64,000 bases of DNA, taken from Alteromonas sp. IB21. Lineage in GTDB: Bacteria > Pseudomonadota > Gammaproteobacteria > Enterobacterales > Alteromonadaceae. Numbering within the stretch: position 1 is the first letter of the stretch; each line of letters opens with the position of its first letter. A program made the translations under genes and the position numbers. Where the stretch lies: contig NZ_JAEFCD010000003.1 of assembly GCF_016405965.1 (NCBI RefSeq), forward strand, positions 141,157 through 205,156, read 5' to 3'. The notes beneath the pieces are model-generated. The model was not told where the DNA came from. It made no database searches and saw only the letters and a program-made list of their open reading frames with translations. This document shows, one piece after another, positions 1-64,000 of the stretch.

Positions 1-48
1 TTACCAGACACTGTGTTTAGCGTAGTGCACATTACGGTGGGAGTATGT

Positions 49-1797
49 ATGCAATTAAACGTGTTTTCAGTTTCAGATAGGTTTTCTGGCGCTTTAGGCC
101 GAAGTTTATTTTTTATCGCAGGCATAATTATTTTGACTGCTTGCGGCGGAGGCGGCGGTGATGGCGATAACGCTAATGGCGGCGCCGGAAACCTCGTTGT
201 CAACGCTGGTCCAGACGCCACGGTAACCGAGGGTGTTACTTACGCATTGAGTGCGCAGGTCAGCGGAGGCGACGGAGCATACACCTACAATTGGAGTGCT
301 TCCCCATCATTATCTATTGCTCACGACGACACCAGCGTTTCTACCGCGAGCTTTGTTGCGCCACTGGTAAACAGTGCAACGCAGTACACAATCACGGTTT
401 CGGTTAACGATCAAAGCGGTAATACAGCGAGCGACTTTACCGTAATAACCATTGCCCCAGTCAATATCCCTCCGCAAGCGAGCATTACTGTTCCACAAAG
501 AGATGACCTTCCTCAAAATACGTTTCCTAGTAATGTAGAAGTTATCTTTGATGGCACCGCGAGTAGAGACCCAGACGCCACAGATGAAGCAGTGGCTGAT
601 TATACGTGGTCACAAACTGCCGGTATTAATGTGATTACAGGTGTTGAGACAAACCTGCCGACGCTGACCATTGTTACGCCAATAGCAAACGAAGAGCAGT
701 CACTGTCTTTCGAGTTAGCGGTCACAGACAGTGAAGGGGCGTCCGATACTCAAACGGTTACCATTGTTGTGCAGTCAGAAACGGATACGCTACCAACGGT
801 AAGTGCGGGTGTTTCTCAAGGTGTGTTTAGCGGTGAGATAGTAATACTTGAAGGAGAAGCGAGCACCAGCGTGCCTAATGCTATGCCTCTCACCTATAGA
901 TGGGAAAGAAGTAACAACGTTCCAGCGGGCTCAACAGTAGGCCGTCCTGTCGACGACAGCGACTCACGTTCAACCTTTGCTATCGCGCCTGCGGTTTCAA
1001 CTTCTACAGTGGTTGCCTATACGCTGACAGTAACTGACGCTAATGGCAACAGTGTTGAAGATACGATAAACGTTCAAGTTCGCCCGATGCCTACGCCGCT
1101 TATCAACGATACTGGTTTTTTACAGCAAGCGACGGATAATGCGTTAACACAAGCGCAGCAAAATGAATTCCCAGGTCAGGACGGACAAAGAGGGGCGGAT
1201 GTTGTAGAGCAAAATGGATTGATTGAAAAAGCCGGTCGCGGAAAAGCAGGCTTTGATTTCACCCGCTTAAACGCAAATGGTGATGAGCAGGATGCCGACG
1301 CTGATACCTGGTCTTGTGTACGCGACAACGTCACCGGATTAGTATGGGAAGTAAAAACCGACGACGGTACATTTCAAGATAAAGACTTCACTTACTCGTG
1401 GTTTAGCAATGAGGTAAACGGCGGCTTTGAAGGTGACGAAACGGGCGCTAATGGCACGTGCTTATTGACTAATTGCAATACTTCAGCCTATGTTCAAGCC
1501 GTAAATGCGCAAGGTTTATGCGGTTTTTACGATTGGCGCTTGCCTACTCACCATGAACTTTTCTCACTGATGCACCTAGGCATTGCTGCTGGTGTTGCTA
1601 TTGATGAAGATTATTTCCCTAACACCGGTGAGATTTCCTCAGTGCCTTTGTGGTATTGGACATCAGTGCCAAGTGCAGATGGCGTAAACAGTGACGATGC
1701 TCAAAATGCGTGGGCATTAGACTTCGATTCTGGGGTTGATAACTTTCTTAATAAATCAACAGCTGGCCGAGTGCGTCTTGTACGAGCAGGGAGATAG
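49..1797 (+). CDS. Lipoprotein with PKD/Ig-like repeats and C-terminal Lcl (DUF1566) domain
   Basis: I chose the ATG at 49 because GGGAG lies 5 nt upstream; an in-frame GTG at 13 has no such site. The N-terminus is a lipoprotein signal peptide ending in a LTAC lipobox followed by a glycine-rich linker, so the protein should be lipid-anchored in the envelope. Residues about 45-350 form three beta-rich PKD/cadherin-like repeats with recurring VTVTDxxGxxxxDTxTI patterns. Residues about 425-580 match the Lcl C-terminal/DUF1566 fold (DNVTGLVWE, DWRLPTHHEL, W.TS.P, RLVR). This fold is common in secreted or adhesive proteins of unknown ligand. It is followed within a few bases by a second DUF1566 gene, so the two are probably co-transcribed. 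Function is inferred only as envelope adhesion or carbohydrate contact. Confidence 0.8.
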   Translation: MQLNVFSVSDRFSGALGRSLFFIAGIIILTACGGGGGDGDNANGGAGNLVVNAGPDATVTEGVTYALSAQVSGGDGAYTYNWSASPSLSIAHDDTSVSTASFVAPLVNSATQYTITVSVNDQSGNTASDFTVITIAPVNIPPQASITVPQRDDLPQNTFPSNVEVIFDGTASRDPDATDEAVADYTWSQTAGINVITGVETNLPTLTIVTPIANEEQSLSFELAVTDSEGASDTQTVTIVVQSETDTLPTVSAGVSQGVFSGEIVILEGEASTSVPNAMPLTYRWERSNNVPAGSTVGRPVDDSDSRSTFAIAPAVSTSTVVAYTLTVTDANGNSVEDTINVQVRPMPTPLINDTGFLQQATDNALTQAQQNEFPGQDGQRGADVVEQNGLIEKAGRGKAGFDFTRLNANGDEQDADADTWSCVRDNVTGLVWEVKTDDGTFQDKDFTYSWFSNEVNGGFEGDETGANGTCLLTNCNTSAYVQAVNAQGLCGFYDWRLPTHHELFSLMHLGIAAGVAIDEDYFPNTGEISSVPLWYWTSVPSADGVNSDDAQNAWALDFDSGVDNFLNKSTAGRVRLVRAGR

Positions 1798-1799
1798 TG

Positions 1800-2363
1800 A
1801 TGAATAACCTAATGAAAGAAACGGCACTTACAAGCAAAGTACTGTCGTCAATTAAAACCCTATTGATTTCGACGCTTTTTACTTGTGTATCGATATCAAC
1901 GTTTGCTCAGGAGTGTTTGTCGGACGGTTTAGAAACCACCCCCAATGATAACTTTGAGGCAGTGACAACGAGTACTTTGCTAGACACTACTACTGACCTA
2001 GTATGGAGGCGTTGTGCTGAAGGGCAAACTTGGAACGGCTCGACGTGCAGTGGCGAAGCGGTGAAGTATACTTGGCAGCAAGCGTTGAAATTGGCGCACG
2101 AAGCCAGCAATGAGGACTTGCTGGGGTGGCGGTTACCCAACGTCAAAGAATTAGCAACAATTACAGAGCGAGATTGTGTTCGCCCTGCAATAAATAGCTC
2201 TCTTTTCCCCGCCACGCCGCCAGATGATTTTTGGACATCAACGCCATCGGCGGATGATCCTGACCGCGCGTGGGTTGTCGCATTTTTTAACGCGAGTCAT
2301 TCTATAAAAGAAAAAGACCGCTTTATTTACGTGCGTCTAGTTCGAACCTTCACTAACGAGTAA
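1800..2363 (+). CDS. Secreted Lcl/DUF1566 domain protein
   Basis: A 187-residue protein starting at the ATG at 1800, two bases after the previous gene's TAG; a GTG at 1797 overlapping that stop is the alternative. A hydrophobic segment (LLISTLFTCVSISTFAQ) ending in an AQ/E site looks like a Sec signal peptide. The mature part is essentially one DUF1566 domain: TTTDLVWRRCAEGQTW, YTWQQAL, GWRLPNVKELATI, FWTSTPS, RLVR. It carries several cysteines that could form disulfides. It resembles the C-terminal third of the upstream lipoprotein, so the pair probably arose by duplication. It may work with the larger protein at the cell surface; the ligand is unknown. Confidence 0.8.
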   Translation: MNNLMKETALTSKVLSSIKTLLISTLFTCVSISTFAQECLSDGLETTPNDNFEAVTTSTLLDTTTDLVWRRCAEGQTWNGSTCSGEAVKYTWQQALKLAHEASNEDLLGWRLPNVKELATITERDCVRPAINSSLFPATPPDDFWTSTPSADDPDRAWVVAFFNASHSIKEKDRFIYVRLVRTFTNE

Positions 2364-2435
2364 AGGTAGAAAACATGCGAGATAATTAGGCTTTAGCCTT
2401 TCGTTTACTATCTTGCGCTAAGACTTTTTATCACT

Positions 2436-2469
2436 AAAGCACGCTTTATAATGCGTGCTTTCTTTTTTC
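2436..2469 (+). terminator. Intrinsic terminator after the DUF1566 pair
   Basis: Nine-base stem AAAGCACGC / GCGTGCTTT with an eight-base AT loop, followed by TCTTTTTT. It lies 70 bp after the stop of the second DUF1566 gene and fits as the end of that two-gene transcript. Confidence 0.8.
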
Positions 2470-2625
2470 AGGTTAGCCCGCAAGGTGTCTCACGAAAATG
2501 TTTTGTCACTCTCGCGCTTGTTATGATACTCGCGGGTAGATGTTCTCGACATGTTCAACCTGATTTTTAGCACGTTAGACTCATGATGGCTTTTTATTTC
2601 GCAGTAAGCTAGCCACAATGACAGT

Positions 2626-3426
2626 ATGAAAATGATATCGCGCCCAAAGGCAGGCTTTCTCACAATTTGTCTACTCGCTGGACTTAGCACGTCAGCGCAG
2701 GCTGAATATACCTGCAATATAGATTTTGCCTATGGTATTGCGGTTAACGACCAGCAGCTTCGTGTCATGGATAAAACCCGAACTGTGGTTCAGATTAACG
2801 GTCAAGACCAATTGTTCATTGGCGGCCGCTGGCAGACACTGAACGAACAAGAGCGGCAATGGCTACAAGAATATGCATCAGGGTTGCATTATGTAGTGCC
2901 GAAAATGATCATTTTGGCAACGGAAGGTGTCGACCTTGCTATTGATACTATTGAACATGTTTATTTGGGCTTAGTTGGTAGCGACCACGATAGTTATGAG
3001 CGTTTAAATGCCGCGATGAAGCGGGCTCAAAATCGCGTAAAAGACAAATTTAGACACGCAAGTAATCATTACTTTATAGGCCCCGGATCCTTAGAAAGCG
3101 TTGATGAGTTTGTGGATAGTGAAATTGAAGCTCAGCTTGAGGAAGCCATTTCCACTTCTGTTGGCGGTATACTTTCTGCCATCAGTGGTATTAATACCGG
3201 CAGTGGAGAAGTAAACCAGGAAAAGGTGGCTGAAATTACACGGCAACTCAACAATGTAGGGGAGCAGCTCGACGTTGGCGATAAGGCAACAACCCTGCGC
3301 AAAAAAGCAGAGTGGTTTTGCGAGAAGTTGAAAAGGCTTGATGTGGCTGAAGAAAACCTTCGAGCAAACGTACCGGCCTTCAAGCAATACAATATTATTA
3401 CGCTGCATGAAAGCGAGACGAATTAA
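2626..3426 (+). CDS. YggN-like DUF2884 family protein
   Basis: A 266-residue protein with an N-terminal signal peptide (FLTICLLAGLSTSAQA/E), so it is probably periplasmic. The mature start (YTCNIDFAYGIAVNDQQLRVMD) and the WQTLNEQERQWLQEYASGLHYVVPKM block are characteristic of the DUF2884/YggN family. The biochemical role of this family is unknown. In E. coli yggN lies in the same neighbourhood as rdgB and hemW, which are its next neighbours here in the opposite orientation, supporting the assignment. The start could also be the ATG two codons downstream (2632). The C-terminal half is alpha-helical and charged. It is convergent with hemW, and a perfect palindrome separates them. Confidence 0.8.
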   Translation: MKMISRPKAGFLTICLLAGLSTSAQAEYTCNIDFAYGIAVNDQQLRVMDKTRTVVQINGQDQLFIGGRWQTLNEQERQWLQEYASGLHYVVPKMIILATEGVDLAIDTIEHVYLGLVGSDHDSYERLNAAMKRAQNRVKDKFRHASNHYFIGPGSLESVDEFVDSEIEAQLEEAISTSVGGILSAISGINTGSGEVNQEKVAEITRQLNNVGEQLDVGDKATTLRKKAEWFCEKLKRLDVAEENLRANVPAFKQYNIITLHESETN

Positions 3427-3470
3427 ACCTAAGCCAAACTCGTTTTTCGCCAGCCAATATTTATCGTTCA

Positions 3471-3509
3471 GATAATACAAAGCCTGCATATCGCAGGCTT
3501 TGTATTATC
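3471..3509. terminator. 17-bp perfect inverted repeat between convergent genes
   Basis: Arms GATAATACAAAGCCTGC and its exact complement, separated by five bases (ATATC). It lies between the 3' ends of the yggN-like gene and hemW. The GCCTGC/GCAGGC core with flanking AAA/TTT can act as a bidirectional terminator, but there is no uninterrupted U-tract on either strand, so termination is probable rather than certain. Confidence 0.6.
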
Positions 3510-3531
3510 ATGCTGACGTGCCTAATAGACA

Positions 3532-4671
3532 TTATACAAAGCACGAGAGTAGTGAGTTTAAATACCTGCGGCCCTTTGCGGTAACCTGCCAGTGGCTGTC
3601 CGAAATAGAAAGCAGTCCTTGCTGATGAGCGTCAGACAACGCATGCTCTACATCATCGCTTATTCCGATACCCGTAAAGTCGCTGAAGTCACGTATTGGA
3701 CAAGGCTCCACCAAACGAAACCTGTTCATAAAGAACTCAAAGGGCAGATCTTCAGCACAAACTTGCGTCTGCGTATCTAAATACGGGCGGCTGATTTCCA
3801 TGTAGCCCCTGGGGTGTTTTACCTTCACTGTACGATGGATTGTACCGTTTGTAGCGTCGGTAATTTTACCATGAGCACCACAGCCAATGCCTAAGTAGTC
3901 GCCAAAGCGCCAGTAATTGAGGTTATGACGACACTGATGCCCTGCTTTGGCATAACCTGAAATCTCATACTGATGATAGCCTGCACGCTCTAGAAGGCTG
4001 TGGCCTTTCTCTTGTATTTCCCAAAGGATATCGTCATCCGGTAGCTCAGGAGGCTTTGAATAGAAAGGCGTATTTGGCTCGATAGTAAGCTGATACCATG
4101 ATAAGTGATACGGGTCTAATTCGATGCCCTGCTTCAGGTCTGCCATGGCATTCTCTACGCTTTGTTCGGGTAGACCATGCATAAGATCTAAATTAAATGT
4201 GGGTAGTCCCGCACTGTGTGCTTGTTTTGCCGCATTTTCAGCCTGGTTTTCATTATGAATTCGACCGAGTACTTTTAAATGCTTAGGCTGAAAACTTTGA
4301 ATGCCCACCGATATTCGGTTTACACCTGCCTGATAAAAGCCTGCAAACTTACCGGCTTCAACCGTACCTGGATTGGCTTCCATGGTTATTTCAGCAGTGT
4401 CGCTTAAGTTAACTCGCTGCTTAACGCCGTTCAATATGTCGGCCATGGCCTCGCTTGAAAACAAACTGGGCGTGCCACCCCCAATAAAGATTGTCTCAAC
4501 AGGGCGGTCGCCAATACGTTTGGCATCAATGGCTAAATCGTCCAACAAGTGCGCCACGTATTCTTTCTCGGGCAAATCAGACTTCAGTCCGTGAGAGTTG
4601 AAGTCGCAGTACGGACACTTTTGAACACACCAAGGAATATGGATGTACAGGCTTAGTGGAGGATTACGCAA
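3532..4671 (-). CDS. hemW: Radical SAM heme chaperone HemW
   Basis: A 379-residue radical SAM protein. Residues 9-25 hold [17 protein letters not shown], with the CxxxCxxC cluster motif. The HemW pattern continues with [65 protein letters not shown] and GIGCGAHG. HemW was formerly called a coproporphyrinogen III oxidase-like protein. It binds heme and is thought to deliver it to respiratory proteins; it lacks the extra N-terminal residues of true HemN. Its first bases overlap the end of rdgB by 8 bp, as in many gammaproteobacteria, so the two are co-transcribed leftwards. Length matches the family. Confidence 0.95.
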
Positions 4672-5266
4672 ACGTCGCTCTCATATTCTCAAGCAAAATC
4701 GCAAGGGCGTTGCCGCGATGGCTAATACGGTTCTTTTCGGCTTTCTCCAGTTCTGCCGCTGTACAGCCGTGAGTTGGCACGTGAAATACTGGGTCGTAAC
4801 CAAAACCGTCGTTACCAGAGCGAGCCGTTAAAATTTCTCCTTGCCACTTACCTTGGCTTACTAATGGTACTGGGTCGTCGGCATGGCGCATAAATACCAA
4901 TGTACAGAAAAAGTGAGCTTTACGCTGGGTCTCGCCATTAAGGGCGGCTAATAGCTTATCGATGTTGGTATCGTCCGTAGCATCCGCGCCAGCATAGCGG
5001 GCTGAATAAATACCGGGTGCACCGCCAAGGGCATCAACCACTAAGCCTGAGTCGTCAGCAATAGCGGGGAGGCCTGTTACTTGTGCCGCATTACGCGCTT
5101 TAATAATGGCATTTTCAACGAATGTTGTACCCGTTTCTGGTACATCAGATACACCTAATTCTTTTTGCGCCACAACGTCTACACCGTAATCTGCAAATAA
5201 GGATGCAAACTCACGCACCTTGCCTTGATTACCCGTGGCTAGAACAATTTTTTCTGGGAATTTCAT
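4664..5266 (-). CDS. rdgB: XTP/dITP pyrophosphatase (RdgB/HAM1)
   Basis: A 200-residue protein hydrolysing non-canonical purine triphosphates (dITP, XTP) to monophosphates and pyrophosphate to keep them out of DNA and RNA. Family motifs are clear: [15 protein letters not shown] at the N-terminus, [51 protein letters not shown] and ISHRGNAL. I chose the ATG at 5266 because [13 protein letters not shown] matches known starts and AGGAG lies upstream; an upstream in-frame ATG at 5317 would add 17 non-conserved residues. It overlaps hemW downstream by 8 bp. Confidence 0.95.
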
Positions 5267-5344
5267 TGTGCCAGACTCCTCATTTTTTCTCTGCTCCTGA
5301 AACAAGCTCGAATACATTAATCGAGTATTTGAGGCTATTCAGGA

Positions 5345-5450
5345 CGAAGGTTGGGAGTGGTTTGAGCATACCCTCTGCCGCAGGGATGCGGCAGCGGAAC
5401 GCACATGGATATGTTTACCGCGTGTTTGCGAAAGCCACTCCCAACCTTCG
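5345..5450. repeat. Compound inverted-repeat element (REP/MITE-like)
   Basis: The outer arms CGAAGGTTGGGAGTGG (from 5345) and its complement (ending 5450) match perfectly over 16 bp. Between them lie two smaller palindromes: CTGCCGCA/TGCGGCAG around a GGGA loop (5375-5394) and ACAT/ATGT around GGAT inside an ACGC/GCGT stem (about 5402-5424). It occupies the intergenic space between srmB and rdgB and contains no gene. The nested architecture is that of a small dispersed palindromic repeat. I see only one copy in this window, so the repeat nature is inferred. Confidence 0.6.
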
Positions 5451-5485
5451 GCCATCGCACCACTCACCCTCAACGTGCTCGAGTT

Positions 5486-6718
5486 TTACTTTTTCTTCTT
5501 AGGCTTAGCTTTTGCCTTGGCTTTAGCTTTGTCTTTAGCCTTCACTTTTTTCTTTTTCGGGCCAATTTTAGGCGTTTTGTTTTTAGGGCGTAGCTCGTCA
5601 ATGACGCGAGCCTTAAGCGGTTCGCCCATATAACGAGCAACTTTGGCCACCATGTCAAAGTCGTGGGCTTCAACCAAGGATATTGCGGTACCTTTGGCGC
5701 CAGCGCGGCCAGTTCTGCCAATGCGGTGCACGTAAACGTCGGCTTTGCGCGGCATGTCAAAGTTAATAACATGGCTTACGTTAGGTACATCGATACCACG
5801 GGCAGCCACATCCGTTGCCAACAAGATAGGTACTTCACCACTTTTGAAACGGGCTAGCGCCGCAATACGTTTGTCTTGTGGCATTTCGCCCTGTAGCCAG
5901 CATACCGGGATGTCTTTTGAGGCTAATAAGTCTTTTAGCATTTGAAGACGATCGCGGGTTTTTACAAACACAACTGCTGACGTCGTCGCTTCCTGCTTTA
6001 AAATATTCACTAGCAAGGCTAGCTTGTGGTTCATGTCATCAGCAAGGTGGTACCACTGATGAATTTTGTTCTTTTCTTTGCGTGACGGGTTCGCTTCAAT
6101 CACTTCTGGGTTGTTGAGAATGTCATGCGCGAATGTCTTAACGCCTTTGCCTTCAAGCGTGGCTGAGAACAGAAGGTTCTGCTTGCGCCAGCGCGCCTCA
6201 GCGGCAATCTGGTTAACCACAGTCGAGAAACCCATATCCAACATGCGGTCAGCTTCATCAAGAATTAAACACTCAATGTCACGGCAATCCGCGGCTTCTT
6301 TCTCGATATGCTCAAGCAAACGCCCAGGCGTGGCTACAAGGATATCAAGGTTTTTGCTTAAGGTTTCTTTATCGGTGCCATAGTTAATACCACCAGTGAT
6401 TACGCCGCACACAATTTGCGTGTGCTTGGTAATGGCAACGGCTTGTTCGTGAACCTGTAGTGCAAGTTCACGGGTGGGCGTTAAAATTAGAATACGCGTG
6501 GCGCCAGGCTGTTTACGCGGATAGTCGAGTAAAAACTGGCACGCAGACAATAAGAATGCTGCGGTTTTTCCCGTTCCCGTTGGTGCAGAGGCCAGAATAT
6601 CTCGCCCGTCTAACGCATGAGGGATCACGAGTTCTTGAATGCTAGTTGGAGTTTCAAACCCCATATCGGCAACTGCGTGACACAGTGCTTCGTCTAATTC
6701 GAGTTCTTCGAAAGTCAT
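5486..6718 (-). CDS. srmB: DEAD-box ATP-dependent RNA helicase SrmB
   Basis: A 410-residue DEAD-box helicase with every core motif: Q motif (GFETPTSIQ), motif I SAPTGTGKTAA, Ia PTRELALQ, GG, Ib ATPGRLL, II LDEADRML, III SATLEG, V ATDVAARGIDV and VI HRIGRTGRAG. The RILILTPTRELALQVHEQ, RWRKQNLLFSATLEG and LDGRDILASAPTGTGKTAA stretches fit SrmB best among E. coli paralogues; SrmB acts early in 50S ribosome assembly. After residue 375 the protein ends in a low-complexity Lys/Ala tail (KAKDKAKAKAKAKPKKKK), probably an RNA-binding extension. It is transcribed leftward as a single gene, with a repeat element just after its stop. Confidence 0.9.
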   Translation of the reverse strand: MTFEELELDEALCHAVADMGFETPTSIQELVIPHALDGRDILASAPTGTGKTAAFLLSACQFLLDYPRKQPGATRILILTPTRELALQVHEQAVAITKHTQIVCGVITGGINYGTDKETLSKNLDILVATPGRLLEHIEKEAADCRDIECLILDEADRMLDMGFSTVVNQIAAEARWRKQNLLFSATLEGKGVKTFAHDILNNPEVIEANPSRKEKNKIHQWYHLADDMNHKLALLVNILKQEATTSAVVFVKTRDRLQMLKDLLASKDIPVCWLQGEMPQDKRIAALARFKSGEVPILLATDVAARGIDVPNVSHVINFDMPRKADVYVHRIGRTGRAGAKGTAISLVEAHDFDMVAKVARYMGEPLKARVIDELRPKNKTPKIGPKKKKVKAKDKAKAKAKAKPKKKK

Positions 6719-6906
6719 AGTATAAAAAACGCTCTAAATGAATGGGGTGTATTGTAGCATTGCTACATCAAAACATAGAGAAAAAGTGGCGTTAAATTCG
6801 CAAACACTGCGCAAAGACAGTGGGCAGAGTCGCTAAGCAAAAACGCATTGTAAAAATATATTCTGACTCTTACTGGCTTGCTTTATTAACGAACAGGCGA
6901 GTTTAT

Positions 6907-8055
6907 TTACTCACTAAGCGAAGCAATAGCAGCAAGCTTTGTTTGATTTAGCGCGTCTTTTATTTCGGGGCCTTTTACGCCCGTGGCAATGATGTCTTGC
7001 ACATTCACTTGTTTGGCGGCTGCCAACGCATCTTCGATGCGCTTCTGTTGGTGTTGCCAATCAACGCCCTTGTTACGAGCATGAGGCGCGAAAGCGCTGA
7101 GTAATAAAGTAAAACGTTCCTCTCTTCGCCATGCATCACAGCCATTGAATAAGGTAAGTAAATCTGCGGGCGAGTTCTGTGTGTCTAGAAGAAAGTTTTT
7201 AAATTTGCAGGTAAGGATAACGATTTCACTGACTTGGTTCTGCACTTTTAGTCGGCTGCAAAGACGCTTTGCGTCCTCTTCATTAAGGTGAGAAAGCAGG
7301 GCTGTGAATCTTGTTATCAGCCTAGCGGTTTCTGAATCAGTATTTTTAACGAGGTTTTTACTTGCAGCCTTTTCTAGCTCCACCGCCGTTTTTAACGTTG
7401 CCAAAGCAGTATCTAAGTTACTTTTAAGTTCAGTAAACCAGTCATTAAGGCCGTGAGCCTCGTCTAACACGCTGAAAAAAACGTGCGGGGTTTTCTCTAG
7501 AAGGCTACGTTTTGTTTCTTGCCATACACGCTCTGCGCTTAGCGTACTTAACTCGCCGCTATCTGCCATTGATTGCATAAGTGCCATGGTTTCACTGGCG
7601 ATAGTAAAGCCTAAATAGGCATAACGGGTGGCAAATCGAGCAACGCGAAATACGCGTAAAGGGTCTTCGCTGAAAGCTTCAGAAACGTGGCGAAGTAGGC
7701 GGTTCTCTAAATCTTTTTGGCCGCCGTAAGGGTCGATGAGTTTTCCTAGGTTGTCTTGCGCTATGGCGTTAACGGTAAGGTCTCGGCGCAGCAGGTCTTC
7801 CTCTAACGTTACAGTATTTGACGCATCGCACACAAATCCGGTGTAACCTTTTCCTGACTTACGTTCTGTGCGAGCAAGGGCATATTCTTCCTGTGTTTTG
7901 GGGTGTAAAAACACAGGGAAGTCTTTGCCCACTTGGGTAAAACCTTGGCTAATCATTTCTTCTGGTGTGGCGCCCACCACGACATAGTCGCGTTCTACAA
8001 CTTTTCTGTTTAATAGTGCGTCACGCACTGCGCCACCAACGAGATATAACTGCAT
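6907..8055 (-). CDS. cca: CCA tRNA nucleotidyltransferase, short form without HD domain
   Basis: A 382-residue class II nucleotidyltransferase that adds or repairs the 3' CCA of tRNAs. N-terminal motifs: YLVGGAVRDALL, ERDYVVVGATPEEM (catalytic aspartate pair region), EYALARTERKSGKGYTGF, LEEDLLRRDLTVNAIA and the DPLRVFRVARFATRY neck. The E. coli enzyme is about 412 residues and carries a C-terminal HD phosphohydrolase domain. Here the C-terminal half is helical, with no HxxxHD motif that I can see, so the phosphatase/2',3'-phosphodiesterase activities should be absent. It is divergent from the gspA-like gene across a 217-bp gap. Confidence 0.93.
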   Translation of the reverse strand: MQLYLVGGAVRDALLNRKVVERDYVVVGATPEEMISQGFTQVGKDFPVFLHPKTQEEYALARTERKSGKGYTGFVCDASNTVTLEEDLLRRDLTVNAIAQDNLGKLIDPYGGQKDLENRLLRHVSEAFSEDPLRVFRVARFATRYAYLGFTIASETMALMQSMADSGELSTLSAERVWQETKRSLLEKTPHVFFSVLDEAHGLNDWFTELKSNLDTALATLKTAVELEKAASKNLVKNTDSETARLITRFTALLSHLNEEDAKRLCSRLKVQNQVSEIVILTCKFKNFLLDTQNSPADLLTLFNGCDAWRREERFTLLLSAFAPHARNKGVDWQHQQKRIEDALAAAKQVNVQDIIATGVKGPEIKDALNQTKLAAIASLSE

Positions 8056-8272
8056 GCTATTCCAATGATTTGTTAGTCAATAATGCTTTTCAATTTGGAG
8101 AGTATCGACTTTGGGCGTGTTACAAAAATCAATACATCCACGCTAATAGTTGCGCAGTATAGCAATGTTACAAATAAAATTCGTAGCCACATCGTTATGC
8201 GCTTTCACTTCATGGTTGCCTCTGGTAGTTTAATCGCTGTCAAAATAAAAACAGATAGGCGCTTCAGCAACC

Positions 8273-9184
8273 ATGTATTTGAACTATTTCGGGTTAAATG
8301 ACAATCCTTTTTCGATTGCGCCTAACCCCGATTATTTGTATATGAGCCCAAGGCACAAAGAGGCGTTAGCTCATTTAACCTTTGGTCTTAGGGAAAGTGG
8401 CGGTTTTGTGATGCTCACAGGCGAGGTGGGTACAGGAAAAACAACGGTTTCACGAAAGTTATTACAGCAACTACCAGATAATACGCAGGTAGCCATGATC
8501 CTAAACCCTACGCTGTCAGCCCTTGAGTTGTTGGCAACGGTTTGTGATGAATTAGGATTGCCGTACACGCCTGAAAAAGCGAGCCTAAAGTATTTTACCG
8601 ATCTTATTTTGTCTAAGCTGGCAGAAAACCATCAGTCTGGTGTAAATACGGTTTTGATGGTCGATGAAGCACAGCATTTGATGCCAGAAGTGCTTGAGCA
8701 GCTTCGTCTATTAACTAACCTTGAAACGAATCGAGAAAAACTGTTGAAGGTAGTGCTAATTGGTCAGCCTGAACTGCAACAGTTGTTAAAACGCAATGAA
8801 TTACGCCAGCTTGCACAGCGCATAACCGCTCGTTATCACTTACTTCCTTTAACTGCACCAGAAGTAAGCGCTTATATAGCACATCGCTTAAGCGTTGCCG
8901 AAGGTGATATCAGTATTTTCAGTAAGTCTACGTTACGCGCGGTGCATCAAATTACCGGAGGAATTCCAAGAGTAATTAATTTGCTGTGCGATCGGGCATT
9001 AACCTTATCTTTCACTAAGCAGCATGCGGTTGTGCAAAAGCCAATTTTCTTGGCCGCGGCAGAGCAAATCTTAGGTGAGGATGTAGTAAGTCAGCGAGTA
9101 CAGAGTCAGCGCAAGTGGTACTTGATGATGGCGTTTGCATTGGCGGTGTGTTGTGGTTACGGGCTAGGGAGTTTGTATGTCTAA
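8273..9184 (+). CDS. gspA: GspA/ExeA-like AAA ATPase of type II secretion
   Basis: A 303-residue protein starting MYLNYFGLNDNPFSIAPNPDYLY, the typical N-terminus of ExeA/GspA and MshM ATPases. Walker A is GEVGTGKTT (residues about 46-54) and Walker B VLMVDEAQHL; GGIPRVINLLCDRAL is the sensor 2 region. A single hydrophobic segment near the C-terminus (WYLMMAFALAVCCGYGLG) anchors it in the inner membrane. Aeromonas ExeA is longer, with a C-terminal peptidoglycan-binding domain that is missing here. The gene overlaps the next (gspB-like) by 8 bp, matching the ExeA-ExeB pair that helps place the secretin through peptidoglycan. MshM is the alternative identity, but the GspB partner favours GspA. 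Confidence 0.82.
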   Translation: MYLNYFGLNDNPFSIAPNPDYLYMSPRHKEALAHLTFGLRESGGFVMLTGEVGTGKTTVSRKLLQQLPDNTQVAMILNPTLSALELLATVCDELGLPYTPEKASLKYFTDLILSKLAENHQSGVNTVLMVDEAQHLMPEVLEQLRLLTNLETNREKLLKVVLIGQPELQQLLKRNELRQLAQRITARYHLLPLTAPEVSAYIAHRLSVAEGDISIFSKSTLRAVHQITGGIPRVINLLCDRALTLSFTKQHAVVQKPIFLAAAEQILGEDVVSQRVQSQRKWYLMMAFALAVCCGYGLGSLYV

Positions 9185-10418
9185 TATCGTTGCCATTGAA
9201 AGCTTAACGCCTGGCATGGTGATAGTTCAAATAACTAAACAGAACGGGCCAGTAAAAATAAGAAAGTCGGGCTTGGTGACCAGTGATGCCATGGTTCAAG
9301 GGCTGTCTGAGATGGGCGTACAGGAAGTTGAAATAGACCCTGAACAAACCGTTGAAATTGCCCCTGCGGCAACGCGCCACAGGACCCAAACTCAAGCGCT
9401 ACTGCGTGGTGAGCACGACACTACCGCTAAGTTTGATAAATCGCTTAATGAGCAGTTTAATCGCAGTTTATTTTTACCAACGGTGGAAGGGTTACCATCG
9501 GCATGGAAGCTGTATACCAAGCAATTTGGGCTGTTTGCTGTCGTTATCCTTGTCGGTTTGTGTATTGGTTTTTCAGCTGCGACGACTGAGCGTTGGTGGC
9601 CGTTATTAGTATCGCAATCCCTTATTAGTGAGAATGTCACGAACAAAAATACGGATAAAAGCAAAACCGCCTCATCTGCCCCTGAACAGATCGCGGCACA
9701 AGGCGGCCGCAATGAAAATATCGAGCTGGTTAATGAGGTGAATGCTGCTTCAGAAACCCAATTAAATAGCCAGAATACAGGTCAGGGAAATAGTGCTAAT
9801 GATGTAGCGAATGCACAAACCCAGTTAGGGCAAAACAACAATTCGGCTAACGGTGTGACTTATAATCAGCGAGACACAGCGAGCGAAGATTTTATTGCAG
9901 GGAACAACCAGCGTGGCAGTGTGAATGATGTAAATAACCCTGCACAAGCCACAAACCCTGCTTTTAACAGTGGCTATGAACAAACTCAGCAAACGGGCCA
10001 ACCGCCAGGTGCAGTTTCACAGGATTATGAAGGAAAGGTGCTAAATGAAGGTGCCTCTCAATCAGATGTATCTGTTTCTCCAGAGCTGATGGCCCGCTTT
10101 AACGCGGCTGTTGAGGCGCTTGATACAAAAGCGCAAGATAACGAGCAACCAAGAGAAAATACAGTAACGGTAAAAGACGATATTCCTCGTGTTGATCAGT
10201 TACCCGTTCGTTTACTAACAAGGCTTCCATCGATGAACTTCAGTGCTCATATGTATGCGTCTCGTCCCGCAGACCGATGGGTGAGGGTCAACGGACGTCA
10301 GGTCGGCGAGGGGGATTGGATTGCCGATAGGGTGCAAATAGTAAATATTGAAGCCCAGCGCGTGGTACTTTCATTTGAAGATGAGCTTTTTACCATGGCA
10401 GCGCTGACAGATTGGTAA
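9177..10418 (+). CDS. gspB: GspB-like protein with N-terminal DUF3391-like domain
   Basis: A 413-residue protein with three parts. Residues 1-65 (IESLTPGMVIVQITKQNGPVKIRKSGLVTS...VQEVEIDPE) resemble the DUF3391 domain normally found in front of HD-GYP domains. Residues about 115-140 form one membrane span. After a long Asn/Gln/Ser-rich linker (about 150-335), the last 65 residues (LPSMNFSAHMYASRPADRWVRVNGRQVGEGDWI...VVLSFEDELFTM) are the GspB/T2SB periplasmic domain. GspB works with GspA in assembling the type II secretin in the outer membrane. The DUF3391-like addition is unusual for GspB, and the facing gene downstream encodes a bona fide DUF3391 plus HD-GYP protein, suggesting domain exchange between neighbours. 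Confidence 0.8.
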   Translation: MSNIVAIESLTPGMVIVQITKQNGPVKIRKSGLVTSDAMVQGLSEMGVQEVEIDPEQTVEIAPAATRHRTQTQALLRGEHDTTAKFDKSLNEQFNRSLFLPTVEGLPSAWKLYTKQFGLFAVVILVGLCIGFSAATTERWWPLLVSQSLISENVTNKNTDKSKTASSAPEQIAAQGGRNENIELVNEVNAASETQLNSQNTGQGNSANDVANAQTQLGQNNNSANGVTYNQRDTASEDFIAGNNQRGSVNDVNNPAQATNPAFNSGYEQTQQTGQPPGAVSQDYEGKVLNEGASQSDVSVSPELMARFNAAVEALDTKAQDNEQPRENTVTVKDDIPRVDQLPVRLLTRLPSMNFSAHMYASRPADRWVRVNGRQVGEGDWIADRVQIVNIEAQRVVLSFEDELFTMAALTDW

Positions 10419-10478
10419 TGGCTTATATCGGATAGAAAACTAACACCCGTTTTAAATGCGCGATGCTAAAAGACAAAT

Positions 10479-10519
10479 AAAGCCTGATTCAATGCACTTT
10501 CAAAATCAGGCTTTTTTTT
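10479..10519. terminator. Intrinsic terminator after gspB
   Basis: Eleven-base stem AAAGCCTGATT / AATCAGGCTTT with a 14-base loop, then a run of eight T. It ends the rightward gspA-gspB transcript. The A-run on the other side might allow weak function for the opposing HD-GYP gene. Confidence 0.8.
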
Positions 10520-10590
10520 CCGCTCAGTGATGAATTTAACCTCAAGGAGAGACGTCATCAGGGCTTTGGTATAGACCCCTTACTGATATT

Positions 10591-11781
10591 TCATATTGGT
10601 ATCTGGTTTACAAAAACATCTCTGAAAAACTTAGGCAAGTTCAAGCTAAACTCTTCTGGCCGCACGCCTGAAACAATCTCATCCTCATACAAGCTTAAAT
10701 CAATGCGCTTAACCTCATTGAAGTGTTGAGAAGTAACACTGTAAAACGTCATAACGTGGGGGCTTACCGGATCTTTGGGGTTTATCTTACTTACAATACC
10801 AAGCTTGCCGCTTTTAAGCCTGACCAGCGAGCCAACCGGATGTACACCAATACATTGAATGAATTGTTTGACCAAGTCTTGATCTAAATTCTCTGCTGCA
10901 GTCAGGCGCTTAAGTGCTTGAGTCGGAGTAATACTCTCTTTATGTGAACGGTTAGATGTCATTGCATCATAGGCATCAACAATAGCCGCAATACGGGCAT
11001 ACTCAGAAATTTCTTCGCCAACTAAGCCTCTTGGATAGCCGCTTCCATCTATGCGCTCGTGATGCTCTTCGATTATCCGCAGGGATAAGTCGGATATGTC
11101 CCCACATTGCTCGACGAGGTCAACGCCTATTTGCACATGAGTCTTCATTACTTCCCAGTCGCCTTGGGCGAACTCGCCTTTACCGTTGCGAATTTCATCT
11201 GGAAGCGAAGACATTCCGATGTCCATCAGTAGAGTACCTAAGCTTACTTGTTCGATAATATCTCTGTCGTAACCAAGAAATTCGCAAAATATACCGCTTA
11301 GCACGCTACAGTTGATGCTGTGTTCAAGAAGATATTGGTCTGTGTCTTTGATCATGGTAAGACAGCTAAGCGCATCTTTATTGTCAAAAACACTTTCGAT
11401 AAGACTATGTGACAGTGACTCCATGGGAGATAAGTCTTTTACCGCTCCGTTTTTAAGCGACTTTAAAAAATTACTTTGTATAGAGAGTGCGCTGCTATAG
11501 AGGTCGTTTGCTTGGTTGATGGAATCACGTCCCACAGGCTTAGCTTTGGGTTTAGGGACTTCTGATTCAACAGGTTGTTCTGGCTTATTTTCTTTTGTGC
11601 TGTGCTTTGACTTTGTAAGGTCCACCTCTACGCGTAAGATACCTTTTGATTTAAGGCTATCGATAATGGCTTGGGTCTTCACAATACCTTTAGAGCGCAT
11701 TCTGAGCGAGCCAGTCTGTTCAAGCACTTGATTGACGTACATTCCCGGCTGCAATTCATCAATAGGCACCTGCTCTAGCAT
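10591..11781 (-). CDS. DUF3391 plus HD-GYP domain protein with altered HD motif
   Basis: A 396-residue cytoplasmic protein. I chose the ATG at 11781 because GGAGAG lies just upstream; an in-frame ATG at 11817 would add 12 residues. Residues 1-55 are a DUF3391 domain (VPIDELQPGMYVNQVLEQTG...GIVKT). Residues about 145-340 are an HD-GYP domain, the class that hydrolyses c-di-GMP. The GYP signature is intact (EEHHERIDGSGYP) and the first His (LLEHSINCSVL) and later His (THVQIG) are present. However, the HD pair reads LLMDIG where LLHDIG is expected, so one metal-ligand histidine is replaced by methionine. Reduced catalysis or a sensor/adaptor role is possible. It is convergent with gspB. Confidence 0.88.
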   Translation of the reverse strand: MLEQVPIDELQPGMYVNQVLEQTGSLRMRSKGIVKTQAIIDSLKSKGILRVEVDLTKSKHSTKENKPEQPVESEVPKPKAKPVGRDSINQANDLYSSALSIQSNFLKSLKNGAVKDLSPMESLSHSLIESVFDNKDALSCLTMIKDTDQYLLEHSINCSVLSGIFCEFLGYDRDIIEQVSLGTLLMDIGMSSLPDEIRNGKGEFAQGDWEVMKTHVQIGVDLVEQCGDISDLSLRIIEEHHERIDGSGYPRGLVGEEISEYARIAAIVDAYDAMTSNRSHKESITPTQALKRLTAAENLDQDLVKQFIQCIGVHPVGSLVRLKSGKLGIVSKINPKDPVSPHVMTFYSVTSQHFNEVKRIDLSLYEDEIVSGVRPEEFSLNLPKFFRDVFVNQIPI

Positions 11782-11977
11782 TATCTCTCCTGTGAGGCAT
11801 ATTACTGCCAAAACCATCTACTACAATAGAAACGAATAGTACGATATTCCAATAGAAAAAGTGAGGTGTTTACGCATCTTTCGTATAAATAATAGTGAAT
11901 ATAAGTTTTAGTTCAACGTTCTATCGACTGGCCGTCTGTAAGATACGGCGAGCTATCGGGGGCCGCACGGTTGAAAC

Positions 11978-12007
11978 AAAAAAGAGCGCTATTTCAGCGC
12001 TCTTTTT
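11978..12007 (-). terminator. Intrinsic terminator of the leu operon
   Basis: Near-symmetric hairpin AAAAAGAGCGCT / AGCGCTCTTTTT around a five-base loop, about 35 bp beyond the leuD stop. With A- and T-runs on both sides it can work in both directions, but the leftward leu operon is the evident user. Confidence 0.8.
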
Positions 12008-12041
12008 GAACTTTGCTTATGAAAGAGTTTGAAACCCTATT

Positions 12042-12647
12042 TTATAACCACGCTGGCTGGTTTTTTTCAAATGCTTCAATTGCGTTGGTTAGCTCGAGCG
12101 TTTGCCCTATCGCGTCCAACCCCTTGATTAGGTTATTTTTATGATGTTCCGCTATTTCAAAGCTAAAGCTAGTTTCGTCAAAGCTTACAGTTTGAGCGGG
12201 TAAGTCTACGGTTATGTTAACCGCAGGATTAGCTTTTACCGCAGCAAACACTGCGTCCATTTGCGCGCTAGATAACGCCACTGGTACTAACTGGTTGTTA
12301 ATACAGTTTCCGTAAAAAATGTCGGCAAAGCTGGTGGCAATAACCGTTTTAAAACCAAAGTCGGCAAGTGCCCACGGCGCGTGTTCACGGCTTGAACCAC
12401 AACCAAAGTTTTCGCGAGCTAGCAAAATACTGGCGCCTTTGTGTTCTGGCTTATTCAATGCAAACGCCGGGTTTGGCTCTTTTTCTTCCAAATCTAAATA
12501 GCGCCAGTCGTGAAAGAGGTGCTTACCGTAACCAGCACGGGTTACACCCGTTAAAAACTGCTTTGGAATGATTTGGTCAGTATCGACATTGGCTTGATCA
12601 AGAGGCGCTGCGATGCCTGTGTGTTGTGTAAAACCTTGTTCAGACAT
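12042..12647 (-). CDS. leuD: 3-isopropylmalate dehydratase small subunit
   Basis: A 201-residue swivel-domain subunit of isopropylmalate isomerase, which with LeuC interconverts 2- and 3-isopropylmalate in leucine synthesis. Recognised by [22 protein letters not shown] near the N-terminus, the [21 protein letters not shown] substrate-recognition loop and [17 protein letters not shown]. Length matches E. coli LeuD (201). It is the last gene of the leftward leuABCD operon, only 3 bp after leuC, and is followed by an intrinsic terminator. Confidence 0.97.
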
Positions 12648-12650
12648 AAC

Positions 12651-14051
12651 TTACTCCTGATAATCTCTAACGTCAGCAAAGCGACCAGTAATCGCTGCAG
12701 CCGCTGCCATGGCTGGGCTAACTAAGTGTGTGCGTGCCCCACGGCCTTGACGGCCTTCAAAGTTACGGTTACTGGTAGAAGCACATCTATCGCCCGCCAC
12801 CAATTTGTCATCGTTCATACCAAGGCACATAGAACAGCCTGGTAAACGCCATTCAAAGCCAGCGTCGATAAAGATTTTATCTAACCCTTCTTCTTCCGCC
12901 TGACGTTTAACCGCACCCGAGCCTGGTACCACGATGGCGGTAACCGAATCTGCGACCTTACCGCGCTTAGCAATTTGTGCAGCGGCGCGCATATCTTCAA
13001 TTCGTCCGTTGGTACAAGAGCCGATAAATACGTGGTTTACTGAAACGTCAGCTAGCTTTTCGCCGGGTTTCAAGCCCATATAGGCTAATGCTTTCACTGC
13101 ACTTTCTTTCTCAATCGGGTCGCTGAAATCTTCAGGTGCAGGTACAGGTGTGTTTACGCCAATAACCTGGCCTGGGTTTGTACCCCAAGTAACCTGAGGA
13201 GCAATATCTGCCGCTTCAAGTTCAACTACAGTGTCAAAGGTAGCGCCCTCTTCGGTGTACAGGGTTTTCCAGTAAGCGACTGCGTCTTCCCAGTCTTGGC
13301 CTTTAGGCGCGTATTCTCGGCCTTCAAGGTAAGCAAAGGTTTTCTCGTCCGGTGTAACAAGACCGGCTTTCGCGCCAGCTTCAATACTCATGTTACACAC
13401 CGTCATGCGCTCTTCCATGCTTAAACCGCGAATAGCTTCACCCGCGTATTCAATGACATGACCGGTAGCGCCGGCATGGCCAATCTTCCCAATAATGGCA
13501 AGGATTATGTCTTTTGCGGTGATGCCAACAGGAAGCTTACCATTTACGTTGATAAGCATGCTCTTCGCGCGGCTTTGCTTAAGGGTTTGCGTAGCCAGTA
13601 CGTGCTCTACCTGAGAGGTACCAATACCAAACGCCAGCGCGCCAAATGCACCGTGGGTAGCTGTGTGTGAATCACCACATACCACCGTCATACCCGGCTG
13701 GATCAAGCCCAATTCAGGGCCCATTACGTGCACGATACCTTGCTTTTGGTGACCCACTGGAAATAGCTGAATACCGTGTTCTTCACAGTTGGTCGCTAAG
13801 GTTTGTAGTTGAAGCGCGTTAGCTGGTCCACATGCGTCGATTGCCAGTGAACGGGTTGATATGCTGTGATCCATGGTGCCAACAGTGCGATCAGGGCGAC
13901 GTACTTTACGGCCTTTTTCGTTAAGGCCAGCAAATGCCTGAGGTGACGTCACTTCATGAATTAAATGGCGATCGATATAAATTAAGCTGTCTTCACCAAT
14001 TTGGTCGATAATGTGGGCTTGCCACACTTTGTCATATAAGGTCTTGGCCAT
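12651..14051 (-). CDS. leuC: 3-isopropylmalate dehydratase large subunit
   Basis: A 466-residue aconitase-family protein. The iron-sulfur cluster ligands are visible as [10 protein letters not shown] and [10 protein letters not shown]; other landmarks are [65 protein letters not shown] and [27 protein letters not shown]. It pairs with LeuD to form the isomerase. It sits between leuB and leuD in a tight operon, so expression should follow the leu attenuator upstream. Full length for the family. Confidence 0.97.
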
Positions 14052-14060
14052 GAGGTGTTT

Positions 14061-15158
<1,098 letters not shown>

Positions 15159-16718
15159 TTATACTCCTGCAACGCGTTCTTGTTGATTTTTTTGCTGATC
15201 AATTTGATCGGCTAAATATGTGTTGTTTAATACAAAGATAAGGGCTTTAACGCCGGCTTCCACAATATCTGTAGCCAAGCCGATTCCATGGAAACGACGG
15301 CCTTTATAGGTAGCGATAACGCTCACTTGCGCCAAAGCGTCGGCACCTTCACCTTTTGAATCTAATTTAAAGTCGACAACTTCTAAATCTTCGTGACCTA
15401 GTATAGACATGATGGCCTTATAAGCCGCATCTACCGGGCCGTTTCCAATACTAGACTGGGTAATCTCTTCAGTGCCCACTTTCATTTTAACGGTGGCGCT
15501 TGGAATGATTTCACGTCCAGAGTTAGCTTGAAGATAAAGCAACTGGAAATGTGCCTGGTCGTGTTTCTGTTTATCGAAGAACAACAAGGCTTCAAGGTCG
15601 TAGTCGTACACTTGGCCTTTTTTATCTGCTAACTTCAAGAATGCGTCGTATACCGCCTCTAAATCATAGTCTTCAGCTTTGTAGCCAAGTTCTGTTAATC
15701 GGTGTTTAATAACATGGCGTCCAGAACGTGACGTTAGGTTAAGATTGTTCTTATTAATGCCCACACTTTCTGGTGTCATGATTTCATAGGTATTTTGCGC
15801 TTTTAAGACACCGTCTTGGTGAATACCAGATGAGTGGCTAAACGCGTTCGCGCCAACAATCGCTTTGTTAGCCTGAACGGGCATATTACAAAGCTGGCTG
15901 ACTAACTTTGAAGTACGTGAAATTTCGGTAGAGTTGATATTAGTGTCGAAGCCCAACATGTTCTTACGGGTTTGTAAGATCATGGCAATCTCTTCAAGTG
16001 ATGCGTTACCTGCACGTTCTCCAATTCCGTTAATCGTACATTCGACCTGTCTTGCACCTTGTTCAACCGCAGCCAATGAATTTGCGACGGCTAAGCCTAA
16101 GTCGTTGTGGCAGTGTACGGAAATGGTTGCTTTGTCAATGTTTGGAACGCGGTTGAACAACTGCTGGATGATTCCACCGAACTCAGTAGGTGTGGTGTAG
16201 CCCACCGTATCGGGGATGTTAACAGTTGTCGCACCGGCATTAATAGCGGCTTCAACCATACGGCACAAGTAATCAATATGAGTACGGCCTGCATCTTCAC
16301 ACGAGAACTCCACATCGTCAGTGTATTGTCTGGCGTGTTTTACCGCGTTCACTGCCATCTCGACGATTTCGTCTTGTGATTTGCGAAGCTTAGCACCTAC
16401 GTGAATTTCGGAGGTGGCGATAAAGGTGTGAATACGGAATTGCTCTGCCACACTTAACGCCTGACCACAGGCATCAATATCGCCCGGTAACGCACGAGAT
16501 AAACCACAAACGATAGAGTTTTTAACTTCTTTGGCAATCATTTGTACCGAACGGAAATCACCCGGTGACGAAACAGGGAAACCTGCTTCTATGATATCTA
16601 CACCTAAACGCTCGAGCGCCAGCGCAATCTGTAATTTCTCTTTGGCACTTAGGCTTGCAGGTAAGGCCTGCTCACCGTCTCGCAATGTGGTATCAAAGAT
16701 TTTCACTTGATTTGTCAT
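15159..16718 (-). CDS. leuA: 2-isopropylmalate synthase
   Basis: A 519-residue enzyme condensing acetyl-CoA with 2-oxoisovalerate, the committed step to leucine. The DRE-TIM motif is [16 protein letters not shown]. Metal ligands lie in [24 protein letters not shown] and the [14 protein letters not shown] segment; the C-terminal 130 residues are the LeuA dimer/allosteric leucine-binding domain ([29 protein letters not shown]). Length is near E. coli LeuA (523). First gene of leuABCD; the 5' region carries a leucine-rich leader peptide and an attenuator hairpin, so transcription should depend on charged tRNA-Leu. Confidence 0.97.
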
Positions 16719-16741
16719 GACGCTCTCTCAGTTGAATAGTT

Positions 16742-16772
16742 AAAAAAAAACCCGTGCTTGGCACGGGTTTTT
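16742..16772 (-). terminator. leu operon attenuator terminator
   Basis: Read leftward: AAACCCGTGC, a three-base CAA loop, GCACGGGTTT and a run of T, about 25 bp before the leuA ATG. A 5' copy of GCACGGG lies at the end of the leader-peptide gene (16801-16807) and can pair with the CCCGTGC arm, giving a competing antiterminator. This is the arrangement expected for ribosome-mediated attenuation. Confidence 0.88.
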
Positions 16773-16797
16773 GTGAAATTAAATCGCTGGTCGCAAT

Positions 16798-16857
16798 CTA
16801 CCCGTGCAGTCTGGCTGCCATAAGGAGTAGAGATAGAAGAAGAAAACGAGTATGCAT
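16798..16857 (-). CDS. leuL: Leucine-rich leader peptide of the leu operon
   Basis: A 19-codon open frame read leftward, MHTRFLLLSLLLMAARLHG. Six of seven consecutive codons from the sixth are leucine (CTT CTT CTA TCT CTA CTC CTT). It ends at a TAG that lies inside the CACGGG segment able to pair with the attenuator. The position (about 80 bp before leuA), the codon content and the hairpin just downstream together identify a leu leader. The start is uncertain: an in-frame ATG 16 codons earlier would give a 35-residue peptide, and neither start has a strong Shine-Dalgarno. Stalling at the Leu codons under leucine shortage should leave GCACGGG free to block the terminator. Confidence 0.82.
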   Translation of the reverse strand: MHTRFLLLSLLLMAARLHG

Positions 16858-16979
16858 TTGCTGTTGTTTCTTTGCTGACCAAGTTGATAGCGACAATGTA
16901 CCCATGTGGCATGAAGAGGTCAACCATTGTTTACAATAATGAGTATATTTTTCGTGTATAAAAGCTATCTTTTAATTAT

Positions 16980-16997
16980 TTAGGATATTTATCCTAA
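16980..16997. promoter_or_regulatory. Operator-like palindrome upstream of leuL
   Basis: Perfect 18-bp palindrome TTAGGATATTTATCCTAA (eight-base arms, two-base centre), 123 bp upstream of the leader-peptide start in AT-rich DNA. A possible leftward -10 (TATACT) lies near 16950-16955. The site could bind a dimeric regulator such as an Lrp- or LysR-type protein, but the regulator is unknown. The rest of 16998-17148 is AT-rich and holds no gene that I can see. Confidence 0.4.
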
Positions 16998-17148
16998 TCG
17001 GGATTTGAGTGAAAGGTGATTTTAAGGTGGAGAGCTTAGGGTCTTAGAGATTTTGTTGCTTTTTTCTCTTTAGGTAGGATGTTTCTACTAAAAAATATAA
17101 AATTTCTGTTTTCGGCATTTTGAGTTTTTATTCTCAATTAGTGCATAT

Positions 17149-17919
17149 TTATTGGTCTTTTGGATTTAACGTGAAATTCTTCCAGTTTAATTGCGTCGAC
17201 AAGCGCATTTCGCGAAGGGTTAATGCACGAGGTGAACGCTTTGACTTGAAGCTCCACGCGTGGCCACAGCATGCTGCGGTTACTATAGCCTTTGAAGGCC
17301 GCAGTAATATTTTACGCTCCACAGAAAGCGCCGTTGAAGCAGAGTCATCGTCTCGCTGTGTAGTGGAGTGAATACATTCACCTGTATTAGCAAACCATCC
17401 GTTTTTGTTTAAATGAAGCTGCGTATTGTCTTGATTAACCATATCAATAGAATCGAGTTCAATGTGCGTACCTTCAATATTTAAAACCAGAACGGGGACA
17501 ACAAGGCCGTACTTGGCATTTTTTCGATACCAGGATTCCCGTTTTTCTGAATCATCTAAATGATTAATACCGGGGCATTTGGCCGATTGCTTGGCATACC
17601 AACTACCATTGTGTGTATCCACTCTTAGCGGCGATGGGTTAGATAAAGCCTCGTTATTTACCATATATCGAGCAATGGCTTTAACGTGATAGGGCAGGCC
17701 GCCCATTCGACGCTTAAGTAAAGAAAGGTTCGTTATTTGACTGTGTGCGAGAGAGATAACTTCCCTTTCGTACAAGGCAGTACATATTTCATTAAATTGA
17801 GGGTGGCTTCCACCTAGTTCACCAGCGTCACTAAAAAAGCCAACTTGAGTGTTGGTAGTAGAGTGGGAAAGTTCGTCGCCTGGAGCCATTAGGGTTATCA
17901 AATGCCTGTCTAGAGTCAT
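17149..17919 (-). CDS. Hypothetical protein, unrecognised family
   Basis: A 256-residue soluble protein with no signal peptide or membrane segment; I do not recognise its family. The N-terminal half contains LYEREVISLAHSQITNLSLLKRRMGGLPYHVKAIARYMV, probably helical; the middle (KYGLVVPVLVLNIEGTHIELDSIDMV) looks like beta strands. The C-terminus is basic and cysteine-containing (AACCGHAWSFKSKRSPRALTLREMRLS). It stands alone between eno and the leu leader, reading in the same direction as leu. An opposing frame over its 3' end has no support. It may be lineage-specific; whether its transcript runs into the leu leader is unclear because no terminator is visible in the 150 bp after it. Confidence 0.65.
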   Translation of the reverse strand: MTLDRHLITLMAPGDELSHSTTNTQVGFFSDAGELGGSHPQFNEICTALYEREVISLAHSQITNLSLLKRRMGGLPYHVKAIARYMVNNEALSNPSPLRVDTHNGSWYAKQSAKCPGINHLDDSEKRESWYRKNAKYGLVVPVLVLNIEGTHIELDSIDMVNQDNTQLHLNKNGWFANTGECIHSTTQRDDDSASTALSVERKILLRPSKAIVTAACCGHAWSFKSKRSPRALTLREMRLSTQLNWKNFTLNPKDQ

Positions 17920-17982
17920 TTAACACTACCAAGATTCAGCGTTTGATGCTACACGGTTTAATTAAACAGCGTGAAAAACAGA

Positions 17983-18008
17983 CAAAAAAAGCCGCTATAT
18001 TAAGCGGC
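17983..18008 (-). terminator. Intrinsic terminator after eno
   Basis: Read leftward: GCCGCT, six-base loop TAATAT, AGCGGC, then seven T. It lies 25 bp past the eno stop and ends the pyrG-eno transcript. Confidence 0.85.
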
Positions 18009-18033
18009 CTTTCATCATTTTAATAGGGGTAAC

Positions 18034-19335
<1,302 letters not shown>

Positions 19336-19385
19336 TCAACAATTGAATGGGGCGCAACGGGAGAGAGCGCCCCTTTTATTAGAAA

Positions 19386-21062
<1,677 letters not shown>

Positions 21063-21112
21063 TTAGAACAAAACCAGCTACACTTTGGACGGGGCGATAG
21101 TATACGCAAATT

Positions 21113-21143
21113 CATGTGGGCAGACAATCAATTTGCCCACATG
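21113..21143 (-). terminator. Inverted repeat after mutS
   Basis: Ten-base arms CATGTGGGCA / TGCCCACATG separated by 11 bases, 10 bp past the mutS stop. The following leftward sequence (AATTTGCG) has only a weak U-run, so termination may be inefficient. Confidence 0.5.
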
Positions 21144-21153
21144 ATGCACAATT

Positions 21154-23775
21154 TTACGATTGGCTTAAGCGCTTGAGTGTGTAAATCAGGTCAAGCGCTT
21201 GGCGCGGTGACAACTCATCGGGTGATAAGTTTTCAAGAGCTTCTACCACGGGGTGTGGTTTGTCTGGAAAAAGCATCTCCGCTTGGCCTTTAGCTTTAGA
21301 CCCGCTGCTGTCAGAGGTTTTCGGCTTACTCATTGGAGCCGTTGGCTTGCCTTGCGCGCCTTCTGACTCGCTTTCGCCATTTATCATAAGGTGAGACGAT
21401 TCCAATACGGCCAGCTTTTGTTGGGCTGCTTTTATCACCGCTTTAGGGACGCCAGCAAGCTGAGCTACTTGTAAACCAAAGCTCTTGCTAGCAGCGCCCT
21501 CAGAAACGGTATGCATAAAGCGTATGGTATCTTCAAACTCCATCGCATCTAAGTGCACGTTTACGACGCCATTTTGCGTTTCTGGCAGTTCAGTAAGTTC
21601 GAAGTAATGCGTGGCAAAAAGCGTATAAGCGTTAAGCTGCTTCGCCAAGTAACTCGCGCAGGCCCACGCTAGTGATAAACCATCATAAGTACTCGTGCCA
21701 CGGCCTATTTCATCCATTAACACCAGTGAATTTTCGGTAGCGTTATTAAGAATGTTCGCCGTTTCTGTCATCTCAACCATAAAAGTAGAGCGGCCAGAGG
21801 CAAGGTCGTCCGAGGCGCCAATACGGGTGAAAATACGGTCGAGCTTACCTATGTGAGCGTTTTCAGCAGGCACAAAGCTTCCGATACAGGCCAACAAAGC
21901 AATGAGTGCGGTTTGACGCATGTAGGTTGACTTACCACCCATGTTCGGGCCGGTTATGATCAGCATGCGGCGTTCGCTATCAAGTTGCAGTGGGTTGGCA
22001 ATGAAGGGGTCTTTCATCACGTTCTCAACCACAGGATGGCGACCGGCATCATAGGTAAGTGCACATTCTTGACTTAAATGTGGGCGATGCCAGTCAAGGG
22101 AGGCAGCTCGTTCTGCAAAACAGCACAGCACGTCAAGCTTAGCTAGCGCTGCAGCGGTTTCAATCAAATTGTTGAGGTATGGCGCAAAATTGTCAAACAA
22201 GGCTTCATAAAGCTGCTTTTCAAGAGCAAGCGCAGCGCCTTGGCTGCTAAGCACTTTATCTTCGTGTTCTTTAAGTTCTGGCGTTATGTAGCGCTCGGTG
22301 TTTTTAAGCGTTTGTCTGCGAATATATTCTGCAGGTGCCAGAGCACTGTTCGCTCGGCTAATTTCAATGAAAAAACCGTGCACTCGGTTATAGCCCACTT
22401 TCAGCGTAGAAATTCCCGTGCGTTCTCGCTCCCGCTGCTCCATGGCGTCTAGATAGTCAGTTGCGCCTTGCGATAGCTTGCGCAGTTCATCAAGCTCTGC
22501 GTTGTAGCCCTCTGCAATCACGCCACCGTCCCGTATAACTACAGGAGGGTTATCGATAATGGCTTCGTTTAACAGGGCTTGGAGTTCGGGGTAAGTGCCA
22601 ATAGTTTCGCTAATGCTTCTGATTTGCCCTGTATCGAACCGAGCTAAAGCATATTGTAAATCTGGCAGTGCGTTAAACGCATTTTTTAGGCGTGCAAAGT
22701 CACGTGGTCGCGCAGAGCGAAGGGCTAAACGCGCCATAATACGTTCTATATCGCCAATGTGCTTTAACGCGGTGCGAATATCTTGAGGGTCATCATTAAT
22801 GAAAGTTTCAACAGCATCTAAGCGGCTGTGGAGTTCATGCTGGTCGGTCAGCGGCGAGTGAATGATTCGCTGAAGCATACGGCTGCCCATGGCCGTGGTG
22901 GTAGTATCCATCACGCTGAACAGGGTATTTTCCTGTCCGCCAGACAAATTATGGGTAAGTTCTAAATTTCGGCGCGTGGCCGCATCTAGCTGTACGCGAC
23001 TGTCTTGCTGTTCCGTCTGAATGCGGCGTATATGCGGCAGAGCCGTGCGCTGGGTATCCTTTACATATTGTAAAACACAGCCCGCGGCGCCCAGTCCTTT
23101 TGTTACGCCTTTTATACCAAAACCTTCTAATGTTTTAGTTTCGAACTGAGCGTTTAACTGCTCTGTGGCAGTATCAATGTCGAATTCCCATTCAGGGCGG
23201 CGTCTTAGCCCTTTGCGGTTTTCTATAAGTGGTAAACTTTCAAACCCTTCTGGATAAAGCAGTTCCGCAGGGTTTACTCGCTGTATTTCAGCTAATAGGC
23301 CTTCATCGCTATCGCTCTCAAAAATAACAAAGCGACCGCTGGTAACGTCCAACGTTGCCAAACCATAATGCATGCTATGACCGCATACCGCGGCAAGAAT
23401 GTTATCGCGGCGCTCTTCCAAAAGTGCTTCGTCGGTAACTGTACCAGGCGTAACAATACGTTGTACTGCGCGTTCAACAGGACCTTTACTGGTTGCAGGG
23501 TCGCCTACCTGCTCGCAAATGGCTACCGACTCTCCCATTTTTACAAGGCGTGACAGGTAACTCTCTACCGCGTGATAGGGAACACCGGCCATCGGGATAG
23601 GTTCACCGCCGGACTTACCTCTGGCCGTTAGCGATATATCCAGTAATTCCGCAGCTTTTTTCGCATCGTCATAAAACAACTCGTAGAAGTCGCCCATGCG
23701 ATAGAACAATAGAATATTCGGATGCTGCGCCTTAATAGTCAGGTATTGGCGCATCATGGGAGTATGTGATTCCAA
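21154..23775 (-). CDS. mutS: DNA mismatch repair protein MutS
   Basis: Mismatch-recognition ATPase. The mismatch-contact motif is in [30 protein letters not shown]; Walker A is [20 protein letters not shown], Walker [23 protein letters not shown], and [10 protein letters not shown] follows. The start is uncertain. I chose TTG at 23775 (giving [11 protein letters not shown] as the first residues, 873 in all) because AGAGG lies 7 nt upstream and E. coli MutS begins only a few residues before HTPMM. A TTG at 23877 would add 34 residues, and an ATG at 23757 would begin at MMRQY. A low-complexity linker (about 800-840) precedes the C-terminal tetramerisation helix. Divergent from pncC-recA. Confidence 0.95.
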
Positions 23776-23900
23776 AAAAAGCCTCTGCGATTTTGTTGCT
23801 GGGTTTAATGCCTGTTGAGGAGAATAAATGATAAACTCACGCCCACTAAGATCAAGCGAAGATCTGATAAAGCACAACAGGTGTAATTAGGTATATCCAA

Positions 23901-24440
23901 ATGAGCTCAACATTTTCAACTGATTCGACAGTAAACGCCACCCCTTTGATACTTGATAGCGCATTATCTGCTCAGGTGCAGGTATTAGGTGACGCACTAA
24001 AGGCAAAAGGCTGGACCGTGTCTAGTGCTGAGTCTTGTACAGGCGGGGGGATAGCTTTTGCCTTTACCAGTGTGGCTGGCAGCTCTGATTGGTTTAATCA
24101 ATCGTGGGTGACGTATTCAAATGATGCAAAGCAAAACGTGCTTGGCGTAACCGAACAATCGCTTGTTGAATATGGGGCTGTTTCGAAGCAAACGGTAAAA
24201 GAAATGGCGGCTGGCGTGCGCCGCAACAGTGGGGCGCAACTAGTTGTAACCGTTAGCGGTGTTGCTGGGCCTGGCGGAGGCACAGAAGAGAAGCCAGTGG
24301 GAACCGTTTGGTTTGGCTTTTTGTGCGGCGAGCGCGAGGCGCAAATTAAACAAGTATTCAGCGGCAATCGCCACGAAGTACGCCAGCATGCTATTACCTT
24401 TGCTATCACTCACTTGGTTAAAATGTTGAGTGAAAATTAA
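23901..24440 (+). CDS. pncC: Nicotinamide-nucleotide amidase PncC (CinA C-terminal family)
   Basis: A 179-residue single-domain CinA C-terminal protein that deamidates NMN to nicotinate mononucleotide in NAD recycling. Motifs: the LKAKGWTVSSAESCTGGGIAFAFTSVAGSSDWF active-site serine region, VTYSNDAKQNVLGV, GAVSKQTVKEMA, VTVSGVAGPGGGTEEKPVGTVWFGF. About 20 extra residues at the N-terminus precede the domain. The position between mutS and recA is conserved in gammaproteobacteria. Its transcript runs toward recA, which has its own SOS promoter. Confidence 0.93.
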   Translation: MSSTFSTDSTVNATPLILDSALSAQVQVLGDALKAKGWTVSSAESCTGGGIAFAFTSVAGSSDWFNQSWVTYSNDAKQNVLGVTEQSLVEYGAVSKQTVKEMAAGVRRNSGAQLVVTVSGVAGPGGGTEEKPVGTVWFGFLCGEREAQIKQVFSGNRHEVRQHAITFAITHLVKMLSEN

Positions 24441-24449
24441 AAACACTGG

Positions 24450-24477
24450 TTGAAACTGTATGCTTGTACAGTATAGA
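24450..24477 (+). promoter_or_regulatory. LexA-regulated recA promoter
   Basis: TTGAAA (-35, 24450-24455), a 16-bp spacer and TATAGA (-10, 24472-24477). The spacer is exactly a LexA box, CTGTATGCTTGTACAG (24456-24471), matching CTGT-N8-ACAG. LexA bound here would block RNA polymerase, so recA is SOS-induced. The box is 90 bp before the recA start. Confidence 0.9.
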
Positions 24478-24560
24478 ATGTGATCATTATTTGATACCGT
24501 CATTAAACGAATAGGCGATGTCAAAACAGAATTTAACCGCAAATCCTAGAGGATATATAC

Positions 24561-25607
24561 GTGGACGATAACAAATCAAAAGCTTTAACTGCCGCAGTAG
24601 GCCAAATTGAGAAGCAATTTGGTAAAGGCGCTATCATGCGCTTAGGCGACAACCAAGCCATGGATATTGAAGCGATTTCTACTGGCTCACTTACCATTGA
24701 TATCGCCCTAGGTATAGGCGGTTTACCGTGTGGTCGTGTGGTAGAAATTTATGGCCCTGAATCATCAGGTAAAACCACGCTTACACTGCAAGTTATTGCT
24801 GAAGCGCAGAAAAAAGGTAAGACCTGTGCCTTCGTTGATGCTGAACACGCCCTAGACCCAGTATACGCTGAAAAGCTAGGCGTAAACATTGACGAACTAT
24901 TAGTTTCTCAGCCTGATACTGGTGAGCAAGCGCTAGAAATTTGCGACATGTTGGTACGCTCTGGTGCGGTAGATGTGGTTATTGTTGACTCCGTCGCTGC
25001 GCTTACACCGAAAGCGGAAATTGAAGGCGACATGGGTGATTCTCACGTTGGTCTTCAAGCGCGTCTCATGTCACAAGCATTGCGTAAGCTTACAGGTAAC
25101 ATTAAGCGTTCAAATACTTTGTGTATCTTCATTAACCAAATCCGTATGAAGATTGGTGTAATGTTCGGTAACCCAGAAACCACTACCGGTGGTAATGCGC
25201 TTAAGTTCTACTCTTCAGTGCGCTTAGACATTCGCCGTATCGGTGCTGTCAAAGAAGGCGATGAGGTAGTAGGTAACGAAACCCGCGTGAAGGTAGTGAA
25301 GAACAAAGTTGCACCTCCGTTTAAGCAAGCCGAATTCATGATCCGCTACGGCGAAGGTATCAGTAAGGAAGCAGAACTCATCGACCTAGGTGTTAAGCAA
25401 AAGCTTGTTGATAAAGCTGGCGCTTGGTACAGCTACAACGGCGACCGCATTGGTCAAGGTAAAGCGAATGTAATGAAGTTCCTTAAAGAAAATCCTGAAA
25501 TTGCGAACGAGATTGAAACAAAAATTCGCCAAGAGCTATTGCTTCCTAAGACAGTGAAAGCTGAAGAAGTGGTTGCTCCGCAAGAAGACGACGTGCTTCC
25601 TGAATAA
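24561..25607 (+). CDS. recA: Recombinase RecA
   Basis: A 348-residue recombinase that forms filaments on single-stranded DNA for strand exchange and LexA cleavage. It starts with GTG at 24561 after AGAGG ([29 protein letters not shown]). Walker A is [14 protein letters not shown]; other landmarks are [58 protein letters not shown] and the loop 2 region [24 protein letters not shown]. The C-terminus is acidic ([10 protein letters not shown]). No recX follows, which differs from many relatives. Confidence 0.99.
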
Positions 25608-25630
25608 AATCAGCGCGTTAGTTTTTAAGA

Positions 25631-25655
25631 AACCCACCTCATGGTGGGTTTTTTT
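25631..25655 (+). terminator. Intrinsic terminator after recA
   Basis: Stem AACCCACC / GGTGGGTT with a TCAT loop and a run of T, 23 bp past the recA stop. Confidence 0.9.
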
Positions 25656-25866
25656 ATGCCTCATGTCTGTATTATTTTGTAAGACATATTTACTAACATT
25701 TATTATAAGCTTGAAACTTGTACTACTAAAAAAAAGAAGGAATGCTGTAATAAATTTCGGTACGTGCAGACTATAAAAATAAATAAGGCGTACTTTGCTT
25801 TTTGTGCAAAAAAGCCCACAACAATAACGAACAGTTAACTGTTTAACTGAAAGAAGAGGAAAGGGA

Positions 25867-26688
25867 ATGATTGAAATATCAGGTCTCGCCAAACGCTTTA
25901 CGGTGGAAAACCCGAAAAAGCTTAGCGAACAAGAGAAGAAGGACCCCCGTTTAAAAGGTCGTTATTTCCAATCAGTAAGGGACGTGTCGTTTACTTGCGA
26001 CAAGGGGCAGGTTCTAGGACTGCTTGGTCCTAACGGAGCGGGTAAAACCACAACATTACGCATGCTTTCAACGGCACTTAAACCAGACAGTGGTAAAGTG
26101 CTAATTGGTGGTGAAGACGTGCTGTCTAACCCAAATATTGCGCGAAAGAAGATTGGTTTTCTTTCCAGTTCTACAGGTCTGTACGGTCGTTTAAGCGGTC
26201 GAGAAAATATTAGTTACTTCGGGGAATTGCATGGCATTTCAAAAAATGTGATTAATGCCCGTATTGAGGAGTTAGCTGATTTGTTAGATATGCAAACCTT
26301 CCTTGATAGACGTGCTGAAAATTTCTCGTCAGGCATGAAACAAAAAGTGTCTATTGCGCGTGCGGTTATTCACGAGCCTGAATTGGTGGTTCTCGATGAG
26401 CCTACCACGGGACTTGATATCATGGCGACCAGTACAGTAATGGAGTTCATTCAGCGTCTTAAGGATAAAGGTACGCCGGTGATTTTTTCAACTCACCATC
26501 TCGACGAGGTCCAAGCGCTTTGCGACAAGGTAACGGTTATTAACCAAGGCGAAACCGTGTTTAACGATTCGCTTGCAGCATTTAGCGCGTTGTCTGGTAA
26601 TGAAGTATCTGGCGGGCAAATGCATAAGAGCTTTCTAAAAACACTCTCAATGGATGTTAAGGAGATGGGCAATGTGGTTAATCTTTAA
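25867..26688 (+). CDS. ABC transporter ATP-binding protein (NatA-like)
   Basis: A 273-residue ABC ATPase. Walker A is GLLGPNGAGKTTTLRML (residues about 55-70), the signature is NFSSGMKQKVSIARAVIHEP, Walker B LVVLDEPTTGLDI, and the switch His is in IFSTHHLDEVQALCD. An N-terminal insert (LSEQEKKDPRLKGRYFQSVRDVSF) resembles NatA-type sodium exporters. Together with the overlapping permease gene it forms a two-gene NatAB-like exporter; the substrate (Na+ or a drug/peptide) cannot be read from the sequence. A good AAGAGGAAAGGGA ribosome site precedes the ATG. Confidence 0.88.
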   Translation: MIEISGLAKRFTVENPKKLSEQEKKDPRLKGRYFQSVRDVSFTCDKGQVLGLLGPNGAGKTTTLRMLSTALKPDSGKVLIGGEDVLSNPNIARKKIGFLSSSTGLYGRLSGRENISYFGELHGISKNVINARIEELADLLDMQTFLDRRAENFSSGMKQKVSIARAVIHEPELVVLDEPTTGLDIMATSTVMEFIQRLKDKGTPVIFSTHHLDEVQALCDKVTVINQGETVFNDSLAAFSALSGNEVSGGQMHKSFLKTLSMDVKEMGNVVNL

Positions 26689-27868
26689 AAAGGAATTCAA
26701 AGAGCTATTACGCGATAAGAAAACCATCATATTCATGATTGGTCTACCGCTTCTATTGTTTCCAGCCATTTTTGGCGTGGCCTTTTTCTTTATGAGCTCT
26801 GCAGCAGATAAAGCGGAAAACGAAGTGCTGAAATACGCAATCGTTGGTGAGGCTTATGCACCTGCAATTGTGCAGTCCTTTAATAGTGCCTCTGATAAGT
26901 TTGAATCAGTTCCAATAGGCAATGAGACTGACTATGCCAAACTCATTAAGAACGAGACCCTAGACTTCGTTTTGGTTATCCCTGAAACCTTTGACAGTGA
27001 TGTTTTGAATTCAGGTCAGCATAAGATTGCCCTTTATCTCAACGATGCAGGCCTAAATAAAGTCATGGGGCGTGTTTCTGAAATTATTGATGAGTATACC
27101 GATGCATTTCAGCAGACGGCTTTTGCTCAGCTTAATCTTGATGAAACACAACAGGAAGCACTATTGCAACCTATTAAAATTGAAAAGCAGAACGTTGCTG
27201 ACGATCGCGAGGTATGGGGTGAACGACTTGGAGGCATGCTGCCTTACTTCATCTTTATACTGTGTTTACAAGGAGCAATGGCCCCTGCAGCAGACTTAGG
27301 AGCAGGTGAAAAAGAAAGAGGCACTTTAGAAACCTTGCTTATTTCACCGATGGATCGCCACAAACTCGTACTAGGTAAATTCTTTACGGTGGCAGCAGCA
27401 GGTATTGTAACAGCGCTTATAACGGTTTCCTCTATGGCAATGTGGGGGCTGGTGCTATCGCAAGGCATGGCCGTTGAATTTGTGGTAAAGATAATGTCTA
27501 TGATTGGTCTTGTAGACTTCTTATTGATCTTTTTAATGTTAGTGCCTGTGGTGGCAGTATTTGCAGCTGTATTATTATCGCTATCTATTTATGCCCGTTC
27601 TTTTAAAGAAGCCCAAAGCTACATGGGTTCGCTCATTATGGTAGTTATCTTCCCTGTCATTATCGCAATGATGCCAGGCGTAGAGCTTAAAGGTGGCTGG
27701 GTGTGGGTGCCGCTCACTAACGTGGCCCTTGCGATGAAAGAGCTGTTTAAAGGCACCATGGATTACTTTGCGCTGTTTGGTATTTTTACCTCAACAGCGG
27801 TAATCGCGACAGGGCTGATTTTCTTCTGTATCCATTGGTTTAACAAAGAAAAAGTGCTGTTTAGGTAG
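26672..27868 (+). CDS. ABC transporter permease (NatB-like)
   Basis: A 398-residue ABC-2 type permease. I chose the ATG at 26672 because AAGGAG lies 7 nt upstream and MWLIFKKEFKELLRDKKTIIFMIGLPLLLFPAIFGVAFFFM is the usual start; an ATG six codons earlier is weaker. The first membrane span is followed by a large extracytoplasmic domain (about 45-195), then five or six spans. The cytoplasmic motif EKERGTLETLLISPMDRHKLVLGKF is typical of NatB/ABC-2 permeases. It overlaps natA by 17 bp, so the two are translationally coupled. Followed by a hairpin terminator. Confidence 0.88.
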   Translation: MWLIFKKEFKELLRDKKTIIFMIGLPLLLFPAIFGVAFFFMSSAADKAENEVLKYAIVGEAYAPAIVQSFNSASDKFESVPIGNETDYAKLIKNETLDFVLVIPETFDSDVLNSGQHKIALYLNDAGLNKVMGRVSEIIDEYTDAFQQTAFAQLNLDETQQEALLQPIKIEKQNVADDREVWGERLGGMLPYFIFILCLQGAMAPAADLGAGEKERGTLETLLISPMDRHKLVLGKFFTVAAAGIVTALITVSSMAMWGLVLSQGMAVEFVVKIMSMIGLVDFLLIFLMLVPVVAVFAAVLLSLSIYARSFKEAQSYMGSLIMVVIFPVIIAMMPGVELKGGWVWVPLTNVALAMKELFKGTMDYFALFGIFTSTAVIATGLIFFCIHWFNKEKVLFR

Positions 27869-27894
27869 ATTCAAGAAAGTTAAAGGGCCTGGAT

Positions 27895-27920
27895 AAGAGC
27901 TCGCCTAAAGCGAGCTCTTT
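27895..27920. terminator. Intrinsic terminator after the ABC exporter
   Basis: Perfect 10-bp stem AAGAGCTCGC / GCGAGCTCTT with a CTAAA loop and a short T-run, 26 bp past the permease stop. Confidence 0.7.
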
Positions 27921-28019
27921 CATATTAGGAAGAAATGGCGCTAAGTGAAGTGCTTTGCAATTAGCCATTCTCTTATTAAAAAAATTTAGGCAGGATAAAT
28001 AAATCATTGGGCTTTTCCT

Positions 28020-28337
28020 TCACACTTCAAAATCTACACGTTTAATAATGCCTTCCCACCCAGGAGGAATTTTCCCTTGCAACACGTAAGAATAAGCAAG
28101 AAGTTCTGCAATAACATAATAAAGTGACTCAGGGATATTTTGCCCTACGTCCAGTGTCGCGAGCACTTCGCTTAAATAGGGATCTTCGTGAATCAATATC
28201 CCAGTTTCCTCAGCCATGGCAATAATTGCCTCGGCTAAATCTCCATAGCCTTTGGCGACGACTTTCGGTGCATTTTTCTTGTCTCCCCCCTCGTACTTAA
28301 GACCAATGGCACGCTTTGTTTTTTGTGAGTCAGTCAT
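28020..28337 (-). CDS. FlhB C-terminal-like small protein
   Basis: A 105-residue soluble protein resembling the cytoplasmic domain of FlhB/YscU after the autocleavage site: AIGLKYEGGDKKNAPKVVAKGYGDLAEAIIAMAEETGILIHEDPYLSEVLATLDVGQNIPESLYYVIAELLAYSYVL. It lacks the membrane part and the NPTH cleavage motif of true FlhB. Such FlhB-like proteins (YlqH type) commonly sit beside a FliK-like gene, as here (11 bp downstream of it). It might modulate substrate switching of the flagellar export gate or be a relic; the exact role is not established. Confidence 0.82.
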   Translation of the reverse strand: MTDSQKTKRAIGLKYEGGDKKNAPKVVAKGYGDLAEAIIAMAEETGILIHEDPYLSEVLATLDVGQNIPESLYYVIAELLAYSYVLQGKIPPGWEGIIKRVDFEV

Positions 28338-28348
28338 AAATTACCCGC

Positions 28349-30967
28349 TTAAACCCGCGTTTCAAAAATTTGGTGGGGACGGGAATTGAGCGTGTCAGGT
28401 ATATGTCCCCGTTGGTAGCTGGTGTTTTCAACGACGAGCCCGAGTGAAGTGAGGCGCCGCTGCAAGTAGGGCAGCGTATCTCCAATTCGCCTCAATATTT
28501 CATCGTTCGATGCATACAAGTCTAACGTTATTGTATTTTTATCAATTTTAGACTTCGCCAATACCTGCCCGCTATCACCAATGTTTAGTTTCATTGTAAC
28601 GTTCCACAGAGAACGCTGGCCGGCTTGTTCTTGTTTATGGTTTTGCCCACCTTGCTCTCGCTTTATCAGAAGTTCTGGCGGCGTCTGATGCTGTGAAAGC
28701 GACGGTAGTACATAGTAAAAACTGTCTTGCCCTTGAATACGGCTGTCGACGTTGGCTATTTTATTTTGCTGGTGGCTAATAAGTAAGGTTTTAAGATGAG
28801 AGAGTAACTGCTGTCGACCGTCTAACTGATTCATATCTTGGCTAATGCGGCTAGGCTGTGAAGTGATACCCATATTCGCTAATGTTTTTGAAACAATGGA
28901 GTCTGGCGCATCTATTTGTGCTTTTAAGCTCGGCTGTCTTTGCATTGCACGGCCAGCTAATGCTAGTTGGACCATAGCAACAAGCCCTTGAACGAAGCTA
29001 GATGAGTTTGCTGGTGAGGTTAAGCTTACAGGCGTGGTAACAAGCGCTTGGGTAGATATGAGCTGCTGCAAACGTTGTGATAAACCTTGTTCGCTCATAT
29101 CGTTTGCTACTTTTTTTGACAGCGCTTTGATTTCTTCGTTAGCAGTTAAGGTTTCACCAACTGGGCCTTCATTTCCTTTTGGACTAGCGAAGGACAAGCT
29201 TGTATCAGAAATAGGGGGAAGCGCGCCTACTGACTTATTTTGCAAGGCGGTTAATTGCTGAATAATATTGGAAAGTAAGCCGCTCGATAAGCCTTTAGTC
29301 TGCGTACTTAACGCCTGAGCGAGTGCCAAAAGAGAAGATTTGCCTGCGTTGTCTTTTACCACGTTACTCTGCGTGGCGAGTGTTTCGCCATGAACAGTAT
29401 CCTTAGTTTGTGACGTGGTACTTTTGAGCGCAGAGGCCAGTTGCTCATTAGTGGGTTTGGGCGGCCCAACAAAGTCGGTCGTAGATACTCTAATTTGAGA
29501 AGGCTTTGCGTTGAGTACGTCCAGGCCTTTTAAATGCTGGAGGATTTTATCAACATGCTGAGCATCTAAAGCGTTTGATACGCCGGCGTTTGTCGTTAGT
29601 TTCCCGTTCTCCACAATGGCGATCAGCTCGCTTAGCGCCTTATTAGTGCTGCCCGTTTGACTGAGCAATATCCGAGAGAGGGTAGTGATGGCATTGTGAA
29701 CATCACTACCCTTAAGTAGTGTCGGTGCTTCACTTCGCAGGTTTTGCAAGGACGGCGACGCATCGGCAACACGATTTCCCACCCTGCTTTCCGCTTCTTT
29801 CGCTATTGCGTTGGGTAGTTGTGAAAGAGTGAGTTTATTTACTTGATTGTGAGTCAAAGCAGGAAGAGAAAATGGAGATACGCTGTTTTTAGGTAAGCTT
29901 ATTTGCATTAATGCACTGTGTTGTGCTGTGCGTATTGCCAGCTTGCTATCAGTCAACGTCAGCGCAGAAATAGCTTTTAATACATTTGAGTTCGTGTTTG
30001 GATTTTCAAACAGCGCATTAAGGCGTGTAGAGTTTTTGGCGCTGTGCTCTATCGCTATTCCACCTTGCTTAAGTGCGTGTTCAATGAGCGTAAATTGCAA
30101 GTTGGTGCTCACATTTTTTTGCGTGACGATAGCGGTTTTGCTTGTGCTGCTGGTTGCGAGTGTACTCTGAGCACGACTATCAGTATTGGCGCTATTGTTT
30201 GCAATAGAATGAGCTTGGGAAATTTGCAAGACGATATTGCCGTTGCTTCCTCGACTTAGCCCAAGTACTACCTGTCGACCAATCAACTTTTGAAGCGCCG
30301 CCTTGGTACTGCTATCAACGTTTTCCGTGTTGATATCAGTAAGCGCAACGAATTGGTCTTTTGAGATAGCAAGCATGAGTTGTCCAAAGCTTTCATTTTT
30401 AGTGGAGAGTGACAGCTGACCTTTAAGCGTTACTGCTGCGGTATTTGCAGCAAGCGCCTGAGCTACAGCTTTAAGCAATTCCGCTTTATCTGATGCAGAC
30501 AACGACACACTTTTTTGAAGTAGACTGGTTGAGAGCAGCAAGGCAGATGGGGTGTTAGACTGCTCTTGCGGTATTTTTTCAGAGCGGTGTGAGTCATGGG
30601 AACCAGAGCTTTGGGGCAAAAGAGCAAGCTGTGTGTTATTCATCGCTTGCTTTGAAATTTTGGCGCTTACCTCTGCGGGTAAAACGACGTTAAGCATTTG
30701 CGCTGAGACTGACTGAGCGGTGTTTGATGATGTGCTTATAGATAGTACCCGCTCAGGTAATCGTTCAATTATTACTTTCGCAGCATTATCGATTGAGGCA
30801 GCCTGCGTCAGAGTAGGATTGGTAATAACAGGAGTCGTATTTCGACGGCCGCCTTGATTAGCTACGTCAGCGTTTTCACTTAATTGTAAGGATGCGGGGG
30901 CAGGTGCAGAAGGGCCAGTTGACTGACTCAGGGCTGCTGCCAATAGTGATGATAATGGAGTTGTCAT
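28349..30967 (-). CDS. FliK-like flagellar hook-length control domain protein
   Basis: An 872-residue protein, mostly a low-complexity Ser/Thr/Gln/Asn/Ala-rich region (residues 1 to about 750), as in molecular-ruler proteins. The C-terminal 90 residues (LWNVTMKLNIGDSGQVLAKSKIDKNTITLDLYASNDEILRRIGDTLPYLQRRLTSLGLVVENTSYQRG) match the FliK C-terminal Flg_hook domain, which signals the export switch. No other flagellar genes are nearby apart from the FlhB-like gene, so this is probably a second, FliK-like protein rather than the hook ruler itself. Much longer than E. coli FliK (375). Divergent from ccmA over a 260-bp gap in which I see nothing but presumed promoters. Confidence 0.78.
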   Translation of the reverse strand: MTTPLSSLLAAALSQSTGPSAPAPASLQLSENADVANQGGRRNTTPVITNPTLTQAASIDNAAKVIIERLPERVLSISTSSNTAQSVSAQMLNVVLPAEVSAKISKQAMNNTQLALLPQSSGSHDSHRSEKIPQEQSNTPSALLLSTSLLQKSVSLSASDKAELLKAVAQALAANTAAVTLKGQLSLSTKNESFGQLMLAISKDQFVALTDINTENVDSSTKAALQKLIGRQVVLGLSRGSNGNIVLQISQAHSIANNSANTDSRAQSTLATSSTSKTAIVTQKNVSTNLQFTLIEHALKQGGIAIEHSAKNSTRLNALFENPNTNSNVLKAISALTLTDSKLAIRTAQHSALMQISLPKNSVSPFSLPALTHNQVNKLTLSQLPNAIAKEAESRVGNRVADASPSLQNLRSEAPTLLKGSDVHNAITTLSRILLSQTGSTNKALSELIAIVENGKLTTNAGVSNALDAQHVDKILQHLKGLDVLNAKPSQIRVSTTDFVGPPKPTNEQLASALKSTTSQTKDTVHGETLATQSNVVKDNAGKSSLLALAQALSTQTKGLSSGLLSNIIQQLTALQNKSVGALPPISDTSLSFASPKGNEGPVGETLTANEEIKALSKKVANDMSEQGLSQRLQQLISTQALVTTPVSLTSPANSSSFVQGLVAMVQLALAGRAMQRQPSLKAQIDAPDSIVSKTLANMGITSQPSRISQDMNQLDGRQQLLSHLKTLLISHQQNKIANVDSRIQGQDSFYYVLPSLSQHQTPPELLIKREQGGQNHKQEQAGQRSLWNVTMKLNIGDSGQVLAKSKIDKNTITLDLYASNDEILRRIGDTLPYLQRRLTSLGLVVENTSYQRGHIPDTLNSRPHQIFETRV

Positions 30968-31227
30968 AATTAAAATATCGGCACGGTCGCACTTTTCCTT
31001 ACTAATTTAAGTATAGCAAAGCGCTTGAGAGCTGTTCCGCAACAAAAAAAGCGCGTAAATATGTACAGCGAAAGAATTCATCCTCAAGTGAGAATTGCTT
31101 CAGGAAAAACGCCTTTGTCGTTGAAGTAAATCATATTTAATCGGAATTCGCGACTGCGAAAAAGCGTTCATGTGGTAGACTAGCGCCATTTTTCAGAACC
31201 TTTTTTTTAAGTTGGAGTGCCTAGGCA

Positions 31228-31851
31228 GTGTTAGAGGCGTGCGGATTAACGTGCAGCAAACGAGACAGAACCCTTTTTGAAGGGCTTTCACTAGTGGTAA
31301 ATACTGGTGAGTTGCTGTATTTGCGCGGTCCTAATGGTGCAGGAAAAACCAGCTTACTTCGCATTCTCACTGGTCTGAGTGCACCCGATGCAGGAACAGT
31401 TTTACACAACGGAAGAGACATATCAGTAGATAAATCAGGCTACTACCGAGACCTTTTTTATCTTGGTCACAAAAGCGGCACTAACGGTAGCCTTTCTGCT
31501 TTGGATAATTTGTCTTTTTGGTTGGCCCAGCACAAGGTGTCTGTGGACGTTAATGTGCTTTATGACGTGTTGGAGAAAGTAGGTCTAGTTGGGCTTGAAG
31601 ACATACCTGTTCGATATCTATCTGCAGGGCAACAGCGTCGCGTAGCGCTTTCACGATTGTGGTTAAAGCCTGCCAAGGTTTGGATACTCGATGAGCCTTT
31701 TACCGCGCTAGATGTAAAAGGGGTCCACATGCTTGAATCAAGTATGAAAGATCATGTTGCCAAGGGCGGTCTCATTGTTACTACTTCTCATCAGCCATTA
31801 TCTGAAACTGCCGGTAAACACTGTGTATTTGATTTGGAGTACCGGTTCTGA
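31228..31851 (+). CDS. ccmA: Heme exporter ATP-binding protein CcmA
   Basis: A 207-residue ABC ATPase, first gene of the cytochrome c maturation (system I) operon. Walker A is LRGPNGAGKTSLLRIL, the signature LSAGQQRRVALSRLWL, Walker B VWILDEPFTALD. With CcmB it drives release of holo-CcmE from the CcmC complex. GTG start at 31228; GGAG lies about 11 nt upstream. It overlaps ccmB by one base (TGATG), consistent with coupling. Confidence 0.95.
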   Translation: MLEACGLTCSKRDRTLFEGLSLVVNTGELLYLRGPNGAGKTSLLRILTGLSAPDAGTVLHNGRDISVDKSGYYRDLFYLGHKSGTNGSLSALDNLSFWLAQHKVSVDVNVLYDVLEKVGLVGLEDIPVRYLSAGQQRRVALSRLWLKPAKVWILDEPFTALDVKGVHMLESSMKDHVAKGGLIVTTSHQPLSETAGKHCVFDLEYRF

Positions 31852-32516
31852 TGTCGCTCTATCACGGAATATTTAAACGTGACATGCAAATTGCGTTTAA
31901 GCAAAAAGCGGAATTGGTGCAGCCACTGATGTTTTTACTCATGGTGGTGACCTTGTTTCCTCTAGGCGTAAGCCCGTCTCCCGACACCCTTCAGCGTATT
32001 GGGCCTGGGGTGATTTGGATTGCTGCGATTTTGTCTTCTTTAATGGCGATGGAAAGGCTCTTTCGCGATGACTTTCAGGATGGTTCACTCGAGCAATACA
32101 TACTTTCGGGTATGGCATTACCCGCTGTGAGCGCGGTAAAAGTTGCTGCTCATTGGCTGGTTAGTTTTGTTCCTCTGTTGCTGTTGTCGCCGCTGCTAGC
32201 CGTGTTTTTAAATTTAACGGTCGATATGTATATCGCGCTTGTATTGACTTTGTTGCTGGGCACGCCATTACTTTCTTTAATTGGTGCCATTGCGGTAGGG
32301 CTAACCGTAGGATTACAAAAAGGCGGAGTACTGTTGGCATTGCTACTTATCCCCGTCTTTATTCCGTTACTGATATTTGCCACGTCGGCTGTGGATTCTG
32401 CCGCACTGCAATTACCTTATCACGCGCAACTTGCTATTATCGCCGCCATGCTTTTACTGGCCACAGCGTTAGCGCCGTTTGCCATAGCGTATTCTTTAAA
32501 AGTGAGTCAAAACTAA
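31851..32516 (+). CDS. ccmB: Heme exporter membrane protein CcmB
   Basis: A 221-residue inner-membrane protein with six hydrophobic segments. The start (FKRDMQIAFKQKAELVQPLMFLLMVVTLFPLGVSP), the IGPGVIWIAAILSSLMAMERLFRDDFQDGSLEQY stretch and LLGTPLLSLIGAIAVGLTVGLQKGGVLLALLLIPVFIPLLIFATSA are typical of CcmB, the permease partner of CcmA. The TAATG overlap links it to ccmC. Confidence 0.95.
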   Translation: MSLYHGIFKRDMQIAFKQKAELVQPLMFLLMVVTLFPLGVSPSPDTLQRIGPGVIWIAAILSSLMAMERLFRDDFQDGSLEQYILSGMALPAVSAVKVAAHWLVSFVPLLLLSPLLAVFLNLTVDMYIALVLTLLLGTPLLSLIGAIAVGLTVGLQKGGVLLALLLIPVFIPLLIFATSAVDSAALQLPYHAQLAIIAAMLLLATALAPFAIAYSLKVSQN

Positions 32517-33307
32517 TGTGGAAGTGGTTACACCCTTACGCTAAAACAGAGCGAGCATATCAGCTTTGTTTAACATTACAGCCTTGGTTTTGGGCTGGTG
32601 CATTACTTTGTTTGAGCATAGGCACCGTATGGGGGCTCGCATTCGCGCCTCAAGATTATCAACAAGGAGATTCATTTCGAATCATCTATATTCATGTGCC
32701 TAGCGCTATCTTGTCGATGGGGACCTATGTTGCTATGGCAATAGCAGCCTTAGTAGGTATGGTGTGGCAGTGGCGCACAGCCTATATGAGTATGATTGCC
32801 ATGGCCCCAATTGGCGCAGTAATGACATTTATAGCGCTCTTTACCGGTGCAGCTTGGGGGAAGCCCATGTGGGGCGCGTGGTGGGTGTGGGATGCACGTC
32901 TTACCTCGGAGCTTATTTTATTGTTTTTGTATATGGGGGTTATTGCCCTTTATGGCGCATTTGAAGACAAGCAGCAAGCAGGTAAAGCGGCAGGCGTGAT
33001 GGCACTTGTAGGTGTGGTAAACATCCCTATTATTCATTATTCGGTAGAATGGTGGAACACTTTGCATCAAGGGGCCACCATCAGTAAATTCGACAACCCG
33101 TCAATTGCGCCAGAGATGCTGTGGCCGCTGTTAATTAACCTTTTAGGTTTTGCTTTGTTTATTGGTGCGGTGACCACAGTGCGTCTACGCAATGAAATAG
33201 TATTACGGGAAATGCATAGGCCTTGGGTTCAAACTCTTGCTAAGGAGCAGCTAGCCAATACACAGCAAAGAAGAGCAGCCAACCAAAATATGACGGAGGG
33301 CAATTAG
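32516..33307 (+). CDS. ccmC: Heme-handling protein CcmC
   Basis: A 263-residue polytopic protein with six membrane segments and the periplasmic tryptophan-rich heme-binding motif GKPMWGAWWVWDARLTSELILLFLYMG. Flanking heme-ligand histidines lie in IYIHVPSAILSM and in NIPIIHYSVEWWNTLHQGATI. CcmC transfers heme to CcmE in the periplasm. Followed at once by ccmD, which completes the CcmABCD complex. Confidence 0.96.
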   Translation: MWKWLHPYAKTERAYQLCLTLQPWFWAGALLCLSIGTVWGLAFAPQDYQQGDSFRIIYIHVPSAILSMGTYVAMAIAALVGMVWQWRTAYMSMIAMAPIGAVMTFIALFTGAAWGKPMWGAWWVWDARLTSELILLFLYMGVIALYGAFEDKQQAGKAAGVMALVGVVNIPIIHYSVEWWNTLHQGATISKFDNPSIAPEMLWPLLINLLGFALFIGAVTTVRLRNEIVLREMHRPWVQTLAKEQLANTQQRRAANQNMTEGN

Positions 33308-33308
33308 T

Positions 33309-33518
33309 ATGCAGTTTGAATCGTTTGCCGCTTTTATCAATATGGGTGGCTATGGGTTTTACGTATGGCTGTCGTTTGGCGTTACTTTTGTGGCCATGGG
33401 CATTATTGCTATTCAGAGTTTTATTAAGCACCGCCACCTCTTAAAGCAGGTTGTAGTGGAGCAAGAGCGCAAAGCGCGTATAAAAAAAGCGCGAAAACAA
33501 CAGCAAGCCAGTACATAG
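33309..33518 (+). CDS. ccmD: Heme exporter subunit CcmD
   Basis: A 69-residue protein with a short N-terminus, one membrane span (YGFYVWLSFGVTFVAMGIIAIQ) and a basic cytoplasmic tail (ERKARIKKARKQQQAS), the usual CcmD layout. It starts 1 bp after ccmC and is needed for release of holo-CcmE. Confidence 0.9.
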   Translation: MQFESFAAFINMGGYGFYVWLSFGVTFVAMGIIAIQSFIKHRHLLKQVVVEQERKARIKKARKQQQAST

Positions 33519-33592
33519 TATTGACGTGGTAAGTGTACATAGCCTTAACTTGCGTTTTTATCGTTTATTAGTTTTTTCGAAGTGAGAGTTGC

Positions 33593-34087
33593 ATGAACCC
33601 GAGACGAAAGCAGCGACTAGCCGTAGTGGGAATTATCGGTTTTTTAATAGTAAGCGCAATTGGACTGATGCTTTACGCCCTAAACGACAGTATTGACCTT
33701 TTCTATACGCCTAGTGAAATCATTGAAGGCAAAAATGGCCAAAAGCCGCAAGTGGGTCAGCGCCTTCGCATAGGCGGCATGGTGGTACCTGGTAGTGTAA
33801 AACGGGATCAAGAAAGCTTGGCGGTGAGTTTTGATCTTATCGATACAGGCCCAAAAGTAACGGTAACCTACAATGGCATTCTTCCTGATTTGTTTCGGGA
33901 GGGGCAGGGTATTGTGGCCACTGGCGTACTCACAGACGCAGGCGCGATTAAAGCGCAGGAAGTGCTGGCGAAGCATGACGAAGAGTACATGCCCCCAGAG
34001 CTCGCTGAGAAGATGAAGGGCATTAAGCACGTGAAGCCTGAAAATATGCCAAGCTACGAGACGCCAAATAGCGCTGGGGGCAAATAA
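33593..34087 (+). CDS. ccmE: Cytochrome c-type biogenesis heme chaperone CcmE
   Basis: A 164-residue periplasmic heme chaperone with an N-terminal anchor ([23 protein letters not shown]). The OB-fold contains [16 protein letters not shown] and [22 protein letters not shown]. The covalent heme-binding histidine is in [13 protein letters not shown] (LAKHDExY motif). A 74-bp gap separates it from ccmD. Length fits the family (159 in E. coli). Confidence 0.96.
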
Positions 34088-34089
34088 TC

Positions 34090-36156
34090 ATGGTCCCTGA
34101 AATTGGAAATATTGCGCTAACCCTTGCGTTAGTTTTGTCTATTTTATTGGCGGTTTATCCCCTGTGGGGTGCGCATCGTCAGCATGAAACGCTGATGGCA
34201 ACCGCAAAGCCATTGGCAATTGGGCTGTTTCTATTCACGCTTATTGCTTATGTTTGCTTAACCTACGCTTTTGTTACTGACGACTTTAGCGTGGCTTATG
34301 TGGCACAGCACTCAAATAGTCGGCTTCCCATCTATTATAAAATCACAGCGGTATGGGGCGGCCACGAGGGCTCTTTTCTGCTATGGGTACTGATGCTTTC
34401 AATTTGGACAGTAGCAGTGGCGATATTCAGCAAGGGTATTCCACTTGCTATGGTTGCAAGGGTACTGTCTGTGCTCGGCATGGTGGGTATTGGGTTCTAT
34501 CTTTTCATGCTCCTCACCTCGAACCCCTTCGACAGCATGTTGCCATTTTTCCCAGTCGACGGGCGAGATCTCAATCCATTGCTACAAGATTTTGGCATGA
34601 TCATTCATCCGCCAATGCTTTATATGGGTTATGTGGGGTTCGCAGTAGCCTTTGCTTTTGCTATATCAGCGTTGATTTCAGGGCAACTAGACTCGACATG
34701 GGCACGCTGGTCTCGACCTTGGGTTATTTCTGCTTGGGCGTTTCTAACGGTAGGTATTGCGCTTGGCAGCTGGTGGGCATACTACGAACTCGGTTGGGGC
34801 GGCTGGTGGTTCTGGGATCCAGTAGAAAACGCATCGTTTATGCCTTGGCTAGTTGGAACGGCTCTCATGCATTCCTTAGCGGTAACTGAAAAACGAAAAG
34901 CGTTTAAGTCGTGGACGGTACTTCTGGCTATTGCTGCATTTAGTCTAAGTTTATTGGGTACTTTTTTAGTGCGCTCTGGCGTAATTGTGTCGGTTCATTC
35001 ATTCGCAAGCGATCCAACCCGTGGCCTTTTCATTTTGGGCATACTCATTGTGCTTAGTGGCTTTGGATTGTTACTTTACGCTCTGCGTGCGTCATCGCTT
35101 AAAAGCCCTGGTCGCTATCAAGCGTTTTCTCGCGAAGTGCTATTAATGGGCAATAATGTCTTTTTATGTGCCGCTACCCTCGTTGTCCTGCTGGGTACTT
35201 TGCTGCCCCTTGTTCACAAAGAGCTCGGCTTGGGTAGTATTTCAGTGGGTGCACCTTTCTTCAATCAAATGTTTACGTTATTGATAGTGCCGTTTGTATT
35301 GATGTTAGGGCTTGGTCCGCTTACGCGTTGGAAACAGCAGAAAGCCAGTGAACTGCAAAAACAACTATTAGTCGCAGGCGGTATTGCGCTAAGCGCAGGT
35401 GTGCTGGTGAACTTTGCCTACGATGAACCCACCTATATGGGTATGCTGGGCATGGTGTTGGTGTTTTGGATATTGGTCACGACGGTACAAGAAGTGATGC
35501 AGCGTGTATCGGCGATGCCATCAGGTAGCACCGAAAATGCATCGGTTATGGCGAAACTGCGTAAGCTGACCCCAAGCCATTGGGGCATGGTGCTAGGCCA
35601 TGTGGGCTTTGCTATCTGCATTATCGGAATTACGCTTGTCTCGAACTATGAAATGGAAAGAGATATTCGTATGGACATCGGCGATACGGTTTCCCTTGGC
35701 GGATATGACTTCAGTTTTAGAGATGTGCGCAAGGTGCAAGGTCCCAACTTTGAAGCGGATAAAGGCGTTTTCGACGTTTATAAAAACGGAGAATTGGTTG
35801 CGCACCTAGAGCCTGAAAAGCGTTTATATATCGTACAGCGTATGCCAATGACAGAAGCGGCCATTCACTCCAACCCAGCTAGAGACCTGTTTATTGCGAT
35901 GGGTGAACCTTTAGATAATGGCGCCTGGGCTATTCGTATTTATATTAAGCCATTTGTTGTTTGGCTTTGGGCAGGGGCAGTAGCCATGGCCATAGGCGGC
36001 ATCTTTTCCATTAGCGACAAGCGTTACCGCATGGCGAAAGTGAAAAAGATAAAACGAGTATTTGGCGGTAAAGATGACGTAAAAGTATCGTCAGCTAATG
36101 GTCAAGCATCACTTACAGGCGGTGTATCTAATAGTTCAGTGAAAGGAAACGCATAA
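34090..36156 (+). CDS. ccmF: Heme lyase subunit CcmF
   Basis: A 688-residue inner-membrane protein with about 15 membrane spans. The WWD heme domain is GGWWFWDPVENASFMPWL; the conserved TM-heme histidines lie in regions including GGHEGSFLLW and IIHPPMLYMGYVG. CcmF with CcmH and CcmI ligates heme to apocytochrome CxxCH motifs. Its stop overlaps the ATG of ccmG by one base. A charged tail of about 45 residues extends past the last span. Confidence 0.97.
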   Translation: MVPEIGNIALTLALVLSILLAVYPLWGAHRQHETLMATAKPLAIGLFLFTLIAYVCLTYAFVTDDFSVAYVAQHSNSRLPIYYKITAVWGGHEGSFLLWVLMLSIWTVAVAIFSKGIPLAMVARVLSVLGMVGIGFYLFMLLTSNPFDSMLPFFPVDGRDLNPLLQDFGMIIHPPMLYMGYVGFAVAFAFAISALISGQLDSTWARWSRPWVISAWAFLTVGIALGSWWAYYELGWGGWWFWDPVENASFMPWLVGTALMHSLAVTEKRKAFKSWTVLLAIAAFSLSLLGTFLVRSGVIVSVHSFASDPTRGLFILGILIVLSGFGLLLYALRASSLKSPGRYQAFSREVLLMGNNVFLCAATLVVLLGTLLPLVHKELGLGSISVGAPFFNQMFTLLIVPFVLMLGLGPLTRWKQQKASELQKQLLVAGGIALSAGVLVNFAYDEPTYMGMLGMVLVFWILVTTVQEVMQRVSAMPSGSTENASVMAKLRKLTPSHWGMVLGHVGFAICIIGITLVSNYEMERDIRMDIGDTVSLGGYDFSFRDVRKVQGPNFEADKGVFDVYKNGELVAHLEPEKRLYIVQRMPMTEAAIHSNPARDLFIAMGEPLDNGAWAIRIYIKPFVVWLWAGAVAMAIGGIFSISDKRYRMAKVKKIKRVFGGKDDVKVSSANGQASLTGGVSNSSVKGNA

Positions 36157-36812
36157 TGAAAAAAGCACCACTTGTTGCCATTCCATTAGTGCTGTTTTCT
36201 TTGCTGGTAATCTTTCTATTCAAAGGGCTTTTTTCAGACCCACGAGAGTTAGATTCTCAGGTGCAGGATAAAACTCTGCCAGCATTTTCACTACCAGATT
36301 TAATGCAGCCAGATGTTACCTATACCCCTGATGATTTAAAAGGAAAGGTAACCATATTGAATGTTTGGGGAGTATGGTGTGTCACATGCGCCGTTGAGAT
36401 GCCTTATCTTACTCAGCTTAAAAATGAGCAAGATGTTCACATTGTGGGTTTGTATTTCGACCAGGACTTAGACCCAGACTTCGGCACAAAAACACTAAGC
36501 CGGGTTCAGCAAGAAGTGACAGAAATGCTCAGTCGCTATGGCAACCCGTACGCGTACAATATTTTCGATGTGTACCGCGATACGTCGCTGGATCTGGGGG
36601 TGACCGGTGCGCCTGAGCATTTTGTTATAGACGCTGATGGCATCATTCGTATGCATCATGTAGGTGATATTAACGAACGGGTTTGGAACTCGAAAGTGGG
36701 GCCGCTTTATAAAAAGCTGGTGGCAGAAGCGTCTGGTAATGAGGGTGAACAAAAAGAAGTAGATGTTGAGGCTGTGATGAGCAATAACATGAATGCGCAG
36801 GAGGGCGAGTAA
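36156..36812 (+). CDS. ccmG: Thioredoxin-like protein CcmG/DsbE
   Basis: A 218-residue membrane-anchored thiol-disulfide oxidoreductase. Residues 5-25 form the anchor. The active site is NVWGVWCVTCAVEMPYL (WCVTC where WCPTC is usual), and GVTGAPEHFVIDADG carries the cis-Pro equivalent. It keeps apocytochrome cysteines reduced for CcmF/H. A C-terminal acidic extension of about 30 residues is longer than in E. coli (185 aa). Confidence 0.94.
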   Translation: MKKAPLVAIPLVLFSLLVIFLFKGLFSDPRELDSQVQDKTLPAFSLPDLMQPDVTYTPDDLKGKVTILNVWGVWCVTCAVEMPYLTQLKNEQDVHIVGLYFDQDLDPDFGTKTLSRVQQEVTEMLSRYGNPYAYNIFDVYRDTSLDLGVTGAPEHFVIDADGIIRMHHVGDINERVWNSKVGPLYKKLVAEASGNEGEQKEVDVEAVMSNNMNAQEGE

Positions 36813-36814
36813 TA

Positions 36815-37366
36815 ATGCTAGCGAAAAATGTGATGCATTACAGTTACGTGCCGGTCAACGCCAATGTTGCAATTGAGAGTAAGAAGAGCCGAACTATCAA
36901 CAATGCCATCTTGAAATCCACTGTGCTAAACATTTTGGTGTTCATGTTTGTATTGAGTGTCTTTACGGTTAACGCGGCTGAAGATAAGTTTTCATTCGAT
37001 ACACCCGCACAGCGTGAGAGCTTTTTAACGCTTACTGCTGAGCTACGCTGCCCTATGTGTCAGAACCAGAATATTGCTGATAGCGATGCCATGATAGCGC
37101 ACGATATGCGTCGAAAAGTCTACGCGCTATTGAAACAGGGCAAATCTGAACAAGAAGTCATTGATTTTATGAAATCTCGCTATGGCGACTTTGTGCATTA
37201 CCAACCGCCTGTCACGGCAGCTACGCTGTGGCTTTGGGCAGGCCCGGTATTATTTATTTTTATTGCCCTAATTGTGGTGGTTAGACGCAAATCGATTGCG
37301 CCACCAGTGGATATGGCCGCGAAGCTAGCCAAAGCAGATGAAATGTTGGAGCGAGAGAAAGAATGA
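36815..37366 (+). CDS. ccmH: Cytochrome c-type biogenesis protein CcmH
   Basis: A 183-residue protein. After a long N-terminal cytoplasmic part and a signal anchor (ILVFMFVLSVFTVNAA), the redox motif is LRCPMCQNQNIADSDAMIAHDMR, followed by the conserved FMKSRYGDFVHYQPP. A second span (LWLWAGPVLFIFIALIVVV) follows. It corresponds to the N-terminal half of E. coli CcmH; the TPR half is a separate gene (ccmI) next door, as in Pseudomonas. GGAGG precedes the ATG; the stop overlaps ccmI (ATGA). Confidence 0.95.
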   Translation: MLAKNVMHYSYVPVNANVAIESKKSRTINNAILKSTVLNILVFMFVLSVFTVNAAEDKFSFDTPAQRESFLTLTAELRCPMCQNQNIADSDAMIAHDMRRKVYALLKQGKSEQEVIDFMKSRYGDFVHYQPPVTAATLWLWAGPVLFIFIALIVVVRRKSIAPPVDMAAKLAKADEMLEREKE

Positions 37367-38646
37367 GTTGGTCTGAGTTTTATATTATTGTTTCAGGCTT
37401 AATCACGCTTGTTCTTCTAATTATTGCTTTTCCTTGGTTACGCAACAAAAACCATGCAAAACAAGACAGTTTAAGCAATACCCAAATTGTTAAGCAGCGT
37501 TTAGCAGAATTAGACAGGGAAGTCACTGAAGGGCTTATCAGTGAGCATGATAAGCGCCAAGCAGTTGACGAACTTAAATTGGCCTTGGTAGATGAAAGCG
37601 CGTTTCAATCACACAAGACGGGCAATGCAGCCCTCCCTCTTGCGATAGGTGGCATACTGGCCATCGTTTGTGGCGTGATTGTGTATTCGCAGGTCAATCA
37701 AATGGAAGGCGTGGTTAGAGCGAACAAGGCTATTGAAACATTACCAGAGCTGAGCCAGCAGTTGGCGAGCGGCAACGCTAACAATTTAACCCAGCAAGAT
37801 ATTGCAAGCCTTGCACTTGCGATACGTCAGCGACTGCGCGAAGAGCCCTCAGACGACACAGGCTGGATGTATTTTGGCAGGTTAATGCTGAGCATAGGCC
37901 AAGAAGTACAGGCGATTGAAGCGATTGATAGAGCGGTTAATTTAGCGCCTTCTAATTCTGCTAATCGTATTACCCTCGCTCAAGCGTTGATGACTACCGG
38001 AGATGTCAACAACTTGGAGCGAGCACAGTCGATTTTATTGAGCTTGCTTAGCGATAATCCTCAGAATGATAACCTTGCCCTCATGATGGCAGTGGTGTCT
38101 GCTCAACTTGGTGACCTTGATAATACCCGGCGTTTTTATCAGCAGGTCGAAGGTAAGTTACCTGCAGATAGCGATATGGCGCAGCGCTTAGTTGCCCGTA
38201 TTCAAGAATTGGAAGGTAATACAAGTGAGATGGCTGCGTTACAAAATACTGAGCAGCCACAGGCTACCAGTGGCGAAAATAAAAACAGTGGGGGAGATAC
38301 TGGCTTTGAGGTTACTGTTAACTTATCTGAAGAAGCCAGCGAATATGCCCCCAAAGACGGCTTTTTGGTTGTTTTCGCTCAAGACGCTAACTCGGATAAT
38401 AGAATGCCGGCTGCAGTGGTTAAGTTGCCTATAAATGACTTTCCCATTTCCGTAACATTAACAACAGAGAATGCCATGATGCCACAGTTTACACTTGCAA
38501 CACTGTCTGATGTGGTAGTGACAGCAAGGCTCTCTGAAGACGGTAATGTGGCCGTTTCACAAGGAGAGTGGCAGGGTAGTGTGAATGCAAGTGTGACCGC
38601 CAACGAACTCTCTTCACTACGTATTATTATTGATAAGGAATTATAA
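37363..38646 (+). CDS. ccmI: Cytochrome c-type biogenesis protein CcmI (TPR)
   Basis: A 427-residue protein with two N-terminal membrane spans (about 5-22 and 87-106) flanking a cytoplasmic loop (LAELDREVTEGLISEHDKRQAVDELKLALVDE). A periplasmic TPR domain (DTGWMYFGRLMLSIGQEVQAIEAIDRAVNLAPSNSANRITLAQALM) should bind the apocytochrome C-terminus, and a C-terminal beta domain (FEVTVNLSEEASEYAPKDGFLVVFAQD) resembles the CcmH/CycH C-terminal region. Last gene of the ccm set, 2 bp before mlaA. Confidence 0.93.
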   Translation: MSWSEFYIIVSGLITLVLLIIAFPWLRNKNHAKQDSLSNTQIVKQRLAELDREVTEGLISEHDKRQAVDELKLALVDESAFQSHKTGNAALPLAIGGILAIVCGVIVYSQVNQMEGVVRANKAIETLPELSQQLASGNANNLTQQDIASLALAIRQRLREEPSDDTGWMYFGRLMLSIGQEVQAIEAIDRAVNLAPSNSANRITLAQALMTTGDVNNLERAQSILLSLLSDNPQNDNLALMMAVVSAQLGDLDNTRRFYQQVEGKLPADSDMAQRLVARIQELEGNTSEMAALQNTEQPQATSGENKNSGGDTGFEVTVNLSEEASEYAPKDGFLVVFAQDANSDNRMPAAVVKLPINDFPISVTLTTENAMMPQFTLATLSDVVVTARLSEDGNVAVSQGEWQGSVNASVTANELSSLRIIIDKEL

Positions 38647-38648
38647 GT

Positions 38649-39605
38649 ATGGAGTTGTCTAAGTCACTCGTTATCGGGTTGATTGTAGCCGCAAGTTTTC
38701 TAGGTGGTTGTGCGAGCAACCATACTCAAGAGCAAGCTGAAGGGGCGGGTGCTAATGCTGCGGTAGTAGATACGTCCGACCCACGCGACCCGTTTGAACC
38801 TGTCAACCGTGAAATTTGGGATTTTAACTGGGATGTATTAGATGCGTATATTTTACGCCCTATAACAGTTACTTATGTGACGGTTATGCCTCAGCCTGCA
38901 CGTACAGGGTTAGTGAACATCACAGATAACCTGCAAGAGCCTGCTAATTTTTTGAATAATATTTTTCAAGGTAAAGTGGATGATGGCCTAGACAGCCTAG
39001 CCCGCTTCCTGATTAACACTACAGTGGGCCTAGTTGGCACTTTCGATGTCGCATCGAAAATTGGGATAGAGCGTAAACGTGAGCAGTTTGGTGAAACGTT
39101 AGCAGTATGGGGCTTAGATACAGGGCCTTTCTTAATGCTTCCATTTTTAGGCCCCAGTGATCCTCGCAGTTTTACCGGTGATTATGTGGACGGTTTTGCG
39201 TTTCCAATGTCTCTGCTTGAAGGTTCTGTTAACTTAGCTCGTATTGGTTTTTCTCTTCTTGAAGCGAGAGCGCAGCTATTAGACCAAGAAGCGCAGCTAG
39301 AGCAGTCTGTAGATGATTATGCTTTTGTAAAGAATGCTTATTTTGAAAACTTGGAATTTCGCGTTACCGATGGAAAAAGCGGTGATAAAGCGATAGATGA
39401 TGATCAACTCGATGACTTTGCTGACTTTGAGGCTATGTTAGAAGGCAGTGAGTTTGACGGCTATGAAGAACCGGCGGAAGAGTTGAATCAAGAAGCTACA
39501 GAGGATACGACTGACGAAACCACTGAACTAAAAGGAAAGTTGGGCGAAGAAAGTGAGAAATCTAAGCGACTAGGAAAGGACCGCGAAGGGAAAGACGGTA
39601 AATAA
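38649..39605 (+). CDS. mlaA: Phospholipid-retrafficking lipoprotein MlaA (VacJ)
   Basis: A 318-residue outer-membrane lipoprotein. The signal peptide ends in a FLGGC lipobox. The MlaA domain (DPRDPFEPVNREIWDFNWDVLDAYILRPITVTYV...NITDNLQEPANFLNNIFQGK...RFLINTTVGLVGTFDVASKIG...FGETLAVWG...GPFLMLPFLGPSDPRSFTGDYVD) is complete. MlaA removes misplaced phospholipids from the outer leaflet and passes them to MlaC. After residue 250 there is an unusual 65-residue acidic-then-basic tail rich in E/D/K. It follows ccmI by 2 bp, so it may share the ccm transcript. Confidence 0.95.
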   Translation: MELSKSLVIGLIVAASFLGGCASNHTQEQAEGAGANAAVVDTSDPRDPFEPVNREIWDFNWDVLDAYILRPITVTYVTVMPQPARTGLVNITDNLQEPANFLNNIFQGKVDDGLDSLARFLINTTVGLVGTFDVASKIGIERKREQFGETLAVWGLDTGPFLMLPFLGPSDPRSFTGDYVDGFAFPMSLLEGSVNLARIGFSLLEARAQLLDQEAQLEQSVDDYAFVKNAYFENLEFRVTDGKSGDKAIDDDQLDDFADFEAMLEGSEFDGYEEPAEELNQEATEDTTDETTELKGKLGEESEKSKRLGKDREGKDGK

Positions 39606-39686
39606 ACACTCCTCTGATAGAGCAGGTAGCCTAAAAGTACTCATTATTTAGGGCTCCGTGAGCTTATTATCTGCAACACCCAATAC

Positions 39687-39719
39687 AAAAATGCCATGCT
39701 TGTTCGCATGGCATTTTTA
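39687..39719. terminator. Intrinsic terminator after mlaA
   Basis: Perfect stem AAAAATGCCATGC / GCATGGCATTTTT with a six-base loop. Because both ends carry A/T runs it can serve mlaA rightwards and galE leftwards. Confidence 0.88.
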
Positions 39720-39768
39720 TTTATAGCATGTGAAATATGCCTAGTGGCACAACCTGTGTACTGGTTAA

Positions 39769-40791
39769 TTAATCCTTTGGATAGCCCATCGGGTTTTGAG
39801 ACTGCCAGTTCCAAGTATCTGCACACATGTCCTCTAAACCTTTTTCAGCATGCCAGTTGAGTTCTGTAGCAGCTTTAGTCGGGTCAGCATAACAGGCCGC
39901 AACGTCGCCACTTCTGCGCGGTGCAATCTTATAAGGTACGGTTTTACCCGAGCCTTTTTCAAAAGCCTTAATCATTTCGATTACAGAATAGCCTTGGCCT
40001 GTACCTAGGTTGTATTTATCTAAACCCATGTTAAGGTTTAAGCGATCGAGCGCTTTTAAGTGACCGTTGGCAAGGTCTACAACGTGGATATAATCGCGTA
40101 CACCTGTACCATCAACGGTATCGTAGTCATCACCAAATACGCTCAGTTGCTCTAGCTTACCGGTAGCTACCTGAGAGATATACGGCATCAAGTTGTTTGG
40201 AATGCCATTAGGATCTTCGCCGATTTGGCCAGACTCATGTGCACCCACCGGGTTAAAATAGCGAAGCAATACAATGTTCCAGTCGCTATCCGACACATAA
40301 AGATCGCTGAGCATATGCTCTACCATCAGCTTAGACATACCGTAAGGGTTAGTTGGTTGCCCTGTTGCCATGTCTTCACGTAGCGGTAGTGATGCTGGGT
40401 CGCCGTAAACCGTAGCGGACGAGCTAAACACAATGTTCTTTACATTATGCTTCTGCATGGCTTTGCACAGTGTCAGCGTGCCGTACACGTTGTTTTCATA
40501 GTAGGAAAGAGGCTTTTGCACAGATTCGCCTACGGCTTTTAACCCTGCAAAATGAATGACGGCAAAAATGTTATGTTCGCTGAAAATATCATCAAGCACA
40601 GCGGTGTCGCGGATATCACCTTGAACAAAAGTAACTGACTTGCCTGTTAACGTTTCTACGCGACGAAGCGATTCAGCACTTGAATTAGCTAAGTTATCCA
40701 GCACGACTACGCCGTAATTTTGTTCAAGTAACTGTAAAACCGTGTGGCTACCTATATAGCCCGCACCACCAGTAACTAAGATGGTTTTCAT
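39769..40791 (-). CDS. galE: UDP-glucose 4-epimerase
   Basis: A 340-residue extended short-chain dehydrogenase interconverting UDP-glucose and UDP-galactose. N-terminal NAD motif [35 protein letters not shown] with the catalytic Ser/Thr region; YGMSK (YxxxK) in [14 protein letters not shown]; the substrate region is [37 protein letters not shown]. No gal operon is nearby; together with galU and the polysaccharide genes to the right it probably feeds surface glycan synthesis. It overlaps the next upstream gene by 4 bp. Confidence 0.96.
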
Positions 40792-41102
40792 GCATTCTCC
40801 TTGCTAGACGGTTGCGCGATGTACTTTGCGCATATGGAATATTGAATAGGTTTTATAACCAATGGGTAAACTAAAAATACCACAAAAGCCCAAAGTAACG
40901 ATGTCCAATTTGATGCGGTTTGTAGAATTAGCACAAACACAGGAACAATAACGAGTAATTTAAGAACATTGAGCAGCGTTTTTTCTGGAACAGAGAGTCG
41001 TTTTGCCGCCTGGTCGAGCAACTTTACGCGCTCTGCAAGTGGAAGACCCTGTAAGGCAGGAATGTTTCTAGTAGAAAAATAAAACTTCATAGGTTTACTC
41101 AC
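40788..41102 (-). CDS. Small membrane protein of unknown function
   Basis: A 104-residue protein with a basic/helical N-terminal part ([41 protein letters not shown]) and two closely spaced membrane spans (about 48-63 and 67-85). I do not recognise a characterised family. Its stop overlaps the galE start (ATGA), so the two are co-transcribed. Start could also be the Met four residues in (41090). Function unknown. Confidence 0.7.
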
Positions 41103-41127
41103 AGCCTTTAATACGAAAACCTTAAAT

Positions 41128-41161
41128 AAAAAAACCGCCGGAACGTTACGTTGCGGCGGTT
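41128..41161 (-). terminator. Intrinsic terminator after the POT transporter
   Basis: Stem ACCGCCG / CGGCGGT with an inner AACGT/ACGTT extension and, read leftward, a run of seven T. It lies 45 bp past the stop of the POT gene and ends its transcript before the galE operon. Confidence 0.85.
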
Positions 41162-41205
41162 ATTGTAGGGTAATTGTTCAGCACTTAAAACATGCGAGCA
41201 ACGAA

Positions 41206-42726
41206 TTACGCTTTTTCTTCAATACCTGCTTTTTCCCAGAAACGAGATTTAAAGCTCATTAAGCCAATCACGATAGCAATGGCAATGCTAAATAGGGCAA
41301 TTTGAAGATACAGATCTGGCATTTGCTCTACGTTTTCAGGGTCGAAGTTACCTGACAACAGACCAGCAATAATGTTACCGATAGAGTAAGTCAGTACGAA
41401 TACCCCCATCATTTGGCCTGCAAAACGCTTGGGCGACAGTTTACTTACAGCGCTTAGTGCGACTGGGCTTAAACAAAGCTCACCAACCGTATGTAAGAAG
41501 TAAGTAGTAACTAGCCACATAGGTGCCACTTTAAGCCCCTGGGCAGCGTATTGTGACGCCATAAACATCACTAAGAAACCCGACGCCATAATTACGATAC
41601 CTACTGCACACTTAATGGTGTAAGACGGGTCAATCATTCGCTTAGCAAGGTTAATCCAAAGTGCCGCGAAGAAAGGCGACAAGATGATAATAAATAGCGA
41701 GTTCGATAGTTGGAACCAGACGGTTGGAATTGCGTCCATACCGAATAGGGATGTAATTAGCGAGCCGCTTTCAAGTACGCGGTCTGTATAGTTCTGTGCG
41801 AATAGGTTCAATGAGGAACCTGCTTGCTCGAAACCAGACCAGAAACAGGCTGATGCAACGCACACTAAAAATAGCGCCCACATGCGCTTTTTCTCGTTGT
41901 CGCTCAACTGACCTTTGAAATAAATAAAACCAAAGTAAGCGAAGAAAATAACGGTAAATACAACGGCAACTTGTTGAGCAAGAGCGACAGGCTCGATAAC
42001 AATGGTGCCCATGTGCGCAAGCACAATTACAACAACTGCAAGCGCGACAACGGCCCATACGCCCATCCAAGCGCGCTGCTTAGCCGCACCTTGATATGGG
42101 TTTGCTGGTGCGACAGAGTCAGCCGATAGCGAACGATTACTAAAGTAATATTGAATTAAGCCAATAGCCATACCAATAGCAGCAGCACCAAACGCGTAGT
42201 GCCATCCCCAGTTCTCTTGTAAGTAACCAGTGACAAGGTATGCGATGAGTGAACCTATATTAATACCCATGTAGTAGAGCGCGTATCCACTGTCACGACG
42301 GCCATCGTCATCGCCATATTGCTGACCAACCATCGCCGAGATGTTGGGTTTAAGCAAGCCTGTACCTGAAGCAACAAGGATAAGGCCAACAAAAAATAGG
42401 TTTTGTAAGTCTATAGCAAGTACAACGTGGCCTGCGAAGATGATAATACCGCCATACCACACGGCGCTTTTACCACCAATTAAGCGGTCAGCTAACCAAC
42501 CACCCGGTAGGCCTAAAAAGTACACCGCACCTGTGTATAGACCGTAGATAGCGCCAGCAGTTGCAACAGTAAAACCCAAGCCTTGGGTTTGTAGGCTCGC
42601 TGTCATGAAAAGAACAAGTAGCGCGCGCATACCGTAGTAACTCATGCGCTCCCACATTTCTGTAAAGAATAGCGTTCTTAGGCCCCCTGGATGGCCGAAA
42701 AAGCTAGTATCGTTAGATGGTTTCAT
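41206..42726 (-). CDS. POT-family proton-dependent oligopeptide transporter
   Basis: A 506-residue inner-membrane carrier with about 14 spans. The N-terminus GHPGGLRTLFFTEMWERMSYYGMRALLVLFM has the ExxER-type proton-coupling motif (EMWERMSYYG) of the PTR2/POT family. The second signature lies in DSGYALYYMGINIGSLIAYLVTGYLQENWGWHYAFGAAAIGM. It imports di- and tripeptides with protons, fitting a protein-degrading marine heterotroph. Close to DtpA-DtpD/YjdL types, but the exact substrate range cannot be read. It stands alone with its own terminator. Confidence 0.92.
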   Translation of the reverse strand: MKPSNDTSFFGHPGGLRTLFFTEMWERMSYYGMRALLVLFMTASLQTQGLGFTVATAGAIYGLYTGAVYFLGLPGGWLADRLIGGKSAVWYGGIIIFAGHVVLAIDLQNLFFVGLILVASGTGLLKPNISAMVGQQYGDDDGRRDSGYALYYMGINIGSLIAYLVTGYLQENWGWHYAFGAAAIGMAIGLIQYYFSNRSLSADSVAPANPYQGAAKQRAWMGVWAVVALAVVVIVLAHMGTIVIEPVALAQQVAVVFTVIFFAYFGFIYFKGQLSDNEKKRMWALFLVCVASACFWSGFEQAGSSLNLFAQNYTDRVLESGSLITSLFGMDAIPTVWFQLSNSLFIIILSPFFAALWINLAKRMIDPSYTIKCAVGIVIMASGFLVMFMASQYAAQGLKVAPMWLVTTYFLHTVGELCLSPVALSAVSKLSPKRFAGQMMGVFVLTYSIGNIIAGLLSGNFDPENVEQMPDLYLQIALFSIAIAIVIGLMSFKSRFWEKAGIEEKA

Positions 42727-42878
42727 AATTATATTTTAATTCCATATTGCTTATGGTTGTTATTGTAGAGCACTTATAGGATAGGCTCTTTGATTATAGT
42801 CCGTAAGGCGGATAGCTTCTTATACTAGAGCTTGCTTAAAGACACAAGATTTGGGCGACAAACTTCACTAAAGCAGTG

Positions 42879-42914
42879 TCAATCGACTAAGTATTGAACG
42901 ACTTAGTCGATTGA
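42879..42914. repeat. 14-bp perfect inverted repeat between the POT gene and capsule operon
   Basis: Arms TCAATCGACTAAGT and its exact complement around an eight-base centre. It lies 30 bp past the stop of the last capsule-export gene. There is no U-run on either strand, so it is not a standard terminator; it may be an operator, an RNA-end stabiliser or a termination hairpin. The rest of 42727-42943 is presumed POT promoter. Confidence 0.55.
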
Positions 42915-42943
42915 ACTATTGGTTTGCTAGACAGGTGGGAGCA

Positions 42944-44062
42944 CTAAAGCTCACGGATAGTGGCAACGACAATGCGTATGATGCCGTAAATAAGCAATAG
43001 CGATACACCGAATAATACGAGGTTGTAAATAACCGTCGGATAAGCGTTGTCATCTGGAAGGGTAGGCGATTCTACGGTTACCAAATGTTGGAGCTTTTGG
43101 TATGCCTCGACGCGCGCGTTTTCCAGTGTAATAAGCGATGAAGAGTACGCTTGAATTGCGAGCTGTAGCTGAACCTGAAGATTGCTGTATCGTGCCATGA
43201 GCTCGCTAACAGATAAAGCCTCACTTTCACCTTCAGCCGTACTAATACGCTCTTTCTGCTTCTCGACTTCCCTTTGAAGTGCCGCTATGTCTCGCTTTAT
43301 ATTGATAATTTCTGGTGCGGCATCAGACATCATGGTCGACATTGTACTTAGCTCAGCCTTCTTTTGTGCAAGCGTTGCCTGAAGGGAAAATGCGATTTGC
43401 TGGAAAGCTGCGCCTTCGGCTGAAGGGTCAAGTACATTGTACTTGGATTGGAAGCTTAAAATTTCTGTTTTGGCCTGCTGTAGCTTTTGCTCAACAATTT
43501 CGTGTTCACCTTTAGCAAAAGTGAGTTTCGATTTAGCCAAGTCATTGTTGATGTTGTTAATGAACTCTTCTGCCTTATCCACAATGGCTTGGTTAATTAT
43601 TTTTGCATATTCAGCGTCGAATGCCCGTGTACGCAAGCTAATTACAGACGACGCGGAGTCTACGCTCACTTCAATATGGTCAAGATAAAACTTGTAAAAA
43701 TCTTCCTGTTTATGCGAAGAAGAAAGGCCGCTAAACATATCTGCTTTATCAGACATATAGTGCTCGCGAAGTCCTATCGTTTCATCAAGATACTTGATCA
43801 TATCTGCGGATTGAATGTAGGCCTCAACTAGCTGACTTTCAGTTCCACCTGAGCCACCTGAAACGCCCGCGGCCATGAGAAGAGATGATGGGTCGAAACT
43901 GCTCCCGCCATCGCTGGATTTTACTATTAACTGACTTTTACTTTCATATTGAGGCGCTGCCCAAACAACGAGGTACAAGGCATACAGAACCCAAGGTAAA
44001 ACGAGGATAAGTGTTTTGTGCTTGCTGAGAAGGGCATTGAGCTGTGTAAGAGATTTTTCCAC
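42944..44062 (-). CDS. Capsule polysaccharide export inner-membrane protein (KpsE/CtrB type)
   Basis: A 372-residue polysaccharide co-polymerase (PCP-3). One membrane span near the N-terminus (LILVLPWVLYALYLVVW), a long periplasmic region with heptad coiled-coil segments (about 170-300: KSKLTFAKGEHEIVEQKLQQAKTEI, AQKKAELSTMSTMMSD, REVEKQKERISTAEGE), and a second span at the C-terminus (VIYNLVLFGVSLLLIYGIIRI). KpsE/CtrB/BexC proteins bridge the ABC exporter to the outer-membrane channel. Here the family order is D-M-T-E, all leftward in one operon. Confidence 0.85.
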   Translation of the reverse strand: MEKSLTQLNALLSKHKTLILVLPWVLYALYLVVWAAPQYESKSQLIVKSSDGGSSFDPSSLLMAAGVSGGSGGTESQLVEAYIQSADMIKYLDETIGLREHYMSDKADMFSGLSSSHKQEDFYKFYLDHIEVSVDSASSVISLRTRAFDAEYAKIINQAIVDKAEEFINNINNDLAKSKLTFAKGEHEIVEQKLQQAKTEILSFQSKYNVLDPSAEGAAFQQIAFSLQATLAQKKAELSTMSTMMSDAAPEIINIKRDIAALQREVEKQKERISTAEGESEALSVSELMARYSNLQVQLQLAIQAYSSSLITLENARVEAYQKLQHLVTVESPTLPDDNAYPTVIYNLVLFGVSLLLIYGIIRIVVATIREL

Positions 44063-44074
44063 TGTGTTTTGAAC

Positions 44075-44749
44075 CTATTTAAGTGATTTCTTATTGTCTG
44101 CATCCTGCGTATAAACGTCGATGCCTTCTTCGAGATCGTGATAATAAGTGAGTTTGCCGTCGTCAATGATGACAGCGGATGTACAAAATTCCCGGATTTG
44201 ATCAAGCTCATGGCTTACCATGATTACGCCCGCTTCCTCACTTTTTTCTTTAAGTGATAAACGTGCCTTTTTTCTAAATAGTGGGTCGCCAACCGATGTC
44301 GCTTCATCAATAAGGTAAATATCAAAATTGATATTCATGCAGCACGCAAAGACTAATTTCGCCCTCATGCCTGAAGAGTAAGTACGAACCGGAAGATCAA
44401 AGCGCTTTCCCAGTTCAGCGAACTCTTGTACTTTCTCTTCATAATCAGGAAGGGAACTAACGTTGTTAATTCGTCCAACAAAACGCGTGTTTTCACGTCC
44501 GGTCATTTGAGGATGCACGCCAGTTTGAAGCGCAACGGGCCAAGACATCGCCTTATTTGTCAAAACACGCCCTCTATCCGGGTATTCACTTTTAGCCAGC
44601 ATTCGAAAAAGTGTTGATTTACCCGCGCCATTCTTACCTAAAATAGCAACATTATTTTCGGTAGGAAAATCAAAATTCAGGTTTTTGAATATGTATTGAG
44701 GTCCCATTTTACTGGGGTAACTCTTGGTTAAATTCTCTATTTTTATCAT
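44075..44749 (-). CDS. Capsule ABC exporter ATPase (KpsT/CtrD type)
   Basis: A 224-residue ABC ATPase. Walker A LGKNGAGKSTLFRML, signature TYSSGMRAKLVFACCMNINFDIYLIDEATSVGDPLF (the SSGMRAKL form is typical of polysaccharide exporters) and the H-loop VSHELDQI. LTKSYPSKMGPQYIFKNLNFDFP begins the domain. It powers export of the complete capsule chain across the inner membrane. It overlaps the permease gene by 4 bp and has no O-antigen-type carbohydrate-binding C-terminal domain, which favours a KpsT rather than a Wzt function. Confidence 0.9.
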   Translation of the reverse strand: MIKIENLTKSYPSKMGPQYIFKNLNFDFPTENNVAILGKNGAGKSTLFRMLAKSEYPDRGRVLTNKAMSWPVALQTGVHPQMTGRENTRFVGRINNVSSLPDYEEKVQEFAELGKRFDLPVRTYSSGMRAKLVFACCMNINFDIYLIDEATSVGDPLFRKKARLSLKEKSEEAGVIMVSHELDQIREFCTSAVIIDDGKLTYYHDLEEGIDVYTQDADNKKSLK

Positions 44750-45525
44750 CGAGATAACACCTTCTTCCAGGTGATGTGGTACATCGATAGGCTTAAGAAT
44801 AGGAATGCGATAGTTATTTCAATAACAAAATTTAGCGACACCCCTTTAGTGCCATAAGATTCAAAACAAGCATATCGAGCAAGTTCGTTAAAGTGTACCA
44901 AAGGGTTCCACGTCAAATATGGCCAGTACTCTTCGGGCAAATCTTGTAGGCTAAAAAATACGCATGAGATAAACATCAACGGGCGGGTCAACATTGATTT
45001 AATTTTATCTACTTCCGGAACAAAAGCGGCGGCAATGGCAAAAATCATCCCGATGGATATGGAAAATACCCACAAAAGAAGGAACAGACATATCAATAAA
45101 AGTGGGTCATTGACGGTAAATGTTTCGCCCATTAAATAAAGTGCGAGGCTTAGCAAAGCCACAACTACCACTTTAACGGAAAACTCTAGAAAGCCGGCGG
45201 TGAGTATTGCTGAAATAGGCTGTACTTGCCTAAATGCGTAAAGAGGTTTATTCCGACGGACAGAGGTTGATACAGATTGTAAACACGTAGTAAGGGATTG
45301 TAGACCCACCATTCCAATCATCATAAACAAAAAGAGAGGGATAGAGTGAATGTCATCGCCACTTATTAGCCCTCGTAAATACGATAATGCAAATATAAAG
45401 GCAAACGGCTCCAGGAATGCCCATCCCAGCCCAAACTTATCGTTAAATTTGCTTTGAAGCTCACGCAGGAAAAGCGCGAAAATCACGCCTCGCCATGCGT
45501 AAAGCTGGTCTTTAAACGTTACCAT
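44746..45525 (-). CDS. Capsule ABC exporter permease (KpsM/CtrC type)
   Basis: A 259-residue ABC-2 permease with about six spans. The N-terminus (FALFLRELQSKFNDKFGLGWAFLEPFAFIFALSYLRG) and CVFFSLQDLPEEYWPYLTWNPLVHFNELARYACFESY are characteristic of KpsM/CtrC/BexB. It pairs with the ATPase encoded immediately downstream. One base separates it from the channel protein gene upstream. Confidence 0.9.
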   Translation of the reverse strand: MVTFKDQLYAWRGVIFALFLRELQSKFNDKFGLGWAFLEPFAFIFALSYLRGLISGDDIHSIPLFLFMMIGMVGLQSLTTCLQSVSTSVRRNKPLYAFRQVQPISAILTAGFLEFSVKVVVVALLSLALYLMGETFTVNDPLLLICLFLLLWVFSISIGMIFAIAAAFVPEVDKIKSMLTRPLMFISCVFFSLQDLPEEYWPYLTWNPLVHFNELARYACFESYGTKGVSLNFVIEITIAFLFLSLSMYHITWKKVLSR

Positions 45526-45526
45526 G

Positions 45527-47356
45527 CTAGTTTGTGGCTACGTTAGCTGCAATTGCAATCTGGTAAACGATTTGCGTGATATCTTTAACAGCTTGAAGTA
45601 GCTTAGTGTCGATCGTTGGCAAAACAATAATCTGATCACCCGGCTCTAGCTTGCTGTCATTGCTAGATAGAAACGAATCGTTAATACTGGTAAAAGTAAC
45701 GTTACCGTTTTTACGAACAATTAGTATGCGTTCATCTTCAGCTCGTTCGGTAAAACCGCCAGCCCATGCTACATAGTCCTCTGTGGTCGCGTCTGGGTTA
45801 AACACCACCGATTGTGGAAGCAATACTTCGCCACCCACGTGAACCAAATCTGTCACCTCTGGAATTACAATCGTATCGTTAGGCTCAAGTAGAATATTCG
45901 CAATTTCACCATTTTCTGAAACTACCACTCTTCCTTGAGGCTCAACTTGGCGCGCACGAGCAATAAAGTCAGCAACGAGTTGCGCTTCTTGTGCACGAAT
46001 AGCCCCTTCACCTGTTGAACTGATTGGTGCGGTGAACATACTGCGCTCAAGACGTCGTAACCCTTCCTCAATAATCTCTTTTTGCTTTATTGCTACACTT
46101 TCCCTTAGAAGGTAAATGTTCTGAGTGTCGGAAAGCGTTGTGTCAGCTTCAATATGGTCAAGCACATCGATAAGTCGCGCGCCTTTATCTACCATTACTT
46201 GCGAAGCGCCTGCAAAGGCACCCGCTACATTGATACGATAGATTTGTGGTTCGTGGTCGGCAATATACTCCACTGTATCGCCAGCCCTCAACTCAAGAGA
46301 AGCGAAATCTTCAACACTTAAATATCGTGCGAACTGCTTATTGTTGCGAATACCTGAAACAGAGGCATGAGAGGCAGATTCTCCCGGACGTGCAAAGTAG
46401 TTGACTACATCGCCGTTGAGTTCTTCGTTTGAAAATTCGAAGGTAAAGCTATTGCGAGCGCCGGTTTCAACAACAATAGTGTTGCCTATTGGGTGCACTA
46501 AAATGGTATCTCCATCTTTGAATGAAATTTCAGGGAGCTTACCGTTTCTGAAAAATGCATATAAATCTGCTGAAGCGACGACTTTTCCGTCTCTTACAAT
46601 ATCTATTTGTCTGAAACTACCCCGCTGAAAGTCTATACCTCCAGCGCGTTTTAAGTAATAGAGGACGCTGTCTGAAGCAAGGCCAGCATACTGACCTGGT
46701 CTTAGAACTGGACCTGAAACATACATTGAAACTGGCGTCGATGTCAGCAGGTTCACGTATACATTAACGTCGTTTGTGTAGACTTGTCTGATTTTGGCGG
46801 TCACCGTTTGATTTACGCTACCTGCCGGCGTGTTTGCTATGCGAACTGGACCAATATTCGGAATAAATATGTTCCCTTGGTTATCAACGGTAACCACATC
46901 AGAGAAGTTTACTGCGCCCCAAAGCCAAATCGAAATCTTATCCCCAGGTGCAATTAAGTAATTGTCGTTTAAACCAGAACTGCGCTCTGACTCAAAGCCA
47001 CCGATAAACAAATTAGCGGCAAAGGGCGGGTTTTCCATAGGCGCTTGCGCTGGAAAAACGGTATCAATTGTAGGCTCACCAGGAAGATTGACGCCATTTC
47101 TTGGTTGTGTTGAAAACTGGCCCATCGCGCTCGCCGAACTCGTTGCGCCAGGTAACGTACGCTGCGTTGATATACTAAGAGGGGAAACTGATTGTGCCGT
47201 TGTACTATTTTGAGACTGTTGCGCCCTTTCTCTAAGTTGTTGTAACTGTTCTACGCTTTGTGCAAGTGAACTGCTGATAGATAAGCTGCAAAACAGCCCA
47301 GTGTAAGCGACGAAAGAAATGCTTTTAATAATTGTTCCGATGTCCATAAACTTCAT
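45527..47356 (-). CDS. Polysaccharide export channel protein (KpsD-like, SLBB domains)
   Basis: A 609-residue protein with a signal peptide (ISFVAYTGLFCSLSISSSLAQS) and no lipobox. The poly-export domain is YLIAPGDKISIWLWGAVNFSDVVTVDNQGNIFIPNIGPVRIANTPAGSVNQTVTAKIRQVYT. SLBB-type repeats follow (VYVNLLTSTPVSMYVSGPVLRPGQYAGLASDSVLYYLKRAGG and DLVHVGGEVLLPQSVVFNPDATTEDYVAWAGGF). Such proteins form the periplasmic/outer-membrane conduit for capsule export. KpsD (558 aa) is the closest in length and lack of lipidation. The start could also be the ATG at 47347. First or second gene of the leftward operon. Confidence 0.88.
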   Translation of the reverse strand: MKFMDIGTIIKSISFVAYTGLFCSLSISSSLAQSVEQLQQLRERAQQSQNSTTAQSVSPLSISTQRTLPGATSSASAMGQFSTQPRNGVNLPGEPTIDTVFPAQAPMENPPFAANLFIGGFESERSSGLNDNYLIAPGDKISIWLWGAVNFSDVVTVDNQGNIFIPNIGPVRIANTPAGSVNQTVTAKIRQVYTNDVNVYVNLLTSTPVSMYVSGPVLRPGQYAGLASDSVLYYLKRAGGIDFQRGSFRQIDIVRDGKVVASADLYAFFRNGKLPEISFKDGDTILVHPIGNTIVVETGARNSFTFEFSNEELNGDVVNYFARPGESASHASVSGIRNNKQFARYLSVEDFASLELRAGDTVEYIADHEPQIYRINVAGAFAGASQVMVDKGARLIDVLDHIEADTTLSDTQNIYLLRESVAIKQKEIIEEGLRRLERSMFTAPISSTGEGAIRAQEAQLVADFIARARQVEPQGRVVVSENGEIANILLEPNDTIVIPEVTDLVHVGGEVLLPQSVVFNPDATTEDYVAWAGGFTERAEDERILIVRKNGNVTFTSINDSFLSSNDSKLEPGDQIIVLPTIDTKLLQAVKDITQIVYQIAIAANVATN

Positions 47357-47369
47357 TTACTTATTCACC

Positions 47370-47759
47370 TTACGCATTAGTAGAAGCAACCAGAGGAGAA
47401 ATCACTCGCCATTGCCCATCACGCTGGCAAGTGGTTATTTTTTTCTGTGTTGCAGAAGCGCTGATTTCACCTTCTTGTAAAGAAAAGCGAATACATTTAT
47501 TGCCTGTTGCCGAGACATAATGTTTAATCGCAGTGTACTCACTGCCGTCAAAACGTATTGAAAATGAAGTTTTAGAATCGAAATATACATTAGCTTTTGG
47601 AATATTTATTGCAAGCTCTTTGTCTGGTGCAAGCGAGTAGGCGAGCGAAGAATGCACCAAAGGAATGTCAGCTTTGGTAACTGTGGGGGAGTTTGTGCAC
47701 CCGGAACCGAACACAATAATTGCGAACGGCAACATAAAACGTGTGAAGTGTTTGAACAT
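47370..47759 (-). CDS. Small lipoprotein of the capsule export operon
   Basis: A 129-residue protein with a lipoprotein signal (LPFAIIVFGSGC lipobox) and a beta-rich mature part (ELAINIPKANVYFDSKTSFSIRFDGSEYTAIKHYVSATGNKCIRFSLQEGE, then KKITTCQRDGQWRVISPLV). Two cysteines about 29 apart could form a disulfide. I do not recognise a named family. It sits 13 bp upstream of the channel protein gene in the same direction, so it is probably the first gene of the export operon and may help anchor or assemble the channel in the outer membrane; that role is inferred from context. Confidence 0.78.
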   Translation of the reverse strand: MFKHFTRFMLPFAIIVFGSGCTNSPTVTKADIPLVHSSLAYSLAPDKELAINIPKANVYFDSKTSFSIRFDGSEYTAIKHYVSATGNKCIRFSLQEGEISASATQKKITTCQRDGQWRVISPLVASTNA

Positions 47760-48244
47760 TAGCTTTCATATCCATATAGCAATTTCGCGCTAGAATAACA
47801 TAAGTTTTGAAAAAAGCATGTTTGCCGTCTCAATTGCTACATAGTTTAAAGCATTCGAATCGCGTCCATATGATTGTTAACGTGTAAGCTAATAAGTTAG
47901 TCGTCAATGAGATGGCGACAGCCTCAACTTGGATAACCTTTTCATAATTGGGTTAGCAAATGTGCTTTTACAGCAAATGGCTTGAGTTCGGCGATTTTAA
48001 ATATAAAAAAAGGCTGTTTTTAGGGGGTATTTTTATGATTAAGGTGGTTACTCAACCAAATGTTTTATATCATTACAAAGTTTTCTATCCACAATTTAAA
48101 AAAACGCCCTCGTCGCACTGGTAGAAATGGAAGTTGTAAAAAAATGGAAGCAAGGTTTAAGTTTTTAATGATGTTTTTGAATGCACTGATCGATATGAAA
48201 GCGAAACACGTTTTCTGCGTCGGTGACGAGAGGTCGTGTCTTTT
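47760..48244. other. Divergent intergenic region, no gene seen
   Basis: About 480 bp between the leftward capsule export operon and the rightward WecA-like gene. It must contain both promoters. I find no JUMPstart/ops element (GGCGGTAGCGT) that would point to RfaH control. A 63-codon frame near 48060-48251 has no ribosome site and no recognisable product. A/T runs near 48005-48040 flank GGCTG/GGGGG bases but form no convincing hairpin. Confidence 0.5.
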
Positions 48245-49306
48245 ATGCTAACGTATTTGCAGTTTGTTCCACTGTTTACTGCATTTTTTGTTGCGCTAAT
48301 TCTTTTAGTAGTGATGACGCCATTGGCACATCAATTTGGTTTAGTCGATCAACCTTCTGCGCGCAAACGCCATGCTGGTATCGTGCCTCTAACCGGAGGT
48401 GTCGCAATATTTATGGCCGTGCTAGTGGCAAGTGTTGCGACAGATGTTTGGATGAAAAACAATCCTTTGTTTTTCACTGCTTCTGCGTTTATTGTTTTAC
48501 TCGGTATGTTAGATGACCGCTTTGATTTGAGTGCAAAAGGCCGTTTGATGTGTCAATTTGGTGTTGCGGCAATCATGGCTTGGAGTGCTCAAAACTACAT
48601 TACGTCGTTAGGCAATATTTTTGGTTCAGGTGACGTGTTGCTTGGGTTTGGCGGTTATTTCTTTACCATTATTTGTGTTGTCGGCGTTATCAACGCGTTC
48701 AACATGATAGACGGTATCGATGGCTTGGCAGGTGGAATGAGTCTAGTCATTTTGCTCACGGTTTCTGGCTTTCTAATTTTTACAGGGAACGGCGCGTCCA
48801 TAATGGAACCCCTTATTATCGTAGCCGCTATCGTTCCATTCCTCGCCTTTAATTTAAGTTGGAAAGGTTTCAGAGGAAATAAGATTTTCATGGGTGATGC
48901 AGGGAGCATGTTTGTCGGTCTTACTATTGTTTGGCTGCTCGTGGACCATACCCAAGGAGAAGCAGCCGCATTTAGACCGATTACCGCCGTATGGTTGGTG
49001 GGATTGCCTCTGATGGATATGGCTGCGATCATGTATCGTCGGGCGCGAAAAGGTCAATCTATGCTTAAACCGGATCGCCAACACCTTCACAATATTTTCA
49101 TGCGAGCTGGACTAAGCAGTAGGAAGTCACTGGTGGCAATCCTAATTTTAAGTGCGTGCTACTGCCTCATAGGTATTCTTGGTGAAGTTTATCAAGTAAC
49201 AGAAGCAATAATGTTCTGGGGCTTTATTAGCTTGCTAATTGTTTACAGTCTTGTAATCCAGCACATCTGGAGCGTACTTCGTTTCGTTAAGCGTCTAATA
49301 GCTTAG
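48245..49306 (+). CDS. WecA-like undecaprenyl-phosphate sugar-1-phosphate transferase
   Basis: A 353-residue polytopic enzyme of the MraY/WecA family (about 11 spans) that links a HexNAc-1-phosphate, usually GlcNAc, to undecaprenyl phosphate. Motifs: LVDQPSARKRHAGIVPLTGGVAIF, LLGMLDDRFDLSAKGR (DDxxD-like), NAFNMIDGIDGLAGG, NKIFMGDAGSMFVGL and the C-terminal KPDRQHLHNIFMRAG (WecA HIHH-like loop). Start: ATG at 48245 with GAGAGG 11 nt upstream; a GTG at 48236 is possible but too close to that site. It should initiate a lipid-linked glycan extended by the two following glycosyltransferases. Confidence 0.88.
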   Translation: MLTYLQFVPLFTAFFVALILLVVMTPLAHQFGLVDQPSARKRHAGIVPLTGGVAIFMAVLVASVATDVWMKNNPLFFTASAFIVLLGMLDDRFDLSAKGRLMCQFGVAAIMAWSAQNYITSLGNIFGSGDVLLGFGGYFFTIICVVGVINAFNMIDGIDGLAGGMSLVILLTVSGFLIFTGNGASIMEPLIIVAAIVPFLAFNLSWKGFRGNKIFMGDAGSMFVGLTIVWLLVDHTQGEAAAFRPITAVWLVGLPLMDMAAIMYRRARKGQSMLKPDRQHLHNIFMRAGLSSRKSLVAILILSACYCLIGILGEVYQVTEAIMFWGFISLLIVYSLVIQHIWSVLRFVKRLIA

Positions 49307-49357
49307 ATTAGTAAAACCGTAGCCGTCTGGATAAAATCTCTGTAACATATCTCAAGT

Positions 49358-49386
49358 AAAAGCGCATTCATTAGCGCTTTTATTTT
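49358..49386 (+). terminator. Intrinsic terminator after the WecA-like gene
   Basis: Stem AAAAGCGC / GCGCTTTT with an eight-base loop, then ATTTT, 51 bp past the stop. It would partly separate the WecA-like gene from the glycosyltransferases. Confidence 0.75.
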
Positions 49387-49416
49387 CTTCGTTACTTATT
49401 TTGCTGGTAAAAATAC

Positions 49417-50304
49417 TTGATAAATCAATTCTCTATTCTCCACAATAAAAATAAAAAACAGCATGTTGAATCGATTGTAGCCATGGCGGTTTATCAAGCT
49501 GATAATACAAGCTGGATCAGCGAAGCGGTAGAGAGTATTTTAGCGCAAACCTACACTGATTTTTTGTTCATGATTGTGGTGGATGGGCCTGTTCCGCAAG
49601 TTATTACAGACGCGCTTAATGAAGCCGCAGCGAGCGATGATAGGGTGATTATAGGGCAAAACAGTCATAATATCGGTTTAGCGAGCAGTATGAACTCTGC
49701 TATTGAGTTCGCTATGCAGTTTACTCCCTCTTTTTTCGTAAGGATGGATGCTGACGATGTATCTGAAGAGCATCGATTGCTGCGCCAAATCACGTATTTA
49801 AAGAAGCATAGTAATATATCTATCTTAGGGTCTGCACTAACCGAGATTAACGAAAGTGGTGATAAAGTAGGTGCACGTGTAATGCCTGCTTCCCACCGAC
49901 AAATAGTGCGTATATTGCCTCGCCGCTGCTCGCTAAATCATCCTACTGTCGTAATCAGGTTTAATGTCTTTACGGACGGCCATCGCTATGACGGTGAGCT
50001 GCTTAACACGCAAGACTACTTTCTATGGATAACGTTGGCGTCGAAAGGATACGTATTTAGAAACTTAAAAGACAGACTGCTCAAATTTAGGCGAGTAAAC
50101 AATTTTTACAAACGCCGAGGTTTAAGTAAGTCACTTAATGAATTTAAGGCTCGTCTATATGCGATTACCAAGCTCAGACAGTTTTCACCCTACAATTTTA
50201 TATATGCCTGTGGCGTACTGTCATTACGTCTAATGCCGGGGAAAGTGGTTAAGCTTGCCTACAAACTGGATAGGCACTTATTAGAAAGGTTTGGTAAACA
50301 TTGA
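49417..50304 (+). CDS. Family 2 glycosyltransferase
   Basis: A 295-residue GT-A fold glycosyltransferase. ESIVAMAVYQADNTSWISEAVESILAQTYTDFLFMIVVDGP is the first strand and helix; NIGLASSMNSAIEFAM and RMDADDVSEEHRL (DxD as DADD) bind the nucleotide sugar; SLNHPTVVIR and LNTQDYFLWITLASKG complete the family pattern. Start is TTG at 49417; a later ATG at 49483 would remove the first beta strand, so I reject it. Sugar specificity is unknown (beta-GlcNAc/Gal-type transferases look similar). It overlaps the next glycosyltransferase by 4 bp (TTGA). Confidence 0.87.
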   Translation: MINQFSILHNKNKKQHVESIVAMAVYQADNTSWISEAVESILAQTYTDFLFMIVVDGPVPQVITDALNEAAASDDRVIIGQNSHNIGLASSMNSAIEFAMQFTPSFFVRMDADDVSEEHRLLRQITYLKKHSNISILGSALTEINESGDKVGARVMPASHRQIVRILPRRCSLNHPTVVIRFNVFTDGHRYDGELLNTQDYFLWITLASKGYVFRNLKDRLLKFRRVNNFYKRRGLSKSLNEFKARLYAITKLRQFSPYNFIYACGVLSLRLMPGKVVKLAYKLDRHLLERFGKH

Positions 50305-51176
50305 TTACTGGTATCGTCATTGTATTGTTTAATCCAGACGTTAATCACGTGAGTGGAATCCTCGAAGCTTTCCCGTCATCAGAGTGGGATGTAGTGCTGG
50401 TCGATAACTCCCCAGTGCGTACTCAAAGTTTCGCCTCCTCTCAGGTAAAGTATATCCATTTTCCAGAAAATGTTGGTATAGCAAAGGCTCAAAACGTTGG
50501 CCTAGAGGCGCTTTTTGACCATGGCGTTGAATACGCGTTTTTGCTCGATCAAGATAGTTTCTTTTCGCCGGTTATCGCTCGTGAATTGCTATCACAGTTT
50601 TTGGCACTTGAAAAATCATGCCCAATCGCAGCGATAGGTCCTTCTATTCATTGTCAGTTCTCGGATTGTGTCGAACAGGGCGTGCTGCAAAAAGGTAAGC
50701 AGGTTTCCGATTCGCTTAAACAGGTCAAACAAATTATAGCTTCAGGTATGCTGATTTCTCATCGCGCTTTTAAAAAGGTGGGGGGAAAAGAGAACGCGCT
50801 GTTCATCGATGGCGTTGATCATGAATGGTGCTGGCGTGCTAGAGCAAAGGGCATGGTAATTTACCAGTCGCTTAGCGCCTGCATGCCTCATCGGCAAGGG
50901 GACAATCGAATAAAAGTGTGTGGTGTCACTTTTAAGCAAGGGGCACCTATTCGACTTTACTATCAATTTCGTAACGTGCTCATTTTAGCCCGTCGTCCCT
51001 ATGTCCCTCTTTATTGGAAACTTCGTCATGTTTTTGCAATACCACTTAGGTACATTGTTAACCGGTATTGTTTTGATGAAGGTAAAGAAAGGGGCTGCTT
51101 CATGCGCGCTGGGTTTAAAGATGGCGCTCTTCATCGCACAGGGTCTTTGGACGCAAGACAAAACGGCAGTAGTTGA
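50301..51176 (+). CDS. Rhamnosyltransferase-like family 2 glycosyltransferase
   Basis: A 291-residue glycosyltransferase. GIVIVLFNPDVNHVSGILEAF, VDNSP, PENVGIAKAQNVGLEALFDHGVEYAFLLDQDS and FIDGVDHEWCWRARAKGMVIYQSLSACMPHRQGD closely follow the WbbL/RfbF rhamnosyltransferase pattern. TTG start overlapping the stop of the previous gene. A dTDP-rhamnose pathway is not in this window, so the donor would come from elsewhere. With the WecA-like gene it suggests a GlcNAc-Rha type start of a surface glycan (inference). Confidence 0.85.
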   Translation: MITGIVIVLFNPDVNHVSGILEAFPSSEWDVVLVDNSPVRTQSFASSQVKYIHFPENVGIAKAQNVGLEALFDHGVEYAFLLDQDSFFSPVIARELLSQFLALEKSCPIAAIGPSIHCQFSDCVEQGVLQKGKQVSDSLKQVKQIIASGMLISHRAFKKVGGKENALFIDGVDHEWCWRARAKGMVIYQSLSACMPHRQGDNRIKVCGVTFKQGAPIRLYYQFRNVLILARRPYVPLYWKLRHVFAIPLRYIVNRYCFDEGKERGCFMRAGFKDGALHRTGSLDARQNGSS

Positions 51177-51503
51177 AGAAAGTAACGAGTAATAAAAGCG
51201 TTAGTCAAAAGCAACACATAGGTTAACGCCCCTGCTGCTGCGTAAAATAATCTTATGCATGCTTTCACTAATTTGGTGCATTAAGTATTATTAATCCCAC
51301 TAATGGTGCTATTAAATCGAGATTTGCGCGGTTTTGCCCACGATCAATACATGAATGCTCTAAAACGGTAATTGGAACATCGATTGCATTAGTTTCAGAT
51401 ATATAAAAGAATTAATGCAAACAGATTTTTGCTTGAGACGCCAAATGACAATGATGTGTTGTCTTAAGCGTGAAATTAGGATTTTAAAAAAGGAATATTA
51501 ACT
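51177..51503 (+). other. Intergenic region upstream of galU, no gene seen
   Basis: About 330 bp of AT-rich DNA. It holds a loose direct repeat (CACTAATTTGGTGCATTAA at 51266 and CACTAATGGTGCTATTAA at 51298) and the galU ribosome site (AAGGA, about 10 nt before the ATG). No terminator with a good stem and no small gene is evident. Confidence 0.4.
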
Positions 51504-52397
51504 ATGAGTCAGGTAAAAAAAGCGGTAATCCCTGTGGCTGGACTTGGAACGCGAATGCTTCCAGCAACAAAAGCAATTCCTAAGGAAATGCTTCCAGTGG
51601 TGGATAAGCCGTTAATACAGTATGTAGTAAGTGAATGTGTTGCTGCAGGACTTAAAGAAATTATCCTTGTAACACACGCAAGTAAGAACAGTATTGAAAA
51701 TCACTTTGATACTTCGTTTGAACTTGAGGCTACGTTAGAAAAACGTGTTAAACGTCAGCTTTTAGAAGAAGTTCAGTCGATTTGTCCGAAAGACGTGACG
51801 ATTATGCATATTCGTCAGGGGGTTGCGAATGGTTTGGGTCACGCGGTACTTTGCGCTCGCCCACTTATCGGTGATGCGCCATTTGCTGTAGTCTTACCAG
51901 ACGTTATTATCGATGATGCTGCAAGTAATCCGAAAAAAGATAACCTTGCCGATATGGTCGCTAAGTTTAATACTAGCCGCGTAAGTCAAGTAATGGTGGA
52001 GCAAGTGCCAGAAGAGGAAATCTCGAAATTCGGTATTGCCGATCTTGACGGCGCAGCAATAACGCAGGGGCAGTCAGCTAAGATCCATAAAATGGTAGAA
52101 AAGCCACCTCTTGATGAAGCGCCATCTGACCTAGCGGTAGTAGGTAGATACGTGTTATCCGAGAAGATTTGGGACCTGCTAGAGTTTACTCCACCAGGTG
52201 CAGGTGATGAGGTACAGCTTACTGACGCCATTGACGCGTTAATGAAACTTGAACAAGTAGACGCTTATTACATGAAAGGTAAGAGCCATGATTGTGGAAG
52301 CAAACTAGGCTATATGAAAGCTAACGTTGAGTATGCACTTCGTCACCCGTCACTTGGCGCTGAGTTCAAAGAGTATCTGGCTTCTGTAATAAAATAA
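51504..52397 (+). CDS. galU: UTP-glucose-1-phosphate uridylyltransferase
   Basis: A 297-residue nucleotidyltransferase making UDP-glucose. Motifs: [144 protein letters not shown] and [18 protein letters not shown]. Monocistronic with its own terminator. Its product feeds GalE and the surface-polysaccharide genes to the left. Confidence 0.97.
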
Positions 52398-52460
52398 TGT
52401 GGGTGAGTGCTAAGGCTCAATTATAAATCAAGTCTACACTCACAATTGTCACTAGTTTAT

Positions 52461-52488
52461 AAAATGCGCCTTTAAGGCGCATTTTTAT
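52461..52488. terminator. Intrinsic terminator after galU
   Basis: Stem AAAATGCGCC / GGCGCATTTT with a TTTAA centre, then TATT. It ends galU and may also serve the opposing comEA-like gene. Confidence 0.85.
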
Positions 52489-52522
52489 TGACTAGAAGGC
52501 TTTAAACTTTCGAGCAAGCTAC

Positions 52523-52840
52523 CTATTTCACCATCACAAAGCTTTCTATTTTACTTAACATTTTTTCACCAATGCCTTTTACTTGGGTAAGTTGCGCGAC
52601 TTCGAGAAATGGGCCTACTTCTTCGCGATATTCAATTATGGCTTTCGCTTTAGATTGTCCCACACCCGGTAAGGTTACCAGTTGCTCAATGGTGGCTGAG
52701 TTTAAATCTATTCGCTGCTGTAGGCGTGCAGTTTCGCTTCCATTACTGCTTTCTCCACTCAAGTCCTGAGCGTTAACTGCCGGTGCTTGAAGGGCTAAAG
52801 CTGAAAGTACGAGTAAACCTGATATTAACTTTTTCATCAT
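52523..52840 (-). CDS. ComEA-like helix-hairpin-helix DNA-binding protein
   Basis: A 105-residue secreted protein with a signal peptide (LISGLLVLSALALQAPAVNA/Q) and two helix-hairpin-helix motifs: IDLNSATIEQLVTLPGVGQSKAKAIIEYREEVGPF and LTQVKGIGEKMLSKIESF. Single-domain periplasmic ComEA proteins bind incoming double-stranded DNA during natural transformation in Vibrio and related bacteria. Monocistronic and leftward. No other competence gene is in the window. Confidence 0.9.
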   Translation of the reverse strand: MMKKLISGLLVLSALALQAPAVNAQDLSGESSNGSETARLQQRIDLNSATIEQLVTLPGVGQSKAKAIIEYREEVGPFLEVAQLTQVKGIGEKMLSKIESFVMVK

Positions 52841-53173
52841 CTTTCCTTGTATGCAATGCTAAAAACATTTTCGCCTTTAATGATGCTATGTTTTAGCTGT
52901 TTGGTATGTGATTTATGTACTCAAAGCGCACTGACGTTTTATGGTCAAATGCATGGCTGAACTTTTTTAATCCTTATCAAGCTTTCACTACTGCTAGGCC
53001 AAGTAAATTATAAAGTCCGGCACGCTGACGAGGTACAATTGAGATAATAAATAGGAATGACGAAAGCGGAAGTCCAGTTTTAGTACAGTTTGTGAGGCGT
53101 GAACTGGAATGGAAAAACAAAAAACGGGCTATCAAGCCCGTTTTTAGTATTACTTTTTTGAAAGCAGAGTCAC
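52841..53173. other. Intergenic region with the idh terminator
   Basis: About 330 bp between comEA-like (leftward) and the isocitrate dehydrogenase gene. Near 53121-53145 there is a clear hairpin AAAACGGGCT / AGCCCGTTTTT with an ATCA loop, the terminator of the leftward idh gene. The rest should hold the comEA promoter; I see no gene. Confidence 0.7.
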
Positions 53174-54181
53174 TTATAAACGATCTAAAAGTGCCTGTGT
53201 AAATTCAACAGTACCTGCTTCGCCACCAAGGTCGCGGGTGGTTCGATCTCCTGACTCAATAACGTCTTTCAATGCTGTGCGAATTTTTTCAGCTTTGTCA
53301 CCCATGTTTAGGTACTCAAGCATTTGCGCTGCAGCCAGGATAACTGACGTTGGGTTAGCTAGGTTTTTACCAGCGATATCTGGAGCAGAGCCATGAACCG
53401 CTTCAAAAATTGCACAGTCTTCACCGATGTTTGCGCCAGGCGCCATACCAAGACCACCCACAAGACCCGCGCACAGGTCTGATAAAATATCACCGAACAG
53501 GTTGGTAGTCACAATTACGTCGAACTGGTGCGGATTCATAACAAGCTGCATACAGCAATTATCAACAATCATCTCAGCCGATTCGATGTCTGGGTAGCGC
53601 TCACCAACTTCACGTGCAACTTTAAGGAAAAGACCTGACGTTGACTTAAGGATGTTAGCTTTGTGAACTGCTGTTACCTTTTTGCGACCTTCGCGACGGG
53701 CTAGTTCATAGGCGAATGTTACGATTTTTTCAGCGCCGTCACGGGTAATCTTACTCATCGCTTCAGCTTCGTTGCCGTCTTCAGACACAACTTGGCCAAG
53801 ACCTGAATACATACCTTGCGTGTTTTCACGAACAGTAATGATATCAATGTCTTCGTAACGTGCTTTGGTGCCTTTAAAAGAAATTACAGGACGTAGGTTC
53901 GCATAAAGCTTAAACTGCTTGCGAAGACTTACGTTAATCGAGGTGAAACCTTCACCCACAGGTGTAGTGAGTGGGCCTTTAAGTGCAACCTTGTTTTTTG
54001 CGATTAAATCTAATGTTTCTTGAGGTAGAAGCTCGCCATGTTCTTCCAGTGCGACTAAACCTGCGTCGGCATAGTCGTAGGCAAAGTCACAGCCAACCTT
54101 ATCTAGAATTTTTGTGGTTGCATCGATAATGTCCGGGCCTATGCCGTCACCGCGAATGACTGTAATACGTTGCTGAGTCAT
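53174..54181 (-). CDS. NAD-type isocitrate dehydrogenase
   Basis: A 335-residue beta-decarboxylating dehydrogenase. I chose the ATG at 54181 (TQQRITVIRGDGIGPDIIDATTKIL) because the 56 residues possible upstream are not conserved. GPLTTPVGEGFTSINVSLRKQFKLYANLRPV with the substrate Ser, ITVRENTQGMYSGLGQ, KVTAVHKANILKSTSGLFL (catalytic Lys), VDNCCMQLVMNPHQFDVIVTTNLFGDILSDLCAGLVGGLGMAPGANIG and [20 protein letters not shown] match the NAD-dependent (homotetramer/mitochondrial-like) isocitrate dehydrogenases, not E. coli Icd (416 aa). It oxidises isocitrate to 2-oxoglutarate. Monocistronic. Confidence 0.88.
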   Translation of the reverse strand: MTQQRITVIRGDGIGPDIIDATTKILDKVGCDFAYDYADAGLVALEEHGELLPQETLDLIAKNKVALKGPLTTPVGEGFTSINVSLRKQFKLYANLRPVISFKGTKARYEDIDIITVRENTQGMYSGLGQVVSEDGNEAEAMSKITRDGAEKIVTFAYELARREGRKKVTAVHKANILKSTSGLFLKVAREVGERYPDIESAEMIVDNCCMQLVMNPHQFDVIVTTNLFGDILSDLCAGLVGGLGMAPGANIGEDCAIFEAVHGSAPDIAGKNLANPTSVILAAAQMLEYLNMGDKAEKIRTALKDVIESGDRTTRDLGGEAGTVEFTQALLDRL

Positions 54182-54426
54182 GTGGAGGGATCCTCTGGTA
54201 ATTCTGTTGTCAAAATCGTTAGGTTTGTTTGGTTTTTTTGGCACAGTACGGGCCAAATTCTGCTTGCTTAATTTATTATAATTGAAATTGTAGGGAAAAA
54301 CGGTAAAGCACTGCAAAAGTTGCTGTATTTTATACGATAGCCGGCGCAAGTTATAGCCATTCGTAAAGATAAATTTAAACCAACTGCAAGGCCGAAAGGT
54401 GTCTTACAGGACTGGAAGGCTAAAAA

Positions 54427-56037
54427 CTAAATGGAAAGAGGGCAGTAAAGTAAGTGTGCGTTAGCATCGAGTGCTTTTAGCACTTCTTCTTCGTCTAAAC
54501 TTAAAATACGCAATATGGTTTTTACTTCGATATTTTTTAGTAATGTGTAGAAGTCCTGAGTCAGCAAACATGATTTTGCTAATGAAAACCCAAGCAGAAT
54601 AATGGCTTGTTCTTTTTGCAACGACTTAGGTACATCGCTGGTTGACTTGTTGCATTGGTGAATAACGGCGCGCCATGTCGAGCTTTGATGCCAACTTCCA
54701 GCGAGTTCAGAGGCTATTGCAAGCCAAGGTGTGCTTGATTTTACCTTGAATGCGCTGTTGACGGTTACGTTTTTAGTTTTATCAACGGGAAGCGACTGGG
54801 CCACTTTGAAGCCAGGTAACGTAAAAAGCGGCGAGCAAACAAACGTCATGCTTAATGCGGCTGACTGAGGCGAAAATTTTGTACTGGCTACTTGAGCAAA
54901 GTGGCTGGCAAATGAGCAAGCGAGTAGGGTGACTTGTTTGCACATAGCCATGAGGGGAAAGTGATTTTGCGTCAACCTTTCTAATAATGCGAACTGTACA
55001 AGCATATCGCCAACACGCTCAATACCGTAAGTTAACACCGCCTGCTTTAAACTTTTTACAGGAAGCTGGAGTCTATTATCTTGGCTCGCGGTATGTACCA
55101 GAAATTGATTGAAAGTTGGCACTTGCTCAATTTTCTCGCAGAGCGCCGGAATATCTACATCAGGTTTTTGTAACGAATCGATAATGCCCAGTAACGCTTT
55201 AGGGGGGTGCTGCATAGCGAAGGTGAAAGGCAAAAATGACGTACCTCCCTGGCTTAACCTCGCCTTGGCGGTGTCAGTGTAGAGAGCGACAAAATGCTCG
55301 AATGGAACCGACAATTTAACTGGGCTATGAATTGATGAGAGCGGGATCCACTTGCCATCTGTACCTTCGTTACTCAAGGTAAATACAAAAGCATGGCTCT
55401 GTTGTCTATCTACTATCACGCCTGGGATTCCGTTTGCGTAGACTTTTGCTCCTGGTAGAGGATACTCAAATAACGGCATCAAAGAGGCTATATAATGCCT
55501 GTGCTGAACAGGAAGACGAGGTGCAATTAGCGTGAAAAGGGCAGTGTGTTCCGTTTTGCCCGATTTGAAAGCAAACACACCTGCCAGTAAGCAAAGGCGT
55601 TGAGCAATATTAAGTCTTTTATCTGCGATATAGTTTATTTGTCTTTCAGACTGGAAAGCTTTTTGTAAGCGAAGAGTATCCAACCAAATTGTCAGATTAT
55701 GCTGTCGTAAAAACCGAATAACCTCAGCGATGTTGCGTTTATCTTTTTTAGAATCAGATAACCAATAGGTCGCGAGCAATGACCCGATTATGTGCTGCAG
55801 ATAGTGGTCGTTGAAACGGCAAAGTTTTCCAAATAATGCTAACAGTAAAAGTTGTTGAGTGCCTTTTGGAAGATCATTATTTATATGAATCAAAGATGCA
55901 GGGATAGCCGGGTTTCCATTTACCAGAGCAAGTATGCGTTTGGCACTTTTTAACCAATGGTTTATGCGTTCTTCAACATTGAGCGAAGCATCGCCCTGGT
56001 TTGCAAGTCGCTTAAGCGTGGAAATGATATCGCCCAC
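54427..56037 (-). CDS. HDOD-like regulatory protein without catalytic HD residues
   Basis: A 536-residue soluble protein. Residues about 285-390 (LQKPDVDIPALCEKIEQVPTFNQFLVHTASQDNRLQLPVKSLKQAVLTYGIERVGDMLVQFALLERLT) resemble an HDOD domain: helical, without the metal-binding HD pair. The N-terminal 250 residues are mostly helical with a beta insert (GAKVYANGIPGVIVDRQQSHAFVFTLS) reminiscent of a PilZ/SH3-like barrel, which I cannot confirm. HDOD proteins usually take part in signalling. It stands 12 bp from the DUF3192 gene, reading the same way, so the two may be co-transcribed. Confidence 0.65.
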   Translation of the reverse strand: MGDIISTLKRLANQGDASLNVEERINHWLKSAKRILALVNGNPAIPASLIHINNDLPKGTQQLLLLALFGKLCRFNDHYLQHIIGSLLATYWLSDSKKDKRNIAEVIRFLRQHNLTIWLDTLRLQKAFQSERQINYIADKRLNIAQRLCLLAGVFAFKSGKTEHTALFTLIAPRLPVQHRHYIASLMPLFEYPLPGAKVYANGIPGVIVDRQQSHAFVFTLSNEGTDGKWIPLSSIHSPVKLSVPFEHFVALYTDTAKARLSQGGTSFLPFTFAMQHPPKALLGIIDSLQKPDVDIPALCEKIEQVPTFNQFLVHTASQDNRLQLPVKSLKQAVLTYGIERVGDMLVQFALLERLTQNHFPLMAMCKQVTLLACSFASHFAQVASTKFSPQSAALSMTFVCSPLFTLPGFKVAQSLPVDKTKNVTVNSAFKVKSSTPWLAIASELAGSWHQSSTWRAVIHQCNKSTSDVPKSLQKEQAIILLGFSLAKSCLLTQDFYTLLKNIEVKTILRILSLDEEEVLKALDANAHLLYCPLSI

Positions 56038-56048
56038 TCCCCATCCTT

Positions 56049-56423
56049 TTAACTTTTTTGGTAACTGGAATAGGCTCCTTCGCCCCAGGCAATTAGCTTG
56101 TCGTTCTCAAACAACAATGGGGTACATTCGTCTTGCGTAGTTAAGCCATCTGCACGCACATGCTGCGTTCGAAAAAACATGACCTGGATAGCCGTCGAAC
56201 CTTGGCGCTTGGCTTCCGTGATATCTGGTGACCCAAGTAGTGCAAGAACTTCTTCTCGCGTACTGCCAAGTTTTAGCTTAGTAATCTGAACTCGATTATA
56301 TTCTTCACGATCTTTCCAATCCATGTTTTCTGGCTTATCGGGGTAGAAAGCGATAACCATAAAAACAAACACCGCATAAAGCGCGACGCCAGCTAAAATT
56401 AGACGAATAACCTTGGTATTCAT
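56049..56423 (-). CDS. DUF3192 family membrane-anchored protein
   Basis: A 124-residue protein with one N-terminal membrane segment (LILAGVALYAVFVFMVIAFY). The rest is the DUF3192 (SmpA/BamE-like) fold: WKDREEYNRVQITKLKLGSTREEVLALLGSPDITEA, VMFFRTQHVRADGLTTQDECTPLLFENDKLIAWGEGAYSSY. It is paralogous to the lipoprotein at 61.85 kb; both share DRExxNR, FxRTQ, DGxTTxDECTPLxF and GWG/AWG. Function unknown; envelope location inferred. Confidence 0.82.
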   Translation of the reverse strand: MNTKVIRLILAGVALYAVFVFMVIAFYPDKPENMDWKDREEYNRVQITKLKLGSTREEVLALLGSPDITEAKRQGSTAIQVMFFRTQHVRADGLTTQDECTPLLFENDKLIAWGEGAYSSYQKS

Positions 56424-56646
56424 GACCGTTACTTCTCAATTCTCTGTTCTTGAAAGCATGCTGGAAGCATGGATGTCATATTGGACTTGTTGACCTTGTA
56501 TTTACCGCAAAAGCGATCGAGCCTTAAAGTCGGGGTTCGATGTGCTTCACACACTTAACGACAACACTCTTTCTACCAGTGTACCGCAAAACGCGCGGGA
56601 AACATAAGTGGTAATCGTAAGCAAATACTTCTTACATAACGTGCTT

Positions 56647-58011
56647 TTAGTTCGTATCCTTCACAACGTAACAGGGTTCATAAGCACTACCTGGTAATTT
56701 CATTCTGTGTTGCTTTACAAAGGACTCTAACAATACATCCACCTTTTTCATCAGGGTGTTATCACCGGTGAGTTCAAAAGGTCCGTGCTTTTTGATTTGC
56801 GCAATGCCCTCAGCCTTTACGTTACCAGCCACGATTCCGGAAAATGCTTTTCGCAAGTTAGCTGCAAGCTCACTTTTACTTTGGTCGAGATGGAGTTTAA
56901 GGCCAGACATACTTTCATGGGTTGGGATGAAGGGTTGCTGAAAATCGTGCTCAATTTTCAATGACCAATTGAAACTAAAGGCGTCTCCCATTGCCCCTCT
57001 AAACTCTTTCACCTTTTCAAGTTCTGAACACAAAGTACGAGCCACTGCTTCAGGGTCATTGACGATTATTTGATACTTTGACTGAGCTTCAGCACCTAAG
57101 GTAGCGCCAACAAATTCATCAATAGCTTCAAAGTACTCCTCACTGCCCGCTGGTCCGGTTAATATAAACGGGAAAGGCTGTTGGGCATTACGCTCGTTCA
57201 TTAGAATGCCAAGTAGGTAAAGTAGCTCCTCTGCGGTACCTACACCTCCTGGGAAAACAACGATGCCATGCCCTAACCGAACGAATGCTTCTAAACGCTT
57301 TTCAATGTCAGGCATGATTATTAATTCATTTACTATAGCGTTAGGCGGCTCAGCTGCAATGATGCTCGGTTCAGAAATACCGATATAGCGCCCTGCTTTA
57401 TGACGCTGTTTGGCATGACCTATTGTCGCGCCTTTCATTGGGCCTTTCATGGCTCCGGGCCCACATCCCGTGCAAATGTTCATATCGCGAAGACCGAGCT
57501 GATAGCCAACTTCTTTCGTATATTTGTACTCAGTTTGATTTATGGAGTGGCCGCCCCAGCAAACGATGGTATTGACACCATCATTGCCCTCAAGTGCTTG
57601 GGCATGACGGAGCATGTCAAATAGCATGTCTGTAATTTCGCTGCCTTCAGCGGGGGCTGTTTGATGAAGAAATGCGTACTTGTTTCCCATGTAAAGCAAA
57701 TCGCGAAGTACTGCGAACAAGTGTTCATGCACTCCGCGCACTAGCTTTCCATCAACAAAGGCAACTTCAGGGGGATTGATCAACTCAATTTTAACCCCTC
57801 GCTCACGACGAATCAGTTTAATTTCAAAGTTTTCAAAAGGTGCGAATAGCGCTTCAAAATTGTCTTCGTCTACGCCGCTGTTTAACACTGCTAGGCAGCA
57901 ATTTCTGAACATATCGAAGAGTTCGCTATTCGCGGCATCTTGAAGACGAGCAACCTCTACTTGAGAGAGTTGGCTCATCCAGCCAACAGGGTTAAGCTGT
58001 ACCTTTTTCAT
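56647..58011 (-). CDS. ppnN: Nucleotide 5'-monophosphate nucleosidase PpnN (YgdH)
   Basis: A 454-residue LOG-family enzyme that hydrolyses purine and pyrimidine nucleoside monophosphates to base plus ribose 5-phosphate and is stimulated by (p)ppGpp in E. coli. The start (VQLNPVGWMSQLSQVEVARLQDAANSELFDMFRNCCLAVLNSG) and the catalytic Rossmann region (GCGPGAMKGPMKGATIGHAKQRH... GHGIVVFPGGVGTAEELLYLLGI with PGGxGTxxE) are diagnostic. Length equals E. coli PpnN (454). It follows the diguanylate cyclase gene by 11 bp in the same direction. The ppnN-queF-syd neighbourhood is conserved with E. coli. Confidence 0.95.
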   Translation of the reverse strand: MKKVQLNPVGWMSQLSQVEVARLQDAANSELFDMFRNCCLAVLNSGVDEDNFEALFAPFENFEIKLIRRERGVKIELINPPEVAFVDGKLVRGVHEHLFAVLRDLLYMGNKYAFLHQTAPAEGSEITDMLFDMLRHAQALEGNDGVNTIVCWGGHSINQTEYKYTKEVGYQLGLRDMNICTGCGPGAMKGPMKGATIGHAKQRHKAGRYIGISEPSIIAAEPPNAIVNELIIMPDIEKRLEAFVRLGHGIVVFPGGVGTAEELLYLLGILMNERNAQQPFPFILTGPAGSEEYFEAIDEFVGATLGAEAQSKYQIIVNDPEAVARTLCSELEKVKEFRGAMGDAFSFNWSLKIEHDFQQPFIPTHESMSGLKLHLDQSKSELAANLRKAFSGIVAGNVKAEGIAQIKKHGPFELTGDNTLMKKVDVLLESFVKQHRMKLPGSAYEPCYVVKDTN

Positions 58012-58022
58012 AAATCTACTTC

Positions 58023-59579
58023 CTATGAACCAGCGCTTAGGTCAGTGACAACAAGATTGCGGCCGTCGCGTTTTGCTTTGTAGAGATATTCATCGGCCCG
58101 TTCAAATACAGATTCCGTGGTGTCCTTTTCTCCGAAGCAAGTCGCGCCAAAAGAAGCGGTAATCTTTACTTTTTCTTGTTTAAACTTAAACGGCATAGCT
58201 GCTAGTTTAGTTCTGATGCCGTTAAGTTTTTTGTCAATATCTTGTATTGTCATTTCCGGCAGCAACATCACAAACTCTTCTCCTCCCCATCTAGCGATAA
58301 ATTCATTGACTGAGAGGTTTTGTTTAAGAAATTTGCTAACAACCTGCAGCGTTTTATCGCCCGCGGCGTGTCCAAACCTGTCGTTTATAGATTTGAAAAA
58401 ATCGATATCGACAACGGCCACGGCCAATAAGCCGCCGTTCACTTTAAAATTGCTATATGCGGCTTCAAGTCGCTCATTGTAAGCTTGCCTGTTAGGTAAG
58501 CGAGTTAGCGTGTCCATTCGACTTTGCATGGCTTGTTCAGCAATCTTCTTCTTATAAGCACTGGTTTGCTGCTGCAGTGTATCAATACGAGATTGCATAG
58601 CCGAGAGTAAGGCCAACAATCTCTCTTGGCCTTGTTGATCATTATTTTGCTGCTCGCTTAGCGTAGTCGCTAGCTCTTTAACACAGATTTGAGTTTGCTC
58701 TTTCAACCGCTCAAAAGACTGGCTTTCAGATACTGCCTCTTCAATATGGCTAATATGACGAATGAGTTGTTCGTTGCCAGCGCGTCTTTGTTCAAACTGG
58801 GATTGACTGCTTTCTATGGTAGTGTTCACATCACTGCTCACTTCACCAAGTGAACGATGGAGGCTTTGGATAACCTTCCCCGTCAAACTTGCCTCTGACA
58901 TCGCGTCCTGCACTATCATGCGTAAAATCACGACGCAGCTTTTGAGTAACTGGTCCTCATCCATGCCTTCATCAAGCCGTTGCTTGATGTCGTTTAGCTG
59001 CTGGTCGTCAGGCTTCTTTTGTGCGTAAGAGGCGATTAAGTGGTTTAGCTCAACCAGAATAGAGCGATAGTGGGGGTTATCGTCTTTGATAGACCGAACT
59101 TGGCCGTTGCCGCTGGCTTTGGCGTCGTGCTCAGGCATCGCGACTGGCGATAGTCCAACCATTTCCTTGTTAAGCGCAATGCGGTGCAGCGCTATGGCTT
59201 TAGCGTATAACTTATAGATGCTGAAAATATCGGTGACAGGCTGATTGAGCTTAATAAGCTCTTGGGTGGTAAGCCCCTTGAGTTCATTGTCTTCAAAGAC
59301 AATTTTCTGCAGTTGTTTCATCGCATCCTCTAACGAAGAAACAGTATCAACACCGTATTTTCTCAGTGTTATTTCTTGATGCTGCAGCGATGTGTTCAAC
59401 TTTTCGATGCTTACCGCGGCCAAGCTGAAATTAGGAGTGCCGGAAAGATGCCCTCTCAATATTTTAAGCTCAGCATCTATCTTATTGGAAAAGCCCTCAT
59501 AAAAAGCGGAGAGCTTCACGATAAACTGACAAAGAAGCATGTTACTTTGTTTTAGGGTTTGTAGTTGTTTTGCTTCCAT
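58023..59579 (-). CDS. Diguanylate cyclase (GGEEF) with helical N-terminal region
   Basis: A 518-residue cytoplasmic protein. Residues 1 to about 345 are helical and coiled-coil rich with no membrane span. Residues 350-510 form a GGDEF domain: MDTLTRLPNRQAYNERL, VAVVDIDFFKSINDRFGHAAGDKTLQVVSKFL, FIARWGGEEFVMLLPE (GGEEF active site), ASFGATCFG, and ADEYLYKAKRDGRN. The RxxD product-inhibition site five residues before GGEEF is replaced by SVNE, so feedback inhibition by c-di-GMP should be absent. It makes c-di-GMP from GTP. It sits between queF and ppnN, where E. coli has no such gene. Confidence 0.92.
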   Translation of the reverse strand: MEAKQLQTLKQSNMLLCQFIVKLSAFYEGFSNKIDAELKILRGHLSGTPNFSLAAVSIEKLNTSLQHQEITLRKYGVDTVSSLEDAMKQLQKIVFEDNELKGLTTQELIKLNQPVTDIFSIYKLYAKAIALHRIALNKEMVGLSPVAMPEHDAKASGNGQVRSIKDDNPHYRSILVELNHLIASYAQKKPDDQQLNDIKQRLDEGMDEDQLLKSCVVILRMIVQDAMSEASLTGKVIQSLHRSLGEVSSDVNTTIESSQSQFEQRRAGNEQLIRHISHIEEAVSESQSFERLKEQTQICVKELATTLSEQQNNDQQGQERLLALLSAMQSRIDTLQQQTSAYKKKIAEQAMQSRMDTLTRLPNRQAYNERLEAAYSNFKVNGGLLAVAVVDIDFFKSINDRFGHAAGDKTLQVVSKFLKQNLSVNEFIARWGGEEFVMLLPEMTIQDIDKKLNGIRTKLAAMPFKFKQEKVKITASFGATCFGEKDTTESVFERADEYLYKAKRDGRNLVVTDLSAGS

Positions 59580-59653
59580 ATTCTCGTCTTTATTTCAATT
59601 CGCTTAGAGGCGGAATTTCAGCTAACCCAGTGAGCGTAAACGCACCGCTATTT

Positions 59654-60514
59654 CTACTGGCGTGCTTGGCGATGGTTGGGATAAGGCGCTTCATAATTTG
59701 AACGGAATGGGTTTATGTCCAATCCACCTCTTCGTGTGTATCTCGCACAAACAGTTAACTTGTCAGGGCTACATTTACGCATAATGTCGCTGTAAATGCG
59801 TTCAACACACTGCTCGTGAAACTCATTGTGCTGTCTAAAGCTAATTAAATATTGTAAGAGCCCTTCGTGGGCTATCGCCTTTCCTTCATACTTTATTTGA
59901 ATACTAGCCCAATCTGGTTGACTTGTTATTAAGCAATTAGACTTAAGTAAATGAGAAACGAGTGTTTCGTTAACGTCTCCGCGATTTTTATCGACAGTCA
60001 GGTATTGTGTATTAGGTGAATATTCATCGGCAGTTATGTCTAGCTCATCCAACAAGATGCCATCGAACTCTTTAAACTGCAGGTCAGAAAATTGCTGTGG
60101 CAAAATCAAGTTTACGTCCACTGGTTGTCCCGCGCATGCAGATAAATCAGTCTGCAATACGTTTTTTACGTCATTGGCAGAGGTAAACTTAGTTTGATTA
60201 AAACTGTTCAAGTAGAGTTTGAACGACTTTGACTCTATTAGGTTCTCTGACGTTATTGGAACACGGCACTCTAAAATAGCGACACAGGGTTTTCCCTTTG
60301 GATTTAGCCATGAAAGTTCGAAGCCAGTCCATGTATCTATACCTGTAAATGGCAGTTGGTTACCATGCAGATTTAGCGTGTCACGGCTAAGGCTGCGCGG
60401 CACACCCTGCAATAGACTTGGATTGTATTCAAACTCGTAGTCAACCTGTTTACCCAAAGAAAGGTTATCAGGTGCAGAGATAATAATTTTTTTAGGTGGG
60501 TTGTCAGTCGACAT
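59654..60514 (-). CDS. queF: NADPH-dependent 7-cyano-7-deazaguanine reductase QueF
   Basis: A 286-residue two-domain (long) QueF reducing preQ0 to preQ1 in queuosine biosynthesis. LGKQVDYEFEYNPSLLQGVPRSLSRDTL, GFELSWLNPKGKPCVAILECRVP, LIESKSFKLYLNSFNQTKF, LKSNCLITSQPDWASIQIKYEGKAI (catalytic Cys in SNCLITSQPDW) and FRQHNEFHEQCVERIYSDIM match E. coli QueF (282 aa). Divergent from syd, an arrangement also seen in E. coli. Confidence 0.96.
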   Translation of the reverse strand: MSTDNPPKKIIISAPDNLSLGKQVDYEFEYNPSLLQGVPRSLSRDTLNLHGNQLPFTGIDTWTGFELSWLNPKGKPCVAILECRVPITSENLIESKSFKLYLNSFNQTKFTSANDVKNVLQTDLSACAGQPVDVNLILPQQFSDLQFKEFDGILLDELDITADEYSPNTQYLTVDKNRGDVNETLVSHLLKSNCLITSQPDWASIQIKYEGKAIAHEGLLQYLISFRQHNEFHEQCVERIYSDIMRKCSPDKLTVCARYTRRGGLDINPFRSNYEAPYPNHRQARQ

Positions 60515-60658
60515 AAGAACCTTTTATATATCTACCAGAAGGCGAGGGAAATTTGCGCTAAATCGATCTGGGTTCGAGTAGCGAAGCACCGTGGCCTTTG
60601 TATTGACTTAACTGTTTAGTTGTATAGTGTACCCCAAAAATACGCAGGTAACGTCACA

Positions 60659-61204
60659 ATGGCTCTAACAATTTCAGAACAATTAAATAAATTTGTATCA
60701 TCTTATGTCGAAGAAGCGAAAAGCGAAGGGCTTAAGATTGTTTTTGATAGCGAATGGCCATCCCCTTGCTATCAAGAAGTAGTATCGGATGGTGATTTTG
60801 TAAGATGGGAGCCAACAGTACAAACACCGAAGCTCTCTTTCGATAACGTGGAAGAAGCGATGTCGTTGAAGCTGCATCCAGATTATTGTAGTTACTTTAC
60901 TGCTTATTACAGCGACAACCTAAAAGCTAAAGCCCCCCAGGGTAACTGCGAACTGCTCCAGGTATTCAACCAAGCAGATTTTGAGCGACTTCAGCAAAAC
61001 TTAATTGGTCACTTATTAATGAAGCAGCGGCTAAAGCAAGCTCCTACCTTATTCTTTGGGCTTACTGATGAAGAGGATTTTATTCTAACGATCGTAAATG
61101 ACAGTGGTGAAGTTGCCCTTGAGCAGGTAGGTAGAGAACCAACAAAAATTCTTGCACCTTCACTCGCTGAGTTTATAGCGCAGCTTACGCCCATTACAAC
61201 GTAA
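60659..61204 (+). CDS. syd: SecY-interacting protein Syd
   Basis: A 181-residue protein, the same length as E. coli Syd, which binds SecY at the cytoplasmic side of the inner membrane. I chose the ATG at 60659 (MALTISEQLNKFVSSYVEEAKSEG); an ATG at 60620 would add 13 unconserved residues. Family blocks: FDSEWPSPCYQ, FVRWEPTVQ, SLKLHPDYCSYFTAYYSDNLKA, GNCELLQVFNQADFERLQQNLIGHLLMKQRLKQAPTLFFG. It is a genomic landmark because csrB lies next to syd in E. coli. Confidence 0.93.
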   Translation: MALTISEQLNKFVSSYVEEAKSEGLKIVFDSEWPSPCYQEVVSDGDFVRWEPTVQTPKLSFDNVEEAMSLKLHPDYCSYFTAYYSDNLKAKAPQGNCELLQVFNQADFERLQQNLIGHLLMKQRLKQAPTLFFGLTDEEDFILTIVNDSGEVALEQVGREPTKILAPSLAEFIAQLTPITT

Positions 61205-61221
61205 AGGCTCTTATCGTTGCG

Positions 61222-61536
61222 TTATCTTTTTTCGTTAACCAGCTGCTGCAAAACCCGCTTAAGCTCATCTACTTCTTTTTCTAAATTTTCAATTCGCTCG
61301 TAAAGGTGGTCACTCCTACTGGGCGGTAATTCAGGATGTGGTGGTGCCGATGCGCTTCCTTCATGTCTATCCAAGGCGGGTTTGTTAGCGTTAAAGCGTT
61401 TAATGGCTTCAATCGCTTCGGTTACTGACACTTTAAACGGCGCCTTTGCCCGCAAAATTCCTACCGTGGGCGTTTTGCCTTCATTATGCATTTGAAGACA
61501 CAGAGCGTGTAGGTGTTGTAAGTTCGAATTATTCAT
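61222..61536 (-). CDS. Small coiled-coil protein, possible DNA-binding
   Basis: A 104-residue soluble protein. Residues 1-50 (LHALCLQMHNEGKTPTVGILRAKAPFKVSVTEAIEAIKRFNAN) look like a helical domain with a KfrA- or replication-protein-like flavour. A proline-rich linker (SAPPHPELPPSRS) follows, then a coiled coil (HLYERIENLEKEVDELKRVLQQLVNEK). It is convergent with syd (17-bp gap). I do not recognise a named family and give no function. Confidence 0.7.
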   Translation of the reverse strand: MNNSNLQHLHALCLQMHNEGKTPTVGILRAKAPFKVSVTEAIEAIKRFNANKPALDRHEGSASAPPHPELPPSRSDHLYERIENLEKEVDELKRVLQQLVNEKR

Positions 61537-61850
61537 AATAAAAGAATGTTAGGTTGAAACTTAAATTAGTTTAGCTTGATAAGGTGGTTAATTTCACCAA
61601 AAAATTAGCATTTTCGCTAACTGTTAAACACGCCTGGCTATGGTTTTTTATTAAAACCTATAAATATCAATGGTATAAAATTCTGGTCTTATTCTTGTTT
61701 ACCTTGTTTCAATCAATTTATACGCGCTTAGTCGGTGTTGAAAGGGGAAGGTGTGGGCTCCATGTCGCATCAAGCTGTATTTTTAATATCTCACTAAAAG
61801 TCGCATCAAAAAATTGTAAACTACTACACAAATAAAAATAAGGAATTCAC

Positions 61851-62216
61851 ATGAAAACTATACTTCTTTCTGCTGCTTTGGCCTCTTCACTCCTTTTGTC
61901 GGGCTGTGTTGTATCTGTCGGCGGGGGCTCAGACAGTCATTATGGCGCTGACTGGGAAGATAGAGAGTTTAACAATCGCAAGCACATCGCAAACCTCGAA
62001 AAGGGTACAAGCTATGAAAGTGTACTCAGAAAAATGGGTGTAGCAGACTTCAACGAACTGTTTGAAAAGCAAGATGGCACTTACCGCGTGCTTTATTATC
62101 GAACGCAAAAAACCATGGGTGATGGTATTACGACGAAGGATGAATGCACGCCGCTAGTATTCAGAGATGGAAACCTCGTTGGATGGGGGGATAGTGCTTA
62201 CGGTTTAATGCATTAA
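61851..62216 (+). CDS. DUF3192 family lipoprotein
   Basis: A 121-residue lipoprotein with an AALASSLLLSGC lipobox. The mature protein (DWEDREFNNRKHIANLEKGTSYESVLRKMGVADFNELFEKQDGTYRVLYYRTQKTMGDGITTKDECTPLVFRDGNLVGWGDSAYGLM) is a DUF3192/SmpA-like fold. Paralogue of the protein at 56.05 kb. A good ribosome site (AAGGAA) precedes the ATG. Envelope role inferred; function unknown. The region 61537-61850 has no convincing gene. Confidence 0.85.
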   Translation: MKTILLSAALASSLLLSGCVVSVGGGSDSHYGADWEDREFNNRKHIANLEKGTSYESVLRKMGVADFNELFEKQDGTYRVLYYRTQKTMGDGITTKDECTPLVFRDGNLVGWGDSAYGLMH

Positions 62217-62411
62217 TCATTCTTAGAATTAATGCGTCTCGTACTGCTTTATGTATTTTGTTAATAAAAAGTTAACATTTTAGGGGTTTTCGCGTAGGGT
62301 AAAGTTTGAACAGGTGAAATGGTCGATAGCGTTGTTGAATCTAGAGATCGTAATTACTCATTTCACTGTAATGGTTAAGCCACTAAAAAACTTTGCGTTT
62401 GAGGAGCCCCT

Positions 62412-63059
62412 ATGAGTAACGAAGCGATGGATGGTGCGTTAGCCCCTCTTCAAGAAACTGTCAAAGCAATATATCTAACCGTAGACGATCTCAAAGTTGC
62501 CGCCTCTATTCTCTACAATGCTTATGTAGACGACCCTCTATTTATAGATATTTTTCAAGCTGAGAAAGAAGGTTACGAGAACCGTCTTCGTTCCGCCATA
62601 CGCGAGGAATTGAACGCATTTTGGGTAGCAGAACAACCTATGATCGGTCTTTTTGATGAAGACAGGTTAATTGCAGTTGCTTGCTTGACAGCGCCCGACG
62701 CAGCATTCGGCTCTGGTCGATATTGGCACTGGAGACTAAGAATGTTGCTAACGGCGGGGTTATTTGGCACCAAACAGATGCTGGAGAAAGAAGAAAAAGT
62801 CAGGTCACTGGTGCCCGCTGATAATTTTCATATGCTCAGCTTTATTGCGGTTCATCCCGATTATCAACACCATGGTCTTGGCCATATATTACTTGGTGCT
62901 ATTGACAGCGTAGTCGAGGAAGATGAAAAGAGCGAAGGGGTATCAGTATTTGTTACGATTGATAAACACCGTTCATTTTTTAACGACGATAACTATCAAG
63001 TTGTCGGGCAGTTAAGCCTTTCTCACGTTAACGGCGATGTCATGTTTCGTCGCACGTGA
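62412..63059 (+). CDS. GNAT-family N-acetyltransferase
   Basis: A 215-residue acetyltransferase. The acetyl-CoA motif A is FHMLSFIAVHPDYQHHGLGHILLGAIDSVVEED (V-x-x-x-x-Q-x-x-G-x-G), followed by VSVFVTIDKHRSFFNDDNYQVVGQL as the C-terminal strand and loop. AYVDDPLFIDIF at the N-terminus is typical of a GNAT subgroup with unknown substrates. Ribosome site GAGGAG lies 9 nt before the ATG. Last protein gene before the CsrB-like RNA; no operon link. Confidence 0.85.
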   Translation: MSNEAMDGALAPLQETVKAIYLTVDDLKVAASILYNAYVDDPLFIDIFQAEKEGYENRLRSAIREELNAFWVAEQPMIGLFDEDRLIAVACLTAPDAAFGSGRYWHWRLRMLLTAGLFGTKQMLEKEEKVRSLVPADNFHMLSFIAVHPDYQHHGLGHILLGAIDSVVEEDEKSEGVSVFVTIDKHRSFFNDDNYQVVGQLSLSHVNGDVMFRRT

Positions 63060-63132
63060 TTCTTTTCTATCTTATGTTGTTCGTTTTTTAAACCATTCCT
63101 GCCATCATAATTTTCGTAACGTTAAATTTATG

Positions 63133-63166
63133 ACAGAGTTTGTAGGATATCTCTTACAAACTCTGT
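63133..63166. promoter_or_regulatory. GacA/UvrY-type binding palindrome upstream of the CsrB-like RNA
   Basis: A 34-bp palindrome with 12-bp perfect outer arms, ACAGAGTTTGTA and its complement. Its core TGTAGGATATCTCTTACA (63141-63158) fits the GacA/UvrY consensus TGTAAG-N6-CTTACA with one mismatch (TGTAGG). Its centre is about 180 bp upstream of the proposed RNA start, a spacing similar to that of known csrB-type promoters. It strongly suggests control by a BarA/GacS-UvrY/GacA two-component system. Confidence 0.85.
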
Positions 63167-63318
63167 GCGTGATCTTACCTAAATTCGTCAATAAAAATTT
63201 AGACAAAAGTATAAAAGTATTGATTCTATTGGCTTTTTTAAAGACTAGTCAAAAGTAGTAAGAAAAACTGTTTAAAATTACTGTAATTCAACATGGCGGT
63301 AATATTTGAAAGGAATAC

Positions 63319-63324
63319 TATATA
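63319..63324 (+). promoter_or_regulatory. Probable -10 of the CsrB-like RNA gene
   Basis: TATATA within TACTATATAC, with no good -35 at the right distance, as expected for an activator-dependent promoter. The transcript would start near 63330-63332. Placement is approximate. Confidence 0.5.
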
Positions 63325-63330
63325 CATGTC

Positions 63331-63941
63331 ACAAGGAAACACGACGAGTCACGGATTGAGTAAGGAAAGCGATAGGACAACTTAAGGATAAGATTCTCAT
63401 AGGGCAGTGAGAGGATGGAAAAGGAAGGCAGAGAGGAAACTGCAATGATAGGGACATTAAAGGAATATTAAGGATTAAGGATATTTAGTGTGATAGGGCA
63501 TCACGACAGGATGTAGCAAAGGAATAGGGATAAATGCTAGCAAGGAGCTAGGCGGCATGGAGCCAACGGCAAGGAAAAGCTCCAGTAGGATTCTGAGTTT
63601 GCATGGACGAGCAAACCAAGGATGAATAAGGGACATGCTAAAGTATTAGCAAAGCTGTAGCAGGATGTACAGCATTTGATGGACGAAGGAAAGGAATGTC
63701 AGCGGAGCCTGATGAGGACAGCCTCAGGATGAGGAACACTGTATAAAGGATGTGCAGTAAAATAGGAGCAAGGGAAAGGGACCTACGCATGGATGGGTAG
63801 CTCGCACAGGAAGGCGCGAGAGTAGATGGAAAGGGGCGTATACGGATTTTAATCGGGAAGATTTTAGTCGCAAAGGATCGCGGAGAAGGATACTCAAAAT
63901 TCCAGGAAAAAGGGGAGCCGTCAGGTTCCCCTTTTTTTTTT
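63331..63941 (+). ncRNA. csrB: Very large CsrB-type CsrA/RsmA-sequestering RNA
   Basis: A purine-rich, non-coding stretch of about 610 nt with about 44 GGA triplets (hand count, 63331-63907), many as AGGA, CAGGATG or GGGA. Many sit in loops of short hairpins, for example GCAG/CTGC at 63428-63443, CTAGC/GCTAG with an AAGGA loop (63537-63551), GGC/GCC with ATGGA (63554-63564), TTTGC/GCAAA (63598-63615), GCTGTA/TACAGC (63654-63673), CCTC/GAGG (63722-63734) and CTCGC/GCGAG (63801-63820). It ends in a strong intrinsic terminator and has a GacA-type box about 180 bp upstream. The syd-queF-ppnN neighbourhood matches the E. coli csrB locus. E. coli CsrB has about 22 sites in 369 nt, so this RNA could bind roughly twice as much CsrA. 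Confidence 0.93.
63912..63941 (+). terminator. Intrinsic terminator of the CsrB-like RNA
   Basis: Stem GGGGAGCC / GGTTCCCC (one G-U pair) with a GTCA loop and a run of ten T (63932-63941), preceded by an A-run. It defines the 3' end of the RNA. Confidence 0.95.
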
Positions 63942-63986
63942 GATGTGTCCCGTCCTGAAATACGTTGACATAAAGAGGATTTCTTT

Positions 63987-64000
63987 ATGACAACTTCAAG
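63987..64000 (+). CDS. Possible start of a gene cut by the window edge
   Basis: AGAGGA is followed by ATG ACA ACT TCA AG at the very end, reading MTTSR or MTTSK-like. The preceding bases (from about 63942, TGATGTGTCCCGTCC) and an MTTSR-type start resemble the left end and first ORF of IS3-family insertion sequences, but 14 bases are too few to decide. Confidence 0.3.

What the first reader, a model, noticed from the sequence alone, without database searches (positions are those of the whole stretch)
63331..63941. Giant CsrB-type RNA with about 44 GGA motifs
The sequence shows dense GGA triplets on one strand only (TCC is rare), repeated short hairpins with GGA or GGGA loops, no open frame and a strong terminator. 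Established knowledge: CsrB/RsmY/RsmZ RNAs use GGA in loops to titrate CsrA/RsmA, and E. coli csrB lies beside syd. At about 610 nt and about 44 sites it would be about twice the size and capacity of E. coli CsrB. It could titrate perhaps 20 CsrA dimers per molecule (inference). I cannot tell whether this particular RNA is already described in the genus.
Basis: partly seen in the sequence, partly recalled or inferred. Interest (0 to 1): 0.93.

Follow-up and report, generated by a model that had tools for sequence, protein, structure and literature searches.

The report
Oversized CsrB-type CsrA-sponge RNA gene
Near the syd gene of an Alteromonas genome lies a 614-base stretch holding 45 GGA motifs, about twice as many as E. 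coli CsrB; it is predicted to be transcribed as one long noncoding RNA that would soak up the global regulator CsrA, and RNAs that are probably its counterparts have already been reported from sister species.

Summary
Window 63331-63941 holds 45 GGA and 3 TCC; dinucleotide shuffles give 24.6 +/- 3.2 GGA, maximum 35 in 1000. It is best read as the Alteromonas orthologue of csrB. It sits in the E. coli csrB neighbourhood (queF, syd), with a conserved 5' end at 63328. A UvrY/GacA-type box lies 187 nt upstream of that end (191 in E. coli). GGA columns are more conserved than the rest. In 12 close species, 14 of 18 consensus hairpins keep GGA in the loop in at least 10. It misses Rfam's CsrB cut-off (23.8 against 71 bits). 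The genome encodes csrA and UvrY. Sister species make very abundant RNAs, AltRN1 and Aln1a-c, most likely from this locus, reported as a 424-nt RNA and as three sRNAs. So the kind, and probably the locus, are known. New are the size (614 nt and 45 GGA, against 369 nt and 22 in E. coli) and that csrB length varies about twofold across Alteromonadaceae, in two Paraglaciecola through internal tandem repeats. One-piece transcription and CsrA binding are inferred.

The parts
63328..63941 (+). Predicted CsrB-type RNA, 614 nt, 45 GGA; 5' end placed by the conserved GTCACAAGGAAACACGACGAGTCA start
   Evidence: no transcript data for this strain
63141..63158 (.). UvrY/GacA-type box TGTAGGATATCTCTTACA, 187 nt upstream of the predicted 5' end; only site with 0-1 mismatch in the genome
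   Evidence: 2-mismatch hits are at control level; at -175 to -190 in 57 of 62 delimited RNAs, window included; E. coli csrB has TGTGAGAGATCTCTTACA at -191. The name of the box is recalled
63316..63321 (+). Likely -10 element TACTAT, with no good -35, as would suit an activator-dependent promoter
   Evidence: by eye in the sequences; the promoter scan did not list it; inferred
63427..63893 (+). Array of short hairpins; 14 of the 18 consensus hairpins of the RNA carry GGA wholly in the loop in at least 10 of 12 species
   Evidence: two of the 14 loops lack GGA in the window itself (63494-63500 and 63641-63646)
63638..63942 (+). Match to Rfam RF00018 CsrB, 23.8 bits, E 2e-4, below the gathering score of 71
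63907..63941 (+). Intrinsic terminator: 13-nt arms, 4-nt loop, T run
   Evidence: conserved in the 12 species; not listed by the scan
60620..61204 (+). syd (PF07348)
59654..60514 (-). queF (PF14819, PF14489)
61851..62216 (+). DUF3192 gene (lipoprotein-like N-terminus) between syd and the RNA
   Evidence: the lipoprotein label is my reading of the N-terminus
62412..63059 (+). GNAT-domain gene, next gene upstream of the RNA

Best explanation
Window 63328-63941 is most likely the Alteromonas csrB gene: it would be switched on by phosphorylated UvrY at the box at 63141-63158, be transcribed as one RNA of about 614 nt ending at the terminator, and display its 45 GGA motifs, many predicted to lie in hairpin loops, to sequester CsrA away from its mRNA targets. 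Shown here: the GGA excess, the box and its nearly fixed distance, the terminator, the shared position with E. coli csrB, higher conservation of GGA columns, GGA-loop hairpins kept by 12 species in a consensus fold, and a genome with csrA and UvrY. Inferred: that the whole stretch is one transcript, that CsrA binds it, that UvrY drives it, and that capacity scales with GGA number (about 37 CsrA subunits by proportion to E. coli CsrB). The extra length looks like elaboration of one gene rather than added copies: I found one box site and one canonical 5' motif in this genome.
For: GGA excess. Gene order queF, syd, csrB in E. coli K-12 and queF, syd, DUF3192, GNAT, RNA here. By eye 28 of the 29 congener loci have the DUF3301-type gene after the RNA on the other strand (Pfam was run on one DUF3301 and one DUF3549 protein). 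Box: only site with 0-1 mismatch in the genome; -187 here, -191 in E. coli; at -175 to -190 in 57 of 62 delimited RNAs, window included. GGA columns are 92.8% conserved against 81.2% for other columns over 12 close species, and 99.5% against 88.8% in the 3' half. Consensus structure: 119 pairs, 99.2% of cells paired, 7 pairs with changes on both sides, a number reached in 0 of 500 shuffles. In the single-sequence fold 29 of 45 GGA are unpaired (64%) against 42% +/- 9 in 60 shuffles (maximum 62%), and the fold energy has z = -4.7. RF00018 matches below the cut-off in the window and at the RNA in 5 of 5 relatives scanned at loose settings, best 53.4 bits, E 1.4e-11. One csrA; UvrY 54% identical to E. 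coli's, next best 27%; BarA candidate 36%. Expression in sister species: AltRN1 comparable to ribosomal genes (PMC4223743, passages) and Aln1a-c the most expressed genes of their data set (PMC5864184, abstract and section 15). In 280 kb of two relatives around the expected position this RNA is the only GGA cluster at score 40 or more.
Against: Neither the window nor any of 11 relatives reaches Rfam's CsrB gathering score; the whole-genome RF00018 search listed four matches of 8.8-13.3 bits elsewhere and not this locus. The loop preference is not special to GGA: in sampled structures GGA is wholly in hairpin loops 27% of the time, GAA 33%, AAG 24%, AGG 24%, and GGA's share in the minimum-energy fold (27%) is below the shuffle maximum of 32%. 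Counted as whole triplets, GGA in the 5' part is kept in 70% of species, no better than GCA (74%, 8 sites), ACA (84%, 5 sites) or AGC (70%, 6 sites). Sister-species transcriptomics reported shorter units: 424 nt (AltRN1), and three sRNAs with three start sites in a 404-bp intergenic region (Aln1a-c), whereas the intergenic space in my likely A. macleodii genome is about 1 kb. No + strand sigma-70 promoter was listed. BarA is only the best hit among many hybrid kinases. 4 of 58 congeners gave no BLAST match, though one of them (G020) has the 5' motif.
Confidence: 0.9

Rival explanations
1. The stretch is not one giant RNA but a cluster of several shorter CsrA-binding sRNAs, each from its own start site or cut from a precursor, as reported for Aln1a-c in A. 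macleodii Te101. Titration of CsrA would be the same, but 'giant' would be wrong.
For: PMC5864184 (abstract, section 15) reports three start sites and three sRNAs in a 404-bp intergenic region; PMC4223743 (passages with Table 3) lists AltRNa1 as 424 nt.
Against: Only one UvrY-type box site is found in the genome and one terminator-like inverted repeat, at the end of the stretch. No + strand sigma-70-like promoter was listed in 63060-64000. The 5' motif and the terminator are conserved while the middle varies in length. That the two published RNAs lie at this locus is itself an inference.
Confidence: 0.2
2. The RNA is a CsrB orthologue but much of the extra length is spare: only the conserved 3' part with its well-formed loops binds CsrA strongly, so real capacity is near that of E. 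coli CsrB.
For: The 3' half is far more conserved than the 5' part (non-GGA columns 88.8% against 71.4%). 12 of 45 GGA sit wholly in hairpin loops in the fold. In the 5' part whole GGA triplets are kept no better than some other triplets.
Against: In the 5' part GGA columns are still better kept than the other columns (84.4% against 71.4%), and total GGA stays at 44-49 in 12 species although the sequence drifts.
Confidence: 0.25
3. The GGA excess is a by-product of purine-rich composition or an antisense coding region, with no CsrA link.
For: The strand is purine rich (A 216, G 194 of 611); - strand ORFs overlap; other purine triplets are in loops as often as GGA.
Against: Shuffles with the same dinucleotides reach at most 35 GGA. 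GGA columns are conserved above other G/A columns (92.8% against 82.2%). Box, terminator and hairpins are conserved. The - strand ORFs of 90 aa or more differ from locus to locus.
Confidence: 0.02

Closest known systems
E. coli CsrB (RF00018, CsrB/RsmB)
   Same: Near syd and queF; box about 190 nt upstream; similar 5' end (GTCGACAGGGA against GTCACAAGGAA); many GGA; hairpin and T run at the end
   Different: 369 nt and 22 GGA against 614 nt and 45; the Alteromonas RNA scores 23.8 bits against a cut-off of 71; two genes lie between it and syd on its strand, plus a 104-aa ORF on the other
Aln1a-c of Alteromonas macleodii Te101 (PMC5864184; abstract, section 15 and found passages seen)
   Same: Same genus, A(N)GGA motifs, very high expression; position relative to csrA consistent with this locus; the paper's 77% average identity between A. 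macleodii and A. mediterranea is near the 79% that I find between the two likely genomes
   Different: Reported as three sRNAs in a 404-bp intergenic region; here the conserved unit is one 614-nt stretch
AltRN1 (AltRNa1 in Table 3) of strains AltDE and AltDE1 (PMC4223743; found passages seen)
   Same: Highly expressed unassigned ncRNA; cited by PMC5864184 (its reference 33) as high expression of the Aln1 region; distances to RNase P and SRP RNA genes compatible with this locus within tens of kb
   Different: Listed as 424 nt with no homology; not linked to CsrA in the passages seen
Pseudoalteromonas fuliginea Csr sRNAs Pf1, Pf2, Pf3 (PMC11882849; found passages seen)
   Same: CsrB-type GGA sponges of a marine gammaproteobacterium; CsrA gel shifts for Pf2 and Pf3
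   Different: Three RNAs with 25, 21 and 9 GGA instead of one with 45

Membership tests
CsrB-type CsrA-sequestering sRNA (orthologue of csrB) | Many GGA motifs, many in hairpin loops | tested here: met
   45 GGA; 14 of 18 consensus hairpins with GGA loops in at least 10 of 12 species; but other purine triplets are in loops as often
CsrB-type CsrA-sequestering sRNA (orthologue of csrB) | Genomic position beside syd and queF | tested here: met
   two same-strand genes intervene
CsrB-type CsrA-sequestering sRNA (orthologue of csrB) | UvrY/GacA box upstream | tested here: met
   sequence only, binding untested
CsrB-type CsrA-sequestering sRNA (orthologue of csrB) | Intrinsic terminator, no coding frame | tested here: met
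   the consensus scan listed no terminator
CsrB-type CsrA-sequestering sRNA (orthologue of csrB) | CsrA and UvrY encoded in the same genome | tested here: met
   BarA only a candidate
CsrB-type CsrA-sequestering sRNA (orthologue of csrB) | Binds CsrA and antagonises it | not testable with these tools
   needs gel shift or pull-down
CsrB-type CsrA-sequestering sRNA (orthologue of csrB) | Expressed as an RNA (here: as one RNA) | not testable with these tools
   sister-species RNA-seq papers report high expression but shorter units
Rfam RF00018 as delimited by its gathering score | At least 71 bits to the covariance model | tested here: not met
   23.8 bits, E 2e-4; 0 of 11 relatives over the cut-off; 5 of 5 relatives below it, 27.3-53.4 bits. 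Hence not filed as an RF00018 member; filed as a csrB orthologue by position and anatomy

The most novel reading that the evidence does not exclude
CsrB is a length-evolving sponge: with start, UvrY box and terminator held in place, Alteromonadaceae repeatedly lengthen a single csrB by adding GGA-hairpin modules, or duplicate the whole gene as in A. lipolytica. One oversized molecule with about 45-50 GGA thereby does the titration that other marine bacteria share among several Csr sRNAs.
Probability: 0.45. Interest if true: 0.55.

Novelty: new member of a known kind. Interest (0 to 1): 0.4.

Why it matters
Csr RNAs set the switch between growth modes in many gammaproteobacteria, and in Alteromonas, marine bloom bacteria, the probable counterparts are among the most abundant transcripts reported (PMC5864184, PMC4223743). 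If this is one RNA with twice the GGA sites of E. coli CsrB, the published units (424 nt, or three sRNAs) need revising. The family would also offer a natural series of CsrB sizes, 313 to 678 nt among 55 cleanly delimited RNAs, in which to test whether sponge capacity is tuned by RNA length. It also shows that Rfam's CsrB cut-off misses the 12 csrB orthologues tested here.

Tried and rejected
RF00018 at its cut-off: no match in the window; searched whole-genome, the tool's four matches (8.8-13.3 bits) lay elsewhere. The DNA match on another contig (C25:38-91) is a shared element end with a terminator-like hairpin beside it, not a second csrB. Recent internal duplication as the origin of the window's own length: none visible. 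Placing AltRN1 exactly by distances to RNase P and SRP genes: the intervals differ by tens of kb between genomes, so this is compatible, not proof. Explaining the reported 404-bp intergenic region by spurious ORFs in the likely A. macleodii genome: no exact fit. The last part of the script failed; the identity it should have given came. The sigma-70 scan gave nothing useful. Plasmid collection: no match. Long-range pairing of the 5' and 3' parts (helices 1-2): its pairs hardly vary, so they give no covariation support. Rows: I examined 76 loci in all (73 named ones; the window and two unnamed congeners were added). Of the 76, 62 were delimited, 3 were not (L090, L103, L106), and 11 had no GGA RNA in the DNA held beside DUF3549 (L068, L069, L075, L076, L083, L086, L091, L093, L094, L095, L101), some of them cut off by contig ends. 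Of the 62, I set aside 7 for length ranges: L070 spans two tandem copies, and the 3' ends of L082, L087, L088, L096, L098 and L102 look wrongly called by my pattern. The tree leaves out the named loci L068, L075 and L076.

Full report
What is there. The stretch 63331-63941 has 45 GGA against 24.6 +/- 3.2 in 1000 dinucleotide shuffles and is the only GGA cluster of the window at score 40 or more. The RNA most likely begins at 63328: the motif GTCACAAGGAAACACGACGAGTCA starts there and, with small changes, in most delimited relatives. It ends in a hairpin with a T run to 63941. The nearest named relative is Alteromonas gracilis: the RNA is 93% identical in G012, whose contig has the length and place of the named record L036.

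Surroundings. Upstream are queF, syd, a 104-aa ORF with no Pfam match, a DUF3192 gene and a GNAT gene. In 28 of the 29 congener loci, judged by eye, a DUF3301-type gene follows on the other strand; Pfam was run on one DUF3301 and one DUF3549 protein. In the window a DNA piece starting TGTCCCGTCCTGAAA follows the terminator at 63946; it recurs next to a mreB-like gene on contig C25 (the gene name is my reading) and downstream of the RNA in A. gracilis. E. coli K-12 has queF, syd, csrB, yqcC in a row. The RNA is thus in the csrB position.

Control signals. TGTAGGATATCTCTTACA at 63141-63158 is the only site with 0-1 mismatch in the 4.54-Mb genome; at two mismatches matches are no more frequent than with the reversed pattern. 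E. coli csrB has TGTGAGAGATCTCTTACA at -191. Of 62 delimited RNAs (window included) 57 have such a box at -175 to -190; five do not under my pattern (L042, L043, L044, L092, L099). That UvrY activates csrB in E. coli is from PMC7652899 (passages). The genome has one csrA, a UvrY at 54% identity and a BarA candidate at 36%.

Selection on the motif. In an alignment of 12 close species GGA columns are 92.8% identical to the window, other columns 81.2%, other G/A columns 82.2%; GGA totals stay at 44-49. Counted as whole triplets, GGA is kept in 86% of species overall and 99% in the 3' half, the highest of the 11 triplets looked at in both; but in the 5' part it is kept in 70%, no better than GCA, ACA or AGC. 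The consensus fold has 119 pairs and 18 hairpins, 14 with GGA wholly in the loop in at least 10 of 12 species; two of these 14 lack it in the window itself. Seven pairs change on both sides, a number reached in 0 of 500 shuffles (mean 2.2), against 0-4 in structures slid by 1 to 3 columns; the structure was derived from the same alignment, which favours it in the second control. In the single-sequence fold 29 of 45 GGA are unpaired (64%) against 42% +/- 9 in 60 shuffles; 12 of 45 are wholly in hairpin loops (27%) against 14% +/- 7, maximum 32%. Other purine triplets such as GAA (33%), AAG and AGG (24% each) are in hairpin loops about as often as GGA (27%), so the loop placement alone is weak evidence.

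Against Rfam. The window scores 23.8 bits to CsrB, E 2e-4 for 1001 bases, under the cut-off of 71. Of 11 relatives none reaches the cut-off; of 5 scanned at looser settings all 5 match at the RNA, 27.3 to 53.4 bits. A whole-genome search with the same family did not list this locus. The family resemblance is present but weak, as would be expected of an RNA whose constraint is GGA sites rather than fixed sequence.

Size in the family. E. coli csrB: 369 nt, 22 GGA. In 55 cleanly delimited RNAs of Alteromonadaceae, window included, length runs from 313 to 678 nt and GGA from 19 to 50; GGA-dense segments of all 62 named loci with one hold 16 to 52 GGA. On a DUF3549 tree of 72 rows (quick method, 20 of 69 inner branches open) the split at 38 GGA needs at least 7 changes among 64 rows with counts, one of those rows being the tandem L070. 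Paraglaciecola arctica (678 nt, 50 GGA) carries a 92-nt unit repeated in tandem and Paraglaciecola sp. 20A4 a 206-nt repeat, while relatives L078, L085 and L084 are 495-502 nt; the window shows no such repeat. A. lipolytica has two complete tandem copies with a box each. The canonical 5' motif occurs in 40 of 196 family genomes, once in each, among them this genome and 7 of 7 sampled congeners; this exact pattern misses variant 5' ends such as that of A. lipolytica, so it does not exclude further Csr RNAs.

Already known? A. macleodii Te101 makes Aln1a-c, three CsrA-type sRNAs and the most expressed genes of the data set (PMC5864184: abstract, section 15 and passages seen). That paper says that an earlier study saw high expression of this region in A. 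mediterranea; its reference 33 is PMC4223743, which lists AltRN1, 424 nt, expressed like ribosomal genes (passages). In 280 kb of that genome and of the likely A. mediterranea genome it is the only GGA cluster at score 40 or more. The RNAs of the two are 79% identical; the paper gives 77% on average. I conclude that Aln1 and AltRN1 are most likely this locus. The published units are shorter than the conserved 603-635 nt of the 12 species; the 404-bp intergenic figure is unexplained. In the listings of my ten literature searches (open-licence PubMed Central only) I saw no description of a single giant CsrB in Alteromonas.

Mechanism and verdict. The best explanation is UvrY-driven synthesis of one long RNA that sequesters CsrA. 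By proportion to E. coli CsrB, which binds about 18 CsrA subunits (PMC7652899, passage), 45 GGA would hold about 37 subunits; this is extrapolation. Pseudoalteromonas fuliginea shares 25, 21 and 9 GGA among three RNAs (PMC11882849, passages), so one long RNA here might replace several. This is a new, oversized member of a known kind, probably at an already detected locus.

Noticed in passing
window 63946-64000: Right after the csrB terminator starts a piece (TGTCCCGTCCTGAAA...) that recurs beside a mreB-like gene on another contig and downstream of csrB in A. gracilis; it looks like the end of an insertion sequence and may be why the contig ends here.
   Followed up: partly
L070 7350-8600, minus strand (Alteromonas lipolytica): Two complete tandem csrB-like genes, each with its own upstream box and terminator.
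   Followed up: partly
L081 and L082 (Paraglaciecola arctica, Paraglaciecola sp. 20A4): Internal tandem repeats with periods of 92 and 206 nt inside the csrB-like RNA, which is longer than in close relatives.
   Followed up: partly
L083, L086, L094, L095, L101 (Aliiglaciecola and a relative): No GGA-dense RNA in the DNA held beside DUF3549; the gene may have moved or been lost in this clade.
   Followed up: no
window 61222-61536: A 104-aa minus-strand ORF between syd and the DUF3192 gene with no Pfam match.
   Followed up: no
L099 21-114, L100 55-162: t44 RNA (RF00127) matches above the cut-off near the ends of two relatives' loci.
   Followed up: no
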